From positions 1,188,001-1,252,000 of the forward strand of contig NZ_LR134378.1 in assembly GCF_900637555.1 (NCBI RefSeq): a stretch of 64,000 bases of DNA. Reading direction: 5' to 3'. Every line of letters begins with the position of its first letter. Within the stretch, counting starts at the first letter, position 1. The stretch is from Lautropia mirabilis (GTDB taxonomy: Bacteria; Pseudomonadota; Gammaproteobacteria; Burkholderiales; Burkholderiaceae_E). The notes below the pieces were generated by a model. That model ran no database searches. It saw only the letters and a program-made list of their open reading frames with translations, and was not told the origin of the DNA. Positions 1-64,000 of this stretch are shown here, piece after piece. Made by a program: the position numbers and the translations under genes.

Positions 1-2288
1 GTGCCGTCCACGACCGGCTTGCCTTCCAGGGTCAGCGGGGCCTTGTAGTTCTCGATCTCGATGACGAAGCGGCTCAGCTTCTCGCCGGAGAAATCGTAGG
101 CCTTGTAGCCCTTGGGCAGGTCGGTGCCATTGCCGTTGCGGATGATGGCGTCAGCGTTGGCGACGGCACCTGCGGTGCTGTCCTTGCCCAGCCAGGCGCC
201 GTTCTTGGCAAGCTGTCCGTTCAGGACATCCTGTTGCGCAGCCTTGGCAGTGTCACCCTTAGCTTCAGCAACGCTTTCATCGCTGTCATACTCGCCCAGC
301 GAGCCGAACAGCTTCTGGCCAATGAACTGGGCTTCTTCGGCGCTGTCGATGGTCAGCAGCTTGCCGCCGCGTACCTTGGCCATTTCTTCGGCCTGAGCGC
401 GGGTGATGGGCTCTTTGGTGCTGATGACCTCGTAGGCGGTGGTGGACACGGTCTTGACCGGAGCAGGGGCATCCGGAGCCTTGCCGGTGACCTTGCTGGT
501 GGTCTCGACCTCGCGGAAGATGCGCGTGCCAGCCTCACCTTCGGACGTGTCGACCCTGACGATCTTGATGAACTCGACGTTCTTGCCTTCGCCAGCCGCC
601 TTCTCGAACGCGGTGGCGACGTTGGCCAGCTTGGTCTCGCCGTTGGCGGCAACCTGCGGTGCCTCAGCCGTACCTTGAGCCGTGGCCGGCAGTTCCTGCT
701 TGGCAGGCTGCTGGTCGCTGTTCTGGGTGTCCTGGCCGGTCTTGTCAGCTTGCGGGACGTCGTTGGCGGGTTTGACCTCCGTGCCGCCCTGCGCCGGCTT
801 GTCCTGGGCGCTCGGATTGGCCGGCGTGGTCATCGGGTGCTTGACGTCGGCCGATTCGGACAGCGCCATCGTGCCTTCCTTGGCGTCGGCGACGGGCTTG
901 GCCGTGGCGGCATCATTGCTGTCGACGGCCTGATAGGTGATCTTGCCGGCCTTGTTCAGGTCGGCGTTCCAGGCCAGCTTGGCGGCGTCGGCCTTGTTGA
1001 TGATCTGGCCTTCGACCACGGGCTTGCCGTCCAGCAGCAGCGGCGACTTGTAGCCTTCATATTCGATGACGAACTTGCTGAGCGTGGTGCCTGCAGCTTC
1101 GTAGAGCTTCATGGCACCAGAGCCGTCTGCGTTGTTGCCGTTGCGGATGACGGCGTTGGCCTTGGCATCGGCGCCCTCAGTGGCGTTCTTGCCCAGCCAG
1201 GCACCGTTGGAAGCCAGTTGGCCATCCAGGACTTTCTGTTGAGCAGCCTTGTCGCTTTCACCTCTTGCTGCTGCTTCGGCAAGGGACTTGTCGCCGTCAT
1301 ACTCACCCAGGGCGCCGAACAGATTCTTGTCCAGCCAGGCCTTTTCTTCGGCGGTGTCGATGGACATCAGCTTGCCGCCCAGCTTGGCGGCCATCGTCTG
1401 GGCTTCTGCCAGAGTGATGGGCTTGCCAGCGTCGATGACTTCATAGGCACGGCTGTTGTCGCTGTCGACGGCACGAGCTTCAGCGTCCTTGGCGTTTTCG
1501 GCGCTGAGGATGCGGCTGATCTTGATGTACTCAGCTTTGCCACCATTGGCACCAGCGGTCTCGAAGAGGTCAGCAAACTTGGTCAGGTTGGTGACACCAT
1601 CCGCGGCAACCTTCGGTTCTGCCGCAGTGCCTGCAGCCGTGGCGGGCTTGGTGAGATCCTCGACCGGGGTGGGGTCAACCTTGGGCTGATCGGCCGGTTT
1701 CGAATCGGCCTGCTTGGCAGGCTCTTCTTCCTTGGCCGGTTCGGTAGGCTTGGCACCTTCGGCAGGCTTGTTGGTGCCTTCGGCCGGCTTGGTGTCCTGG
1801 GCAGGCTGCTCGGCGGCCGGGGTAGCTGGCTTCTGGCTGCCCTGGTTCTGAGCGGCTTGCTGGTTGTTGTTCTGGGCGATCGGCTGGCTGCTGGAGCCAC
1901 CGCTGCTGCCACCGCCGGCTGCGGCGGCCACGGCAACAACGCCCACCACGCCGGCACCAATGGCCAGCGGGCTGATGGCGGCGGCGGTACCGGCGGCGCC
2001 TGCGGCACCGGCTTCGGCAACCGCAGCTTCACCGCTCACTGCGCCCAGCGAGCCTTCGGCAGCAGCGGCTGCGTCGGCGGTGGCCACGCTCCCTTCAGCG
2101 GTGGTCTCTGCCACCACTTCCTTCACGGCTTCGGCCTGTTTGGCCTGGGCCATCTTGTCCAGCTCTGCCTTGTCAGCAGCCTGCTTGGCCATCTTGGCGG
2201 CGTCAGCGGCGGGTGCCTGGGCGGCCTGGCGTGCAGCGGCGCTGCCTTGGGTGGGCTGGGGTTTTGTCGTGCGGTTCTGAGTTGCCAT
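1..2288 (-). CDS. Giant repetitive surface protein with lectin-like modules (3' end outside window)
   Basis: The reading frame starts at the ATG at 2288 and stays open to base 1, giving 762 visible residues; the C-terminus is missing. It opens with MATQN, then a long Ala-rich charged segment (about 10-100), a hydrophobic stretch (about 104-125, ISPLAIGAGVVGVVAVAAA) and GGGSSGGS, then a Pro/Lys/Glu/Gln-rich linker. Two copies of a 337-residue unit follow (period 1011 bp; the AYEVI codons lie at 1434-1448 and 423-437). Each unit has a cadherin-like beta-sandwich into which a C-type-lectin-like domain is inserted (AYEVI...GGKL(M/L)(S/T)ID..EE...GAWLG...(K/R)FVIE, about residues 278-414 and 614-759). 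No Sec signal is seen. A secreted or surface-anchored adhesin is inferred; the ligand is unknown. The paralogue at 2808-6131 lies immediately upstream on the same strand. Confidence 0.8.
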   Translation of the reverse strand, partial: MATQNRTTKPQPTQGSAAARQAAQAPAADAAKMAKQAADKAELDKMAQAKQAEAVKEVVAETTAEGSVATADAAAAAEGSLGAVSGEAAVAEAGAAGAAGTAAAISPLAIGAGVVGVVAVAAAAGGGSSGGSSSQPIAQNNNQQAAQNQGSQKPATPAAEQPAQDTKPAEGTNKPAEGAKPTEPAKEEEPAKQADSKPADQPKVDPTPVEDLTKPATAAGTAAEPKVAADGVTNLTKFADLFETAGANGGKAEYIKISRILSAENAKDAEARAVDSDNSRAYEVIDAGKPITLAEAQTMAAKLGGKLMSIDTAEEKAWLDKNLFGALGEYDGDKSLAEAAARGESDKAAQQKVLDGQLASNGAWLGKNATEGADAKANAVIRNGNNADGSGAMKLYEAAGTTLSKFVIEYEGYKSPLLLDGKPVVEGQIINKADAAKLAWNADLNKAGKITYQAVDSNDAATAKPVADAKEGTMALSESADVKHPMTTPANPSAQDKPAQGGTEVKPANDVPQADKTGQDTQNSDQQPAKQELPATAQGTAEAPQVAANGETKLANVATAFEKAAGEGKNVEFIKIVRVDTSEGEAGTRIFREVETTSKVTGKAPDAPAPVKTVSTTAYEVISTKEPITRAQAEEMAKVRGGKLLTIDSAEEAQFIGQKLFGSLGEYDSDESVAEAKGDTAKAAQQDVLNGQLAKNGAWLGKDSTAGAVANADAIIRNGNGTDLPKGYKAYDFSGEKLSRFVIEIENYKAPLTLEGKPVVDG

Positions 2289-2649
2289 ATCGATCTACGA
2301 ACGTTGAAAGTCTCACGATGAACGTTGGCCGCGGCAGTTGCCTGGAAGGTCAGGTGCCCCGGCCTGGGACAAGCGCGCGAAGGCGGTGAGACAACCGTGG
2401 GCCCGTTCAGTTCCGGAAAGGGGGTGGTTGCCAGATGTCACAAGGTGCGCTTTGTCTCATCTTGGCAAGGTCTTGAGGGCACCGCTTGGCTTTGGGTTCG
2501 AGCGGTCGATTGGGGCTGCCCGGCGTGAAACCGGGGGTGTCTGTCCCCAGTCACGCCTGCCGTTCGTGCCCTGATTTCGTCCGTTTGTTCGCAGGCTTAT
2601 GGACAGGGCTGAGTGACGGACGAAAGGCCGCTGTCCGTGATCGGGCGGG

Positions 2650-2696
2650 AAAAAAGAAGGCGGAATGGCCCGAACGCACAAGGCGACCATTCCGCC
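2650..2696 (-). terminator. Rho-independent terminator after the second surface-protein gene
   Basis: Read on the minus strand, a perfect 10-bp stem (GGCGGAATGG at 2687-2696 pairing with CCATTCCGCC at 2659-2668) has an 18-nt loop and is followed by TTCTTTTTT (the A-run at 2650-2655 on plus). It sits about 110 nt past the stop codon of the 2808-6131 gene, so it probably ends that transcript and separates it from the downstream paralogue. Confidence 0.7.
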
Positions 2697-2702
2697 AGAG
2701 GC

Positions 2703-2739
2703 CCTTCCCGCCGAAGGCGCACGACCTTCAGCGGGAAGG
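2703..2739. other. Long hairpin in the spacer between the surface-protein genes
   Basis: CCTTCCCGCCGAAGG (2703-2717) and CCTTCAGCGGGAAGG (2725-2739) pair over 15 bp with one mismatch and a 7-nt loop. No T-run follows on either strand. It lies between the terminator at 2650-2696 and the hairpin at 2740-2773. It may protect the mRNA 3' end of the upstream gene or be a genome-wide intergenic repeat. Confidence 0.6.
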
Positions 2740-2773
2740 TGCTGCCGGGTTGCAACCCATGGACCCGGCAGCA
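2740..2773. other. Perfect 11-bp hairpin adjoining the preceding one
   Basis: TGCTGCCGGGT (2740-2750) and ACCCGGCAGCA (2763-2773) are exact reverse complements around a 12-nt loop. It begins at the base directly after the 2703-2739 hairpin and 35 nt from the stop codon of the 2808-6131 gene. Confidence 0.6.
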
Positions 2774-2807
2774 TGACTGCAAGATGCGTGCGCGTTGCGC
2801 GCCTGCA

Positions 2808-5800
2808 TCAGACCATCGGCACCTCGTGCAGCGGGTCGATCAGGTTCGACACCAGACTGCTGCTGGGGGCGTAGCTGATGTGACCGTTGTCTGCAGTCGG
2901 CGATGCTTCACCGAAGAGTTCTTCGTGGCCCAGCAGGTCCTTGAGCTGCAGGGGCAGGGCTCTCTGACTGGCTTCGGAATGCTGGCCAGTAGCTTCGCCA
3001 TGCGACTCGTTTTTCAGCTGCGGATCCGAGCCTTCCGGAGCAGAGGTCTGAGACACCTTGCCTTCTTGCTGCTGCGTGCCGGAAGTCTCCTGAGTCTTCG
3101 GGCCGCCTTCCTGCGTGGAGGAAGCGCCCTGCGACTGAGAGTTGCCTTCCGACGCTGCCGGCGGGGTCGGAGCATGCTCACCCGACGTCGAGTGGGCCTG
3201 ACCCTGAACCGTGCCTTGCGTCTGACCCTGAGTCTGGCTCTGGGTGCCAGAGGGCTGATTCTGGACCGAGGTCGAATCACTCTGTTGAGGCGTGTCGCTG
3301 TGCGCGCCTTCCGTGCGGCTGACTTCGCCCGTGCCTGCGCTCGGGCCGGAAGGCTGCGAGGCATTTCCTGCTTGCGAGGTGTTCCCAGCCTCCGGAGCAG
3401 GGGTTTGCGGCGACTGGCTGCTGTTCTCCTGCGGGCCGGCTTCGGTGATCTTCACCTCGCGCGACACGGGGTTTGCCGCATCGGCGCCCTGCAAGACATT
3501 GCCCTGTTCATCCACCGGCACGAACTTGAAGGAAGCGCTGCCCTTGAACTGGTTGGCGTCCAGGTAGACGCTGTCAAACTCGGCCATGGTGATGACATCG
3601 TCCTTGGAGACGCTTCGTGCCGCACCGTCGTTGCCGACTTTCAGCACCGGGCCTTCGTAGCCGTCTTCGCCATGGATGTAGAGGATGCGCACACCGGCAG
3701 GCGTGACGCCGTCGACACCCTTGAAGAGGGCGGCATTCAGGTGATGGTTGGCGTTATGGGCGACGTTCACCGTCTTGGCGTCGCTGCCGTAGTTGGGCAG
3801 GTTGGGCGTTTCATGGACGGTGACGGTCTGCAGGGGCGAGCCGGCGATGGGCTGCTTGTGATGATCCAGCGCCTGGAAGGTGAAGGACCCCCCGTTGTTC
3901 TGGGCGGAATCCCAGGCGATGTGCTTGAAGTCCTCGAAGCTGACTTCACTGCCTTCTTTCAGCGGAGTGTAGGCGTCACGGCCCTTGTTGACGAACAGGG
4001 CGGATTCTGCCGAGTTGGAGTCAGCCGTTTCATTGACTTTCCCGATGCGGATGAAGGCCGGTGCGTCGTCGGCAACCATGCCCTTGAAGAGGTCTTCACC
4101 CAGGGTCTGCTTGATGTTCTGACGAACATTGACCGTATGGGCGTCGCCTTCCGGATACTTGGGCGCTGCGGCGGCTTCGTCGATGCTGATGGTTTGGGCC
4201 TGCACCTTGGCGGCGTCGTAGTGAGCGTGGCCTTCTTCGGGGCGCACCGCAATGAAGCGGAATTCACCGCCCTTGGAGGTGCTGGCGTCCCAGCTCAGCT
4301 TCTCGAACTGGTCGGCGGTGATGACCTGATTGGCCTCCACGTTCTGGCCATCCAGTTTCAGCGTGCCCGGCTTGACGTCCAGGATCTTCACGGCACCGGC
4401 CGGGTGATCGGAATCGCTGCCCTTGAAGATGGCGGGGTCAAGCTTGGCGGTCGCGTCGTGGGCCACCTTGACGGGGTGCTGGGCCTGGTACTGGGGCAGG
4501 TGCTCGGCCGGTTGCGGGTCGGCCTTGTGCTCAGTGTCACCCTTGTGCTCGGCGTCACCCTCATGGGCGTCCTTGACCGGCTGCTTGTCGCTGCCCTGGG
4601 TGGCCTGGCCGCCTTGCTGCGCGTTTGCATTCGTTTCGGCCGGGGCAGGCTGCGCCGGCGCCGTGGGCTGCTTCACCTCGGGCGATTCGGTGATGGAGAC
4701 GTTGTGCGGCTGGGTGTTGGGCAGCGGCTTGGCTGTTTTGGGGTCATTGCTGTCCACAGCCTGGAAGCGGATGGCACCGGACTGGCTGTAGGTGGAGTTC
4801 CAGACCAGCTTGTCGAAGTCTTCGGCGTTGATGATCTGGCCTTCCTGCACGGGTTTGCCGTTCAGGGTCAGCGGGGCCTGGTAGTTGTCGTATTCGATGA
4901 CGAAGCGGGACAGTTTGGCTTCGGCGCCCTGGGCGATGGTCTCGGGCTTGTGGCCGGTGTCATCGGTGCCGGTGGTGATCATGGCGTTGCCTTCGTGCAG
5001 CTTGTTGCTGCCGATCCAGGCGGCCTTGCTGTTGTCGTTGTTCTCGCCCTGATGGCCCAGGCCCTGGAGGTTCTCGTTCAGCCAGTCCAGTTCCTTCTGG
5101 TCATCGACGGACAGCAGCTTGCCGCCCAGTTTTTCGGCATGGGCCTTGGCTTCGGCCAGGGTCATCGGGGTCTTGCTTTCGATGACTTCGTAGGCCGTCA
5201 GCACGGTCTTGCCACCTTTGGCAGCATCACCCTGGGCCTGCTGGCCTTCGGCTGGCAGGGCACGGACGGCGAAGGGGCGAACGGCATGGATGCCCTGGAC
5301 ATCGGCGTCATGATCGGCGCTGGGCGTCTGTTTGGGGCCTTCGTCGCCGTAGCGGACGGAGCGTGCGTTGGGGTGTTCGCTTTCAGAGGCCTGGATGTGG
5401 GTGATCTGGACGAACTTGACCGGGGTGTTTTCGCCGGCGGAGTTTTCGAACACCGTCTTCAGGTTGGAGAGCTTCGTCTCACCGGTTTCGGCCACCTTGG
5501 GTGCGCCAGGCTCGCCCTGGGCGACAGCAGGGCCGGTCACGACGGTCTGGACCGGCTTCTGAGGCGCCGGCTGGGCTGCGGGCGGCTTGGCCGGGGTTTC
5601 AGCGGCCGGGGCCTGGACGGCAGGGGATTCGGCGGGGGCTTCTGCCACAGAGGGCTTCTCGGCGGCCGGTGCGGACGGTGCAGCAGGCTGCTGCGTGTCG
5701 GCCGGAACGTTGCTGACGGGCGGTTTCACGGCCAGGGGGGCGCTGGCGGGGCCGTTGCTGCCACCGCTGCTGCCACCACCGGCTGCGGCGGCCACGACGG

Positions 5801-6131
5801 CCAGGCCCAGCACGCCGCCGCCAATGGCCAGCGGGCTGAGTCCGGCAGCGGCCGTGCCGGCGCCGGCTTCGGCAGCCACGCCGCCGGCTGCCGCAGCGTC
5901 GGCGGTCACGGCGCCTTCGGCGCTGGCCATCTGGGCGGGCGCAGCGTTTTCGGCAACGGCCTGGGCGTCGGCGTTGGCCACTTCAGCGGCCTTGTCGGCC
6001 TGGGGCTGGGCCGCCTTGCGGGCGGCCAGCTTGTCCAGCGCATCCATGTCATGCGCCTGGGCGCTGGCGGCGCGGGATGCCGCAGCCTGGGGCTGCGACG
6101 GTTGTTTGGTCATGTTGTTCTGGGTTGCCAT
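2808..6131 (-). CDS. Giant repetitive surface protein with lectin-like and cadherin-like modules
   Basis: This 1107-residue protein starts at ATG 6131 (MATQNN, matching its paralogue); a GTG five codons upstream (6146) is also in frame. Order: Ala-rich segment; hydrophobic stretch plus GGGSSGGS (about residues 108-135); Pro/Ala linker; a beta-sandwich module with an inserted C-type-lectin-like domain (about 309-415: AEKLGGKLLSVDDQKELDWL, AAWIG, FVIEYD); three further sandwich modules without the lectin insert (about 550-893; IFKG or LFKG motifs, then L.(W/L)(D/S)......G.F.F.(A/P)); a Gln/Ser/Thr-rich region (about 895-1045); and a C-terminus containing LPLQLKDLLGHEELFG. Absence of a Sec signal and the LxLxDLL-like C-terminus resemble type I secreted adhesins of proteobacteria, but no transporter is in the window. 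Role in adhesion or biofilm is inferred. Confidence 0.8.
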   Translation of the reverse strand: MATQNNMTKQPSQPQAAASRAASAQAHDMDALDKLAARKAAQPQADKAAEVANADAQAVAENAAPAQMASAEGAVTADAAAAGGVAAEAGAGTAAAGLSPLAIGGGVLGLAVVAAAAGGGSSGGSNGPASAPLAVKPPVSNVPADTQQPAAPSAPAAEKPSVAEAPAESPAVQAPAAETPAKPPAAQPAPQKPVQTVVTGPAVAQGEPGAPKVAETGETKLSNLKTVFENSAGENTPVKFVQITHIQASESEHPNARSVRYGDEGPKQTPSADHDADVQGIHAVRPFAVRALPAEGQQAQGDAAKGGKTVLTAYEVIESKTPMTLAEAKAHAEKLGGKLLSVDDQKELDWLNENLQGLGHQGENNDNSKAAWIGSNKLHEGNAMITTGTDDTGHKPETIAQGAEAKLSRFVIEYDNYQAPLTLNGKPVQEGQIINAEDFDKLVWNSTYSQSGAIRFQAVDSNDPKTAKPLPNTQPHNVSITESPEVKQPTAPAQPAPAETNANAQQGGQATQGSDKQPVKDAHEGDAEHKGDTEHKADPQPAEHLPQYQAQHPVKVAHDATAKLDPAIFKGSDSDHPAGAVKILDVKPGTLKLDGQNVEANQVITADQFEKLSWDASTSKGGEFRFIAVRPEEGHAHYDAAKVQAQTISIDEAAAAPKYPEGDAHTVNVRQNIKQTLGEDLFKGMVADDAPAFIRIGKVNETADSNSAESALFVNKGRDAYTPLKEGSEVSFEDFKHIAWDSAQNNGGSFTFQALDHHKQPIAGSPLQTVTVHETPNLPNYGSDAKTVNVAHNANHHLNAALFKGVDGVTPAGVRILYIHGEDGYEGPVLKVGNDGAARSVSKDDVITMAEFDSVYLDANQFKGSASFKFVPVDEQGNVLQGADAANPVSREVKITEAGPQENSSQSPQTPAPEAGNTSQAGNASQPSGPSAGTGEVSRTEGAHSDTPQQSDSTSVQNQPSGTQSQTQGQTQGTVQGQAHSTSGEHAPTPPAASEGNSQSQGASSTQEGGPKTQETSGTQQQEGKVSQTSAPEGSDPQLKNESHGEATGQHSEASQRALPLQLKDLLGHEELFGEASPTADNGHISYAPSSSLVSNLIDPLHEVPMV

Positions 6132-6492
6132 GTCGGTCTGTCTCACGAAAGGGATGACGGCGTCGTGTCCATGTCGTGGCGTTCTGTCTCTGGCATGGTC
6201 GTCTGCCGGTGTTGGCGATCTGTCCGGTGCCTGTCATGGCTTTCGGCGTCGGGTTCCGATATGCCGAATGTCCGTGCCAGGTACCGGGAGTCATCGTGGC
6301 AGTTTTCGCCACACTTTGTAGAGGGCAGGCGTCGGGCGGTCGCTGGGGGGCGCCGAGTGCGGGAAGGGGGCCGGATGGGCGGCGGGCAGCGATGGCGCGG
6401 GATGGACGCCATGAAGGGCGTGGCTGAAGGGCCGGGGCTGCCGCTGCACGTCGTTTGCGTTAGGATGCAGGCCGACCCAACGAGGAATGGTT
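6132..6492. promoter_or_regulatory. Divergent intergenic region, surface-protein gene / nitrilase gene
   Basis: This 361-bp spacer separates the minus-strand surface-protein gene from the plus-strand nitrilase gene and must hold both promoters. I cannot pick a convincing -35/-10 pair by eye. A GAGGA Shine-Dalgarno (6482-6486) precedes the nitrilase ATG by 6 nt. No small gene or repeat is evident. Confidence 0.45.
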
Positions 6493-7332
6493 ATGAAGAT
6501 CAAGATGGCGGCGGTGCAGATGGTGTCCGGGCCGGATGTGGACCGGAACCTGGAGGTGGCTGATGGCCTGTTGGCGCAGGCGGCGAAGCAGGGCGCGAAG
6601 CTGGCACTGCTGCCGGAGTATTTCTGCCTGATGAGCGGCAATGACCGCGACAAGCTGGGCATCATGGAGCCGGATGCGGGCGAGTGGCCGATGCAGGCCG
6701 AGGCGGAGGTGCCCCTGCAGTGCTTCCTGTCGGATGCGGCCCGACGGTATGGGATGACGGTGCTGGGCGGGACGGTGCCGATGCGCTCGCCGAAGATCAA
6801 CAAGGTGTGCAACAGCCTGCTGGTGTATGGCCCGGACGGGCGGCGGCTGGCGCGCTATGACAAGATCCACCTGTTTGGCTTCCAGCGGGGCGACGAGTCG
6901 TATGACGAGTCCGTGGCCATTCACCCGGGGCGCACGCCGGTGGTGGCGGACGTGCCGGTGGACGGGGCCTTGCTGCGGGTGGGACTGTCGGTCTGCTATG
7001 ACCTGCGCTTTCCGGAGCTGTACCGGCAGATGGCACCGCTGGACTTGATGGTGATGCCGGCGGCTTTCACCTATACGACGGGGCAGGCGCACTGGGAACT
7101 GCTGCTGCGTGCCCGCGCGGTGGAGGGGCAGTGCTATGTGCTGGCCTCGGGCCAGGGGGGCACGCATCCGTCGGGTCGGCGGACGTGGGGGCATTCCATG
7201 CTGGTGGACCCGTGGGGCGAGGTGTGTGCGGTGCTGCCCGAAGGGGAAGGTGTGGTGATGGCAGAGATGGATACGGAGCGGCTGGCCTCGGTGCGCGAGA
7301 GCCTGCCGGCGCTGCGGCATCGGGTGCTTTGA
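6493..7332 (+). CDS. Carbon-nitrogen hydrolase (nitrilase superfamily, Nit/omega-amidase type)
   Basis: The 279-residue cytoplasmic enzyme carries the nitrilase-superfamily triad: Glu42 (LLPEYF), Lys124 (RYDKIHLF) and Cys168 (LSVCYDLRFPELYR). The CYDLRFPELYR signature is typical of Nit1/YafV-like amidases that hydrolyse omega-amides such as 2-oxoglutaramate or deaminated glutathione; the exact substrate cannot be read from sequence. Start 6493 is chosen over an in-frame ATG at 6487 because GAGGA lies 6 nt before it. In Burkholderiales this gene commonly sits directly before tldD; here a toxin-antitoxin pair intervenes, beginning 12 nt after its stop. Confidence 0.9.
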   Translation: MKIKMAAVQMVSGPDVDRNLEVADGLLAQAAKQGAKLALLPEYFCLMSGNDRDKLGIMEPDAGEWPMQAEAEVPLQCFLSDAARRYGMTVLGGTVPMRSPKINKVCNSLLVYGPDGRRLARYDKIHLFGFQRGDESYDESVAIHPGRTPVVADVPVDGALLRVGLSVCYDLRFPELYRQMAPLDLMVMPAAFTYTTGQAHWELLLRARAVEGQCYVLASGQGGTHPSGRRTWGHSMLVDPWGEVCAVLPEGEGVVMAEMDTERLASVRESLPALRHRVL

Positions 7333-7344
7333 GAGGGCGGAATC

Positions 7345-7620
7345 ATGAACACGACACCGGATCTACACTATCAGAATGCCAATTTTCTTAGGGAGCTGGC
7401 CGAAAAGCTTCCCCGGATCAGCCCGGAGGATGGGTGCCCAGAGCATATGCGGCTTCTGCAGAAATTGGCTGATGAGCAGTTGGCAGAGGCACAGCACATC
7501 GACTGGGTACGTGCGAAGGTTGCTGCGGCACGGGACGATACTCGTCCGGATGTTCCGGTTGAGGAGGCAATGACGGAATTCAGGATCCGCATGGAACGGC
7601 TGCACAATGGCAACCTATGA
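7345..7620 (+). CDS. Putative antitoxin of a RelE/ParE-type module
   Basis: A 91-residue, acidic, mostly helical protein with no recognised DNA-binding motif. Its identity rests on context: it overlaps by 14 bp the next gene, which encodes a RelE/ParE-fold toxin, and small acidic partners upstream of such toxins are usually antitoxins. The helical C-terminus (VEEAMTEFRIRMERLHNGNL) would suit wrapping around a toxin. The stretch is visibly more AT-rich than the flanking nitrilase and tldD genes, which suggests acquisition by transfer. It may be co-transcribed from the nitrilase promoter; no separate promoter is obvious. Confidence 0.6.
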   Translation: MNTTPDLHYQNANFLRELAEKLPRISPEDGCPEHMRLLQKLADEQLAEAQHIDWVRAKVAAARDDTRPDVPVEEAMTEFRIRMERLHNGNL

Positions 7621-7912
7621 GGTCAAGTGGAGCAGGGCAGCTCTTGATGATCTGGAGCGTTTTCTTGTTTACCTGCTTGATGAGGTTTCCTTGCAGGAGG
7701 CTCAGGGCATATGCGACAGGATATTTCAATCAACGCTCCTTCTGGAAAAATATCCTCGCTTGTATCAAGAGGTCCCTGAGTACGGGCATGGGGTTCGCCG
7801 AATCATCAAGCTGGGGCGATATGTGCTTTACGAAGTCAATGATGATGATCGGACCTGCAGGGTCCTGGCCGTGGTTGGCCAGGGGCAGAAGCCGAGAGAC
7901 ATGTTTGAATGA
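7607..7912 (+). CDS. RelE/ParE-family toxin
   Basis: A 101-residue protein with the ParE/RelE pattern: YEVKWSRAALDDLERFLVYL at the N-terminus, A..I.D.I.......L..(Y/F)P in the middle, then GVRRIIKLGRYVLYEVNDDDRTCRVLAVV. In this superfamily such proteins either poison gyrase (ParE) or cleave mRNA (RelE); the presence of R..(I/R)..GRYV(L/V)YEV without a clear RelE catalytic set leaves the target open. It overlaps its antitoxin by 14 bp and the tldD frame by 4 bp (ATGA at 7909-7912). Base composition is lower in GC than the neighbours. Confidence 0.8.
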   Translation: MATYEVKWSRAALDDLERFLVYLLDEVSLQEAQGICDRIFQSTLLLEKYPRLYQEVPEYGHGVRRIIKLGRYVLYEVNDDDRTCRVLAVVGQGQKPRDMFE

Positions 7913-9423
7913 CCTTGATGGAAACGAATACGGCAATGAATCGGAATGACGCGGCGGGTGATCCGCTGGCGGTGGCGCGGAGTGTCCTGCTGGAGCCGCA
8001 CGGTCTGGATGTGAAGGACCTGAACGGGGCCATCGGGCGGATCTTCGAACACAAGGTGGATTACGCGGACCTGTATTTCCAGTACACCCGCAGCGAGGGC
8101 TGGAGCCTGGACGAGGGCATCGTCAAGTCGGGCAGCTTTGCGATCGAGCAGGGGGTGGGGGTCCGTGCGGTCTCGGGTGATCGTTCGGCCTTTGCGTATT
8201 CGGACGAGATCAATGCGCAGGCGCTGATGTCGGCGGCGGATGCAACGCGCACGATTGCACGCAGTGGCCGTTCGGGCCGCACGCGGGTGGGTGATGCGCA
8301 GGCTGCACCGGCGCGGCGGCGTGGGCGCAGGAAGGCACCGCGCCTGCTGTACGGCATGGATGATCCGATTGCCTCGATGGAGGCGGCCGGCAAGGTGGGG
8401 CTGCTGCAGCGGATCGAGGCCTATGCGCGCCGCAAGGATCCGCGGGTGACGCAGGTGATGGCAGGTCTGGCCGCCGAGCATGACGTGGTGATGGTGATGC
8501 GTTCGGACGGGGTGCTGGCGGCGGATGTGCGGCCGCTGGTGCGGGTTTCGGTGCAGGTGATCGTCGAGCAGAACGGCCGGCGCGAGCAGGGCCATGCAGG
8601 CGGTGGTGGCCGTTTCGATCTGGATTATTTCTCGGACGAACGGGCGTTCGCCTATGTGGACGAGGCGGTGCGGCAGGCGCTGGTGAATCTGGAGGCGCGG
8701 CCGGCGCCGGGTGGCGTGCTGAGCGTGGTGCTGGGGCCGGGCTGGCCCGGGGTGCTGCTGCACGAGGCGGTGGGCCACGGGCTGGAGGGCGATTTCAACC
8801 GCAAGAAGTCGTCGGTGTTTTCCGGGCGCATTGGTGAGCGGGTGGCGGCCAAGGGGGTGACGGTGCTGGATGACGGCACGCTGCCCGACCGGCGCGGCTC
8901 GCTCAACATCGACGATGAAGGCAACCCCACGCAGCGCAACGTGCTGATCGAGGACGGGGTGCTGAAGGGCTATCTGCAGGATTCGCTGAATGCACGGCTG
9001 ATGAAGGTGCCGGTGACGGGCAATGGCCGGCGCGAGTCCTTTGCGCACCTGCCCATGCCGCGCATGACCAATACGTTCATGCTGGGCGGCAAGCACGAGC
9101 CGGACGAGATTCTGGCGTCGCTGGAGCGCGGGCTGTATGCCGTGAACTTCGGGGGCGGGCAGGTGGACATCACCAATGGCAAGTTCGTGTTCTCGGCGTC
9201 GGAAGCCTACTGGGTGGAGAACGGCAAGATCCAGTATCCGGTGAAGGGGGCCACCATCATCGGCAACGGACCGGATGCGCTGACGCGGGTGACGATGATC
9301 GGCAACGACATGAGTCTGGATCCGGGCATCGGTGTCTGCGGCAAGGACGGCCAGAGCGTGCCGGTGGGGGTGGGTCAGCCCACGCTGCGCATCGAGGGGC
9401 TGACCGTGGGAGGAACGGCCTGA
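7909..9423 (+). CDS. tldD: TldD metalloprotease
   Basis: TldD/PmbA-family protein. With TldE it forms a heterodimeric Zn-dependent protease that processes small peptides and CcdA-like proteins in E. coli. The metal-binding HEAVGHGLEGD motif is present (about residue 285), followed by the conserved G.L...D...NQR/TQRN-type region and C-terminal GKDGQSVPVG. The frame begins at ATG 7909, overlapping the toxin stop; ATG 7936 (MNRND) is an alternative, so the protein is 495-504 residues, slightly longer than the usual 480. Part of the excess is an Arg/Ala-rich insertion (around residues 120-145, AARRRGRRK-like). The usual upstream neighbour (nitrilase) is separated by the inserted toxin-antitoxin pair. 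Confidence 0.95.
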   Translation: MTLMETNTAMNRNDAAGDPLAVARSVLLEPHGLDVKDLNGAIGRIFEHKVDYADLYFQYTRSEGWSLDEGIVKSGSFAIEQGVGVRAVSGDRSAFAYSDEINAQALMSAADATRTIARSGRSGRTRVGDAQAAPARRRGRRKAPRLLYGMDDPIASMEAAGKVGLLQRIEAYARRKDPRVTQVMAGLAAEHDVVMVMRSDGVLAADVRPLVRVSVQVIVEQNGRREQGHAGGGGRFDLDYFSDERAFAYVDEAVRQALVNLEARPAPGGVLSVVLGPGWPGVLLHEAVGHGLEGDFNRKKSSVFSGRIGERVAAKGVTVLDDGTLPDRRGSLNIDDEGNPTQRNVLIEDGVLKGYLQDSLNARLMKVPVTGNGRRESFAHLPMPRMTNTFMLGGKHEPDEILASLERGLYAVNFGGGQVDITNGKFVFSASEAYWVENGKIQYPVKGATIIGNGPDALTRVTMIGNDMSLDPGIGVCGKDGQSVPVGVGQPTLRIEGLTVGGTA

Positions 9424-9467
9424 TGGGTGCCGGGCCGGTGTTCTGACGGGTGAGGGTTGACCCGTGT

Positions 9468-9497
9468 TTGACGCCGGCCGGGGTTTTGTCCTACATT
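9468..9497 (+). promoter_or_regulatory. Sigma-70 promoter for the RNA upstream of aroG
   Basis: TTGACG (9468-9473) and TACATT (9492-9497) are separated by 18 nt, a good fit to the sigma-70 consensus in otherwise GC-rich DNA. Transcription would begin near 9504, about 80 nt after the tldD stop codon. Confidence 0.65.
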
Positions 9498-9503
9498 AAG
9501 CCA

Positions 9504-9750
9504 CACTGTGAACGGGGTTCCGTGCCTGTGGGCAGCGTGTCTGCATGGTGTGGCCTTTACTCCCGTTTCTGAAGCTTTCTTCGCGTTCTGCTTTCGAGAT
9601 CCGTTTTCGTGTTCCACGCCGCCCGATTTTATTTTGGCTTTTTCTGGTGCAATTCCGCAGGCGGAATGGCAGGTCAGGCCATGTTCGGGTAACACGAAGA
9701 GGGCTTCAACCCAAGAAACCGCCAGCGTTCTGCGACTGGCGGTTTTTTTT
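9504..9750 (+). ncRNA. Candidate small RNA or leader RNA upstream of aroG
   Basis: A strong promoter (9468-9497) and a textbook terminator (9716-9750) delimit a transcript of roughly 245 nt with no convincing coding sequence. It has a U-rich middle (about 9570-9650) and then a chain of small hairpins (ATTCCGC/GCGGAAT near 9652-9668, TGGC/GCCA, TTCG/CGAA, GGG/CCC) before the terminator. It could be a trans-acting Hfq-type sRNA, or a leader that attenuates aroG, whose start codon lies 133 nt past the terminator. Overlapping frames are Phe-rich, but none stops before the terminator, so classical leader-peptide attenuation is not supported. It does not match 6S, tmRNA, SRP or RNase P RNA by eye. 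Confidence 0.5.
9716..9750 (+). terminator. Rho-independent terminator before aroG
   Basis: AAACCGCCAG (9716-9725) pairs perfectly with CTGGCGGTTT (9736-9745); a run of eight T ends at 9750. It sits between the promoter at 9468 and aroG, so transcripts from that promoter should stop here unless antitermination occurs. Confidence 0.85.
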
Positions 9751-9882
9751 CGTCGGTTGCAGAGGGCGGCGGGTTCGGGACGATCCGAAACCAATCTGTA
9801 CCGGCCCTTCATGGTCTGCTTCCGTTTCAGGCATTCCGGATGAAGACGATCATGGGCCATCCATTCGAAGGAGTTCATGCTG

Positions 9883-10956
9883 ATGAGTACCGCCACGACA
9901 ACCGATGATCTGCGCATTCTGGCCCTGGACGAGCTGGTCACGCCGGCGCATCTGATCAAGGAGTTTCCGGTGAGTTCGGCGGTGGCCGGCACGGTGTCGA
10001 AGGCGCGCCAGACGATCCATCGCATCCTGCATGGCATGGATGATCGGCTGCTGGTGGTGATCGGGCCCTGTTCGATCCACGATCCGGCTGCTGCGCGTGA
10101 CTATGCAACGCGGCTGATGGAGCAGCGCAAGCGCTTCGGCGACCGGCTGGAGATCGTGATGCGGGTGTATTTCGAGAAGCCGCGCACGACGGTGGGCTGG
10201 AAGGGGCTGATCAATGATCCGCGGCTGGATGGCAGCTTCGACATCAATGAGGGGCTGCGGCTGGCGCGGGGGCTGCTGCTGGACATCAATGCGATGGGCA
10301 TGCCGGCAGGCACCGAGTTCCTGGACATGATCACGCCGCAGTACATCGCGGACCTGATTTCCTGGGGGGCCATCGGGGCGCGCACGACGGAGTCGCAGGT
10401 GCACCGCGAGCTGGCTTCGGGGCTGTCGTGCCCGGTGGGCTTCAAGAACGGGACGGACGGCAACGTGCGCATTGCGCTGGATGCGATCAAGGCGTCGTCG
10501 CAGCCGCACCATTTCCTGTCGGTGACGAAGGGCGGCAACACGGCCATCGTGTCCACGGCGGGCAACGAGGACTGCCACATCATCCTGCGCGGCGGCAAGG
10601 TGCCCAACTATGACCGTGACAGCGTGAAGGCTGCCTGTGTGGAGGCGGGCCATGCGGCACTGGCCTGCCGGCTGATGATTGACTGCTCGCACGGCAACAG
10701 CCAGAAGAAGCCCGAGAATCAGGTGCCGGTGGCGCAGGACATTGCCGAGCAGCTGGCCGATGGCGAGTCGCGCATCTTCGGGGTGATGGTGGAGAGCAAC
10801 ATCGCGGGTGGCCGCGAGGATCTGGTGGCCGGGCGCACGCCGACCTATGGCCGCAGCATCACGGATGGCTGCCTGGACTGGGATAGCAGCGTGACGGTGC
10901 TGGAGGCGCTGGCCGAAGGGGTGAGCGAACGGCGGCTGGCGCTGCGGCGGGGCTGA
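9883..10956 (+). CDS. aroG: 3-deoxy-7-phosphoheptulonate (DAHP) synthase, type I
   Basis: Catalyses condensation of phosphoenolpyruvate and erythrose-4-phosphate to DAHP, the first shikimate-pathway step. The 357-residue protein aligns by eye with E. coli AroG throughout: GPCSIHD, MRVYFEKPRTTVGWKGLIND, a block around MITPQYIADL..WGAIGARTTESQVHRE, VGFKNGTDGN, HIILRGGKVPNY and DCSHGNS. The block LSVTKGGNTAIVSTAGNEDCH is AroG-like rather than AroF-like, so Phe feedback is likely but not proven. ATG 9883 is preferred because AAGGAG (9868-9873) is 9 nt upstream; ATG 9877 is only 3 nt from it. Confidence 0.95.
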   Translation: MSTATTTDDLRILALDELVTPAHLIKEFPVSSAVAGTVSKARQTIHRILHGMDDRLLVVIGPCSIHDPAAARDYATRLMEQRKRFGDRLEIVMRVYFEKPRTTVGWKGLINDPRLDGSFDINEGLRLARGLLLDINAMGMPAGTEFLDMITPQYIADLISWGAIGARTTESQVHRELASGLSCPVGFKNGTDGNVRIALDAIKASSQPHHFLSVTKGGNTAIVSTAGNEDCHIILRGGKVPNYDRDSVKAACVEAGHAALACRLMIDCSHGNSQKKPENQVPVAQDIAEQLADGESRIFGVMVESNIAGGREDLVAGRTPTYGRSITDGCLDWDSSVTVLEALAEGVSERRLALRRG

Positions 10957-11098
10957 GGCCGGGTGCGTCCCGGGCGCGACACGGTCGGCCTTCGGTCGCG
11001 GGCCCCGGGGCGGTCATCGGGTCGTGGCGCTTCGGGGCGTGGGCGCTGCGTGATGTCACGGCAATATGGCCCTTTTGTGCTGCGAAAAGGCAGGGCGA

Positions 11099-11713
11099 AT
11101 GGACCAGATTCAGGATGTCGTGACGTTGGAACCGGCGGGCGAGGGTGTTCGGCCGGAACAGGGGGCCGGTGACCATGTGCCGGCACGCTGCCCGGTGGCC
11201 GAGGGACTGGCGGAACGTCGCCTGCAGTCGCTGGGTTCAGGCGCGCGCTTTGCCGAGGAACTGCATGGGCTTCTGATGCGCACGCCGCTGTTTGCCGGAC
11301 TGGGCCACACCGAGTCGCGCCTGCTGGGGGCGGTGATGCACGTGTATGCAGCACAGGCTGGGCAGACGCTGATCACCGAGGGTGATACGGGCGACTACAT
11401 GATGCTGGTGATGGAAGGCCAGGTGGATGTGGTGCGCCGTGACGAGCACAATTATCCCGTGCGCATTGCCGTGGCGCGGCCCGGCCAGACGCTGGGCGAG
11501 ATGTCGATGGTGGACGGGCAGCGGCGCTTCGCGTCCTGCATGGCGCAGACCGAATGCCGGGTGGCGGTGCTGACCCGCGCGGCGCTGCTGGCGCTGCTGA
11601 CGCGCGAGCCGGTGCTGGGCAACAAGGTGCTGCTGAAGCTGGTGAGCCTGCTGTCGGACCGGCTGCGCGAGACGAGCGCCCATCTGGTGAACTGCCTGGG
11701 ACGGGCTGCCTGA
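11099..11713 (+). CDS. Cyclic-nucleotide-binding domain protein without DNA-binding domain
   Basis: A 204-residue protein with a single CRP-type cNMP-binding fold (about residues 70-180): L..(T/V)PLFAGL, GQTLITEGDTGDYMMLVMEG, and the phosphate-binding-cassette-like GEMSMVDGQRRFAS. The C-terminus ends after a helix (LLSDRLRETSAHLVNCLGRAA) and there is no winged helix, so it is not a Crp/Fnr transcription factor. Such stand-alone domains are thought to act as ligand-responsive partners; the target is unknown. The first 60 residues are low-complexity. ATG 11099 is chosen because AGGGCGA is just upstream; an in-frame ATG-type start at 11066 lacks a clear ribosome site. Confidence 0.75.
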   Translation: MDQIQDVVTLEPAGEGVRPEQGAGDHVPARCPVAEGLAERRLQSLGSGARFAEELHGLLMRTPLFAGLGHTESRLLGAVMHVYAAQAGQTLITEGDTGDYMMLVMEGQVDVVRRDEHNYPVRIAVARPGQTLGEMSMVDGQRRFASCMAQTECRVAVLTRAALLALLTREPVLGNKVLLKLVSLLSDRLRETSAHLVNCLGRAA

Positions 11714-11834
11714 GACGCGGAGTCCGGCGCAGCACGGAGCAGGAGCCTTCCCGGGCAGGATGTGCCGGGAGGCGAGGCGGCAGGGGCCGGTGTGGCCGGG
11801 CTGCCGCCCGTGTCAGTGCCGTTCAGGCGCGGGG

Positions 11835-12608
11835 TCAGCGCAGCTCGATGGTGCCGCGGACGGTGAGGGTGATGGTGGTGTCGCCGCCTTCACCGGGCAC
11901 GCTGGGTCGTTGTCTGTCGGATTCGATGGAGCGTGAGGCCAGCACGGCGTAGGCGCCGATCGAGTCACTGTCGGAGCGGTGGTTGCTGTCCAGGCGGAAC
12001 TGCTTGATTTCATAGCTCTTGTAGCCGAAGGCGGTTGCCGTGGCATGGGCACGCGCCCGGAAGGCATCTGCGGCCTGCTGGATCAGGTTGTTTTCTTCGG
12101 CGTGGCGGCGCGCGGTGCTGAGCTGGTAGGTCACGCCATCCAGCTGCAGTGTGCTGGCCAGCTGCCCGGCCAGGTGGGCGACGGCTGCGGTGTCGGTGCC
12201 CTCCAGCACCAGACTGCCCCTGACTTCCCAGCCGTCAGGCTCGCCGTTCTTGTTCCATTCCTGGTGGGTGTTGATGCCGTTGGCGTAGGCCTTGACGGTC
12301 GGTGCTGTCCGCGCCTTTTCCAGGGCCTGGTTGATGGCCTCGATGACCTGGGCGTTGAGTGTCTCGATGGTGTGGCCCCGGCTTTCCTTGACGAGCTGCA
12401 CGCGCATCTGGTCGTTGGGGAACTGCTGGCTGACGCTGGCTTCCAGGTCGACACTGGGGCCGGCCGCCCAGGCGCTGGCGCTGCCGGCCGTGAGCAGGCC
12501 GGCCAGCAGGCGGGTGGTGTTTCGCAGGCCTGAGCCCTGGCGGGGCTGGTTGGCAGGACGGGATGCGGCGTTCGCCATGTTCAGGGGGAAGGCGTTGTAC
12601 AGGGCCAT
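11835..12608 (-). CDS. Exported SIMPL-domain (DUF541) protein
   Basis: A 257-residue protein with a cleavable signal-like segment (about residues 29-49, RLLAGLLTAGSASAWAAG) and a SIMPL/DUF541 body: an early ASVSQQFPNDQMRVQLVKE strand-helix unit, L........I......AR, the middle YQLSTARR..A.....QAA..AFRARA block and the closing DTTITLTVRGTIELR strand. This family is periplasmic or outer-membrane-associated and appears in stress and biofilm contexts; the biochemical role is unknown. AAGGA lies 9 nt before ATG 12608. The gene stands alone, facing the plus-strand cNMP-binding gene tail-to-tail. Confidence 0.8.
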   Translation of the reverse strand: MALYNAFPLNMANAASRPANQPRQGSGLRNTTRLLAGLLTAGSASAWAAGPSVDLEASVSQQFPNDQMRVQLVKESRGHTIETLNAQVIEAINQALEKARTAPTVKAYANGINTHQEWNKNGEPDGWEVRGSLVLEGTDTAAVAHLAGQLASTLQLDGVTYQLSTARRHAEENNLIQQAADAFRARAHATATAFGYKSYEIKQFRLDSNHRSDSDSIGAYAVLASRSIESDRQRPSVPGEGGDTTITLTVRGTIELR

Positions 12609-12795
12609 GATGGCTTTCCTTCGGTATGGAAGGGATATGCAGGGGCCGGGCAGGGGATGCCTGCGCCGGGCGATGAGGCCGTCCGGGATGTGGAGGCCTC
12701 AATCGGGAAGAACGCGGCAGGGCGATTCGGGTTGACGGGCTGGGGAGCGGGGCCCGGGATGGGGGGGCTGAGGGGGAGTGGGGGCCGTGGGTGCT

Positions 12796-12863
12796 GAGGG
12801 TACCGAGGGTACTGAGGGTACTGAGGGTACTGAGGGTACTGAGGGTACTGAGGGTACTGAGGG
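12796..12863 (+). repeat. 9-bp tandem repeat array (gagggtact x7.5)
   Basis: Seven consecutive 9-bp units and a partial eighth; the first unit reads gagggtacc and the next six are gagggtact without variation. The array lies in the spacer between the 3' end of the sensor-kinase gene (12884, minus) and the 5' end of the SIMPL gene (12608, minus), so copy-number change could alter either the kinase mRNA 3' end or SIMPL transcription. Confidence 0.95.
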
Positions 12864-12883
12864 GGCGTGGGGCCCGGGAGGGC

Positions 12884-14314
12884 TCAGCTGCTGGTGTCAG
12901 GGCGGCGCGGCAGGCGCAGTTCGGCGATGAGGCCGCCGTCTATGGCGTTGTCGAGATAGATGTCGCCCTGGTGCCAGCGGGCGATGTTGCGCGAGATGGC
13001 CATGCCGATGCCGGAGCCGCCGCTGTCGCGGTTGCGTGAGGGCTCCAGTCGCACGAAGGGCTCGAAGACACGCTCGCGGTCCGCCTCGGGGATGCCGGGG
13101 CCGTGGTCGCGGATGAAGATGCGCAGCTGGCGCGGGCTGTCGATGATGCTGATCTCGACCTGCTTGCCGTAGCGGATGCCGTTGGAGACCAGGTTGTTGA
13201 TGGCGCGCTTCAGCATGGAGGGCTCGGTGGGGTAGGCGCTGTGGGCGCGGCCGGTGAGCAGGACCTGGTGGCCGGTGTCGGTCCAGTCGGTAGTGATGCC
13301 ATCGAGCAGGGCATTGATGTCGACGGGGTAGCGCTTGCGCGATTTGCCCAGGTCGGCAAAGAGGTCCAGCGATGAGCCCACCAGGTCTTCCATTTCCTTC
13401 AGGTCATGGATGAATTTGGCGCGCTGTGCCTCGGGAAGCAGTTCGGCGCGCAGCCGCATGCGGGTGATGGGGGTGCGCAGGTCGTGCGAGATGGCGGCCA
13501 GCAGGCTGGAGCGCTCGATGATGTAGCGGCGGATGCGTTCCTGGGTCTCGTTGAAGCGGGCAATGAGGCGGCGCAGTTCGATGGGGCCTTCGTCGGGGAT
13601 GACGACAGGCTTGTCGCTGGCGCCGACGGGGTTCTTGCCGATGTTCTGGACGGCGCGGTCGAGCTGGCGCAGCGACCGGGTGATGACGCGGCCGATGAGC
13701 AGCGACATCAGCAGGATGATGGCGGCCCACATCAGCAGGCGGGGCACGAGGGCTTCCAGCTGGCTGAGGGGCTCTTGCGGCATGCGCACGAAGAAGGCGG
13801 CCGAGGTGCCGTCTTCCAGCTCGACCTGGGCGACGACCGAGAAGGTGGCCGGCAGCATGAAGTAGAAGCGCCGGGCCAGCCAGGTCTCGAAGGCGGTGGC
13901 GTTGGGGGGCTCCACTTCGTCAGGGCTTTCGGCCCGGGCAGCGCGGGTGATCTCCACCGTGGTGAGCAGCGGTGGGTGCATGGCATCGCGGATGGAGGCG
14001 GCGAAGTTCTTCTCGTACTGGTTCAGCTCGGCAAAGCCGCTCTCGATCTCGATGGGCTGGTTGACGAGCTGGACGCGGAAGTCGCTCTTGGCGCCCAGTT
14101 CGGCCACCACGGCCTGACGGGCGTTCTGTGGCAGCCGGTTGATGAGGCTGGCGGTGCGGGCGATGCGGTTGACCATCTGTTCGGCGTTGAGCCGGTAGAT
14201 GGAGCTGCCCCGGTCGAAGAAGTTGACGAGCAGGCTGGCGCCCTGCGACAGCAGCAGCGAGGCGGCCAGCACCAGCACCATGCGGCCGTAGAGGGAGCCG
14301 GGCAGCAGCCTCAT
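12884..14314 (-). CDS. envZ: EnvZ-type sensor histidine kinase
   Basis: A 476-residue inner-membrane kinase. TM1 is about 11-31, a roughly 160-residue periplasmic sensor follows, TM2 is about 192-210, then HAMP (about 211-265), a DHp helix with the phospho-acceptor His277 (AAISHDLRTPITRMRLRAE) and a HATPase_c domain with the N box (INNLVSNGIRYG), G1 (DHGPGIP), F box and G2 (GGSGIGMAISR). The SHDLRTPLTR-like H box is characteristic of EnvZ. It is 72 nt downstream of, and presumably co-transcribed with, its response-regulator gene. The stimulus (osmolarity or envelope state in E. coli) is inferred from family. Confidence 0.88.
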   Translation of the reverse strand: MRLLPGSLYGRMVLVLAASLLLSQGASLLVNFFDRGSSIYRLNAEQMVNRIARTASLINRLPQNARQAVVAELGAKSDFRVQLVNQPIEIESGFAELNQYEKNFAASIRDAMHPPLLTTVEITRAARAESPDEVEPPNATAFETWLARRFYFMLPATFSVVAQVELEDGTSAAFFVRMPQEPLSQLEALVPRLLMWAAIILLMSLLIGRVITRSLRQLDRAVQNIGKNPVGASDKPVVIPDEGPIELRRLIARFNETQERIRRYIIERSSLLAAISHDLRTPITRMRLRAELLPEAQRAKFIHDLKEMEDLVGSSLDLFADLGKSRKRYPVDINALLDGITTDWTDTGHQVLLTGRAHSAYPTEPSMLKRAINNLVSNGIRYGKQVEISIIDSPRQLRIFIRDHGPGIPEADRERVFEPFVRLEPSRNRDSGGSGIGMAISRNIARWHQGDIYLDNAIDGGLIAELRLPRRPDTSS

Positions 14315-14386
14315 GGATGGGCTCCGGGCATGAGGCGGAACCCGGGCGCAGGGCCTGGTGTGGCCCGCACGCCCGGGAGGACGGCG

Positions 14387-15124
14387 TCAGCCCACGCGCT
14401 CGACATGGGCGGCCAGGATGTAGCCTTCGTTGCGGATGGTCTTGATGATGCGCGGCTCGCGGGCGTCATCGTTGAGGCGGTTGCGCAGCCGGCTGATCTG
14501 CACGTCGATGCTGCGGTCGAAGGGAGTGGCTTCGCGGCCCAGGGTGAGGTCCATGAGCTGGTTGCGGTCCAGCACGCGGTTGGGGTGCTGGATGAGCACC
14601 GACAGCAGCCGGTATTCGGCGCCCGAGAGCGGCACGATGACGTTGTCGGGCGAGATGAGGTGGCGTGCGCCGGAATCGAGCGTCCAGCCGGCAAAGCGTA
14701 CCTGCTGGGCGTCGCCCAGGCTGGGAGGCAGGGTGCGTGTGCGGCGCAGCACGCCCTTGATGCGGGCCAGCAGCTCTCGCGGGCTGAAGGGCTTGCCGAG
14801 GTAGTCGTCGGCGCCCATCTCGATGCCGATGATGCGGTCGACTTCGTCGGCCCGGGCGGTGAGCATGATGACCGGGACGTTGGAGCGCGAACGCAGTTCC
14901 CGGCAGACGGTCAGGCCGTCCTCGCCGGGCATCATCAGGTCCAGGATGATGATGTCGGGCCGGGCCTCGTCGAAGACCTGGCGCATTTCGGTGGCGTCGC
15001 GGGCCACGGTGACACGGATGCCGTTCTGGCTGAGGTATTCGGCCAGCAGCGTGCGGATCTCTGCGTCGTCGTCCACGACGAGGACGTGATCGGGCGCTTC
15101 TTGATTGGGCTGTTGGTTTTCCAT
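14387..15124 (-). CDS. ompR: OmpR-type response regulator
   Basis: A 245-residue protein: receiver domain with the acidic pair in VVDDDAEIR, phospho-acceptor Asp in IIILDLMMPGEDG, Thr in VIMLTA and Lys in GKPFSPREL; then an OmpR/PhoB winged helix (about 145-240) with DRSIDVQISRLRNRL and an IKTIRNEGYIL ending. It would bind DNA at porin or envelope-gene promoters when phosphorylated by the adjacent kinase. The frame also opens at GTG 15133 three codons earlier; ATG 15124 has a GGTGGAG just upstream. Confidence 0.9.
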   Translation of the reverse strand: MENQQPNQEAPDHVLVVDDDAEIRTLLAEYLSQNGIRVTVARDATEMRQVFDEARPDIIILDLMMPGEDGLTVCRELRSRSNVPVIMLTARADEVDRIIGIEMGADDYLGKPFSPRELLARIKGVLRRTRTLPPSLGDAQQVRFAGWTLDSGARHLISPDNVIVPLSGAEYRLLSVLIQHPNRVLDRNQLMDLTLGREATPFDRSIDVQISRLRNRLNDDAREPRIIKTIRNEGYILAAHVERVG

Positions 15125-15593
15125 GAACTCCACCGGGTCGAAGGAAACTTCCTGAGGAAGGCCTGGACAGGTGCTGCATCCTGCCTGTGAGCCGGGCGGC
15201 CAGCGATGCCGGGCCTTGCCGGGTGCAGCGTCTCTGAAGTATATGGGGCTCCTCCCTTCAATATTAAACCCCTGGTCGGCGCGATTGTCGGCCGCATGAC
15301 GCGATGTTCATGTTTCTCTTGAACAGGCGGGCGGGGCTTTCTTGGGGACAGCGGCATGATCCGTTACCATCGCAAACTTCACCCGACCAGTGGCTGTGTG
15401 ACAAAAGCCACATTCGGCGGATACACGGGTCGGTGCCGCAAGGGGTTTCATCGGCCGGGGCTGGGCATGGCGTCTTCCGGGGGCCATGCTCCGGTCCGTG
15501 CGTTGGTCCGCCCGTCGTACCGGTATCGCGGTTGCTGTGCCGGCATTGTTGAATCGATTCAGATGGGACGGACCTGTTCCATCGGATGTCCTC
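15125..15593. promoter_or_regulatory. Divergent spacer, ompR / PmtA-like gene
   Basis: A 469-bp region between divergent genes. Around 15238-15285, minus strand, there is an AT-rich patch unusual for this DNA with a TATACT -10-like hexamer (15238-15243) preceded by TTTAAT about 19 nt upstream, a plausible but unproven ompR promoter. No small gene, repeat or RNA signature is seen in the rest. Confidence 0.35.
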
Positions 15594-16244
15594 ATGAGCT
15601 ATCTGACGCGGTTTACTGTCACGGGCAGCGTGTGCCCGTCTTCCCCCATCTTTGGCCAGCGTGCCGCGCACGAGGTGCGGCGTCTGGCTGGCGGCTATGA
15701 CCAGGTGGTCCTGGCCGGCATCGGCAGTGGCGTGGTCGCCTCGCGCGTGCATCAGCTTCTGCCCGAGACGCTCTTCTTCGAGATCGAGGACGAGTTTGCC
15801 CACCGCTTCCAGCAGCAGCACCCCACGGCGCGGGTGTTTGCCGACGGCATCGAGAAGCTGTACGACCACTTCCCGGCGCTGCGCGACAAGCGGATCCTGC
15901 TGGCCTCGTTCATCCCCACGGCGGGCCTCTTCTACTCCGACGACATTGCCGATTTCTTCACCTATCTGTGTCGAAACGGGGGCTATGTGATGCAGATGCG
16001 CTATCTGCCGCATCGCATGAGCGCCCGTTTCTTCGACGGGATGCGTGACCGGGGTGTCGAGAACGAGCGCCTGTTCACGGTGGCGCGCAATCTGCCGCCG
16101 GTGTCGATGTTCGGCATGCACTCCGCGGCGAACATGAGCACGCACGCTTCGGGCGGCACGTCGTCCACGGCCGGAAAGCGCGCCACTGTTCAGCACGCGG
16201 ACGAAGAGGCGCTGGCGGCGCGCGTCGCTCTGCGCTCGCTGTAA
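15594..16244 (+). CDS. PmtA-like SAM-dependent methyltransferase family protein
   Basis: A 216-residue soluble protein. The N-terminal SVCPSSPIFGQRAA resembles the G.(V/I).PSS......A entry of phospholipid N-methyltransferases (PmtA-like); YDQVVLAGIGSGVVASRV sits where motif I (GxGxG) is expected, FFEIEDEFAHRF resembles the acidic post-I strand, FADGIEKL the motif II region, and VARNLPPVSMF the family's closing NLPPA block. The glycine motif is imperfect (AGIGSG), so activity is uncertain. It might act on phosphatidylethanolamine or be a degenerate relative. The upstream 35 in-frame codons (from 15486) are probably not translated. Confidence 0.5.
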   Translation: MSYLTRFTVTGSVCPSSPIFGQRAAHEVRRLAGGYDQVVLAGIGSGVVASRVHQLLPETLFFEIEDEFAHRFQQQHPTARVFADGIEKLYDHFPALRDKRILLASFIPTAGLFYSDDIADFFTYLCRNGGYVMQMRYLPHRMSARFFDGMRDRGVENERLFTVARNLPPVSMFGMHSAANMSTHASGGTSSTAGKRATVQHADEEALAARVALRSL

Positions 16245-16246
16245 GC

Positions 16247-17503
16247 TCAGGCCGCTTCCAGCGGCAATCCATTCTTCAGTAGCTGGATGCGCAGGGTCGG
16301 CTGACCCGGTGCAGCACCTTGTCGCGTGCTGCGGGCGGCCGGCAGGGTGCGCGTGCTGGTCCGGATCCGGCTGCTGATCACCCCCTGCCTTTGCAGCAGT
16401 TCCCGGGTGGCCGCCAGGCGCGCCTGGGCCAGCAGCGCGTCCTCGGCGCTGCTCAGGACTTCGACACGAACCTCATCGGCCTGGGTCAGGCTCTTGCCCA
16501 GCCGTGTCATGACCGGGTGCCGGGCATCCAGTTGAGCGCTGTTGTCGGCAAAAGGCAGTGAAGTCCAGCGCGAAGTCGACACGATGGTGTTGTGTGGCCC
16601 GGGGGCCGTGGCGGACGTGGCGCCTGCCGGCTTGCCGGGGCGGACGCTCGTGCCGGGGGGGATGGCGGCAGCCCCGTCAGGGCGCTCTGCCTTGAGGGAG
16701 CCACGGGCTCTGGGGCCCGGTTCGTTCGCGGTTGCGTGGTGGCTCGCTGTTTCGCGGTGGCTCGCTGTTTCGCCATGGCGCAGAAGGCGTGTGCCAGGGC
16801 GGTCCGTGGCCGAGCCTGGGTGCTCGACCGCTCCTGACTGAGCTGGTGCAACCGTCTGCACCATCGAGGCGCGCAGGCCGGCAGCCTGATTCAGGTTCGG
16901 GTCGGCCTGTACCCCGGCGCTGCGCTCCAGCGCCTGTCGCAGCGGTGCCTTCAGCAGCACGCGATTGCGGGCCTGCACATGAGCAGCCCAAGCTGACGTG
17001 TTGCCCAGCTGTCGTGGCGGCGGGGTGAGCGCCTTGGGGTTGGGCGCAATGAAGCTGGCATTTTCGCCCTGGCGCAACAGGATGCCGGCGTGGGTTCCTT
17101 CCACGGCCAGCACGTTGCCCACGGCTTCGCAGCTCAGCAGGGCGCCCGCGTTGTCGAAGCAGCTCAGGTCACTGGGCACGGGGCGTTCGAATTCCACATA
17201 GGTATGGTTGCCGTCATCGAAGGCGGCGGCCAGGCCGGTTTCGCCCACCTGGTAGCTCAGGTAATAGGGCTCACCATTGGCATCCTGGCGCGCGGCCTCC
17301 TGCACGGCCTCCGGGGTCAGCATCCGTTCCGGAATCCCGTTGGGCTGCGTGACGGCGCATCCGGCCAGCAGGGCGGCGGCCAGCAGGGCGGAGAGGGGGG
17401 GCAGGGCGCTGGGGGAAGTGTTTCGGGTCCTGTGAGCGGACCGCGACGAAGGGCGGGTGGCGTGCATGGGGGATGCGTCGCAGCGGGTGGAGAGGCGGGG
17501 CAT
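16247..17503 (-). CDS. Lipoprotein with VirB9-like N-terminal and OmpA-like C-terminal regions
   Basis: A 418-residue protein with a lipobox (LLAGC, Cys about 49). Residues about 75-160 (YYLSYQVGETGLAAAFDDGN, then TYVEFERP and a LRQGENASFI strand) resemble VirB9/TrbG-type beta domains; the middle is Pro/Ala/Gly-rich; the C-terminus (about 320-400: SLPFADNSAQL......L, VEVLSSAED.........RLAATRELLQRQGV) is OmpA-like and could bind peptidoglycan. The middle contains a tandem ETASH(R/H) duplication encoded near 16737-16775. ATG 17503 is chosen because GGAGA precedes it by 6 nt. No other secretion or conjugation genes are adjacent, so the role is open. It ends 2 nt from the convergent PmtA-like gene. 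Confidence 0.6.
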   Translation of the reverse strand: MPRLSTRCDASPMHATRPSSRSAHRTRNTSPSALPPLSALLAAALLAGCAVTQPNGIPERMLTPEAVQEAARQDANGEPYYLSYQVGETGLAAAFDDGNHTYVEFERPVPSDLSCFDNAGALLSCEAVGNVLAVEGTHAGILLRQGENASFIAPNPKALTPPPRQLGNTSAWAAHVQARNRVLLKAPLRQALERSAGVQADPNLNQAAGLRASMVQTVAPAQSGAVEHPGSATDRPGTRLLRHGETASHRETASHHATANEPGPRARGSLKAERPDGAAAIPPGTSVRPGKPAGATSATAPGPHNTIVSTSRWTSLPFADNSAQLDARHPVMTRLGKSLTQADEVRVEVLSSAEDALLAQARLAATRELLQRQGVISSRIRTSTRTLPAARSTRQGAAPGQPTLRIQLLKNGLPLEAA

Positions 17504-17887
17504 GGGAAATCTCCTGTGGGGCATCGTCCTGCCGGTATGCCGTGGTATCTGACCGCTGCCGTGCCGTCATGAGGGACATGGGCCGTGGCGTACAGCGGGC
17601 TGGGCGGTCGGACAACGACGGGTGGCAGTGTGGGGGCGAGGCCGGTTGATCGGATGGCAGGAGATTAGGGGTTGCCGTGCGTGCTGGCGTGGGAGTTTTC
17701 TGGCAGCCTTACCGACGGCCTAGGCCGATTGGCGCACAATAGACCGTCGGCGCCGAGGTGTGCGAAAGGCGGGCGGTCCCGAGGAGGCCTGCGCGCCCGG
17801 AGCGGTGAAAGGCGAATGCGCGCGGACATGACGCCGTCCGTGTGCCGGCAAGACGCTGGGAAAGAAAAAGGACGCGGAAGAGGAAAG
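17504..17887. other. Spacer between divergent lipoprotein and TauE/SafE genes
   Basis: A 384-bp region that must contain the promoters of both flanking genes. The 72-codon in-frame upstream extension of the TauE gene (from 17672) is Arg-rich and lacks family similarity, so I treat it as untranslated. No repeat, RNA or operator is recognisable. Confidence 0.4.
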
Positions 17888-18703
17888 ATGACGGCAACTA
17901 CCGTGGTGATGCTGCTGCTGATGGGATGCGGTGGCGGTTTTCTGGCTGGCCTGCTGGGCGTGGGCGGCGGCATGGTGCTGGTGCCCTTCCTGGTGATGAT
18001 CTTTGACCATGCGGGGCATGACCCGGCCATGGTGGTGCAGACGGCGCTGGCCACGGCACTGGCCACGATCATGTTCACGTCGCTGTCCAGCATGCGGGCG
18101 CATCACCGCAAGGGGGCGGTGCAGTGGCATCTGGTCTGGCTGCTGGCGCCGGGCATCCTGGTGGGGGGGCAGCTGGGCTCGCGCATCGTGGCGTGGCTGC
18201 CCGGGCAGGTGCTGGCGGTGGCCTTTGCGCTCTTCGTGGGGTGGATGGGCAGCCGGATGCTGCGCGGCGCGCGGCGCGTCGAGCCGGATGTGCCGGCACG
18301 GCTTCCGGGGCGCCTGGGGCTGGCAGTCGTGGGCACCGGCATCGGGGTCCTGTCGGCGATCTTCGGTGCCGGAGGCGGCTTCGTGACAGTGCCTTTCCTG
18401 AACAGCCGTGGCGTGCCGCTGCCCAAGGCCATTGCGACCAGTGCGGCCTGCGGCTTTCCGATCGCGTTCTCGGGTACGCTGGGCTATATGGTGATGGGCT
18501 GGTGGCAGGGGCTGCCGGGTGGGGCGCTGGCGTATCTGGACGTGCGGGCGCTGTTCACCATCGTGCCGATGAGCATGCTGTTTGCGCCGGTGGGGGCCTA
18601 CATGGCGCATCGGCTGCCGGTGCCGACCCTGAAGCGGGCCTTTGCCTGCCTGCTGTTCGGGCTGGCAGGCTACATGCTGGTGAGGGCCACCCGGGGGGCC
18701 TGA
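17888..18703 (+). CDS. TauE/SafE-family membrane permease
   Basis: A 271-residue integral membrane protein with about eight hydrophobic segments and two copies of the family glycine motif: GFLAGLLGVGGGMVLVP near residue 18 and GVLSAIFGAGGGFVTVPFL near residue 155. TauE/SafE proteins export sulfite, sulfoacetate or related organosulfur anions; the substrate here is not known. Start 17888 has GAGGAAAG directly upstream. It faces cysK tail-to-tail; a sulfur-metabolism link is possible but only suggested by position. Confidence 0.85.
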   Translation: MTATTVVMLLLMGCGGGFLAGLLGVGGGMVLVPFLVMIFDHAGHDPAMVVQTALATALATIMFTSLSSMRAHHRKGAVQWHLVWLLAPGILVGGQLGSRIVAWLPGQVLAVAFALFVGWMGSRMLRGARRVEPDVPARLPGRLGLAVVGTGIGVLSAIFGAGGGFVTVPFLNSRGVPLPKAIATSAACGFPIAFSGTLGYMVMGWWQGLPGGALAYLDVRALFTIVPMSMLFAPVGAYMAHRLPVPTLKRAFACLLFGLAGYMLVRATRGA

Positions 18704-18797
18704 AGGGGCCTCGGAGGGCGGTTTCAGATGGGATGGCAGCCTCTGAAAAGCGGCTTCTGAAACGGGGCCGAAAAAGGGGGCTGAAAAAAGGGGGCCG

Positions 18798-18826
18798 AAA
18801 AAAAAGGGGGGCCAAAGCCCCCCTTT
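18798..18826 (-). terminator. Rho-independent terminator of cysK
   Basis: AAAGGGGGGC (18803-18812) and GCCCCCCTTT (18817-18826) pair perfectly around CAAA. On the minus strand the stem is followed by eight T (18798-18805 on plus). It starts 20 nt past the cysK stop codon. The plus-strand approach from the TauE gene consists of degenerate poly-A/poly-G blocks (18768-18810). Confidence 0.85.
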
Positions 18827-18845
18827 GATGGCGGAACCTGTGAGA

Positions 18846-19763
18846 TCAGGTCGGCAGGAAGCCGTCGATGGACAGGTAACGCTCACCCGTGTCGTAGGCA
18901 AAGCCCAGCACGCGGGCGCCCTTGGGCAGCTCGGGCAGCTTGCTGGCAATGGCGGCCAGGGTGGCGCCCGACGAGATGCCGACCAGCAGACCTTCCTGGG
19001 ACGCAGCGTCACGTGCAAAGCGTTTGGCATCCTCGCCGTCGACGGTCACCACGCCATCCAGCAGGCTGGTGTCGAGGTTCTTGGGGATGAAGCCGGCGCC
19101 CAGGCCCTGGATGGGGTGCGGACCGGGCTTGCCACCGGAGATGACGGAAGATGCCGCCGGTTCCACGGCAAATACCTTCAGGTTGGGCCAGGCCTTCTTC
19201 AGGACGCGGGCCACGCCGCTCAGGTGGCCGCCGGTGCCCACGCCGCTGATCAGCACGTCCAGCCCCTCGGGGAAGTCGGCCAGAATCTCCTTGGCCGTGG
19301 TCTCGGAGTGGATGGCGGGGTTGGCCGGGTTCTCGAACTGCTGCGGCATCCAGGCGTCGGGCGTTTCGGTGAGCAGCTCGCGGGCGCGTTCGATGGCGCC
19401 GGGCATGCCGCGCTCACGCGGGGTCAGCTCGAAGCGTGCGCCATAGGCGAGCATCAGCCGCCGGCGCTCCAGCGACATGGACTCGGGCATGACCAGGATG
19501 AGCTTGTAGCCCTTGACGGCTGCCACCATGGCCAGACCGACGCCCGTGTTGCCGGAGGTGGGCTCGACGATGGTGCCACCCGGCTTGAGCTTGCCGCTTT
19601 TTTCGGCATCTTCGATCATCGCCAGGGCGATACGGTCCTTCACCGAGCCCCCCGGGTTGGCCTGTTCGGCCTTGATCCAGACCTCCTGGCCGGGACCGAA
19701 CAGCCGGTTGATGCGCACATGCGGGGTGTTGCCGATGGTGGCAAGAATGTTGTTGGCTTTCAT
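18846..19763 (-). CDS. cysK: Cysteine synthase (O-acetylserine sulfhydrylase)
   Basis: A PLP enzyme making L-cysteine from O-acetylserine and sulfide. The 305-residue protein has PLP Lys42 ([12 protein letters not shown]), [13 protein letters not shown] at the start, the substrate loop [11 protein letters not shown], the phosphate-binding GTGGHLSG, and GISSGA near the C-terminus. The size and [10 protein letters not shown]-type region fit CysK better than CysM, though distinguishing them by eye is imperfect. ATG 19763 has AAGGAG upstream; a much longer in-frame extension to 21137 is antisense to other genes and not real. Divergent from the lipoate-ligase-like gene. Confidence 0.92.
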
Positions 19764-19904
19764 GGGTGAGAACTCCTTGCGAGGGGACGTATGTACCGGC
19801 CGCGGCGGGATCCTGTCTGGCGCGTGGCAGGCCTTCTCGAGACAATGGCGGCCATTTTGGCGCATCATCTCTGCCTGAGCGACAGATGGATATGCAGAAA
19901 ACGC

Positions 19905-20744
19905 ATGAACATAACATCCCCGACGCATGAAGGACATGGTGAGGGTCTCTCCCTGACAGGGGAAGCGACAGGTGCGTCGGACCTGGACGCGGCCCGGGAG
20001 CAGCGCTGGAACGAGCGCCAGCTGGCAGAACCGGTGCTGCAGCCGCGGATGAAGGTCTGGACCTACCGCGAAGGGGCCATCGTGCTGGGGCGCTCGCAGC
20101 ATGCGTTGGCTGACAGGCCGGCAGCTGCCGGCGTGGGCGGCGCGCCGGCGGGCGATGCTGCGGGTATGTCCCCGGATGGATTGGCGGATTCTGGCGCCGT
20201 GCGCCTGCCGCTGGTCAAGCGCGGTGCCGGTGGTGGTGCGGTGCTGGTGGGCCCATGGTTGCTGAGTGCCTCGCTGCTGCTGCCGCTGGACGATCCGCGC
20301 ATGGCGATGACCTCCGTGGCCGACAGCTATCGCTGGCTGGGCGAGGCCATGATGGAGACGTTGGCCGAGCTGGGCGTGACGGCGCGTGCCGTGCCGCCGG
20401 CCGAGCGCATTCCGGCGCCGGAACGGTTGGCGTGGGCATGCTTTGCCGGTGTGGCGCCCTGGGAGGTGGTGGTGGATGACCCGGCCACGGGCGTGGCGCG
20501 CAAGCTGGTGGGCTTTGCCCAGCGGCGCAGCCGCCATGGCGTGCTGCTGGCGTTGGGCGTGCTGGTGCAGCCGGCCCCCTGGCGCCTGCTGGCGCAGACA
20601 CTGGGTCACCCGGTGGCGCTGGCCGACGAGCTGGCGGCCACCACGGTGGATCTGGCCTCGGTCAGCCCGCGGCCGGTGTCCAATGACGACTTCCTGGCGG
20701 TGCTGTGGCCCCGCCTGCAGCCGATGTCCCTGATGACCGACTGA
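19905..20744 (+). CDS. Lipoate/octanoate-protein ligase family protein (LplA-like)
   Basis: A 279-residue protein of the biotin/lipoate A/B ligase (BPL_LplA_LipB) fold. Recognisable are the N-terminal [15 protein letters not shown] with [12 protein letters not shown], the glycine-rich [20 protein letters not shown] that binds the lipoyl moiety, and the lysine region [20 protein letters not shown]. It probably attaches or transfers a lipoyl or octanoyl group, or is a divergent relative; no E2 or lipA gene is adjacent. A 25-residue low-complexity insertion (near residues 70-95) splits the N-terminal part. The start is uncertain: ATG 19905 lacks a strong ribosome site. Confidence 0.7.
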
Positions 20745-21003
20745 TCGGGTGGGCGATGTCATGCAGCTGCGCGAGACGCCGTGACCGCATGCGGTCTGGC
20801 GTTGTCGAAAGCCCCCGGGCGCTTCCTGTGTGCCGGAACAGCCTGTCGTGCGCAGTTTTTGGCAGGACTTCTGCCAGAACGTTCGATATCGATTCAGGTT
20901 GTATCCGTTGTCGCCAAGCTGCACTGATAAAATCATGACTTTGACTTTCTGGCGTTCCAGCCCTTTCCCGGGGACGTTCCCCGGGCCTGCGGAGCTTCCT
21001 TTC

Positions 21004-22362
21004 ATGAAACTTCCCCGTCGATGCAAGACCGCGCCGCTGGCTGCGGCCGTGATGCTGGTGCTGGCTGCGCCGCTGGCGGCCCAGCCCACCCTGGACCAGC
21101 CCGAAAAGGTCCAGCCTGCTGCCGCTGCGGCCGACAAGGCCGCCGGACAGGCTGAAGCTGCTTCGGGTCAGAAGGCTTCGGCCGAGCAGGGCGCTGCAGC
21201 CGAACAGAAGGCAGCTGCCGGGCAAGGCGCTGCGGCCGGGCAGAAAGCGCCGGCTGGACAGGATGCACCGGCCGATCAGAAAGCCCCCGCCGCTCAGGGC
21301 ACGCCGGCTTCGCAGCAGGACAGCACTGCCAAGGCAGAGCCTGCGGCCAGGGCCGAGGCAGAACTGAAAGTGGGCTTCGTGCTGCCCACCACGCCGGATG
21401 GCAGCGGCTGGTCGCGCTCGCACCAGCAGGGCATTGATGCCCTGCGTCAGCAGCTGGGTGACCGGGTGGCCGTGACGGTGCTGGACAACGTGAAGGACGT
21501 TGATGCCGAGAAGGCCTTCCGCAAGTTGGTGGAAGACGGCAATCGGCTCATCTTCGGCACTGGCGCCACCTACGAGGCGCTGATGAAGCGTCTGGCGCTG
21601 GAATACCCGGATGTGCGCTGGGAAGTGGCCGGGCTGGGCACGTCCGCAGGCAACATCCGTTCCTATGGGGTGCGCGCCTATGAGGGGGTGTACCTGGCCG
21701 GGGTGGCCGCTGGCAAGATGACGAAGACCGACACCGTGGGCTTCGTGGCGCCTGTGCCCATTCCCGAGGTGGTCCGCAACATCGACGCCTTTGCGCTGGG
21801 TGCGCAGTCGGTCAACCCCACGGCGCGCGTGAAGGTGGCCTGGGTGAACGGCTGGGCAGACCCGGTGCGCGAGACCGAGGCCACCCAGACGCTGATCAGC
21901 GGTGGTGCCGACGTGATCATCTACAACACCGCCACGACTGACCCGCTGAAGCAGGCAGAGCGGGTGGGCAAGTACGCCTTTGGCTGGGGCGCCGACATGA
22001 GCCAGGCCGCGCCCAAGGCGCACCTGGGGTCGGTGGCCTTCGACTGGGCCGGCTACTATGTGCAGACGGTGCAGCAGGTGCTGGACAAGCGCTGGAAGCC
22101 CGCGCCCACCTGGCAGGGGCTGCGTGACGGCCGTGTGGACCTGGTGGCCCTGTCCGACAAGCTGACGCCCGAGGCTCGGGCCGCCGTCGAGGAAAAGCGC
22201 AAGGCGCTGCGCGAAGGTAAGCTGCAGATCTGGAAAGGGCCGCTGGTGACGGTGGATGACCGCGAGCTGCTGCCGGCCGGCAAGGTGGGCGATGACCGCT
22301 TCCTGGAAGGCCTGATGACCTACGTGAAAGGGGTTGAGGGCCAGGTGCCTGCCGGTCGCTGA
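21004..22362 (+). CDS. BMP-family (PnrA-like) periplasmic binding protein
   Basis: A 452-residue protein: Sec signal (1-26, ending AAPLAAQ), an 85-residue Ala/Gln/Lys-rich linker built from repeats of roughly Q(K/G/D)A(A/P)A, then a basic-membrane-protein (BMP/PF02608) domain from about 122: [36 protein letters not shown], a [13 protein letters not shown] segment, [20 protein letters not shown], and a late [16 protein letters not shown] proteins bind nucleosides for ABC import. GCGGAG precedes the ATG. The gene is followed after 36 bp by a second BMP gene, but no ABC ATPase or permease genes are present in the window. Confidence 0.85.
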
Positions 22363-22398
22363 TTCTGCCTAATGTTCATGAATCCGGAATCTCACAAG

Positions 22399-23607
22399 AT
22401 GTCGCAAACGAATCGTCGTCGCCTGCTGCTAGCTGCTGGCAGCGGGCTGTTGCTGTCGCAGGCCGGCCTGCCGCTGTCCGCTCGGGCTGCCGAAGGTAAC
22501 GACCGGAAAGCCGCGGGGGCTGCTCGTGGCACCCACGCAGCCGCCAGTCCGACCGCGGGCAAGTCCGCCACGGCGGGCGCAGGCCATGCGGCCAGCCGTG
22601 CCGCGTCCAAGCCGCTGCGGGTGGGCTTTCTGTATGACGGCCCGATCGATCCGTATTCGGCCAGTCACCTGCATGCGCTCAGCGCCCAATACCTGAAGCG
22701 GAAGCTGGGCAACCGCATTGAGCTGGTGCCGGCCGAGCGTGTGACCGAAGGCAAGGACGCCGACCGGGTACTGCGCAAGATGTGTGCCGACGGCTGCCAG
22801 CTGGTGTTCGGTACCGCTTATGGCTTCATGGACGCCATCGTGCGCGTGGCGCGCGACTACCCCTCGGTGCGCTTCGAGAGCAATGCCGGCTTCAAGACGG
22901 CTGACAACGTGGGTACCTACAACGCCCGCTACTACCAGGCACGCTATCTGGCCGGCATGCTGGCAGCCCACGCCAGCAAGGCCGGTGTGCTGGCCTACAT
23001 TGCGCCCGTGCCGGTTCCCGAGGTTCTGCAGGGCATCAACGCCTACACGCTGGGCGCGCGTTCGGTGAACCCCAAGATCACGGTGCGGGTGTACTGGACC
23101 AACAACTGGCGTGATCCGGGGCTGGAGCGCGAGGCCACCTACAGCCTGCTGTCGCAGGGGGCGGATGTGTTCACCCAGCACACCGACACCGTGGCGGTGG
23201 CCGAGGTGGCGCGTGACCGCAAGCTGAAGCTGATCGGCTTCCAGGGCGACTACAGCAAGATCGTGCCGCGCAACCTGCTGCTGGGTACCGTGCTGCCCAA
23301 CTGGAATGCCTACTACCTGGAGCGCACCCGCAAGCTGCTGGAAGGCAAGTGGGAACCGGACCACACTTGGGGCGGTCTGGCCGACGGCATGGTGCAGCTG
23401 GAACTGGGGCCCGCGCCCGTATCGCAGGCGGTGCGCCGGCAGATCAACGCCGTGCGCCTGCAGCTCATGCGCGGACACCGGCACGTCTTCGAGGGCGAAC
23501 TGCGCGCCAATGACGGCAAGGTTCGCCAGCTGGGCGGCGTGATGTCCGATACCGTCATGCAGAAGATGGACTGGCTGGCAGAAGGGGTCATCGGCCGGGT
23601 GAGCTGA
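22399..23607 (+). CDS. Second BMP-family binding protein, probable Tat substrate
   Basis: A 402-residue paralogue of the preceding protein. The N-terminus MSQTNRRRLLLAAGSG fits a twin-arginine signal (RRRLLL, then hydrophobic core, SARAA), followed by an Ala/Gly/Thr linker to about residue 75 and the BMP domain (LRVGFLYDGPIDPYSASH, CQLVFGTAYGFMDAI, YQARYLAGMLAA, AYIAPVPVPEVLQGINAY, QGADVFTQHTDTVAVAE). Two in-frame ATGs lie at 22372 and 22378; 22399 gives a compact Tat signal. Different export routes (Sec and Tat) for tandem paralogues suggest that they fold or bind ligand differently. Confidence 0.82.
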   Translation: MSQTNRRRLLLAAGSGLLLSQAGLPLSARAAEGNDRKAAGAARGTHAAASPTAGKSATAGAGHAASRAASKPLRVGFLYDGPIDPYSASHLHALSAQYLKRKLGNRIELVPAERVTEGKDADRVLRKMCADGCQLVFGTAYGFMDAIVRVARDYPSVRFESNAGFKTADNVGTYNARYYQARYLAGMLAAHASKAGVLAYIAPVPVPEVLQGINAYTLGARSVNPKITVRVYWTNNWRDPGLEREATYSLLSQGADVFTQHTDTVAVAEVARDRKLKLIGFQGDYSKIVPRNLLLGTVLPNWNAYYLERTRKLLEGKWEPDHTWGGLADGMVQLELGPAPVSQAVRRQINAVRLQLMRGHRHVFEGELRANDGKVRQLGGVMSDTVMQKMDWLAEGVIGRVS

Positions 23608-23670
23608 TCGCTCGCACCGGAGGGCTTCTTCGGGCGCTGGTTGTTGTCTGCGGTTGCCCACCATCGCCGG

Positions 23671-23696
23671 GCGTGGGGCGCGGGGCGTGGGGCGTG
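23671..23696 (+). repeat. 7-bp tandem repeat (gcgtggg x3.7)
   Basis: Units gcgtggg, gcgcggg, gcgtggg, gcgtg lie back to back in the spacer between the second BMP gene and the terminator. It is short and imperfect, but the same size class as the arrays at 51368-51469. Confidence 0.6.
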
Positions 23697-23732
23697 ACAA
23701 CCGGAAGCCCACAGGCCGCGGCTCATGGCCAT

Positions 23733-23776
23733 AAAAAAGCCGCCGATACGGATGAAAGCGTATCGGCGGCTTTTTT
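23733..23776. terminator. Bidirectional terminator between BMP gene and glgB
   Basis: An 18-bp perfect stem, AAAAAAGCCGCCGATACG (23733-23750) with CGTATCGGCGGCTTTTTT (23759-23776), and an 8-nt loop. The A/T ends give a T-run on either strand, so it can end both the plus-strand BMP transcript and the minus-strand glgB transcript, which stops 39 nt away. Confidence 0.92.
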
Positions 23777-23814
23777 GTCCGGGGAGGGGAATGCCCGTCC
23801 CCGAACTGCCTCAA

Positions 23815-26197
<2,383 letters not shown>

Positions 26198-26223
<26 letters not shown>

Positions 26224-27667
26224 AGAGAGCCTCCAGCAGCCGTTGGCCGTGTTCATCGTCGGGTGACAGCGACTGGTTGAGCTCGTCCAGACGATGGGCG
26301 AAAGTCGCCAACGTCATGGCATTGCCGGCCCCCTGATGGAGTCTGGCGTGACAGTGTGCCACCCAGCGCTGTTTTTCTTCAGTACTGAGCATATCCGGAA
26401 ATTGCCTTGCACGGTATCGGAAAGACATTTCCTCAAGTCGGGGATCCTCAAAAGACGGGATTTGAATATGTGAATGATCGGCATCCGGCGATGCGGCGGC
26501 CTGCGATGCGGTGGCATCCAGTCGTTCGCGCCAGTCATCCAGACGCCGACGGTCGTCGTTGCCGATGAAGCCGCCATAGAGGTCGCCGTCCACGTCCGGG
26601 GCGGGGCCCTGCGGGCGGGGGCGCTGGTAGACCTCATCCATGCGGCTGGCCAGCTGTGGGGTCAGGCGTCGGGCCGTCTCGGTGTGACGGGCGATGGTCT
26701 CCATGTCGATGTGCCAGCGTTCGATGACGGCGGGCGTGAGCACCTTCAGGTTGCCGATGACGATCGGGGACTTGTTGATGGCCAGGCTCCGGATGGGCAG
26801 GCGCGTCATGCCCTCGGGCAGGTCTTCGGTCTTCGAGAAGAGCCGCAGGCGAATCTGTTCCGCATCCAGGTCGGCCAGCTCGGCGGGGTCGTGAATCAGG
26901 TCCCAGACGATCAGCTCGTTGCGGTTGGTGGGATGCTGCGCCAGCGGCCAGACCACCGCCATGCCGCCCCGTTCGGCCCCGTACATGGCAGAGACGTGGA
27001 TGAAAGGACGGTCGGAACCGATCTCGGTCAGCACGGCCTGCTTCTGGCGCAGTGCCAGGCAGAAGTTCCAGAGCCGGGGCTGGCGGTTGCGGATGAGGGC
27101 CGCCAGGGCGATGGTGGCGCGCACGTCCGAGAGCGCATCGTGCGCCTGCGCATGGGCCAGGCCGTTGGCGGCGCTCAGATGTTCCAGCTTGAAGGAGGGG
27201 CGGCCGTCGTCGTGGCGGGGCCATTCGATGCCCTCGGGGCGCAGGGCGGCCGTGGCGCGCACCACGTCCAGCAGATCCCAGCGGCTGCAGCCGTTGCGCC
27301 ATTCCCGGTCATAGGGCGGGCGCAGCGTGCGCCACAGCAGGTGGCGCGTCACTTCGTCGTCGAAGCGGATGGAGTTGTAGCCCACGCCGATGGTGCCGCT
27401 GGCACCCAGCTCGGCCAGCACCGCATCGGCAAAGCGGTATTCAGGCAGCCCCCTGGCCAGGCACTCCTGCGGCAGGATGCCGGTCAGCAGGCAGGCCTCG
27501 GGGTCAGGCAGGTAGTCGGGGGCCGGCTTGCAGTACAGCATCACCGGCTCGCCGACCTCGTTCAGGTCGAGGTCGGTGCGGATGCCGGCAAACTGCGCCG
27601 GCCGGTCAAGGCGCGGGTCGCGCCCGAAGGTTTCGTAGTCGTGCCAGAAGAAGCTTGTTTCGCTCAC
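26198..27667 (-). CDS. sbcB: Exodeoxyribonuclease I
   Basis: A 489-residue DEDD-family 3'-5' single-strand exonuclease used in recombination and mismatch repair. The ExoI signature is at the N-terminus ([20 protein letters not shown], acidic metal ligands in DYE), with [40 protein letters not shown] (exo III motif His/Asp) and the ExoI-specific C-terminal domain. Its GTG start (27667) overlaps the lldD stop by 4 bp (GTGA), and its 3' end overlaps glgB by 26 bp, so the three genes probably form one mRNA. The functional mix looks accidental. Confidence 0.93.
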
Positions 27668-28821
27668 GTCGGGTAGGTGCCGGGCACCAGGATGCTCTTG
27701 TTCACATCCTTGATGTTACGCAACCCGCAGAAGGCCATGGTGAGATCGGCTTCGTTGCGGATGACTTCCAGTGCCTTGGTGACGCCGGCCTCGCCCATGG
27801 CACCCAGGCCGTACAGGAAGGGACGGCCGATGAACACGCCCCGTGCGCCCATGGCCACGGAGCGGATCACGTCCTGACCGGAGCGCACGCCGCTGTCCAG
27901 ATAGATCTCGATGTTGTCCTTGCCGACCGCATCGACGATGGCGGGCAGGGCCTCGATGGAGGGCAGGGCGCCGTCGAGCTGGCGGCCGCCGTGGTTGGAG
28001 ACGATCAGCGCGTCGGCCCCCGACTTCACGGCCAGATGGGCGTCCTCGGGCTCCATGATGCCCTTGATGATGATCTTGCCGCCCCACTTGTCCTTGATCC
28101 AGGCCACGTCGTCCCACGACAGCGCCGGGTCGAACTGCTGGCTGGTCCAGGCCGACAGCGAGCTGGTGTCGCTCACGCCGCTGGCGTGGCCGACGATGTT
28201 GCCGAAGGTGCGCCGCTTCGTGTGCAGCATGTGCCAGCACCAGTAGGGCTTGGTAGCCAGGTTGATGAGGTTGGTGAGCGTGGGCTTGGGGGGCGAGGAC
28301 AGGCCGTTCTTGATGTCCTTGTGGCGCTGGCCGAGGATCTGCAGGTCAAGCGTGATGACCAGCGCCGAGCACTTGGCGGCCTTGGCGCGGTTGATGAGGC
28401 GCTCGACAAAGCCCTTGTCCTTCATGACGTAGAGCTGGAACCAGAATGGGCGGCTGGTGTGCTCGGCCACGTCCTCGATGGAGCAGATGCTCATGGTGGA
28501 GAGCGTGAAGGGCACTCCGAACTTCTCGGCGGCGCGGGCTGCGAGGATCTCGCCGTCGGCGTGCTGCATGCCGGTGAGTCCCGTGGGGGCCAGTGCCACC
28601 GGCATCGTCACGTTCTCGCCGATCATCGTGTTTTCCAGCGAGCGGTTTTCCATGTTGACCGCCACGCGCTGGCGGAACTTGATCTTCTGGAAAGCGGTTT
28701 CGTTGGAGCGGTAGGTGGATTCTGTCCAGGAGCCGGAGTCCGCGTAGTCGTAGAACATGCGCGGCACGCGGCGCTTGGCAATGACTCGGAGATCTTCGAT
28801 GCAGGTAATGACCGGGGCCAT
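27664..28821 (-). CDS. lldD: FMN-dependent L-lactate dehydrogenase
   Basis: Oxidises L-lactate to pyruvate at the membrane, passing electrons to quinone. The 385-residue protein has the alpha-hydroxy-acid oxidase features: FYDYADSGSWTE, an ALAPTGLTGMQHADGE FMN block, LVITLDLQILGQRHKD, and the catalytic His277 region ALIVSNHGGRQLDGA followed by DSGVRSGQDVIR. The size and sequence fit LldD, although other 2-hydroxy-acid oxidases of the family cannot be wholly excluded. It is divergent from a D-lactate dehydrogenase gene (29067), which strengthens the lactate assignment. First gene of the lldD-sbcB-glgB set. Confidence 0.88.
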   Translation of the reverse strand: MAPVITCIEDLRVIAKRRVPRMFYDYADSGSWTESTYRSNETAFQKIKFRQRVAVNMENRSLENTMIGENVTMPVALAPTGLTGMQHADGEILAARAAEKFGVPFTLSTMSICSIEDVAEHTSRPFWFQLYVMKDKGFVERLINRAKAAKCSALVITLDLQILGQRHKDIKNGLSSPPKPTLTNLINLATKPYWCWHMLHTKRRTFGNIVGHASGVSDTSSLSAWTSQQFDPALSWDDVAWIKDKWGGKIIIKGIMEPEDAHLAVKSGADALIVSNHGGRQLDGALPSIEALPAIVDAVGKDNIEIYLDSGVRSGQDVIRSVAMGARGVFIGRPFLYGLGAMGEAGVTKALEVIRNEADLTMAFCGLRNIKDVNKSILVPGTYPT

Positions 28822-29066
28822 GGAGGAGTTCCTTCTGTTCAGATATTCCCGAGATACTACAACCCGTTACGGACCCCCCGCGCTCTGTACGGGCACGTTG
28901 TGGGCTAGGGTTTACCCGGGGTGAGCGGATGCTGCGATGCAGCGCCGGGTTGCGCCGCGATCTAGAATCCACCCTTCGGCGCTGGCCCGCCGGCCCCGGG
29001 TGATGGCGGGGCGGATTCCGGGCCGGGCCGCTTTGCAACCCTGATGATCCAAACCCAGGAAAGACG

Positions 29067-30470
29067 ATGACGAACGATGGGCAGGGCGCCGCGGCGCCCC
29101 GGTTGAACGAAACCCTGAAGGCCGCGCTGGAGCAGCGTTTCGGAGAACGCTTCTCGGTGTCGCACGGGGTGCGCGAGCACCACGGCCGCGATGAATCCAT
29201 CTACCCGCTGACCCTGCCCGAAGGGGTGGTGTTTGCCGAGAGCACCGAGGACGTGGTGGATCTGGTGAAGCTCTGTCGCGCACATCACTGTCCGATCGTG
29301 CCCTGGGGGGCGGGTTCGTCCATCGAGGGCCAGCTTCTGGCGATCCGGGGTGGCATCACGCTGGACATGTCGCGGATGAACCGCATCGTGTCGGTGGCTG
29401 CCGAAGACCTGCTGGTGACGGTGCAGGCCGGCGTGACCCGCAAGCAGCTCAACCAGGAGCTGCATGACACCGGGCTCTTCTTCCCCATCGATCCGGGGGC
29501 GGATGCCTCCATCGGCGGCATGGCCTCCACCCGCGCCTCGGGCACCAACGCCGTGCGTTACGGCACCATGCGCGAGAACGTGCTGGCGCTGACCGTGGTG
29601 ACGGCCGAAGGGAAGGTGGTGCATACCGGCACGCACGCCCGCAAGTCGTCGGCCGGCTATGACCTTACCCGCCTTTTCGTGGGGGCCGAGGGCACGCTGG
29701 GCATCATCACCGAAGTCACGCTGCGCCTGCATCCGCTGCCCGAGGCAGTGTCGGCCGCGGTGGTCAACTTCCCGTCGGCCGAGCAGGCCGTCAACGTCGT
29801 CATCCAGGCCATCCAGCTGGGCGTGCCGCTGGCGCGCTGCGAATTCCTGGACCCGCCCGCCATCCGCGCCATCAACGCCTACAGCAAGATGGACCTGCGC
29901 GAAGGCTACACGCTGTTCTTCGAGTTCCATGGCAGCCCGGCCGGCGTGGCCGAGCAGGTGGAGCTGGTGCAGCAGCTGGCGGCCGACGAGGGCGGGACGG
30001 ACTTTGCCTGGGCCGAGAAGCCCGAAGAGCGCACCCGGCTGTGGAACGCTCGGCATGACGCCTACTTTGCCGGCCTGCAGATGCGACCCGGCGCGCGGGC
30101 CATCTCCACCGATACCTGCGTGCCCATCTCGCGGCTGGCGGCCTCTGTCGAGGGCGCGCGCAAGCTGCTGGAAGCCAGCGGCTTCCCGTCGCTGATCGTC
30201 GGCCACGTGGGCGACGGCAACTTCCATTGCCTGATTCTGGTGGACGTGGACAACCCCGACGAAGTGGCACGCGCCGAGGCGCTCAACCGTGAGATTGTCT
30301 CGCTGGCCCTGTCGCTGGGCGGAACCTGCACGGGTGAACATGGCATCGGCCTGCACAAGATGGACTTCCTGGAGACCGAAGCCGGTGCTGAGGGCGTGGC
30401 GCTGATGGCGCGCATCAAGGCGGCGCTGGATCCGGAGGGGCTCTTCAATCCGGGCAAGATGCTGCGCTGA
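29067..30470 (+). CDS. dld: FAD-linked D-lactate dehydrogenase (LDHD/GlcD-like)
   Basis: A 467-residue flavoprotein with the PCMH FAD-binding domain (IVPWGAGSSIEGQ, DPGADASIGGMASTRASG, AEGTLGIITEVTLRL) and an FAD-oxidase C-terminal domain (GHVGDGNFHCLI, GTCTGEHGIGLHKM, LDPEGLFNPGKML). The family includes D-lactate, D-2-hydroxyglutarate and glycolate dehydrogenases; pairing with lldD across a 245-bp divergent spacer favours D-lactate. A 30-bp copy of its 3' end (codons GKMLR plus flank) recurs at 31057-31086. Confidence 0.85.
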   Translation: MTNDGQGAAAPRLNETLKAALEQRFGERFSVSHGVREHHGRDESIYPLTLPEGVVFAESTEDVVDLVKLCRAHHCPIVPWGAGSSIEGQLLAIRGGITLDMSRMNRIVSVAAEDLLVTVQAGVTRKQLNQELHDTGLFFPIDPGADASIGGMASTRASGTNAVRYGTMRENVLALTVVTAEGKVVHTGTHARKSSAGYDLTRLFVGAEGTLGIITEVTLRLHPLPEAVSAAVVNFPSAEQAVNVVIQAIQLGVPLARCEFLDPPAIRAINAYSKMDLREGYTLFFEFHGSPAGVAEQVELVQQLAADEGGTDFAWAEKPEERTRLWNARHDAYFAGLQMRPGARAISTDTCVPISRLAASVEGARKLLEASGFPSLIVGHVGDGNFHCLILVDVDNPDEVARAEALNREIVSLALSLGGTCTGEHGIGLHKMDFLETEAGAEGVALMARIKAALDPEGLFNPGKMLR

Positions 30471-30481
30471 TGCGGCCAGGG
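30452..30481 (+). repeat. Direct repeat, left copy (dld 3' end)
   Basis: This 30-bp stretch covers the last codons and stop of dld and 11 bp beyond. It matches 31057-31086 at 27 of 30 positions. The two copies bracket the antitoxin gene and the truncated toxin. Confidence 0.75.
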
Positions 30482-30509
30482 GGAGGGCAGGGCTCCGCAG
30501 GAGCGGGGC

Positions 30510-30538
30510 TTGTAGCCCTTCCTCAAGTACCGTATAAA
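30510..30538 (+). promoter_or_regulatory. Sigma-70 promoter of the RHH antitoxin gene
   Basis: TTGTAG (30510-30515) and TATAAA (30533-30538) are 17 nt apart. The site lies 40 nt past dld and 80 nt before the antitoxin ATG, and is AT-rich relative to surroundings. Confidence 0.5.
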
Positions 30539-30618
30539 CACGGTTTCGGGTGGCGCGCTGAAAAGCTGACTGGTGGCGGCTGCCCGATACGCGCGATTTC
30601 CACTGCTCTGGGTGCTTC

Positions 30619-30885
30619 ATGAGCCTGTCCCTGCAACTTACCGCCGAAGACGATGCTCTGTTGACGCTGGCTGCCGACAGGCTGCATATCAGCAAGTCCG
30701 AGTTTGTGCGTCGCAGCATTGCCGCCTATGCCGCTCGGGTCATTCCCGCCGAGAAGACGGAGGCCGAGATTGATGCCATGTACATAGGCCAGGGCGGAGG
30801 GCTGCGCGATCCCGACTCGGTGAAGGATCCGCTCAAGCGGGCCGTGCTGGAGAAGCTGCGTGAGAAATACGGCTACGCTGGTTGA
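30619..30885 (+). CDS. CopG/ribbon-helix-helix antitoxin
   Basis: An 88-residue protein: a ribbon-helix-helix N-terminus (SLSLQLTAEDDALLTLAADR, then HISKSEFVRRSIAAYAARV) that would dimerise to bind its own operator, and a C-terminal toxin-binding tail ending EKLREKYGYAG. Such RHH proteins are the antitoxin partners of PIN-domain (VapC) toxins. The following toxin frame starts inside this gene (GTG 30860) but is cut short at 39 codons, so the antitoxin is orphaned. It might still repress its promoter or cross-bind other toxins, such as the VapC at 37499. Confidence 0.75.
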   Translation: MSLSLQLTAEDDALLTLAADRLHISKSEFVRRSIAAYAARVIPAEKTEAEIDAMYIGQGGGLRDPDSVKDPLKRAVLEKLREKYGYAG

Positions 30886-30979
30886 TACAGGGTTTCTCGT
30901 TGCCCTGTTCAACGACGGCGATGCCCACCATGCCAGCGCTGTACGGATGCTGGGTGAGTTGGCTGGGGTACGCCCGTGA
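30860..30979 (+). pseudogene. Truncated VapC-like PIN toxin
   Basis: GTG 30860 opens a 39-codon frame overlapping the antitoxin 3' end by 26 bp. It reads VRNTATLVDTGFLVALFNDG followed by DAHHASAVRML, the classical PIN-domain start with its first metal-binding Asp (VDTGFLVALF..D..H). A TGA stop at 30977-30979 ends it; the remaining 90 or so residues with the other acidic residues are absent downstream. It is a decayed toxin, too short to be tracked as a normal ORF. Confidence 0.75.
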
Positions 30980-31056
30980 CCTCAGCCCCCAGGGCGTCCG
31001 CTTGCGGAGACTGTGGCTGAAGGATTGAGTGCCCCGCAGGAAGATGAAGCATCAGA

Positions 31057-31086
31057 GGGCGAGATGCTGCGTTGACGCGGCCAGGG
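31057..31086 (+). repeat. Direct repeat, right copy (duplicated dld 3' end)
   Basis: Matches 30452-30481 at 27 of 30 positions and still reads G-E-M-L-R-stop in the equivalent frame. It marks the right edge of the degraded toxin-antitoxin segment and shows that the dld terminus was duplicated when the segment arrived or was rearranged. Confidence 0.75.
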
Positions 31087-31209
31087 TCTTGCGCAAGGCG
31101 ACGGCGGCCCACAGCTACCATGAAGAATCGGCGGTGGCTGGCGACACACCGGGAATGCACGCCAGCCTGCGCCGTGTCGGAGCCATTGGCCTGAAGGAGT
31201 AGCCCCGTC

Positions 31210-32040
31210 ATGATTTCTGCCGCCCTTTCGCTGTTCCTGCTGCGCGACCTGCCACTGTCGGCTTTCGACGTGCCGCGCCGGCAGACCGTAGGGGTGCTGG
31301 TCGTGCTGGGCGTCCTGGTGGGCATGAGTCTGGCAAGCCTCACACAGGACGACGGCATGCCGCTCATGACCATTCCGCAGGCGCTGCTGGTGGGGCTAGG
31401 GCTGAACGCGCTGCTGTACGGCCTGGTGCATGGCGTGCTGCGCTGGTGGCTGATGCGCGACGGGCGCTGGGATGGCCGGGGGCCGCTCTTCAACCTGCTG
31501 CTGGCTGCCGGGCTGGTGCCCAACGTGCTGTCGGCCCTGCTGGAGTCGCTGGAGCTGCCGGCCGGGATCGCCCAGCCGCTGGGCCTGGTGCTGGCCGTCT
31601 ATGGCCTATGGGTCGTCACCCGCGCCATTGCCTGCGCCATTCCTGATGCACCGCCCCGCTACAGCCTGGCGGGTGTCGCGCTGGCGTCGGTCTCGTCCGT
31701 GCTGGTCCTGTTGGTGGTGGCCACCCTGGCCACGCCGTTGCTCGTGTCGCAGGAGGGGGCGACCCTGGGCGGTGCGCCTGCCGGGCAGCAGATCTTCAGT
31801 GACGGGCAGGGCAGCTCGGCGGCGCGATCGGGCCGGGAAGGCTCCGCGAACGAGGCGGCCAATGCCTCGCCCGTGCCCGCTTCATCGACGACCAGGGCGG
31901 CCGGCTGCGAGCCCGCCCAGAACTATCGGCAGCGCCCCACGGGAGAGATGCGGCACGAGCGCTTCGATCGGCATGGGGATCCGCGGCGGGAGGGGGAGAA
32001 ATGCACCGGCCGTTCTTCGGGAAGCGCGTCCGGCGGCTGA
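31210..32040 (+). CDS. YIP1-like integral membrane protein
   Basis: A 276-residue protein of unknown function. About five transmembrane segments fill residues 25-190 (for example TVGVLVVLGVLVGMSLASL, ALLVGLGLNALLYGLVHGVL, FNLLLAAGLVPNVLSALLES, LGLVLAVYGLWVVTRAIA, ASVSSVLVLLVVATLATPLL), with the layout of bacterial YIP1-family proteins. The last 85 residues are hydrophilic, rich in Ser, Ala, Gly and Arg, and look disordered. It is convergent with the DUF1615 gene, stop codons 13 bp apart. Confidence 0.55.
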   Translation: MISAALSLFLLRDLPLSAFDVPRRQTVGVLVVLGVLVGMSLASLTQDDGMPLMTIPQALLVGLGLNALLYGLVHGVLRWWLMRDGRWDGRGPLFNLLLAAGLVPNVLSALLESLELPAGIAQPLGLVLAVYGLWVVTRAIACAIPDAPPRYSLAGVALASVSSVLVLLVVATLATPLLVSQEGATLGGAPAGQQIFSDGQGSSAARSGREGSANEAANASPVPASSTTRAAGCEPAQNYRQRPTGEMRHERFDRHGDPRREGEKCTGRSSGSASGG

Positions 32041-32053
32041 GCTGTTGACACCC

Positions 32054-33169
32054 TCACTCCCCACCCACCCGCTTCAGGCACCGCAGGTAGCGCTCGTTCA
32101 CCCGCTCGGCAAACCAGGCGGTGGTGAGCTTGCGGGTGATCTTGGGGCTGTTGAGCTGGATGTCGGGCAGGGTGGCACGGGGCATGGGCTTGCCGCTGCC
32201 GGCACGGTCGGCGTGGGCGAAGGCGGCCTTGTAGAGCGGGGTGTCGGCAAAGGCCAGGGTGTCGCCCTTCTGCAGCATGGCGCGGATGCTGTCGTCGTTC
32301 TGGCCGATCTGCTTGCCGAAGGTGCGGGCGGCGCGCTCGGTCTGGCCCGGGGTGGCCATGGAGGGGTTGGCGTGGTCCAGCAGGTCGCCGTCGGGGGTGA
32401 GCTTCTGGCCGGTGGCCACGGCCAGGGCGCGCTGGAAGGCGGCGTTGCGGCTGGCGTAGTGGCCGGCGTTGTAGTCCGCGAAGCGGTATTTCATCTCGGG
32501 GTAGTCGACGGGGTAGTCCAGCAGGTGGGCAATGCCGAAGTACAGGCCGCCGCGACGGGTGAAGATTTCCTGCCGGATGCTGCCGGCGTCGCCGTAGGGG
32601 TAGGGCTTGCGCCTGGCGTGGTCTTCGGCATAGCTGATGGAGACCTGCATGGCGCCGCCGGTGCGCACGGGGTTGTACTGGCCGAACAGGCGCTTGCCGA
32701 GGGGCACGGTGTCGATGAGGTCCTCGAAGGTGCGGCTGAGATCTTCTTCGGTGCGGGCGCTGTCGATGCGCTGGGCATAGCTCTGGCCGTTGCCGCTGGG
32801 CAGGGCCAGTGCAGTGCGGACCATGAAGCCGGGGATGTGATAGCGGGCGGCACGTTCGTCGATGGCTTTCCAGGCGATGGCGGGCAGGCCGGCCACCACG
32901 GGATTGACCTGGAAGCCCGATTCCTGCTCGATGACGGCGACGGTGGCGCACAGGCTGCCGCGGGTGGCGGGCAGACCCAGCAGCGAGAAGGAGGTCTGGA
33001 TGTCGGTGGCCCAGCCGCCGGCGTCCTTCACGTTGGGGGGAATGGCCTTGCGAGCCACGGTGCGGGCGTCTTCGGGGGCCAGTCCGGCCTTGTCGGGCGA
33101 GGTGGTCTGGCAGCCGGCCAGCAGCAGGGCGGTGACCAGCAGTACGCCGGAGGAAATAGAGCCTTTCAT
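32054..33169 (-). CDS. DUF1615 lipoprotein, lysozyme-like motifs
   Basis: A 371-residue lipoprotein (lipobox LLLAGC, Cys20) of the DUF1615 family. Within it VAVIEQESGFQVNP, GGAMQVSISYAE and FADYNAGHYASRNAAFQRAL line up with the three landmarks of lytic-transglycosylase (SLT/lysozyme-like) folds: catalytic Glu in ESGF, GxMQ and YNAG. A murein-cleaving role in the periplasm is therefore plausible, though the family is formally uncharacterised to my knowledge. ATG 33169 is chosen because the signal peptide begins there; the upstream frame (to 33277) is probably untranslated. Confidence 0.75.
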   Translation of the reverse strand: MKGSISSGVLLVTALLLAGCQTTSPDKAGLAPEDARTVARKAIPPNVKDAGGWATDIQTSFSLLGLPATRGSLCATVAVIEQESGFQVNPVVAGLPAIAWKAIDERAARYHIPGFMVRTALALPSGNGQSYAQRIDSARTEEDLSRTFEDLIDTVPLGKRLFGQYNPVRTGGAMQVSISYAEDHARRKPYPYGDAGSIRQEIFTRRGGLYFGIAHLLDYPVDYPEMKYRFADYNAGHYASRNAAFQRALAVATGQKLTPDGDLLDHANPSMATPGQTERAARTFGKQIGQNDDSIRAMLQKGDTLAFADTPLYKAAFAHADRAGSGKPMPRATLPDIQLNSPKITRKLTTAWFAERVNERYLRCLKRVGGE

Positions 33170-33308
33170 GGTATTGGGGTAAGGTTGAGGGTATTCCCGA
33201 GGGGGCTTGCGGCATCGAACCCGCAGATTATGAGGATATTGCGGATTCTCGGCCGCGGGGAGCGCCGTTTCGCGCAACAGCCACGTTTCCTGTGTTCAAT
33301 TAGGCAGC

Positions 33309-35216
33309 ATGAGAATCGGCATAGGTTTCAAGTTGTTCGTGGCCGTACTGGCGGCCAGTGTCGTGATGGCGGTGGCCATGAGCATTGCCAACCGCATCAG
33401 TTTCCAGCGCGGCTTTCTGGGCTACCTGAATGAGGTGGAGACCCGGCGCCTGAACGTGCTGACGACGGTGCTGGCGGCGCACTGGCGCGAGGTGGGCGAT
33501 CCGGAGCACGGCTGGGATGCCCTGCGTGGGCGCGACGACCTGTGGCGACACATTGTGCGCTACAGCGGCTACCGACTGCATTCGGGGCCGCGGCAGATGC
33601 CGATTCTGCCCATTCTGGGCCGCAGGCCGCTTCAGGCCTGCCAATGGCTGGTGCCCATGCCGTATGCCGAGGGCATGGGGGCGGCGCGCGGGTTGCTGTA
33701 TGAGCAGCCCGGGCAGGAAAACAGGCGCGCAGCGCCGGATGCAGCGCACGTGCACGGGGCGCTCCAACACGGTGGCCCTCTGCCGAAGGGGTTGCTGCCC
33801 AATGGTCTGCTGCCTGGTGACATGTCGCGGCATGGGCCGCAGCCCGGACAGGCCTCCGCCGATGTGGGCCAGGCATCGAACTGGTGGTGGCTGTCCAACC
33901 CGTCGGCCACGCAGGCGGATGAATCGGCCCGCCCGGGTCCGGGGGGCACGAAGGGGGCCTCCTGGCCGCCGGAGGCCCGCGCTGGTGAGCTGTCGCCGCC
34001 GGCCGAGGAGTCCCTGCTGGACGTTCTGGTCGATGGCGGGGATGTACACCCCGACATGCCGCCTGCGCCGGCGCCGGGACCCGGATGGCCGGTGGTGGCG
34101 CCCAAGCCGCCCATGGATGCCGCGGCGCGCATGACGCTGCAGGATGCCAGTGGCCGTTTCGTGGTGGGCAACCCGGACCCGGGGCCGGATGCGCATTTCG
34201 TGCCAATCCTGGTGGATGGGGTGGTGGCCGGCTGGGTGGGCAGCAAGCGCTTCACCGAGGTGACGGATGCGGCCGATCTGGCCTTCCAGCGCCGTCAGGA
34301 GAGTGCGGCCTGGTACATCGCGGGGCTGGCGGTGCTGCTGGCGGCCGTTGTTGCCTGGCTGCTGGGGCGGGTGATGCTGGTGCCGGCAAGGCGGCTGGCC
34401 ACGGCCACGCGGGCGCTGGCGGCGGGACAGTACGACATCCGCGTGCCGGTGTCCTCGCAGGATGAGCTGGGGCAGCTGGCACGGGTGTTCAACAAGCTGG
34501 CCGGCACGCTGCAGAGCAACGAGAACATGCGCCGCGCCTTCATGGCGGACGTGTCGCACGAGCTGCGCACGCCGCTGGCGATCATGCGCGGCGAGCTGGA
34601 GGCGGTGGAGGATGGGCTCCAGCCGCTGGACCAGCGGGTGGTGCAATCCCTTCAGAGTGAAGTGGGCATTCTGTCCAAGCTGGTCGACGACATCCACATG
34701 CTGTCGATGACGGAGGTGGCACCGCTGGCGTATCACTGGGAGCAGGTGGATGTGGTGGAGCTGCTGGACACCACGCTGTCGAGCTGGCAGGAGCGCCTGG
34801 CTGTCCGCGGGTTGTCCCTGAAAAGGGTCGGGGTTATAGATAGAATGCTCGTTTCGGGGGATCCGAATCGATTGCGTCAGGTTTTCCAGAATCTTCTGGA
34901 AAACGCCGTACGCTACGTGGACCAGGGCGGTACCGTGCAGGTGGGCTGTCAGGCGGACAGCCCGGGCGTGATCATCGATTTCGACGACTCCGGCCCCGGC
35001 ATGTCGCCTGAAGACTATCCGCGTCTCTTTGACCGTTTCTACCGTCGTGAGGCGTCACGGAACCGGGCCACGGGCGGGTCGGGGCTGGGGCTGGCCATCT
35101 GCCGGGGCATCGTCGAGGCGCATGGTGGTCGCATCATGGCGCAGGCCTCGCCGTTGGGTGGGCTGCGCGTCCGGATCGAGCTGCCCCCCGAGCATTCTTC
35201 GGAGGGAAATGGATGA
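33309..35216 (+). CDS. baeS: BaeS-type sensor histidine kinase with enlarged periplasmic domain
   Basis: A 635-residue inner-membrane kinase, far longer than E. coli BaeS (467). TM1 about 7-30, TM2 about 333-358 (AAWYIAGLAVLLAAVVAWLL), HAMP, DHp with His417 (AFMADVSHELRTPLAIMRGE), HATPase with FQNLLENAVRYVD, DDSGPGMS and GGSGLGLAICRGIV. The roughly 300-residue periplasmic part contains a Pro/Gly/Ala-rich segment (about 135-265) between conserved BaeS-like blocks (PFxGxx-like regions are reduced). BaeSR responds to envelope stress and toxic compounds in E. coli. The stop overlaps baeR by 4 bp (ATGA). Confidence 0.82.
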   Translation: MRIGIGFKLFVAVLAASVVMAVAMSIANRISFQRGFLGYLNEVETRRLNVLTTVLAAHWREVGDPEHGWDALRGRDDLWRHIVRYSGYRLHSGPRQMPILPILGRRPLQACQWLVPMPYAEGMGAARGLLYEQPGQENRRAAPDAAHVHGALQHGGPLPKGLLPNGLLPGDMSRHGPQPGQASADVGQASNWWWLSNPSATQADESARPGPGGTKGASWPPEARAGELSPPAEESLLDVLVDGGDVHPDMPPAPAPGPGWPVVAPKPPMDAAARMTLQDASGRFVVGNPDPGPDAHFVPILVDGVVAGWVGSKRFTEVTDAADLAFQRRQESAAWYIAGLAVLLAAVVAWLLGRVMLVPARRLATATRALAAGQYDIRVPVSSQDELGQLARVFNKLAGTLQSNENMRRAFMADVSHELRTPLAIMRGELEAVEDGLQPLDQRVVQSLQSEVGILSKLVDDIHMLSMTEVAPLAYHWEQVDVVELLDTTLSSWQERLAVRGLSLKRVGVIDRMLVSGDPNRLRQVFQNLLENAVRYVDQGGTVQVGCQADSPGVIIDFDDSGPGMSPEDYPRLFDRFYRREASRNRATGGSGLGLAICRGIVEAHGGRIMAQASPLGGLRVRIELPPEHSSEGNG

Positions 35217-35971
35217 CGCAGCAGAATATCTGGACCAATCCTGGCCGGCCGCTGCAGCTGCTGGTGGTCGAGGACGAGCCGAAGCTGGCCGTCCTGGTCT
35301 GTCGATACCTGGATGCTGCCGGTTTCCAGACCGGGATCCTGGCCGATGGCCGGCTGGTGGTCAACGCGGTGCGCACCAACCCTCCGGATCTGGTGCTGCT
35401 GGACCTCATGCTGCCGGGCCGCGACGGCATCGACATCTGTCGCGAGATCCGCACCTTCTCGTCGGTGCCCATCATCATGATGACGGCGCGCGTCGAAGAG
35501 ATCGACCGGCTGCTGGGGCTGGAGCTGGGCGCCGACGACTACATCTGCAAGCCTTTCAGCCCGCGCGAGATGGTGGCGCGGGTGCGGGCAGTGCTGCGTC
35601 GCACGCTGGCCGATGCCGTCAAGCCGCAGCAGAAGGCGGTGGCCGAGGCTGTGCTGGAAAAGCCCGCGGACGTGTCGCCGCCGCCTGACGGGCTGTGGAT
35701 CGACACGGTGCGCCACGCGGCGTGGCTGGAGGGCAGCCCGCTGGAACTCACGCCGGTGGAATTCCGCCTGCTGTCGGTGCTGGCGGCCATGCCGGGCCAT
35801 GTGTTCAGCCGGGAAGACCTGCTGGAGCGCCTGTATGAAGACCACCGGGTGGTCAACGGCCGCACGGTCGACACGCACGTGAAGAATCTGCGCCGCAAGA
35901 TGGGGCGCATCCTGCCCGACAGCGACCTGATCCAGTCGGTGTACGGCATGGGGTACAAGTATCAACCTTGA
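35213..35971 (+). CDS. baeR: BaeR-type response regulator
   Basis: A 252-residue OmpR-family regulator translationally coupled to baeS. Receiver: LLVVEDEPKLAVL, phospho-acceptor Asp64 (LVLLDLMLPGRDG), IIMMTA, CKPFSPREMVARV. The C-terminal winged helix (about 165-250) includes LTPVEFRLLSVLAAMPGHVF, GRTVDTHVKNLRRKM and VYGMGYKYQP, typical of BaeR. A 25-residue Pro/Ala/Lys linker joins the domains. Expected targets are efflux-pump and envelope-stress genes; none is adjacent, although sotB and a CDF transporter lie within 5 kb. Confidence 0.88.
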   Translation: MTQQNIWTNPGRPLQLLVVEDEPKLAVLVCRYLDAAGFQTGILADGRLVVNAVRTNPPDLVLLDLMLPGRDGIDICREIRTFSSVPIIMMTARVEEIDRLLGLELGADDYICKPFSPREMVARVRAVLRRTLADAVKPQQKAVAEAVLEKPADVSPPPDGLWIDTVRHAAWLEGSPLELTPVEFRLLSVLAAMPGHVFSREDLLERLYEDHRVVNGRTVDTHVKNLRRKMGRILPDSDLIQSVYGMGYKYQP

Positions 35972-36038
35972 GTTTCACCCCCGGCAGGCAGTTGCGTTAC
36001 AGTAGGCGCCCCTGAATTTTCTTTGTGCCGAATTCCGC

Positions 36039-36959
36039 ATGAGTGCCTTCTTCCGCAACGCCCTGGTCTATCGCCTTTCTGCCGCCTGGAACCCGGATCC
36101 TGCCGCTGTCGAAGAGCAGCTGCAGCGACTGGCCTTCACGCCGGGGCTGGCCCAGGAGGCGCAGTCGCTGGGCTGGGTGCCGGCCATGGAAGGCGAGGGC
36201 CTGGCGCATCGGGTGGGGCGTCACTGGCTGCTGACGCTGCGCGCCGAGAAGAAACTGCTGCCGGCCTCGGTCATCAACCAGTTCACCCGCGCACGCGCCC
36301 AGGCGCTGGAAGAAGAGCAGGGCTTCAAGCCCGGCCGCAAGCAGATGCGCGAGCTGAAGGAGCGCGTGACCGAAGAGCTGCTGCCCAAGGCCTTCAGCAT
36401 CTTCCGGGACACCCGGGTGTGGATCGATCCGGAAGGGGGCTGGGTGGTGGTGGACACCACGGCGCCAGCCCGTGCCGACGAGATCATCGGGCTGCTGAAG
36501 AAATCGGTGGACGACCTGCCGCTGGCGCCGCTGAAGCTGGCGCATTCGCCGGCCCAGGCCATGACGACCTGGCTGGTCGAGAACGAAGTGCCCGGCCCGT
36601 TCTCCATCGACGACGACAGCGAGCTGCGTGACACGGGCGAGAGCCGTGCGGCCGTTCGCTACGTGCGCCAGCCGGTGGATGCCGACACGGTGCAGCGCCA
36701 CCTGAAGGAAGGCAAGCAGTGCACGCGCCTGGCGCTGACCTGGCGCGACCGCGTGTCCTTCGTGCTGACCGAGAACGCGGCCATCAAGCGGCTCAATCCG
36801 CTGGACGTGGTGCGCGAGGGGCGCGAGAGCCTGGACGAGGGCGATGCCCGGCAGGTGTTCGATGCCGAGTTCATGCTGATGGCCGGCGAGCTGTCGGGCT
36901 TGCTGGCCGACCTGCTGGACGTGCTGGGCGGCGAGCAGAAGAAAGCGCAGGCGGCCTGA
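36039..36959 (+). CDS. rdgC: Recombination-associated protein RdgC
   Basis: A 306-residue nucleoid-associated, ring-forming DNA-binding protein that restrains RecA. The N-terminus (FFRNALVYRLSAAW), the central LTLRAEKKLLPASVINQ, EEEQGFKPGRKQMRELKERV and LPKAFSIFRDTRVWIDPEGG, and the C-terminal LDEGDARQVFDAEFMLMAGE are diagnostic for RdgC. Full length. No clear Shine-Dalgarno precedes ATG 36039; a TACAGT at 35998-36003 could be a -10 element. Confidence 0.95.
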   Translation: MSAFFRNALVYRLSAAWNPDPAAVEEQLQRLAFTPGLAQEAQSLGWVPAMEGEGLAHRVGRHWLLTLRAEKKLLPASVINQFTRARAQALEEEQGFKPGRKQMRELKERVTEELLPKAFSIFRDTRVWIDPEGGWVVVDTTAPARADEIIGLLKKSVDDLPLAPLKLAHSPAQAMTTWLVENEVPGPFSIDDDSELRDTGESRAAVRYVRQPVDADTVQRHLKEGKQCTRLALTWRDRVSFVLTENAAIKRLNPLDVVREGRESLDEGDARQVFDAEFMLMAGELSGLLADLLDVLGGEQKKAQAA

Positions 36960-37267
36960 CGGGGCCGCGCCCGGGCACGCAGGGTGTCTTCGGGCCTGAA
37001 AGCTTGGCGCTGACGGTTTCTACCTTGGCTCTGACGGCTTCTGTCGCCCGAATTTGAGGGCGGAGAAGCCGTTTTTGGGTGCCAGTACGTCTCCGGGCAA
37101 GCCGTTCGGGTGTTGCCCTGCCACCGACGGATGTGTTGTCCCCCGCATGATTTTGCTGTTGTTATTTGGCAACGTTCTGGCGTCATTGTGCGGTCGGGGC
37201 AGGGGCGCAGAAACCGTTCGTGCCAGTCTGTGTCAGATCGCGGCGTTCATGGGCGCCATGAAAAATG

Positions 37268-37329
37268 CCCTGAAGACCCGCTGTTCATGCGGATCTTCAA
37301 GGGAGCGTCTGCCAGACGGAGCGTTTTTT
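37268..37329 (+). terminator. Structured element with T-run downstream of rdgC
   Basis: A stem with one bulge (CCCTGAAGACCCGC 37268-37281 with GCGGATCTTCAAGGG 37289-37303) is followed by a 5-bp stem-loop (CGTCT-GCC-AGACG, 37306-37318) and TTTTTT (37324-37329). It may terminate rdgC read-through or be the end of an unannotated RNA in the 540-bp rdgC-vapC spacer, in which I recognise no gene. Confidence 0.4.
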
Positions 37330-37425
37330 CGGTGATTTCCGGGGAGGTGCGACCGGACTTGGCGACCGCTTGTCGGAACGGCATGTTGGTTCATCGGCCC
37401 GGCATGTTGCAGTGTGTCAATGGCA

Positions 37426-37454
37426 TTGAAAGGGCGCTTTTTTTCTTCTACAGT
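37426..37454 (+). promoter_or_regulatory. Sigma-70 promoter of the orphan vapC
   Basis: TTGAAA (37426-37431) and TACAGT (37449-37454) with a 17-nt spacer give a near-consensus promoter; transcription would start near 37461, 38 nt before the ATG. Because it lies so close, no antitoxin gene can be co-transcribed upstream. Confidence 0.65.
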
Positions 37455-37498
37455 GGCCACTCCTCCAACCGGACACGAGCCGGAAATAGCACTCCTCT

Positions 37499-37894
37499 AT
37501 GAAATTGTTGTTGGACACCCAGGTGATGAAAGCCTGGCTGACCGGGGCCACGGATCGTCTGTCGGCCGAAACCATCGCCCTTTTGCAGGATCCCCAAAAC
37601 GAGCGCTACTACAGCACTGCCAGCATCTGGGAACTTTCCCTGAAGGAAGGCATGGGCGCCTCGAACGTGAAACTGAATCCCCACCAGGTGGTGACGGAGC
37701 TGAAGGAACAGGGCTTCATCGAGCTGTCGCTGCGCGCAGCCACCCTGTGGCGGGCCTTCCGCCTCTCCAGCCGCATCCAGCGTGATCCGTTTGACCGCCT
37801 GCTGCTGGCCCAGGCCCAGCAGAAAGGCCTGAAGCTGCTGACGGTAGACCCGCAGATGCTTCAGCATGAACTGCCGGAGGTGCTGGCGGCATAA
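37499..37894 (+). CDS. VapC-family PIN-domain toxin, without adjacent antitoxin
   Basis: A 131-residue PIN-domain ribonuclease. The four metal-binding acidic residues are intact: Asp6 (KLLLDTQVM), Glu45 (SIWELSLKEG), Asp99 (RDPFDRLLLAQA) and Asp117 (LLTVDPQM), so it could be active. PIN toxins of this subtype normally follow a small Phd/VapB antitoxin gene, but the preceding 500 bp hold no such frame and the gene has its own promoter and terminator. It may be neutralised in trans, for example by the orphan RHH protein at 30619, or be tolerated for low expression (weak ribosome site). Confidence 0.85.
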   Translation: MKLLLDTQVMKAWLTGATDRLSAETIALLQDPQNERYYSTASIWELSLKEGMGASNVKLNPHQVVTELKEQGFIELSLRAATLWRAFRLSSRIQRDPFDRLLLAQAQQKGLKLLTVDPQMLQHELPEVLAA

Positions 37895-37914
37895 GCCCCA
37901 GGACTCATCCGCTG

Positions 37915-37964
37915 AAGCGGCGCATCGACTGCGAGGACTCGCAGCGATGCGCCGCTTTTCTTTT
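37915..37964 (+). terminator. Rho-independent terminator of vapC
   Basis: A 19-bp stem with one bulged A: AAGCGGCGCATCG / CGATGCGCCGCTT (37915-37927 with 37945-37957) plus inner CTGCGA / TCGCAG around GGAC, then TTCTTTT to 37964. It begins 20 nt after the stop codon. Confidence 0.9.
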
Positions 37965-38100
37965 GGGGGCTGCCTCGACTTTCCGGGGCCGTCCGGTGAG
38001 GGGCGTGGTTGTCGCCCCGGCACCCAGGCAATTCCCTCGCTTTCTGGGGGCTCTTTCGAGGGAGAAAGAGTCTGCAGTGCCGGTACTCTTTGCCCTGGGC

Positions 38101-38739
38101 TTAGCGCCCTGAAGTGTCTGCCGTTGTCCGCAGCTCCTGGCGGGCCTGGCGGATGATGGTGCTGGCGCCCTTGAGCGCGAGGGCGGACAGGGCCAGTGCC
38201 ACCAGCAGGTCCGGCAGGTTGCTGTTGGTCAGGTACACGCCTCCGGCTGCGGCAATCACCAGCAGGTTGCCGATGGCGTCGTTGCGCGAGCAGATCCAGA
38301 CACCGCGCATGTTGCTGTCACCTTCGCGGAAGGTGTAGAGCAGGGCCGCGGCCGTGACGTTGGCCAGCAGGGCCAGCACCCCCACGATGCTCATCTCGTG
38401 ATAGTTGGGCAATGAGCCTGCCCAGAACTGATAGAGGGTGGTGAGCAGCACCCAGGTGCCGAAGGCGGCCATGGTGGCGCCTTTCAGCAGTGAGGCGCGG
38501 GCGCGATGGTGCAGGGCCATGGACAGCACCAGCAGGCTGATCAGGTAGTTGCCGGCGTCCCCCAGAAAGTCCAGTGAATCCGACATGAGTGAGACCGAAC
38601 CCGAGCGGGCGCTCATCACGATCTCGATGATGAACATGCCGAAGTTGATGGCCAGCGCGGCCCACAGCACCTTGCGATAGCGGGCGGTGGTGTGCGGGCC
38701 GGGCTGGCTGGAACTGCAACAGTCGGACGTGCAGGGCAT
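38101..38739 (-). CDS. Cation diffusion facilitator family transporter (short form)
   Basis: A 212-residue inner-membrane protein with about six transmembrane segments. It keeps the CDF metal-site layout in TM2 (VSLMSDSLDFLGDAGNYLIS) and TM5 (WICSRNDAIGNLLVIAAAGG), but ends after TM6, lacking the cytoplasmic C-terminal domain. The N-terminus (MPCTSDCCSSSQP) has three Cys that might bind metal. Export of Zn, Co, Cd or similar divalent ions is inferred. GGAGG precedes ATG 38739; the longer frame to 38808 is rejected. Confidence 0.78.
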   Translation of the reverse strand: MPCTSDCCSSSQPGPHTTARYRKVLWAALAINFGMFIIEIVMSARSGSVSLMSDSLDFLGDAGNYLISLLVLSMALHHRARASLLKGATMAAFGTWVLLTTLYQFWAGSLPNYHEMSIVGVLALLANVTAAALLYTFREGDSNMRGVWICSRNDAIGNLLVIAAAGGVYLTNSNLPDLLVALALSALALKGASTIIRQARQELRTTADTSGR

Positions 38740-38842
38740 GCGTTCCTCCTTGTGCGCGCATGGGCGCAGGTATCGATGATTGTTCCAAGGATAACGCATC
38801 CGGGGCACGCGTTCTGCGCGTGCCCCGACTTCCGGTGCTGCT

Positions 38843-40063
38843 TCAGTGCGCAGCTGCCTGGCCGCCCACCGGGGCGCGCAGCAGGGTCTGGCCGAAGCGG
38901 CCGATGGCCAGCACGAGGCCCAGCATCGTGACCAGCGCCAGTGCGCCGCCGACCAGACCCAGCTGGTCCAGTCCCCAGTGGATGGCGACCTGGTTGCCCA
39001 GCAGGGCGCCGCCGCCGATGCCCACGTTGAAGAGGCCCGAGAACAGGGCCATGGCCACGTCGGTGGCGTCAGACGCCAGCGCCAGCACGCGTGCCTGCAT
39101 CGACAGCGAGAAGCACATCATCATGGTGCCCCACGCCACCAGCATGCCCAGCAGCCAGCCGGCGTGGTGGGCCAGCGGCTCCAGCGTCAGCAGCGAGATG
39201 CCCATGAACAGCAGCGAACCCAGCAGGAAGATGGCCGGATTGCGGCTGCCGCGCCAGCCGAACAGGACGCTGCCGATCAGGCCGGAGCCGCCGAACACCA
39301 GCAGGACCAGCGTGATGGCCTGCCCCTGCAGGCCGGCCACGTGCTGCAGGAAGGGTTCCAGGTAGCTGTAGGTGGTGAAGTGTGCCGTCACGCCCACGAC
39401 GATCAGGACATAGATGCTGACCAGGGCCGGGCGCCGAAGCAGGACCGGCAGGCTGGAGAGCGAGCCACTGTTCTGACTGGGTAGGGCGGGCAGCAGGCGG
39501 ATCAGCACGATCATCACCACCGCAGCTGCCAGGCCGATCAGGCCGAAGGTGGCGCGCCAGCCCATGATCTCGCCGACGGCGCGGCCCAGCGGGATGCCCA
39601 GCACCATGGCCAGCGACGAGCCGGTGGACAGCAGGCCCAGTCCCTGGCTGGCCCGCCCCTGGGGGGCCATGCGCACGGCCAGCGACGGCGTGATGGACCA
39701 GAAGATGGCGTGCGAAGCGGCAATGCCCAGGCGGCTTGCCATCAGCACCCAGTACTGGCTGGCCATGGCTGAGACGCCATGGCTGACGATGAACACCAGG
39801 AAGACACCGATGAGCAGGCGCCGGCGATCCATCTTGCCGGTGGCCAGCATCAGCGGCAGCGAGCCCAGTGCCACGACCCAGGCATAGATGGTCAGCATCA
39901 GCCCCACGTCCTCGGTGCGCATGCCAAAGCTCTGTCCGATCATCGACAGAAGCCCGACGGGGGCGAATTCGGTGGTGTTGAAGATGAAGGCCGCCAGCGC
40001 CAGCGCGACGACGGCCAGCCAGCTGCCCTGGGCAGCCGGTTCGGAGGAGGAGGGGGTATTCAT
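38843..40063 (-). CDS. sotB: SotB-type MFS efflux transporter
   Basis: A 406-residue twelve-helix MFS protein closely resembling E. coli SotB (YdeA), which exports arabinose and other sugars. Shared blocks include [49 protein letters not shown], a PLGR motif, [20 protein letters not shown] and [18 protein letters not shown]. The exact substrate in this organism is unproven. It is transcribed towards the CDF gene with a 103-bp gap; the upstream gap to gcvT is 326 bp. Confidence 0.88.
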
Positions 40064-40389
40064 GAACGGCGGAGGAGCGTGTCACCCCGCCTGGGCATGG
40101 GCGCGTTCAGGGGCCATGCCGGAGCAGCAGGCCTTCGCGTTCTGGCGGGGTTTTAACCCCCAAGTATGCGTCGGGATGAGGCGCAATGACCTCACGCCGG
40201 CGGCGGAAGGCGGCGATGGCGGGCCGACGGGGCGCTGGACGTGGTGCGGGCACAACGGCAACCGGCAGCCTGCCGGTTGTCAGATGCAGCGACGCCGCCC
40301 CGCGGCCGGAAGAGACCATGGGGCGGCGTTGTTGGATATCGCCGTCAGACGCCGTTGTCAGATGTCGGCGGGAAGGCCCTTGGCCGACT
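40064..40389. other. Spacer between gcvT and sotB
   Basis: A 326-bp region holding the gcvT transcript end and the sotB promoter. An 11-bp GC-rich stem (GACGCCGCCCC near 40289 with GGGGCGGCGTT near 40320) has no T-run and may be a weak terminator for the gcv operon. No gene is apparent. Confidence 0.35.
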
Positions 40390-41500
40390 TCAGCGCTTGT
40401 AGCGCTTCTCCACGAACGGCAGCTTCACGCGCTGAAGCGGGATGAGCCGGTCGCGCACCTTGGCCTGCAACGGGCTGTCGTCGCGGGAGAGAGCCGGCGG
40501 CAGATAGGCCAGCATGATGGGCTTGCCCAGCGTGGGCGAGACGGTGCCGCTGGTCACTTCGCCCACGGCGTCGCCCTGTTTGTCGACGATGACGGAATGG
40601 GCGCGCACCGGCACGTTGCTGTCGGCCACCAGGGCCGTCAGCCGGCGTGGTGCCCCGTGTTCCAGCTGACCCAGCACCACTTCGGCGCCCGGAAAGCCCG
40701 CGAACCGCGCGCCATCGACCCGCCGGCTCTTGGCGATGGCAAAGCCCAGTACCGCTTCCACCGGGGTGGTGTCCGGGCCGATATCGCTGCCGTGCAGCGG
40801 CAGGCCGGCTTCCAGGCGCAGGGTGTCACGCGCCCCCAGACCGGCCGGGGTCACGCGCGGATCGGCCAGCAGATGGCGCACCAGCGGCTCGGCCTCGGCG
40901 GTGGGAATGGAGATCTCGTAGCCGTCCTCGCCGGTGTAGCCCGAGCGGGTGGCAAAGCAGGGCACGCCCAGCAGCTCCAGCGACACGGATTCCATGAAGC
41001 GCGGCGAGCGGGCACGCGGGTCCAGCGCAGCCAGCACGGCCTCGGCCTGTGGGCCCTGCAGGGCGATCAGCGCGGCGTCGATCCAGGTGAATTCCAGCTC
41101 CGGGCACCGGGTGGTGAGCAGGTGGAAATCGTGATCGCGGTTGCCGGCGTTGACGATGATGCGCACCTCGCTGCCCAGGTTGACGAGCATCAGGTCGTCC
41201 TCGATGCCGCCGCGTTCGTTCAGCAGCAGCGAGTAGCGCTGTGCGCCCTCGGGCCAGTCGGAGAAGTCCAGCGGCAGGCAGGCTTCCAGCTGGGCGTGCA
41301 GCGTCTCGATGCGGCCATCGCGCGGGCGCGCCAGCAGCTGGCCCATGTGCGAGACATCGAAGAGCCCGCACGAGGCGCGGGTGGCCAGATGCTCGGCCTT
41401 CAGGCCGCTGTACTGGATGGGCATGTCGTAGCCGGCAAAGCCGCCCATGCGGGCGCCCAGCTCGCGGTGCAGACCGTCCAGGGCAACGTGTTTCAGGGCT

Positions 41501-41508
<8 letters not shown>
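40390..41508 (-). CDS. gcvT: Aminomethyltransferase (glycine cleavage T protein)
   Basis: Transfers the methylene group from lipoyl-bound aminomethyl on GcvH to tetrahydrofolate, releasing ammonia. The 372-residue protein has GARMGGFAGYDMPIQYSG, CGLFDVSHMGQ, ERGGIEDDLML, TRSGYTGEDGYEI, GLGARDTLRLEAGLPLHGSD and a VGEVTSGTVSPTLGKPI finish. ATG 41508 overlaps the gcvP 3' end by 8 bp and has AAGGAGAG upstream. Last gene of gcvH-gcvP-gcvT. Confidence 0.95.
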
Positions 41509-44443
<2,935 letters not shown>

Positions 44444-44450
44444 GATGGTC

Positions 44451-44834
44451 TCAGTCCTTCAGTGCCTGTTGGTAATCGTCGGCGGACAGCAGCGCGTCCA
44501 GGTCGGCGGGGTTGGCCGGCTTGATGCGGAAGAGCCAGCCGCCCTCGAAGGGCTGCTCGTTGACCAGCTGCGGGGCATCGCCCAGCGCCTCGTTGCCGGC
44601 CACGATCTCGCCGGCGATGGGGGCGTAGACATCGGAAGCGGCCTTGGTGGATTCGACCACGCAGCAGGCCTCGTTGGCCTCGACCGAACGGCCGGCCTCG
44701 GGCAGCTCCACATAGACGAGATCGCCCAGTTCGGCCTGCGCGTGCTCGGTGATGCCCACGGTGATGGTGCCGTCGGCCTCGGTGCGCAGCCACTCGTGCG
44801 ATTCGGTGTACTTGAGATTGCTGGGTACAGTCAC
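44451..44834 (-). CDS. gcvH: Glycine cleavage system H protein
   Basis: A 127-residue lipoyl carrier. Lipoylation site Lys64 lies in [24 protein letters not shown]....[20 protein letters not shown] is the family N-terminus. Translation starts at GTG 44834 with GGAGA 7 nt upstream. It is the first gene of the operon, preceded by the glycine riboswitch and a 17-nt-spaced sigma-70 promoter. Confidence 0.95.
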
Positions 44835-44919
44835 GGGAATGTCTCCAGAGAGATGAAGGGGAAGGAAGGATCGGAAGGCGTGACAGCCCGGGGCATGTCA
44901 CATCCTGCAGATTAACAGA

Positions 44920-45193
44920 CTGCCCCCTCTGTACCTGTGCCTGAGATCGTGTCCTTCGGCGAAGCCGACGGCAGCTCCCGCAGGATGGCTGCCCGGCTTT
45001 CTCTCCAGAGTGTTCGTGCGTCGCGGCGGTCCGTTTGCCTGAGAGTTTGCGGGGAAGCTGCCCCTTCGGCGCCGTACCGACGGAAAGGGAAGGGACCAGG
45101 GCGACCTGCAAGGCGCACCTCCAGAGAGCCTGTCGTTTACACAGGCGACGGGGTGAACATGCCTTCCCGTTCCGGTCGGCAGCGGTCTCTCCC
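44920..45193 (-). ncRNA. Tandem glycine riboswitch upstream of gcvHPT
   Basis: Read on the minus strand, two glycine-aptamer cores follow each other: GGGAGAGACC (45184-45193), GCCGAAGGGGCAGC (near 45059-45072) and CTCTCAGGCAAACGGACCG (near 45028-45046) form the first; ACTCTGGAGAGAA (near 44999-45011), GCCGAAGGACA (near 44951) and ATCTCAGGCA (near 44938-44947) form the second. These are the conserved words of gcvT-type riboswitches, which turn the operon on when glycine is in excess. The first aptamer has an unusually long variable arm (about 45075-45180). Edges are approximate. Confidence 0.92.
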
Positions 45194-45240
45194 ACTGCGA
45201 CACTGGGGGCTCGCCAAGCGAGTCCCCGGAACTTGGGGGC

Positions 45241-45269
45241 AAGTTAGCCGACGCACTGGGGCAAGTCAA
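45241..45269 (-). promoter_or_regulatory. Sigma-70 promoter of gcvHPT
   Basis: On the minus strand TTGACT (45264-45269) and TAACTT (45241-45246) are separated by 17 nt. Transcription would begin near 45233, 40 nt before the first aptamer of the riboswitch, giving a leader of about 400 nt. Confidence 0.75.
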
Positions 45270-45667
45270 CGGGACAGGCCGGCTTTGGGCGTTTTACGGG
45301 GTCTGGAGGGCTCAGGGATTTCCCTCATGGCGCGGGCTGCACATCCTGGACAGTGTGATTGACACGACCATGCCGGCCTGGCGGGTGATGGTCCAATACT
45401 CCGGGATTGGTGGGGTTTGCCGGGATTTTCATGGGGTTTTCATGGGCTTCGCAGCGGATGGCTTGTTCATGTTGCGCCTTGCCCGGCGCAGGGGCGGGGG
45501 CATGGGGCGGCGCGGTCCGGCCTGACGTGCATCAATCTGGTGCGGCGGCTCTCGACTAGAATGAAAAATTGCCCCTGCTTTCGGGAGGGCGGTGCGGCAG
45601 GAGATTTCTGCTTTCCTGCTCTCGGCCCGCAGCAGGAAACCACGACCGCATGGAGACCCGGGGCCCA
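45270..45667 (+). promoter_or_regulatory. Spacer upstream of glcD
   Basis: A 398-bp region between the gcv promoter and the glcD start that must hold the glcDEF promoter. It contains small direct repeats (ttttcatgggg-like words near 45428-45448) but I find no strong -35/-10 pair or recognisable operator. No GlcC-like regulator gene is adjacent. Confidence 0.35.
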
Positions 45668-47305
45668 ATGGACGCCAGCCTTGCAGGGCGCGCAGAAAAC
45701 GCTTCTTCCGACGTGGCGCAGTCGGTTCGTTCCGCACCCGCTGCGGCATCCTTCTTCACCGAGGGTGTGCAGCCCTGGCAGGACTGCGCCTGCCCGCTGC
45801 CGCCGGACCGCCTGCAGGCGCTCATCACCGGCCTGCAGCAGATCGTGCCCGAGGGCAGCGTTCTTTATCGACAGGAAGATCTGCGCCCTTACGAATGCGA
45901 TGGCCTGAGCGCCTATCGTCAGTTGCCGCCGGTGGTGGTACTGCCCAGCACCGAAGAACAGGTGCGCCAGATCATCCTGCTCTGTAGACGCCTGGAGGTG
46001 CCGCTGGTGCCCCGGGGCGCCGGCACGGGCCTTACGGGCAGCGCCATGCCGCACGCAGGCGGGGTGCTGATGTCCATGGCCCGTTTCAACCAGATCCTCT
46101 CGCTGGACGCCCATGCCCGCACCGCCCGGGTGCAGCCCGGTGTGCGCAACCTGGCCATCTCCGAGGCGGCCTCGGCCTTCGGCCTCTTCTATGCGCCGGA
46201 CCCGTCCTCGCAGATTGCCTGCACCATTGGCGGCAACGTGGCCGAGAACTCGGGCGGCGTGCACTGCCTGAAGTACGGCCTGACCGTTCACAACGTGCTG
46301 GCGGTGCGCGGCTTCACCATCGACGGGGAGCCCATCACGCTGGGCAGCACGCTGCCGGGGTCGGCTTCCGCGCCGGCTGCCACCACGGAATCCGTCGCGC
46401 TCGACACCCCGGGGCTGGACCTGCTGGGGGCCTGCATCGGTTCGGAAGGCATGCTGATGGTGGTGACGGAGGTGGTGGTGAAGCTGCTGCCCACGCCCCG
46501 GCTGGCGCGCGTCATCATGGCCTCGTTCGACGACGTGGAGACGGCGGGCAACGCCGTCGCGGCCGTCATCGCGGCCGGCCTCATCCCCGCTGGCATGGAG
46601 ATGATGGACCGCCAGTCCACTCAGGCGGTCGAGCCCTTCGTGCGCGCCGGCTACGACCTGGAGGCGGCCGCCATCCTGCTGGTCGAATCCGACGGCACGG
46701 CCGAGGAGGTGGCGGAAGAGATTGCCGCCATGGAGGCCGTGCTCCGCAAGGCTGGTGCCACCCGGCTGCAGGTCTCCAACTCTGAAGCCGAGCGGATGCG
46801 CTTCTGGTCGGGCCGCAAGAACGCCTTCCCGGCAGCGGGTCGCATCTCGGCCGACTATTACTGCATGGACGGCACCATTCCCAAGCACAAGCTGGGACAG
46901 ATGCTGATGGCCATTGCCGGGATGGAGAAGAAATACGGCCTGCGCTGCATGAACGTCTTCCATGCGGGCGACGGCAACCTGCACCCGCTGATCCTGTTCG
47001 ACAGCGGCAAGCCCGGCGAATGGGAGCGTGCCGAGAAGTTCGGCGCCGAGATCCTGGAGCTGTGCGTGGCGCTGGGCGGCACCATCACCGGCGAACACGG
47101 CGTGGGCATCGAGAAGATCAACTCGATGTGCGTGCAGTTCTCCGAGGCCGAGCGTGCCGCGTTCTTTGCACTCAAGCGCGCCTTCGATCCGCCCGGGCTG
47201 CTCAACCCCGGCAAGGCCATTCCCACGCTGCACCGCTGCGCCGAATACGGCCGCATGCACGTCCAGCATGGCCGCCTTAAGTTTCCTGAACTGCCGCGAT
47301 TCTGA
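45668..47305 (+). CDS. glcD: Glycolate oxidase subunit GlcD
   Basis: The FAD-binding catalytic subunit of membrane-associated glycolate dehydrogenase (glycolate to glyoxylate). The 545-residue protein has the PCMH FAD motifs (VPLVPRGAGTGLTGSAMP, IACTIGGNVAENSGGVHCLK) and C-terminal FAD-oxidase motifs (VFHAGDGNLHPLILFD, GGTITGEHGVGIEKI, FDPPGLLNPGKAIPT). It is about 45 residues longer than E. coli GlcD, mostly a low-complexity N-terminus; ATG 45650 is an alternative start. A short Ser/Ala insertion follows TLGSTLPG. It heads the glcDEF operon with a 14-bp gap to glcE. Confidence 0.93.
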   Translation: MDASLAGRAENASSDVAQSVRSAPAAASFFTEGVQPWQDCACPLPPDRLQALITGLQQIVPEGSVLYRQEDLRPYECDGLSAYRQLPPVVVLPSTEEQVRQIILLCRRLEVPLVPRGAGTGLTGSAMPHAGGVLMSMARFNQILSLDAHARTARVQPGVRNLAISEAASAFGLFYAPDPSSQIACTIGGNVAENSGGVHCLKYGLTVHNVLAVRGFTIDGEPITLGSTLPGSASAPAATTESVALDTPGLDLLGACIGSEGMLMVVTEVVVKLLPTPRLARVIMASFDDVETAGNAVAAVIAAGLIPAGMEMMDRQSTQAVEPFVRAGYDLEAAAILLVESDGTAEEVAEEIAAMEAVLRKAGATRLQVSNSEAERMRFWSGRKNAFPAAGRISADYYCMDGTIPKHKLGQMLMAIAGMEKKYGLRCMNVFHAGDGNLHPLILFDSGKPGEWERAEKFGAEILELCVALGGTITGEHGVGIEKINSMCVQFSEAERAAFFALKRAFDPPGLLNPGKAIPTLHRCAEYGRMHVQHGRLKFPELPRF

Positions 47306-47319
47306 ACGGGAGAGATCCG

Positions 47320-48594
47320 ATGTCGGAGCACAAGGCGGGTGATGCCACCCAGGCCCACGCCATCCTGGCCGAACTGCGCGAGCAGATGGCCAACGCCTAC
47401 CATCATGGCCAGCCCCTCTATCTGCAGGGCGGCAATACCTGCCGGTTTTACGGGCACCCGGCGGCCGGCATGCCGAGGACACCGAAAGGCAGCCCTGTCG
47501 CTGCCGGGCAGGCCCATGCCGCAGACGGGGGCACGCAGCCCGACGGTAGTGCCGATCAGACCACCGTCATCGACTGCCGGCGCTACAGCGGCATCGTCCA
47601 GTACGAGCCCACCGAGCTGGTGGTGACGGTGCGATGTGGCACGCCGCTGGAGGAGCTGGAGGCCGTGCTGGCCGAGCGCGGCCAGTGTCTGCCGTTCGAT
47701 CCGCCGCGTTTTGCCCCGGGGCGCACCATCGGCGGTGTGGTGGCCACCGGTCTGTCGGGACCGCGCCGCACCTCGGCTGGAGCCGTGCGCGACTTCATCC
47801 TGGGCACGGTGCTGGTCAGCGCCGATGGCCGGGTGATGCGCTTTGGCGGCGAGGTGATGAAGAACGTGGCGGGCTACGACTTCTCCCGGCTGCTGACCGG
47901 CTCGATGGGCATCCTGGGGCTCATTTCCGAGGTGTCGCTGAAGGTGCTGCCCGTGCCGCGAGCCGACCAGACCCTGATGCTGCCGATGAGCCAGGCCGAG
48001 GCCATCACGGCCTGCAACCGCTGGGGCGGCAAGCCGCTGCCGCTGGGCGCCACCTGCTGGCATGACGGCATGCTGTACGTGCGTCTGTGCGGCGCGCGCC
48101 GTGCCGTGGACTCGGCCCGTCAGGAGCTGGGCGGCGAGCTGATGCAGGACGAGGCCGCTGCGGCATTCTGGGCGTCGCTGCGCGACCATCGGCATGCGTT
48201 CTTTGCGGCGCAAGGTGCGGCGGAGGGTGAGGCCGAGCGCCACGCTCCCCTGTGGCGCCTGTCCGTTCCGGCCGCCACCGGCCCCATCGAGCTGCCCGGC
48301 ACGCAGCTTGTGGAGTGGGGCGGGGCGCTGCGCTGGTACCGGCCATCGGCCGAAGCCATCGCTGCCCTGAGTGGCACGGTGCCTGCTGCGCCCCAGACCG
48401 CCGCGCAGGCCCTGCGCGAGCGCATCGCGGCGCTGGGCGGCACGGCCACGCTGTTCCGGGCCGACGAAGCACATGCCGACGTGCTGCGCTTCCACCCGCT
48501 GGCGCCGGTCAACCTGCAGATCCACCAGCGGTTGAAGCAGGCCTTCGATCCGCGCGGGCTGATCAACCACGGCCGGATGTACCCGGGCCTCTGA
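47320..48594 (+). CDS. glcE: Glycolate oxidase subunit GlcE
   Basis: A second, smaller FAD-binding subunit of glycolate dehydrogenase. The 424-residue protein shows LYLQGGNTCRFYG, YEPTELVVTVRCGTPLEELE, PFDPPRFAPGRTIGGVVATG, GGEVMKNVAGYDFSRLLTG and SMGILGLISEVSLKVLPVP, and the C-terminal INHGRMYPGL. It is longer than the usual 350 residues because of an Ala/Gly/Thr-rich insertion near residues 50-82 and expansions in the C-terminal half. A GGGAGAG ribosome site lies before the ATG. Confidence 0.93.
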   Translation: MSEHKAGDATQAHAILAELREQMANAYHHGQPLYLQGGNTCRFYGHPAAGMPRTPKGSPVAAGQAHAADGGTQPDGSADQTTVIDCRRYSGIVQYEPTELVVTVRCGTPLEELEAVLAERGQCLPFDPPRFAPGRTIGGVVATGLSGPRRTSAGAVRDFILGTVLVSADGRVMRFGGEVMKNVAGYDFSRLLTGSMGILGLISEVSLKVLPVPRADQTLMLPMSQAEAITACNRWGGKPLPLGATCWHDGMLYVRLCGARRAVDSARQELGGELMQDEAAAAFWASLRDHRHAFFAAQGAAEGEAERHAPLWRLSVPAATGPIELPGTQLVEWGGALRWYRPSAEAIAALSGTVPAAPQTAAQALRERIAALGGTATLFRADEAHADVLRFHPLAPVNLQIHQRLKQAFDPRGLINHGRMYPGL

Positions 48595-48646
48595 GCCTCA
48601 TGCGACGGGCCTGTGCCCACCGAATTCTTCTTGCATTCAGACCATC

Positions 48647-50020
48647 ATGGAAACCCATCTTGCCGAGCGCTTCCTGAACACGCCGGATGGCGAAGTGGCC
48701 GAACGCATCCTGCGGGCCTGCGTGCATTGCGGCTTCTGCACGGCCACCTGTCCCACCTATCAGATCCTGGGTGACGAGCAGGACAGCCCGCGCGGGCGCA
48801 TCTACCTGATGAAGCAGGTGCTGGAAGGCGCCACGCCCACGCTGTCCACGCTGCGCCACCTGGACCGCTGCCTGACCTGTCGCAACTGCGAGAGCACCTG
48901 TCCGTCGGGCGTGCATTACTCGCGCCTGCTCGACATCGGCCGCCGCGTCGTGGCCTCCGAAGTGCGTCGCCCGCGCGGCGAGGCCATCGGTCGCAGCGTG
49001 CTGCATCGGCTCATCAGCCACAAGCCGCTGTTCGACAGCCTGATGAAGATCGGCCGCGTGGCCCGTCCCCTCCTGCCGGCTGCGTTGCAGGCCAAGATCC
49101 CGCACGTGCACGTGCCAATCGGCAAGTGGCCCACGCAGACCCATGCCCGCAAGATCCTCATGCTCAACAACTGCGTGCAGGAAGGCATGCTGCCGGCGGT
49201 GGACAAGGCCACGGCCCGTGTGCTGGACCGGCTGGGCATCCAGGCCATCATCGAGCGCAAGTCCGGCTGCTGCGGTTCGCTCCCCTATCACATGGATGAT
49301 GAGGAGGGCGGCTTGGCGGACGTGCGCCGCAACATCGATGCCTGGTGGCCGCACATCGAGCAGGGGCTCGAAGCCATTGTCATCAACATCTCGGGCTGTT
49401 CCGCCATGGTGAAGGACTATGGCTACCTGATGCGGCTGGATCCTGCCTACGCCGAGAAGGCTGCCCGCATCTCGGCCATGACCTTCGACCTGAGCGAGTG
49501 GCTGGCCCGCGAGCTGGGTTCCCGCAGGCCGAAGACGGCGCTGCCCGCGCAGCGGCTGGTCTTCCATCCTCCCTGCACGCTGCAGCACGCCCAGAAGATC
49601 CGTGGTGTGGTGGAAGCCATGCTCACCACCTGGGGGGCAGAGCTTCAGCCCATTCAGGAGTCTCACCTGTGCTGCGGTTCGGCCGGCGCCTACTCGGTGC
49701 TGCAGCCCGAGCTGTCCCAGAAGCTGCGCAGCCGCAAGCTCTCCAACCTGGAACGTCACCAGCCCGAGGTGATCCTGTCCGCCAACGTCGGCTGCATCGG
49801 CCACCTGGGTGGTGGCACGCAGACCCCCGTCATGCACTGGATCGAATGGATGGAGCAGCGTCTGCTGGCCGGTGGCGTGACCGACGAGCGCATCGAGATG
49901 CCCGAGATGGCACCGGATACCCACGAGGAGGGCGCTTCGGTGCGGAATACGCTCAAGGCCACCGCCATCACCCGTCCCGGGCGTGAGGCGGCTGCCGAGA
50001 AGAAAGCCGAGGCGGCCTGA
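48647..50020 (+). CDS. glcF: Glycolate oxidase iron-sulfur subunit GlcF
   Basis: The electron-transfer subunit with two [4Fe-4S] motifs, CVHCGFCTATCP (Cys25/28/31/35) and CLTCRNCESTCPSG (Cys75/78/81/85), and two CCG domains (SGCCGSLPYHMDDEEG and LCCGSAGAYSVLQPELS). It passes electrons from GlcDE to the quinone pool. The 457-residue protein ends in an Ala/Glu/Lys tail. It lies 52 bp after glcE; a short CGGGC-TTCG-GCCCG hairpin just after the stop may weakly terminate the operon. Confidence 0.95.
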   Translation: METHLAERFLNTPDGEVAERILRACVHCGFCTATCPTYQILGDEQDSPRGRIYLMKQVLEGATPTLSTLRHLDRCLTCRNCESTCPSGVHYSRLLDIGRRVVASEVRRPRGEAIGRSVLHRLISHKPLFDSLMKIGRVARPLLPAALQAKIPHVHVPIGKWPTQTHARKILMLNNCVQEGMLPAVDKATARVLDRLGIQAIIERKSGCCGSLPYHMDDEEGGLADVRRNIDAWWPHIEQGLEAIVINISGCSAMVKDYGYLMRLDPAYAEKAARISAMTFDLSEWLARELGSRRPKTALPAQRLVFHPPCTLQHAQKIRGVVEAMLTTWGAELQPIQESHLCCGSAGAYSVLQPELSQKLRSRKLSNLERHQPEVILSANVGCIGHLGGGTQTPVMHWIEWMEQRLLAGGVTDERIEMPEMAPDTHEEGASVRNTLKATAITRPGREAAAEKKAEAA

Positions 50021-50104
50021 ACATCAAGTGGGGGCCGGGCTTCGGCCCGTGACTTTCAGAGGCTCAGGTGTCTGGAGACTGGGGCATGTGCAGAGGGGCT
50101 GCGT

Positions 50105-50626
50105 TCAGACCGCCTGCTTGTCGTTGGCCAGCAGCAGTCCCCTGATCATCCGGTACAGGAACCAGACCGAGACTGCCATGGCCACGGGGATGGCGATGAG
50201 CCATCCCAGCCAGACCAGGGATGCCCCCAGGCTGCCGCCGTTGTCGATGGCGGCCATGGCGCCCATCGAGGCCGGGTCCACGCCCGTGGACTGAAGCATC
50301 AGGAAGGATCCGACCATCACCGGCGCAAAGGCCAGCGCCAGCACGCCCAGCGTGACCCATCCGGTGCGGATCATCCAGCTGCAGTGGCTTTCGTAGGCTG
50401 TGCCGCGTGCGTCGGCCCGTAGCAGGTAGGCCCCGATCACTGCCGCGATGGACAGCAGGCCTGCGCTCAGCAGCAGGCCGCCAATGGCCACGATGTAGCA
50501 GGCCATGGCCGTCGTCCGCAGCGAAGCACTGCGGGTTTCGTCCTCCACGGAACGGGTGACCGGACGGGCACGGTGAACGCGCGGGGTGGTGTGGAAGGAG
50601 GCGGAGGCGTCCGTGATGGCGTTCAT
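50105..50626 (-). CDS. DUF4870-like membrane protein, paralogue 3
   Basis: A 173-residue protein with four hydrophobic segments. It carries the motif set shared by the three neighbouring paralogues: an early T(R/T)AMACYIV start, ARGTAYESHCSWMIRT between TM2 and TM3, and the terminal VWFLYRMIRGLLLANDKQ. The family (DUF4870/Tic20-like) has no firm function. This copy has a longer soluble N-terminus (about 55 residues) and a 20-residue extra segment between TM3 and TM4. ATG 50626 is preferred to the upstream start at 50680. Confidence 0.65.
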   Translation of the reverse strand: MNAITDASASFHTTPRVHRARPVTRSVEDETRSASLRTTAMACYIVAIGGLLLSAGLLSIAAVIGAYLLRADARGTAYESHCSWMIRTGWVTLGVLALAFAPVMVGSFLMLQSTGVDPASMGAMAAIDNGGSLGASLVWLGWLIAIPVAMAVSVWFLYRMIRGLLLANDKQAV

Positions 50627-50861
50627 GGCAGGTCCGGGCACGAGTCGGTCTGGCAGGCGCCGGAACGGGGCCAGGGTCATGCGGTGGCAGGGCTGCGTTC
50701 CGGGTGATGAGCAGGATAGGCAGATTGGCCGACCCTGTCATGGAAATAATGCCGACTCCGGCGCAACGGCCTGCACGCGGCGCGCAGCGGCAGGTGGCGG
50801 GGGACGTGCGGGGTGGGGGAGCGCCCGCGAGCGCGGGCGCGTGAGGCTGGCCCGGGACGGG

Positions 50862-51236
50862 TCAGTACAGCATCGGCTGGTAGGAGTTGGCCCGCAGCAG
50901 CCCCTTGATCATCCGGTACAGGAACCAGATGAAGGGAATGAGCGCCAGGAACGACAGCAGCCCGAAGGTGACGAAGCCCAGCGTGCCGAAGATGCAGACC
51001 CAGAGAATCGTCCACCAGCAGGTGCGGATCATCCAGGTGAAGTGGCTTTCATAGATGGAGCCACGGGCGGAGGGGCGCTGGATGTAGTTGATGATCAGGG
51101 CGAGCAGAGACAGCACGCCCATCGAGAAGATGGCGCCGATGATGTGCAGCCAGTAGTCGAGCATGGCCGTGCGCCGGAGGGCGGCTTCACGCTGGGTCTC
51201 GATGGTGGTGGCGTTCTCGTAGGTGTACGGCGGCAT
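50862..51236 (-). CDS. DUF4870-like membrane protein, paralogue 2
   Basis: A 124-residue protein of the same family, the most canonical of the three: four hydrophobic segments, SARGSIYESHFTWMIRTCWW in the central loop, and FIWFLYRMIKGLLRANSYQP at the C-terminus. Gene gaps to its neighbours are 235 and 242 bp, so the trio may not be a single tight operon. Function unknown; similar proteins in proteobacteria sit in the inner membrane. Confidence 0.7.
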   Translation of the reverse strand: MPPYTYENATTIETQREAALRRTAMLDYWLHIIGAIFSMGVLSLLALIINYIQRPSARGSIYESHFTWMIRTCWWTILWVCIFGTLGFVTFGLLSFLALIPFIWFLYRMIKGLLRANSYQPMLY

Positions 51237-51367
51237 GGCGGGGGGCTCTCCGTGGTCGGCGGGAAGTCACAACGTGGTCAACCCCTCAGATGATGACACA
51301 GCCGCCCGGAATCAAGCGGCTGCGTCTTGCGGGAGCCCCCGTCTCACCATCTGTCACATCATCCGTG

Positions 51368-51409
51368 CCGGCACCCGGCACCCGGCACCCGGCACCCGGC
51401 ACCCGGCAC
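51368..51409 (+). repeat. 7-bp tandem repeat (ccggcac x6)
   Basis: Six exact copies of a 7-bp unit, followed after four bases by a second, different 7-bp array (51414-51469). It sits between the stop of paralogue 1 (51479, minus) and the start of paralogue 2 (51236, minus). Confidence 0.97.
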
Positions 51410-51413
51410 CCGG

Positions 51414-51469
51414 TCGCAGGTCGCAGGTCGCAGGTCGCAGGTCGCAGGTCGCAGGTCGCAGGTCGCCGG
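51414..51469 (+). repeat. 7-bp tandem repeat (tcgcagg x8)
   Basis: Eight exact copies of a 7-bp unit with a degenerate ninth (tcgccgg, 51470-51476). The array ends 3 bp from the 51479 stop codon of the DUF4870-like paralogue 1 and directly adjoins the ccggcac array. Confidence 0.97.
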
Positions 51470-51478
51470 CCCGCGGGC

Positions 51479-51829
51479 TCAGTCCGAGAAGGGTTCCCGG
51501 CGATAGGCTCTCAGCGCGCCCTTCACCATGCGGTACAGGAACCAGCCGATCAGCGCGATGCTGCCGGGCAGGGCCAGGATGCGGGTGAAGATGACGACAA
51601 CCATCAGGACCAGGCAGATGAGCGGGGTCTGGATCAGCTGCTTCAGATGGTCCTCGTAGGCCGTGTCGCGTGCGCGGGAAGAGTAGAACCAGGCCACGAG
51701 CATGACGGGGACGTTCAGCATGCCGATGGAGATGAAGGGCCCCAGGAGGGAGGCGGCGTAACAGCCCAGGACGATGTTGCGCAGGCTGTCCGACTGCTGG
51801 GTGTCGATGGTGGCGGTGTTGTCCTGCAT
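51479..51829 (-). CDS. DUF4870-like membrane protein, paralogue 1
   Basis: A 116-residue protein, the most diverged of the trio: SRARDTAYEDHLKQLIQTPL replaces the RG.(A/I)YESH..WMIRT loop, and the C-terminus GWFLYRMVKGALRAYRREPF keeps the family ending. Four hydrophobic segments. First in transcription order. The repeat arrays begin 10 bp past its stop codon. Confidence 0.65.
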   Translation of the reverse strand: MQDNTATIDTQQSDSLRNIVLGCYAASLLGPFISIGMLNVPVMLVAWFYSSRARDTAYEDHLKQLIQTPLICLVLMVVVIFTRILALPGSIALIGWFLYRMVKGALRAYRREPFSD

Positions 51830-51974
51830 GCTTCTGTTCTCCGGCGAGGTCCGTCAGACGGGTTGAGTCGGAGAAAACTACGACAACGCTGCGGCGCTGC
51901 CGAGGCGCAGGATACGGACGGGCCGGATGGCTGATCCGAACGGTCGGGCTGACCCGTGGAGAGGGGATGTCTTT

Positions 51975-52646
51975 TCAGTGCCCGGCCGTGGCGGCCGCGG
52001 CCTGCACCAGCGTGGCATACAGCGTCTGGGCCCCCGAGGCCACGAACTGCACGCCCACGCAGATCAGCAGAAAGCCGCTGAGTCGGGTGATCACCTCGAT
52101 ACCGGTATTGCCCAGCCGGGTGGTGACGGTGCGGGCGCTGCGCAGCAGCAGGAACTCCACCAGGCAGACGCCCAGCATGGCGCCCAGAACGGCCAGGTAG
52201 GCGCTGATGCGGTGCTGGAAGGTGCCCAGCTCGCGGATCTTGGTCTCCAGACCAATGACGACGGCGATGGAGCCGGGGCCGGTGATGCCGGGCAGCGCCA
52301 GCGGGAAGAAGGCGGGGTTGCTGTACTGCGCCTTGGCCACTTCCGAGACCTCGGCCTTGCCGTACAGCATGCCGTGACCCAGCAGGGCGATGATCATGCC
52401 GCCGGCCACCCGCATGGCACCGTAGGAGATCCCGAAGGCCTTCATGATCAGGCTGCCGGCGAACAGGCTGCCCACCAGGATGCAGAAGCAGTAGATGGAG
52501 GCCGAGGTGGCGGTGCGCCGGGTGGCGTCCGCATCCAGGTTGCCGGTGACCGAGGTGAAGATCGGCAGCGTGGCCGGCGGATTGATGATGGTGATGAGGC
52601 TGACGAAGCTGCCCACCAGGAACGCCGTGAAACTGTCTTCCACCAT
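51975..52646 (-). CDS. MarC-family integral membrane protein
   Basis: A 223-residue MarC/UPF0056 protein with six transmembrane helices. The family blocks are clear: LITIINPPATLPIFTSVTG, AGSLIMKAFGISYGAMRVAG, NPAFFPLALPGITGPGSIAVV and GNTGIEVITRLSGFLLICVG. The biological function of MarC proteins is unresolved (an earlier antibiotic-resistance role was not confirmed). ATG 52646 is chosen as family start; the frame extends to 52769 through the pntB terminator. Confidence 0.88.
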   Translation of the reverse strand: MVEDSFTAFLVGSFVSLITIINPPATLPIFTSVTGNLDADATRRTATSASIYCFCILVGSLFAGSLIMKAFGISYGAMRVAGGMIIALLGHGMLYGKAEVSEVAKAQYSNPAFFPLALPGITGPGSIAVVIGLETKIRELGTFQHRISAYLAVLGAMLGVCLVEFLLLRSARTVTTRLGNTGIEVITRLSGFLLICVGVQFVASGAQTLYATLVQAAAATAGH

Positions 52647-52749
52647 GGGGTCTGCCCGCCTGCCGAAAGAATACCGAAAGGCATTGTCCGGTCCTGCGCG
52701 GTGCTTGGCCAGCGTGGACGCAACAGTGTTGCGCAGACCCCTAATCGTG

Positions 52750-52783
52750 AAAAGGCCCGCCAGGCGCAAAGCCGTGGCGGGCC
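52750..52783 (-). terminator. Rho-independent terminator of the pnt operon
   Basis: On the minus strand GGCCCGCCA (52775-52783) pairs with TGGCGGGCC (52754-52762), followed by TTTT. It lies 60 nt past the pntB stop codon. Confidence 0.75.
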
Positions 52784-52842
52784 GTGATGGGAGGGGAAGG
52801 AGGCCGGGGTCAGGCCCCGACCTTCGTCCCTGGGCTGAAGCC

Positions 52843-54291
52843 TCAGCCTTCCATGGCCTTGACCATGTCCTCGACGACCTTCTTGGCGTCGCCGAACACC
52901 ATCATGGTCTTGGGCATGTAGAACAGCTCGTTGTCCAGGCCGGCGTAGCCGGAGGCCATCGAACGCTTGTTCACGATCACCTGGCCGGCCTTGTAGGCGT
53001 CCAGGATGGGCATGCCGGCGATCGGCGAGTTGGGGTCCTTCGCGGCCGGGTTCACCACGTCGTTGGCGCCCAGCACCAGCACCACGTCGGTCTCGCTGAA
53101 CTCGGGGTTGATGTCCTCCATCTCGAACACCTGGTCGTAGGGCACTTCGGCTTCGGCCAGCAGCACGTTCATGTGCCCCGGCATCCGGCCGGCCACCGGG
53201 TGGATGGCATAGCGCACCTGCACGCCTTTCTCGATCAGCTTGTCGGTGAGTTCCTTCAGCGGGTGCTGGGCACGGGCCACCGCCAGACCGTAGCCCGGAA
53301 CGATGATGACCGAGTCGGCGTTGGCCAGCATGAAGGCTGCATCGTCGGCCGAGCCGCTGCGCACCGGGCGCTGTTCCTTGGCACCGCCTGCCTGGCCGGC
53401 AGCGGCCGGATCGGCACCGAAGCCGCCCAGGATCACGTTGAAGAACGAGCGGTTCATCGCCTTGCACATGATGTACGAGAGGATGGCGCCGCTGGAGCCC
53501 ACGAGCGAACCGGCGATGATCAGCATCGGGTTGTTCAGCGAAAAGCCGATGCCGGCTGCCGCCCAGCCCGAGTAGCTGTTGAGCATCGAGACCACCACCG
53601 GCATGTCGGCACCGCCGATCGGGATGATGATCAGCACACCCAGCACGAAGGCAATGGCGGTCATCAGCCAGAAGGGCGTCCAGCCCTGGGTGGCCGTGAA
53701 CCAGATGCCGCACAGCACCATGGCGATGGCCAGGATGAGGTTGAGTGCATGCTGGCCGGCGAAGGTGACGGGCGCGCCCTGGAACAGGCGGAACTTGTAC
53801 TTGCCCGAGAGCTTGCCGAACGCGATGACGGAGCCCGAGAAGGTGATGGCGCCCACGAAGGTGCCGATGAACAGCTCGATGCGGTTGCCCACCGGGATGG
53901 GCTCACCGTGGCCGACGATGTTGAAGGCCCACGGCTCGGCCACGCAGGCGATGGCGATGAAAACCGCCGCCAGACCGATCATCGAGTGCATGAAGGCCAC
54001 CAGCTCGGGCATCTTGGTCATTTCCACCCGGCGTGCCATGACGGTACCGGCAGAGCCGCCCACCAGCAGGCCGAAGATGACCAGCGCAATGCCGGAACCG
54101 TTGGACTGGGTGCCGGCGGCCCCCTGCAGCTTCAGGATCAGCGCCACGGTGGTGACGATGGCGATCAGCATGCCCACCATGCCGAAGACGTTGCCGCGGC
54201 GCGAGGTGGTGGGGTGCGACAGCCCCTTCAGGGCCTGGATGAAGCACACCGAGGCCACCAGGTACAACAGAACGACGAGATTCATGCTCAT
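52843..54291 (-). CDS. pntB: NAD(P) transhydrogenase subunit beta
   Basis: The proton-translocating membrane and NADP(H)-binding subunit. The 482-residue protein has about nine N-terminal helices and the soluble dIII domain: SVIIVPGYGLAVARAQHPLK, RYAIHPVAGRMPGHMNVLL, VLVLGANDVVNPAAKDPNSP, VNKRSMASGYAGLDNELFY. A 25-residue Ala/Gly linker lies before dIII. It follows pntA1 and pntA2 on the same strand; the complex interconverts NADH/NADPH using the proton gradient. Confidence 0.96.
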   Translation of the reverse strand: MSMNLVVLLYLVASVCFIQALKGLSHPTTSRRGNVFGMVGMLIAIVTTVALILKLQGAAGTQSNGSGIALVIFGLLVGGSAGTVMARRVEMTKMPELVAFMHSMIGLAAVFIAIACVAEPWAFNIVGHGEPIPVGNRIELFIGTFVGAITFSGSVIAFGKLSGKYKFRLFQGAPVTFAGQHALNLILAIAMVLCGIWFTATQGWTPFWLMTAIAFVLGVLIIIPIGGADMPVVVSMLNSYSGWAAAGIGFSLNNPMLIIAGSLVGSSGAILSYIMCKAMNRSFFNVILGGFGADPAAAGQAGGAKEQRPVRSGSADDAAFMLANADSVIIVPGYGLAVARAQHPLKELTDKLIEKGVQVRYAIHPVAGRMPGHMNVLLAEAEVPYDQVFEMEDINPEFSETDVVLVLGANDVVNPAAKDPNSPIAGMPILDAYKAGQVIVNKRSMASGYAGLDNELFYMPKTMMVFGDAKKVVEDMVKAMEG

Positions 54292-54382
54292 CAGAATGCT
54301 CCAGAAAACGATACGGGCTGCGCGATGTCAGGCTGCCGGGCAGCCAACCGCGCGGTGACGAAGGGTTGGGCCATGACGTGTC

Positions 54383-54697
54383 TCATGCCTTGTTCTCCGC
54401 CTTGCGCGGTTCCTTCTTCTTGAACATCTCCAGCATGCGCCGGGTGACCAGGAAGCCCCCGAACACGTTGACGGAGGCGAGGATCACGGCCAGAAGGCCC
54501 ATGCTCCTGCCCAGGCCGGTCTCGGTGAGGGATGCTGCCAGCATGGCGCCCACGATGACGATGGCCGAGACGGCGTTCGTGACGGCCATCAGCGGCGTGT
54601 GCAGCGCCGGCGTCACGTTCCAGACAACGTGATAGCCCACGTAGATGGCCAGCACCAGGATGATCAGGTTGAGAATGGTGGGATTGACGAGTTCCAT
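54383..54697 (-). CDS. pntA2: NAD(P) transhydrogenase subunit alpha part 2
   Basis: A 104-residue membrane segment corresponding to the C-terminal helices of E. coli PntA: NLIILVLAIYVGYHVVWNVT, TPLMAVTNAVSAIVIVGAML and NVFGGFLVTRRMLEMFKKKE. The alpha subunit is split into two genes in many alpha- and beta-proteobacteria, as here. It is 54 bp after pntA1 and 91 bp before pntB. Confidence 0.95.
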   Translation of the reverse strand: MELVNPTILNLIILVLAIYVGYHVVWNVTPALHTPLMAVTNAVSAIVIVGAMLAASLTETGLGRSMGLLAVILASVNVFGGFLVTRRMLEMFKKKEPRKAENKA

Positions 54698-54751
54698 GTC
54701 GTGAAACCTTGTTTGTATTCGGTGAAGCCGGCCGTCCGGGCCGGCGCGGGC

Positions 54752-55876
54752 TCAGGCCTTCTGCTCGCGCAGCACCTGGCCGTCGCGGGCCACCAGGCAG
54801 GCCTTCACGATGTCGTCTTCCAGGTCGATCTTGAGCTTCTTCTCGTCGTCGACGATCAGCTTCAGGAAATCAAGGATGTTGCGGGCGTAGAATGCCGAGG
54901 CGTCGGCCGGCACCATGGCGGGCAGGTTGCCCACCCCGGCGATGCTCACGCCCTGGTGGCGCACCACGTTGTCGGCCTTCGACAGTTCGCAGTTGCCGCC
55001 CTGTTCAACGGCCATGTCCACCACCACCGAGCCGGGGCGCATGGATTCGACCATGGCGCGCGTGACCAGCACCGGCGCCTTGCGGCCCGGGATGAGGGCC
55101 GTGGTGATCACCACGTCGGCCTGACGGATGCGTTCGGCCACGGCCTTGGCCTGGCGTTCCAGCCAGGACGGCGGCATCGGGCGTGCATAGCCACCCACAC
55201 CGGCGGCGGCCTCGCGTTCCTCGTCGGTCTCGTAGGGCACGTCGATGAACTTGGCACCCAGCGACTCGATCTGCTCCTTCACGGCCGGACGCACGTCCGA
55301 GGCCTCGACCACCGCACCCAGGCGGCGGGCCGTGGCGATGGCCTGCAGACCGGCCACGCCGGCGCCCAGGATGACCACCCGGGCTGCCTTGGCGGTACCC
55401 GCAGCCGTCATCATCATGGGGAAGAAGCGCTGGTACAGGTTGGCGGCGACCAGCACGGCCTTGTATCCGGCAATATTGGCCTGAGATGAGAGAACATCGA
55501 GGCTCTGGGCACGCGTGGTGCGCGGGGCAGCCTCCAGGGCGAAGGCCGTCACGCCCGTGGCGGCCAGACGCGCCAGGCCGTCGGCATGGTGGGGGTTGAG
55601 CATGCCCAGCAGGGTGGAACCTGCCTTCAGCTGGGGCAGCTCTTCTTCCATGGGGCCGCGCACCTTGGCCACCAGCTCGGCGCCGAAGGCACCGGCGGTG
55701 TCCACGATCTGTGCGCCGGCTTCCTCATAGGCTGCATCGGTGATGTCGGAGGCCACACCGGCCTCACGTTCAACCAGCACTTCGTGGCCCGCCTTGACCA
55801 GTTTCTTGACGGTCTCTGGCGTGGCGGCCACCCGGGTTTCGCCTGGACGTCGCTCTTTCGGGATCCCGATTCTCAT
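54752..55876 (-). CDS. pntA1: NAD(P) transhydrogenase subunit alpha part 1
   Basis: The soluble NAD(H)-binding dI domain. The 374-residue protein starts MRIGIPKERRPGETRVA and contains DVLSSQANIAGYKAVL, the Rossmann VVILGAGVAGLQAIATARRL, ITTALIPGRKAPVLVT, GSVVVDMAVEQGGNCE and the late NLPAMVPADASAFYARN. First gene of pntA1-pntA2-pntB, divergent from mnmA across 132 bp. Confidence 0.96.
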   Translation of the reverse strand: MRIGIPKERRPGETRVAATPETVKKLVKAGHEVLVEREAGVASDITDAAYEEAGAQIVDTAGAFGAELVAKVRGPMEEELPQLKAGSTLLGMLNPHHADGLARLAATGVTAFALEAAPRTTRAQSLDVLSSQANIAGYKAVLVAANLYQRFFPMMMTAAGTAKAARVVILGAGVAGLQAIATARRLGAVVEASDVRPAVKEQIESLGAKFIDVPYETDEEREAAAGVGGYARPMPPSWLERQAKAVAERIRQADVVITTALIPGRKAPVLVTRAMVESMRPGSVVVDMAVEQGGNCELSKADNVVRHQGVSIAGVGNLPAMVPADASAFYARNILDFLKLIVDDEKKLKIDLEDDIVKACLVARDGQVLREQKA

Positions 55877-55996
55877 GGGCAGATCCTTTCTTGGGGGGTT
55901 TCTGGGGCCTCCGGCTCATGCCGCCCCCCGGCAGGCAGGCTGCACGCGAGGAGGCAGGGGTGACCGGAACTTCCCTTAAGGGTTTCCATAATTTTC

Positions 55997-56002
55997 TACA
56001 AT
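55997..56002 (+). promoter_or_regulatory. -10 element of mnmA; transcript may be leaderless
   Basis: TACAAT lies only 6 nt before ATG 56009, so transcription from it would start at or next to the start codon. No Shine-Dalgarno is visible in the preceding 25 bases and no clear -35 hexamer is seen. A leaderless mnmA mRNA is inferred. Confidence 0.4.
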
Positions 56003-56008
56003 GTTCGC

Positions 56009-57190
56009 ATGAAACGTACATTACCGGACGGAGAAGGCCGTCAGATCGTTGTAGGGCTCTCGGGCGGTGTCGATTCTGCCGTCAGTGCCTGGCTGCTGAA
56101 AGAGGCGGGCTGGCAGGTCACCGGCCTGTTCATGAAGAACTGGGAAGATGACGATGACAGCGAGTACTGCTCGTCGCGTCAGGACTGGCTGGACGCCGCC
56201 AGCGTGGCCGACGTGATCGGCATCGACCTGGAGGCCGTCAACTTCGCTGCCGACTACCGCGAGCGGGTCTTCAGCCTGTTCCTGCAGGCTTACGAGGCCG
56301 GCTTCACGCCCAATCCCGACATCCTCTGCAACGCCGAGATCAAGTTCAAGGCGTTTCTGGACCATGCTCTGGCGCTGGGGGCCGAGCGCATCGCCACCGG
56401 CCACTACGCCGGCAACCGCATCGGGCCTGACGGCCTGGCGCAGCTGCTGCGCGGCGCGGACGCCAACAAGGACCAGAGCTACTTCCTGCACCGGCTGAAC
56501 CAGTATCAGCTCTCGCGGGCCGTCTTCCCGCTGGCGGGCATCACCAAGCCCGAGGTGCGCGAGATCGCCGCCCGCATCGGCCTGCCCAACGCCACCAAGA
56601 AGGACTCCACCGGCATCTGCTTCATCGGCGAACGCCCGTTCCGCGAGTTCCTGTCGCGCTATCTGCCCACCAAACCGGGCCCGATGGTCGATGACCGGGG
56701 CGTGCAGGTGGGCGAGCACGTCGGGCTCTCGTTCTATACCCTGGGTCAGCGCAAGGGCATCGGCATCGGTGGCCGGCGCGACAACGCCGACGGCACGCCC
56801 TGGTTCGTGGCCGGCAAGGATCTGGCCAGCAACACGCTCATCGTGGTGCGCGGGCACGACCACCCCTTGCTGCTCACGCAGCGCCTGGCCGCACGCGATG
56901 TCCACTGGATCGGCGCAGCCCCCGAGCCGGGGCACCCCTATGGCGTGAAGTGCCGCTACCGCCAGCAGGATGCTGAAGGGTGGGTGCAGTCCTCATCGCC
57001 GGAGGAGGGCGCCGCCACGGACGCGACCCCGGCAGGTGCATCGGCGGCGGTCACCGGGGCCGAAAAGCCCCCCTCACGCATCGAGGTGGGCTTTGCAGAG
57101 CCGCAATGGGCCGTCACCCCCGGCCAGTCCGTCGTCTTCTACGACGGCGAGGTCTGCCTGGGCGGGGCCGTCATCGACCGGCAGGGGTGA
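56009..57190 (+). CDS. mnmA: tRNA-specific 2-thiouridylase MnmA
   Basis: Thiolates U34 of Lys, Glu and Gln tRNAs. The 393-residue protein has the PP-loop ([14 protein letters not shown], residues 16-29), [12 protein letters not shown] with the nucleophilic Cys107, [28 protein letters not shown] with catalytic persulfide Cys204, and [11 protein letters not shown] 35-residue Glu/Ala/Thr-rich insertion (about 320-355) interrupts the C-terminal beta barrel. It reads divergently from the pnt operon. Confidence 0.96.
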
Positions 57191-57369
57191 AGAGGGCGGC
57201 TGCCCACTTCCCGGGGTTCGCGTCCGCCCACCCTGCACGTAGCCCGATATCGGGTGTCGGGGCCTTGAGCCCAAGGGCAGGCGGTGGGCGCCCCGCATCC
57301 GGCTGACTGTTCCATCCATTCGTCCGCGAGCCATGGCGCCGGGCCTGCCAGGGCGACAGAATCCGCCAC

Positions 57370-58191
57370 ATGGACACCCTGGGCACAGATCGAGACCTTC
57401 CTGCACCCGGCGCCAGAACGGCGCGGGGGGGCGCGGCACGTTTGCGCCCCGTGATGGTGCGCCGCCAGCGCCGCCGCCTGCTGCAGCTCATGACCATCGG
57501 CCTGGGCGTCCTGCTGGGGCGTCCGGTACTGGCCACCACGTCCCGTCGACCCCTGGGGCCGATCTCGGCGGGTCAGCGCACGCTGATCACCGAATTCCTG
57601 CTGGTCCACACCCAGCTTCTGGCCGGCTATGTCCTGTCCGGCGCGGACGGCCAGGCCAATCATGCCACCCTCGACAGCCTGCGCCGCCAGGGGGATGGGC
57701 TGATGCAGCGCATCAAGCGCGAGTTGTTTACCCGTATCGAGCGGGGCGAGATGGCCCAGCTGGAGGCCCGCTGGCGTACCGTGGCCGATGCTACCCGCAC
57801 CCGGCCCACGCTGGACATCGCCCGCCTGATGCTGCCCATGGCGCAGGAAGTGGCCGCCCCGCTGGGCGCCTTGCTGCCGCCGGTGGACATCAAGGCCACA
57901 GGCGGCAATGAGGGCAGGGCACGTCGGCGCCTGCTGATGAGTCAGCTGCTGCTGGATGGCGTCAGTGCCTGCTGGTCGCAGGACCTGACGCACTGGGATC
58001 AGATGGACGAGCGCCGCGTGATGCTGGAGAAATGGCTCAATGCCGTGGCCCAGCAAGGCACGGGCGGCGTGCGCCTGCTGGCCCAGTGGAACCTGTTTGC
58101 CAGCGCACTGCCGCTGCGCAATGCCCCCTGCCTGCCGGGGGCGGCCCATACCCTGCAATCCGTGGGCGAACGGCTTTACAAGCTGCTGTAG
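57370..58191 (+). CDS. Exported helical protein of unknown function
   Basis: A 273-residue protein not confidently recognised. After a basic N-terminus (VRRQRRRLLQ) comes a hydrophobic segment (MTIGLGVLLGRPVLATT, about 41-57) that may be a Tat- or Sec-type signal. The rest is mostly helical; residues about 68-110 (TLITEFLLVHTQLLAGYVLS..., then DSLRRQGDGLMQRI) faintly recall PilJ-type helical sensor domains. It lies between mnmA and purB, the place of hflD in gamma-proteobacteria, but shares no HflD motifs. Tightly coupled to purB (44-bp gap). The start may lie further in (for example Met29). Confidence 0.5.
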   Translation: MDTLGTDRDLPAPGARTARGGAARLRPVMVRRQRRRLLQLMTIGLGVLLGRPVLATTSRRPLGPISAGQRTLITEFLLVHTQLLAGYVLSGADGQANHATLDSLRRQGDGLMQRIKRELFTRIERGEMAQLEARWRTVADATRTRPTLDIARLMLPMAQEVAAPLGALLPPVDIKATGGNEGRARRRLLMSQLLLDGVSACWSQDLTHWDQMDERRVMLEKWLNAVAQQGTGGVRLLAQWNLFASALPLRNAPCLPGAAHTLQSVGERLYKLL

Positions 58192-58196
58192 GGTAA

Positions 58197-59609
<1,413 letters not shown>

Positions 59610-59626
59610 CGATCACGGTCATGGAG

Positions 59627-59672
59627 AAGGCCCCGCAGCCTGCTGGTCCTGGCAGGTTGCGGGGCCTTTTCA
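59627..59672 (+). terminator. Rho-independent terminator of purB
   Basis: A 17-bp stem with one G-U pair (59627-59643 with 59652-59668; AAGGCCCCGCA...TGCGGGGCCTT) and a TTTT tail, beginning 18 nt past the purB stop. The stem is palindromic enough to work weakly on the opposite strand for the convergent rpiB-like gene. Confidence 0.88.
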
Positions 59673-59727
59673 TGGGTGCAGGATGCCGTGGCATCAGGTC
59701 CGCTGCAAAGCGCAGGGACGGAATGCC

Positions 59728-60186
59728 TCATCTGACCGTGTGCTTCTTCGCAATCTCCACCACCTTGTCCACCCGCTGGGTGTAGCGCGGGTTGTCGGCC
59801 AGGTAGTCGGTCGTCATCCAGGTGTCGACGATGACCTCGGCGATGGCCGGGCCGATCAGCTTGCCGCCCAGACACAGCACGTTGGTGTTCGAGTGCGAGC
59901 GTGCCAGTCCTGCGCAGAACGGATCCTGTGCCACGGCCGCATACACGCCGGGGATCTTGTTGGCGATCAGGGCGCTGCCGTAGCCCACGCCATCGATGAA
60001 GATGCCGCGCTCCACCTGCCCGTCGCTCACCGCCAGCGCCGCCGGGTAGATGAAGTCCGGCAGGTCGCAGCCTTCTTCCGAGAACGGCCCGAAGTCCACC
60101 ACCTCGTGACCCTGGCTCTCCAGCCGTTTCTTCAGCGCCGCCTTCATCGAAAATCCGGCGTGGTCGCCCGCCATGGCTATCTTCAT
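59728..60186 (-). CDS. RpiB/LacAB-family sugar-phosphate isomerase with altered active site
   Basis: A 152-residue protein of the RpiB fold: MKIAMAGDHAGFSMK with His9, DFIYPAALAVSDGQVERG, GSALIANKIPGVYAA, RSHSNTNVLCLGGK with His98. Where E. coli RpiB has the base Cys66 and Thr in CGTGVG, this protein reads IDGVGYGSA (Asp65, Val67). Mycobacterial RpiB also lacks this Cys and uses a Glu elsewhere, so isomerase activity is not excluded, but the substrate may differ from ribose-5-phosphate (for example a tetrose phosphate). ATG 60186 is the family start. Confidence 0.82.
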   Translation of the reverse strand: MKIAMAGDHAGFSMKAALKKRLESQGHEVVDFGPFSEEGCDLPDFIYPAALAVSDGQVERGIFIDGVGYGSALIANKIPGVYAAVAQDPFCAGLARSHSNTNVLCLGGKLIGPAIAEVIVDTWMTTDYLADNPRYTQRVDKVVEIAKKHTVR

Positions 60187-60311
60187 GTCCGTGCTCCGTG
60201 TGGGTGAGGGGGGAAGAAGCAAGTGTGCCCCAGAACCGCCCGGCTGGCCGGGCATGTCCGGGCAAGGGGGCATGGATTAGAGGGCGTCAGCCCTTGCGCA
60301 CCTTTGTAATA

Positions 60312-60348
60312 TATGAATGGTTATCATCCGCTACAGAGATGATGTAGC
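60312..60348. promoter_or_regulatory. Candidate operator (Fur-like word plus palindrome) upstream of the DUF4198 gene
   Basis: The AT-rich stretch contains, on the minus strand, ATGATAACCATT (near 60316-60327), close to the Fur-box core ATGATAATCATT, followed by a perfect 6-bp inverted repeat GCTACA/TGTAGC (60330-60335, 60343-60348). Metal-dependent control of the downstream DUF4198 gene is a reasonable guess, unproven. Confidence 0.3.
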
Positions 60349-60357
60349 ATTCGCATG

Positions 60358-60375
60358 CTGACGCTGACGCTGACG
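60358..60375 (+). repeat. 6-bp tandem repeat (ctgacg x3)
   Basis: Three exact hexamers directly after the candidate operator, followed 6 bp later by a second hexamer array. Both lie in the 395-bp spacer between the rpiB-like and DUF4198 genes. Confidence 0.8.
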
Positions 60376-60381
60376 CTGCAG

Positions 60382-60411
60382 TCCCGGTCCCGGTCCCGGT
60401 CCCGGTCCCGG
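60382..60411 (+). repeat. 6-bp tandem repeat (tcccgg x5)
   Basis: Five exact hexamers, the second half of a composite array. It lies about 170 bp before the DUF4198 start codon, where length change could shift regulatory spacing. Confidence 0.95.
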
Positions 60412-60581
60412 CAAGGCACGCAGCCTTTGTGGCTGACGGCAGGAAGGAGACCCGCCATGCACTCATTCGATCCATGCAAGCAGCCGGCGCTGCGATGTCC
60501 AATACCATGACCTTCCGCGTCATGGATGATGAATCAGAACACAATCAAGAATCAAGACAACTAACCCAGGTGAGGAAAACC

Positions 60582-61346
60582 ATGAAAGCACTCAACGCCA
60601 CCCTGCTTGCCCTGTTGCTGGGCGCATCGGCATCCGCGTCCGCCCACAGTCTGTGGACCCAGGGCGAGAACAAGGATGTCTTCGAGGCCGACCTGATCTA
60701 CGGCCACGAGTTTCCCAAGCCTGAGGTCATCCCCGAGGCGCGGCTGGTGCTGTTCGAGGCACCGCAGGTGATCAGCGCCAGCGGCACGCAGACACTCGTG
60801 CAGTCGGGCGAGAACTACCACTATCGCCATTCCGCCAAGCTGGGCAAGGGAACCCACGTGCTGCTGGGCACCTACAAGCCCACGTATTGGACGAAGAAGG
60901 CCGACGGCAAGTGGGCCATGGCCAAGACGCGCGCCGACTTCCCGGATGCGCAGAGCTGCGGCCTGTACTCGATGAGCGGCAAGAGCTTCGTCATCATCGA
61001 CGATGACGGCGCCTTCGCCACCAAGCCGGTGGGCAAGGGCTACGAGATCACGCCGCTGGCCAGCCCCAACGACATCAAGGTCGGCGAGCTGGCCAAGTTC
61101 CGCGTGACGCTGGACGGCAAGCCGGTGGCGGATGCCAAGGTCGTGGGCAGCCCGGCCGGCTTCAATTCGGAAGAGGTCGAGATCGAGGCCTTCTATGCCG
61201 AGACCGACAAGAACGGCGAGTTCTCGTTCCGGGCGCTGAAACCCGGTCCCTGGTACCTGTCGTCCGAGGTCGAGCAGGCACCGAAGGATCCCAAGGTCTG
61301 CGACAAGGTGGTGGACGAGTTCACGCTGAGCTTCAACGTGAAGTGA
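60582..61346 (+). CDS. DUF4198-domain periplasmic protein
   Basis: A 254-residue protein with a Sec signal (1-21, LLALLLGASASASAH) and a DUF4198 body: early HSLWTQGENKD, a central low-similarity beta region, then DIKVGELAKFRVTLDGKPVADAKV with A.TDKNGEFSFRALKPGPWYL, an Ig/CNA-B-like strand set. DUF4198 proteins accompany nickel, cobalt or iron uptake systems in proteobacteria. GAGG precedes ATG 60582. No transporter is next to it, so the metal is unknown; see the operator candidate at 60312. Confidence 0.8.
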   Translation: MKALNATLLALLLGASASASAHSLWTQGENKDVFEADLIYGHEFPKPEVIPEARLVLFEAPQVISASGTQTLVQSGENYHYRHSAKLGKGTHVLLGTYKPTYWTKKADGKWAMAKTRADFPDAQSCGLYSMSGKSFVIIDDDGAFATKPVGKGYEITPLASPNDIKVGELAKFRVTLDGKPVADAKVVGSPAGFNSEEVEIEAFYAETDKNGEFSFRALKPGPWYLSSEVEQAPKDPKVCDKVVDEFTLSFNVK

Positions 61347-61353
61347 TCCCGAT

Positions 61354-61381
61354 ACGGGCCGTGCGCCTGGCGCCGGCCCGT
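61354..61381. terminator. Weak hairpin between convergent genes
   Basis: ACGGGCCG (61354-61361) and CGGCCCGT (61374-61381) pair over 8 bp between the stops of the DUF4198 gene (61346) and the minus-strand lipoprotein gene (61390). There is no T-run, so termination would be weak. Confidence 0.35.
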
Positions 61382-61389
61382 TGCTGCCA

Positions 61390-62304
61390 TCAGCGCGTCC
61401 GCCAGGTGATGGGGCGCGACACGGTGCCGGTGATGTTGCCGTACCGGTCCGTCACGTTCTTCTGGTGGCGCTCGGTCACGCGCTGGCCCAGATAGGCCAG
61501 GGCCTGGCCGGCCTTCCAGTTCTGCGGCACGCGCCACTGGGTGCAGCTCACGCGCGAGAAGTCGTTGACGCCCACTTCGGTGCACAGGTTGAAGTCCGAC
61601 GACCGGCGGCCCCGCTCGGCGCGCATCACCACCTGTGTGGTGCTGTTCTGGTCCTCCCAGCTCAGGGACTCGGCGCCGTACATCAGCACCATGTTCCGCT
61701 TCAGGCTCCAGGGCTGGCTCAGCTGCATGTGGGTGGCGTAGGCCTGGTAGCGGGTATAGGCGCCATCGAAGATCTCGCCTTTCTCGATCCGCTGCACGGT
61801 ATCGATCTTCAGCAGCTCGGCATCGGCTGCGGCCTGCTCCAGGTTGTCCGGCAGCTTGTTGGCCGACAGGCCCGTCATCACGCGCACCGAGGCAAAGGTG
61901 TCGCCGTCCGCGATCTTGTCCAGGGACGCACGGTAATCATTGAAGAAAGGCTGGGTGATGCCGTTGCCGGACTCCGTGGCCTTCACCGACTGTTCGATCT
62001 TGATCACCGGGGGCTCGCCCTGTTCGCTGGTGCGGGCTTCCACCGTGCCGACATTCTGCGTCAGAGCCGTGGCCAGCACGTCGCCCCGGATACCCGTGCT
62101 GGAGATGGGCTCCGCCTGGTTGTCGGTCAGCAGGCTTTCAGGGGGCAGGGCGGTGGGCAGCGCAGCGATTGCCTTGGTGGTGGCTGACTTGGTCGTTGCT
62201 GCATTGGAGGCGCCTGCATCACCCGATCCGTCGTGGCTGCCGCAGGCGGCCAGCAGGGTCATGATCGAGAGGCTCAAGGCGAGTCGTTTGAAGGTAGCGT
62301 TCAT
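61390..62304 (-). CDS. Lipoprotein of unknown function
   Basis: A 304-residue predicted lipoprotein (MNATFKRLALSLSIMTLLAACG, lipobox LAAC, Cys21). After a Ser/Thr/Ala-rich linker the body has no family I recognise. Visible features are SVKATESGNGITQPFFNDYR, YQAYATHMQLSQPWSLKRNM, two Cys in NLCTEVGVNDFSRVSCTQWR that could form a disulfide, and a final RYGNITGTVSRPITWRTR strand. It stands alone between the DUF4198 gene and secF. Confidence 0.6.
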   Translation of the reverse strand: MNATFKRLALSLSIMTLLAACGSHDGSGDAGASNAATTKSATTKAIAALPTALPPESLLTDNQAEPISSTGIRGDVLATALTQNVGTVEARTSEQGEPPVIKIEQSVKATESGNGITQPFFNDYRASLDKIADGDTFASVRVMTGLSANKLPDNLEQAAADAELLKIDTVQRIEKGEIFDGAYTRYQAYATHMQLSQPWSLKRNMVLMYGAESLSWEDQNSTTQVVMRAERGRRSSDFNLCTEVGVNDFSRVSCTQWRVPQNWKAGQALAYLGQRVTERHQKNVTDRYGNITGTVSRPITWRTR

Positions 62305-62696
62305 GTTGCCTGTCTATCCATCGGGGACCGGTCGTTCTCTGACGCTTGCCCCGTCCTGTGATTACTTCGTTTATGAAAGGTGAAAGGCCCTGTTTCTCGG
62401 GCTTTTTCCATCGTAGATAAGCCGCCGCCATCACACCGAAACGACAGGTACAAAAAATGTGTCATGTCGAACAAGTGAACAGTTGAGGCCCGGAACTGGT
62501 TACGAGAGGCCGTGTGCGCGCAGATTTGCTGACGACTTGTTGCCGATTTCTGGTAGTCGATATGACGAAAGATGTCGTGTTATGTCGCCATCTGGGTGTC
62601 ATTCGGTCGGCATCGCGGTCTTCCTGAGTACCGTGCTGGCCCACTTCGGCCGCCCCATCTACGGGCAGTGGTTCCGCCACTGATCCGTCGGGCAAG
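62305..62696. other. Spacer upstream of the lipoprotein gene
   Basis: About 390 bp between the lipoprotein start and the secF terminator. It must hold the lipoprotein promoter. A 74-codon plus-strand frame (62459-62683) has no ribosome site, family match or protein-like composition and is not called. It is less GC-rich than the coding DNA. Confidence 0.4.
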
Positions 62697-62730
62697 AAAA
62701 AGGCGCCAGGACCGTAGTCTCTGGCGCCTT
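62697..62730 (-). terminator. Rho-independent terminator of secDF
   Basis: On the minus strand AAGGCGCCAG (62721-62730) pairs with CTGGCGCCTT (62700-62709), 11-nt loop, followed by TTTCTTG. It lies 45 nt past the secF stop. A second stem (AAAGCCGG 62743-62750 with CCGGCTTT 62760-62767) lies between it and secF. Confidence 0.8.
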
Positions 62731-62774
62731 GGGTGATCCCGCAAAGCCGGTCCCTGGGGCCGGCTTTTCCGTTC

Positions 62775-63719
62775 TCAGGGCAGTTCCACCTCGGTGGCGT
62801 CCTTCTTCTTCACGGGCTTGACCAGGTCCTCACGCTTGAGGCCCAGGCGCATCACGATGGCAGCAGCCACGAAGATCGAGGAGTACACGCCAAAGCAGAT
62901 GCCGATGGCGAGCGCCAGCGAGAAGTAGTGCAGCGTGGGGCCGCCGAAGAACAGCATCGACAGCACCATCATCAGCGTGGACGTGTGGGTGATGACCGTC
63001 CGCGAGGTGGTGGTGGTGATGGCGTGGTCCAGCACCTGGGCGGTGGTCATGTTCCGGGCATGGCGCTCGCGGAACTTCTCGCGCACCCGGTCGAAGATGA
63101 TGACCGACTCGTTGACCGAGTAGCCCAGCACCGCCAGCACCGCGGCCAGCACCGACAGCGAGAATTCCCACTGGAAGAAGGCGAAGAAGCCCAGGATGAT
63201 CACCACGTCGTGCAGGTTGGCGATGATGCCTGCCACGCCGAACTTCCATTCGAAGCGGACGGCCAGGTAGATCACGATGCCGGCGATCACCACCAGAAGC
63301 GCCATGGCGCCGCTGGTGGCCAGCTCCTGACCCACCTGCGGGCCCACGAACTCGTTGCGGCGCAGCTCCACCGACGGGTCATGCTGCTTGAGCGCAGCCA
63401 GCACCTGCTCGGCCTGCTTTGCGGCCGAGACGCCTTCCTTCAGCGGCAGGCGGATCAGCACGTCGCGCGAGGTGCCGAAGTTCTGCACCTGCGGCTCCGA
63501 GAAGCCCAGCTCCTCGATGGCCTGGCGGGTCTTGCCCAGGTCGGCCGGCTGTGCGTAGCTGAACTCCATGACCGTGCCGCCGGTGAACTCCACCGACAGG
63601 TTCAGGCCGCGGGTGAACAGGAACAGCACCGCCAGCAGGAAGAAGACGATCGAGATGGCGTTCAGGATCGTCACATGGCGCATGAACGGGATGTCGCGCC
63701 GGATCTTGAAGAGTTCCAT
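62775..63719 (-). CDS. secF: Protein translocase subunit SecF
   Basis: A 314-residue inner-membrane protein that with SecD pulls secreted proteins through SecYEG using the proton gradient. It has six TM helices, the N-terminal LNLSVEFTGGTVMEFSY, the periplasmic P4 region, GYSVNESVIIFDRVRE, and a late TLHYFSLALAIGICFGVYSS. The C-terminal tail is Lys/Glu-rich. The gene follows secD with a 15-bp gap. Confidence 0.97.
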   Translation of the reverse strand: MELFKIRRDIPFMRHVTILNAISIVFFLLAVLFLFTRGLNLSVEFTGGTVMEFSYAQPADLGKTRQAIEELGFSEPQVQNFGTSRDVLIRLPLKEGVSAAKQAEQVLAALKQHDPSVELRRNEFVGPQVGQELATSGAMALLVVIAGIVIYLAVRFEWKFGVAGIIANLHDVVIILGFFAFFQWEFSLSVLAAVLAVLGYSVNESVIIFDRVREKFRERHARNMTTAQVLDHAITTTTSRTVITHTSTLMMVLSMLFFGGPTLHYFSLALAIGICFGVYSSIFVAAAIVMRLGLKREDLVKPVKKKDATEVELP

Positions 63720-63734
63720 GGTGTGCTTGCTCCC

Positions 63735-64000
63735 TCAGCGCTTGGCCGGTTTCGGATCATCCAGGTGCCAGTCGCTCTGACCGACGGACAGATGCTTGAC
63801 GCGCTTCTTGCCGCCATACCAGAGGTTGACCAGCCCGCGCGAGACGAACACCGCCGAGAACATGGAGGTGAGGATGCCCAGACAGTGGACCACGGCAAAG
63901 CCCTTGATGGGGCCCGAACCGAAGGCCAGCAGCGCCAGGCCCGCAATCAGCGTGGTGATGTTGGCATCCAGGATGGTGGCCCAGGCGTGCTCGTAGCCGG
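63735..64000 (-). CDS. secD: Protein translocase subunit SecD (5' part outside window)
   Basis: Only the last 87 or so codons are present, entering from the right edge. The visible C-terminus has the SecD pattern GYEHAWATILDANITTLIAG, GSGPIKGFAVVHCLGILTSM and FVSRGLVNLWYGG, ending in DDPKPAKR-stop. It precedes secF in the usual secDF order. Confidence 0.95.
   Translation of the reverse strand, partial: GYEHAWATILDANITTLIAGLALLAFGSGPIKGFAVVHCLGILTSMFSAVFVSRGLVNLWYGGKKRVKHLSVGQSDWHLDDPKPAKR

Follow-up and report, generated by a model that had tools for sequence, protein, structure and literature searches.

Two adjacent genes of Lautropia mirabilis raise the question of whether a C-type-lectin-like domain (CTLD) can be built into the repeating beta-sandwich of a putative surface fibre and, if so, where along the chain such heads are placed and what they might do. 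The genes lie at the edge of the window, the 64,000-nucleotide stretch analysed here (bases 1188001-1252000 of a 3.17 Mb genome in one contig). The initial annotation had described two tandem genes; genes A and B do exist on the minus strand, but the tandem comprises three genes, the third (gene C) lying just outside the window. Genes A and B are composed of the following parts, all on the minus strand:

3-2288, minus: gene A, N-terminal 762 of 1422 aa with two CTLD-nested modules, truncated by the window edge
1896-1976, minus: gene A hydrophobic stretch with a terminal glycine run, recognised from sequence; putative retention or anchor element
834-1634, minus: gene A nested module 1 (CTLD and split sandwich)
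1059-1451, minus: gene A CTLD 1, 131 aa
3-680, minus: gene A nested module 2, incomplete at the window edge
54-440, minus: gene A CTLD 2, 129 aa
2808-6131, minus: gene B, whole, 1107 aa from ATG, with one nested and three plain modules
5760-5840, minus: gene B hydrophobic stretch with a terminal glycine run, recognised in the same way; function putative
4665-5522, minus: gene B nested module, entire
5391-5522, minus: gene B first half of the split sandwich, up to strand KFVQITHI (profile and model)
4875-5390, minus: gene B insert, a connector (partly disordered in the model) plus CTLD, model residues 43-215
4890-5198, minus: gene B CTLD core, TAYEVI to FVIEY (Lectin_C 24.8 bits, cut-off 22.6)
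4665-4874, minus: gene B second half of the split sandwich (profile and model)
4146-4490, minus: gene B plain module 1
3780-4151, minus: gene B plain module 2 (model with pLDDT 88.2)
3426-3791, minus: gene B plain module 3
2811-2885, minus: gene B C-terminal tail with the family's L(x)D end motif; candidate secretion signal

At full length (L010:2020-6288), gene A encodes 1422 aa and has three plain modules past the window edge; the CTLDs of its two nested modules start 337 residues apart. Gene C is an open frame of 2376 aa (L009:8848-15978), comprising 13 plain modules plus a single nested one. Several of the plain modules look by eye like near-copies of one another, which suggests that the stalk may have been expanded recently. 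Two further family members without a CTLD form a second cluster at 2.785-2.792 Mb of the same genome. Cysteine is absent from gene A, gene B and the second-cluster proteins, and the eight cysteines in the gene C frame all lie, by eye, upstream of the likely start MNTLQ. In the window, the adhesin cluster is adjoined by genes for a carbon-nitrogen hydrolase and a TldD-like protein, and the same two neighbours, read by eye from translations, adjoin the cluster in the same-genus genome G004. A ParE-type toxin gene (7607-7912, plus strand; PF05016, 41.2 bits) lies between the hydrolase and TldD-like genes.

The plain stalk module is about 115 residues long, and no Pfam family corresponds to it; its consensus reads VAHD....L....F.G.....P..IRI..I.......L.L.....V..G..I...DF..L.WD...N.GG.F.F..LD......G...QT.TV.ESP..PDY. 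In hhalign comparisons, with flanks of 40 residues or fewer excluded and E-values that hold for one pair, the flank preceding the CTLD matched columns 1-56 of the plain module in those 18 contexts where a plain module lies upstream (E 1.2e-7). The other 23 contexts matched columns 2-107 (E 8.5e-7), with no visible similarity past about column 56. The flank following the CTLD matched columns 43-117 and 45-117 (E 1.2e-21 and 1.9e-16), and the CTLD itself gave no hhalign match to the plain module. When single sequences were tested with HMMs, the C-terminal half was found right after the CTLD in 39/41 contexts and the N-terminal half before it in 28/41, above the 99% level of shuffled sequences, leaving 2 and 13 contexts, respectively, below that level. 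In nested modules, the first half is diverged and reduced in length, and among its 13 misses is a fragment almost devoid of flank; the second half was missed twice, once in a frame that apparently changes frame past the CTLD and once next to a CTLD whose end was not found. In cross controls, the first half was found in none of the 41 flanks following a CTLD and the second half in 19/41 of those preceding one, matches that probably stem from preceding plain modules.

Structure models gave the same picture. The AlphaFold2 model of a plain module of gene B (P0006 666-789; pLDDT 88.2, pTM 0.80) has strands at 4-10 and 14-16, a helix at 19-22, strands at 33-41, 52-55, 61-63 and 69-71, a helix at 72-77 and strands at 78-81, 87-95 and 108-115. 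The model of the nested module (P0006 209-494) is of moderate quality (pLDDT 74.1, pTM 0.71, residues 62-103 below 50); it has a strand at 15-17, a helix at 21-28 and a strand at 37-44 before the insert and, after it, strands at 218-220 and 230-232, a helix at 233-238 and strands at 239-242, 249-256 and 273-279. Barring plain strands 4-10 and 61-63, the two lists pair one-to-one, and the insert of about 170 residues therefore stands in for the turn between plain strands 33-41 and 52-55. This correspondence was read from two secondary-structure strings, not from superposed coordinates, and the alignment used for the nested model had plain modules among its rows, which may favour agreement. Because both flanks match the two halves of one module and the elements follow the same order in both models, we accept the nesting. 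The proposal in the initial annotation that a lectin-like segment lies between two strands of a beta-sandwich repeat that is also found insert-free is thus borne out, by the structure prediction it had suggested for the second protein as well as by hhalign. The simpler arrangement, in which sandwich and CTLD are two consecutive domains, could draw on the weak N-half match in 13/41 contexts; however, the two flanks are halves of a single module and both models share one order of elements, and we regard this arrangement as scarcely credible. We confirm that a hairpin of the beta-sandwich module houses the CTLD and that the module occurs without it as well.

The inserted part (model residues about 43-215) is predicted to have the overall C-type-lectin-like fold (PF00059). 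In a fold search of the kind proposed in the initial annotation, the 50 structural matches listed for it are all C-type-lectin-like, some of them, e.g., 3l9j, being ones that we take to belong to the family and others being placed by title. Sequence profiles of the CTLD also reach the C-type-lectin-like family in the PDB, and 10/40 CTLD members match Lectin_C at E 0.01 or better. The gene B CTLD alone scores 24.8 bits against the cut-off of 22.6, whereas whole proteins stay under it (19.6 and 13.2 bits, and 17.6 bits for a relative). The conserved part of the domain comprises TAYEVI, EA..A...GGKLL.IDD..E..WL and FVIEY. Sequence entropy, calculated over 15 rows, is highest in the long-loop region (2.31 bits; core 1.58, C-half 1.62). 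Calcium-dependent sugar-binding C-type lectins are marked by EPN or QPD and WND motifs, and the conserved disulfides of the fold are optional in bacterial members. Among the 41 CTLDs, WND occurs in none, an EPN-like motif in one and cysteine in none, so the earlier proposal that the heads bind carbohydrate finds no support.

The 41 CTLDs range from 72 to 165 residues; one of them (L051:5415-5771) was omitted from alignment A2, its end not having been found. Ten heads, all C-terminal, measure just 72-77 residues and lack most of the long loop, and these may be too reduced for binding. Such shortened heads, together with the missing calcium motif, would fit a CTLD that is a ligand-free relic or spacer, with the split module merely ending the stalk. 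Seven other heads, however, still span 153-165 residues and keep the conserved W.GL and W.W, and conservation extends to the core, so that we consider a relic or spacer quite improbable.

The placement of the heads follows an ends-only rule. The census took in eight same-genus genomes, whose 46 open frames together contain 239 plain and 41 nested modules. Contig ends, N runs or frame breaks cut some of these frames; six duplicates were excluded, and the same-genus genome G005 contributed no frame. Not one of the 41 nested modules is flanked by plain modules on both sides, while shuffling within frames gives an expectation of 20.0 and never fewer than 10 in 10000 shuffles. In twelve large frames (1458-2702 aa), a single C-terminal head ends a run of 6-17 plain modules, and two frames of 4 plain modules are built likewise; other frames have one or two heads at the N terminus, and no frame has more than three. 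Seven frames contain a head only, and eleven of the 46 are plain-only, one of them reaching 2130 aa with 13 plain modules. Both ends are capped in four frames, three in the order NPPPPN and one NNPN (N, nested; P, plain). Several family frames in relatives look broken or cut (L043:811-3483, L047 and L048:17587-19998), the kinds of damage being a stop inside the nested-module match (G001), N runs and an apparent frame change after the CTLD. When the labels N-terminal, C-terminal and stand-alone head were placed on the tree, 4 changes sufficed, versus 18.1 in shuffles; head position is therefore largely inherited. Since homologous proteins are not independent, the end rule describes one conserved architecture and not 41 separate events.

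These counts do not support the many lectin heads along the fibre that had been envisaged, as heads cap the runs of plain modules. Calcium-dependent sugar-binding heads repeated along the stalk would be in keeping with the CTLD fold and with the two adjacent heads of gene A, but the near absence of the sugar motifs and the lack of any internal head, with at most three per frame, make this very unlikely and strongly disfavoured. The end position and the doubly capped frames would also suit CTLDs that serve as fibre-to-fibre contacts, the caps pairing with one another or with stalk ends to give oligomers or self-aggregation in place of foreign recognition, and the calcium-motif-free CTLD of Bd2740 is described, in the parts of the source available, as trimerising at a fibre end (PMC10769870). 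Self-contact would, however, favour conservation of the long loop, which is the most variable region, and we judge this explanation improbable.

The genome encodes a TolC-ABC-HlyD group with an LssB-type exporter, the genes for HlyD, the LssB-type ABC protein and TolC lying in rising coordinates at L071:7331-12843 (minus strand); an own-genome search with gene B placed no match of the adhesin family near this locus. The exporter is present in 9/9 genus genomes, unlinked to the adhesin genes, and at E 1e-150 also in 13/32 relatives without adhesins, 11 of those over the cut-off. A hydrophobic, glycine-ending N-terminal stretch matches a strict pattern in 19/48 listed frames, a count that includes genes A and B, duplicates and chance matches. 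The C-terminal motif L(x)D occurs within the last 25 residues of 27/36 chosen frames (shuffled mean 12.5, maximum 24 in 2000 shuffles), the pattern having been picked after inspection of frame ends. Judged from these genes and termini, export by the LssB-type type I secretion system is plausible and probably the route.

Within the genomes sampled, the family is restricted to Lautropia. It is present in 9/41 relatives, all nine of this genus, the ninth (G005) with a single weak match (1.7e-5). The genome searches scored the best first-look candidates per genome (e.g., 13 in the plain-module search of the order), and at that depth the plain-module profile was found in 4/349 genomes of the order, all of the genus, and in 1/398 genomes of the phylum, namely, its own. 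Of the same 349 genomes, 5 were matched by the nested-module profile; four belong to the genus, and the fifth has a match to the CTLD alone, over 54 positions. This last match (8.3e-7) falls in an open frame of 200 aa from a different genus of that order (G328:C1:1635372-1635509, L077), possibly a stand-alone CTLD protein.

Taken together, we think it probable that these proteins are Lautropia-only adhesins exported by type I secretion and that the CTLD heads on their split end modules have a variable loop and act independently of calcium. What we infer of surface display, secretion route, orientation, binding and binding partner would run as follows. LssB-type type I export would leave the N terminus held at the cell and the C terminus pointing out. 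The N-terminal part, with the hydrophobic glycine-ending stretch in A and B, leads through a low-complexity linker to a stalk of modules of about 115 residues. At one or both ends, the hairpin between the strands at about residues 41 and 52 is opened to take in the CTLD, which probably buds sideways from the stalk. The head would serve calcium-independent recognition of a protein or glycan, because it has neither cysteine nor the calcium and sugar motifs and varies most in its long loop, and its partner would probably be found on neighbouring plaque bacteria or host surfaces. Lautropia is reported to be central in the cauliflower consortia of plaque, ringed by Streptococcus, Haemophilus/Aggregatibacter and Veillonella, in the parts available of a review (PMC8306857). 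End-capping, calcium-independent heads whose long loops change fast, each cell having several paralogues, might then make up a genus-specific recognition kit by which Lautropia picks its partners there, an extension that we regard as doubtful. The titles and abstract openings of the Lautropia mirabilis literature on adhesins, genome and surface proteins gave no report of such adhesins, and the family offers concrete candidate genes and single-domain constructs for the study of Lautropia adhesion.

CTLDs at the tip of an adhesin with sandwich stalk domains are shared with the intimin/invasin type. In those proteins, the CTLD follows the preceding domain as a terminal domain of its own, and the N terminus is a barrel; the Lautropia CTLD, in contrast, is nested. 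Intimin_C is described in the available part of PMC8286594. The fibre tip Bd2740 of Bdellovibrio MAT fibres likewise is a calcium-motif-free CTLD at a fibre end, although that fibre is trimeric and the available parts of the paper describe no split sandwich for it; it shows that lack of the calcium motif does not keep a CTLD from serving at such a position (PMC10769870). As folds, the CSPG4 repeat (7ml7) and cadherin EC1 (1nci) are beta-sandwiches of similar size to the stalk module (96 and 90 residues aligned). The closest plan is that of the split-domain RTX adhesins AhLap of Aeromonas hydrophila, FrhA of Vibrio cholerae and MpIBP of Marinomonas primoryensis, which, as far as the available text of the sources goes, also have a long run of beta-sandwich stalk modules with heads towards an end and a sequence-split sandwich from which a further domain buds, one that binds a ligand in those adhesins and would do so in Lautropia, the Lautropia split being seen by sequence and model (PMC12077191, PMC10865825). 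The heads differ, being PA14/CBM, peptide-binding, RTX and vWFA domains in the AhLap/FrhA/MpIBP type and CTLDs in Lautropia (same sources). Calcium-bearing linkers are reported for RTX adhesin stalks in the available part of PMC7493085. Unlike these adhesins, the Lautropia family gave no Pfam RTX-repeat match in a search of five members from its own genome, of which gene A was represented by the 762 aa inside the window. A calcium-type linker motif is almost absent, D.[ND] occurring within 15 residues of the module end in 1/196 plain modules (a test of the motif alone); the module ends are often proline-rich, as in ESPAAPDY. There is also no LapG match (PF06035 in the own genome; the control was detected in Caulobacter). 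Read from their sequences, the Lautropia proteins would be split-domain adhesins in plan, and the searches for nonapeptide repeats and calcium linkers give no support for RTX membership. The arrangement that the initial annotation did not recognise as a described adhesin class has a plan that is already known, and the combination of a CTLD with a split stalk appears to be new within the open-access literature searched, as far as its available text goes. The CTLD would then join the kinds of domains that bud off split stalk modules, and the ends-only placement rule can be checked in other adhesins.
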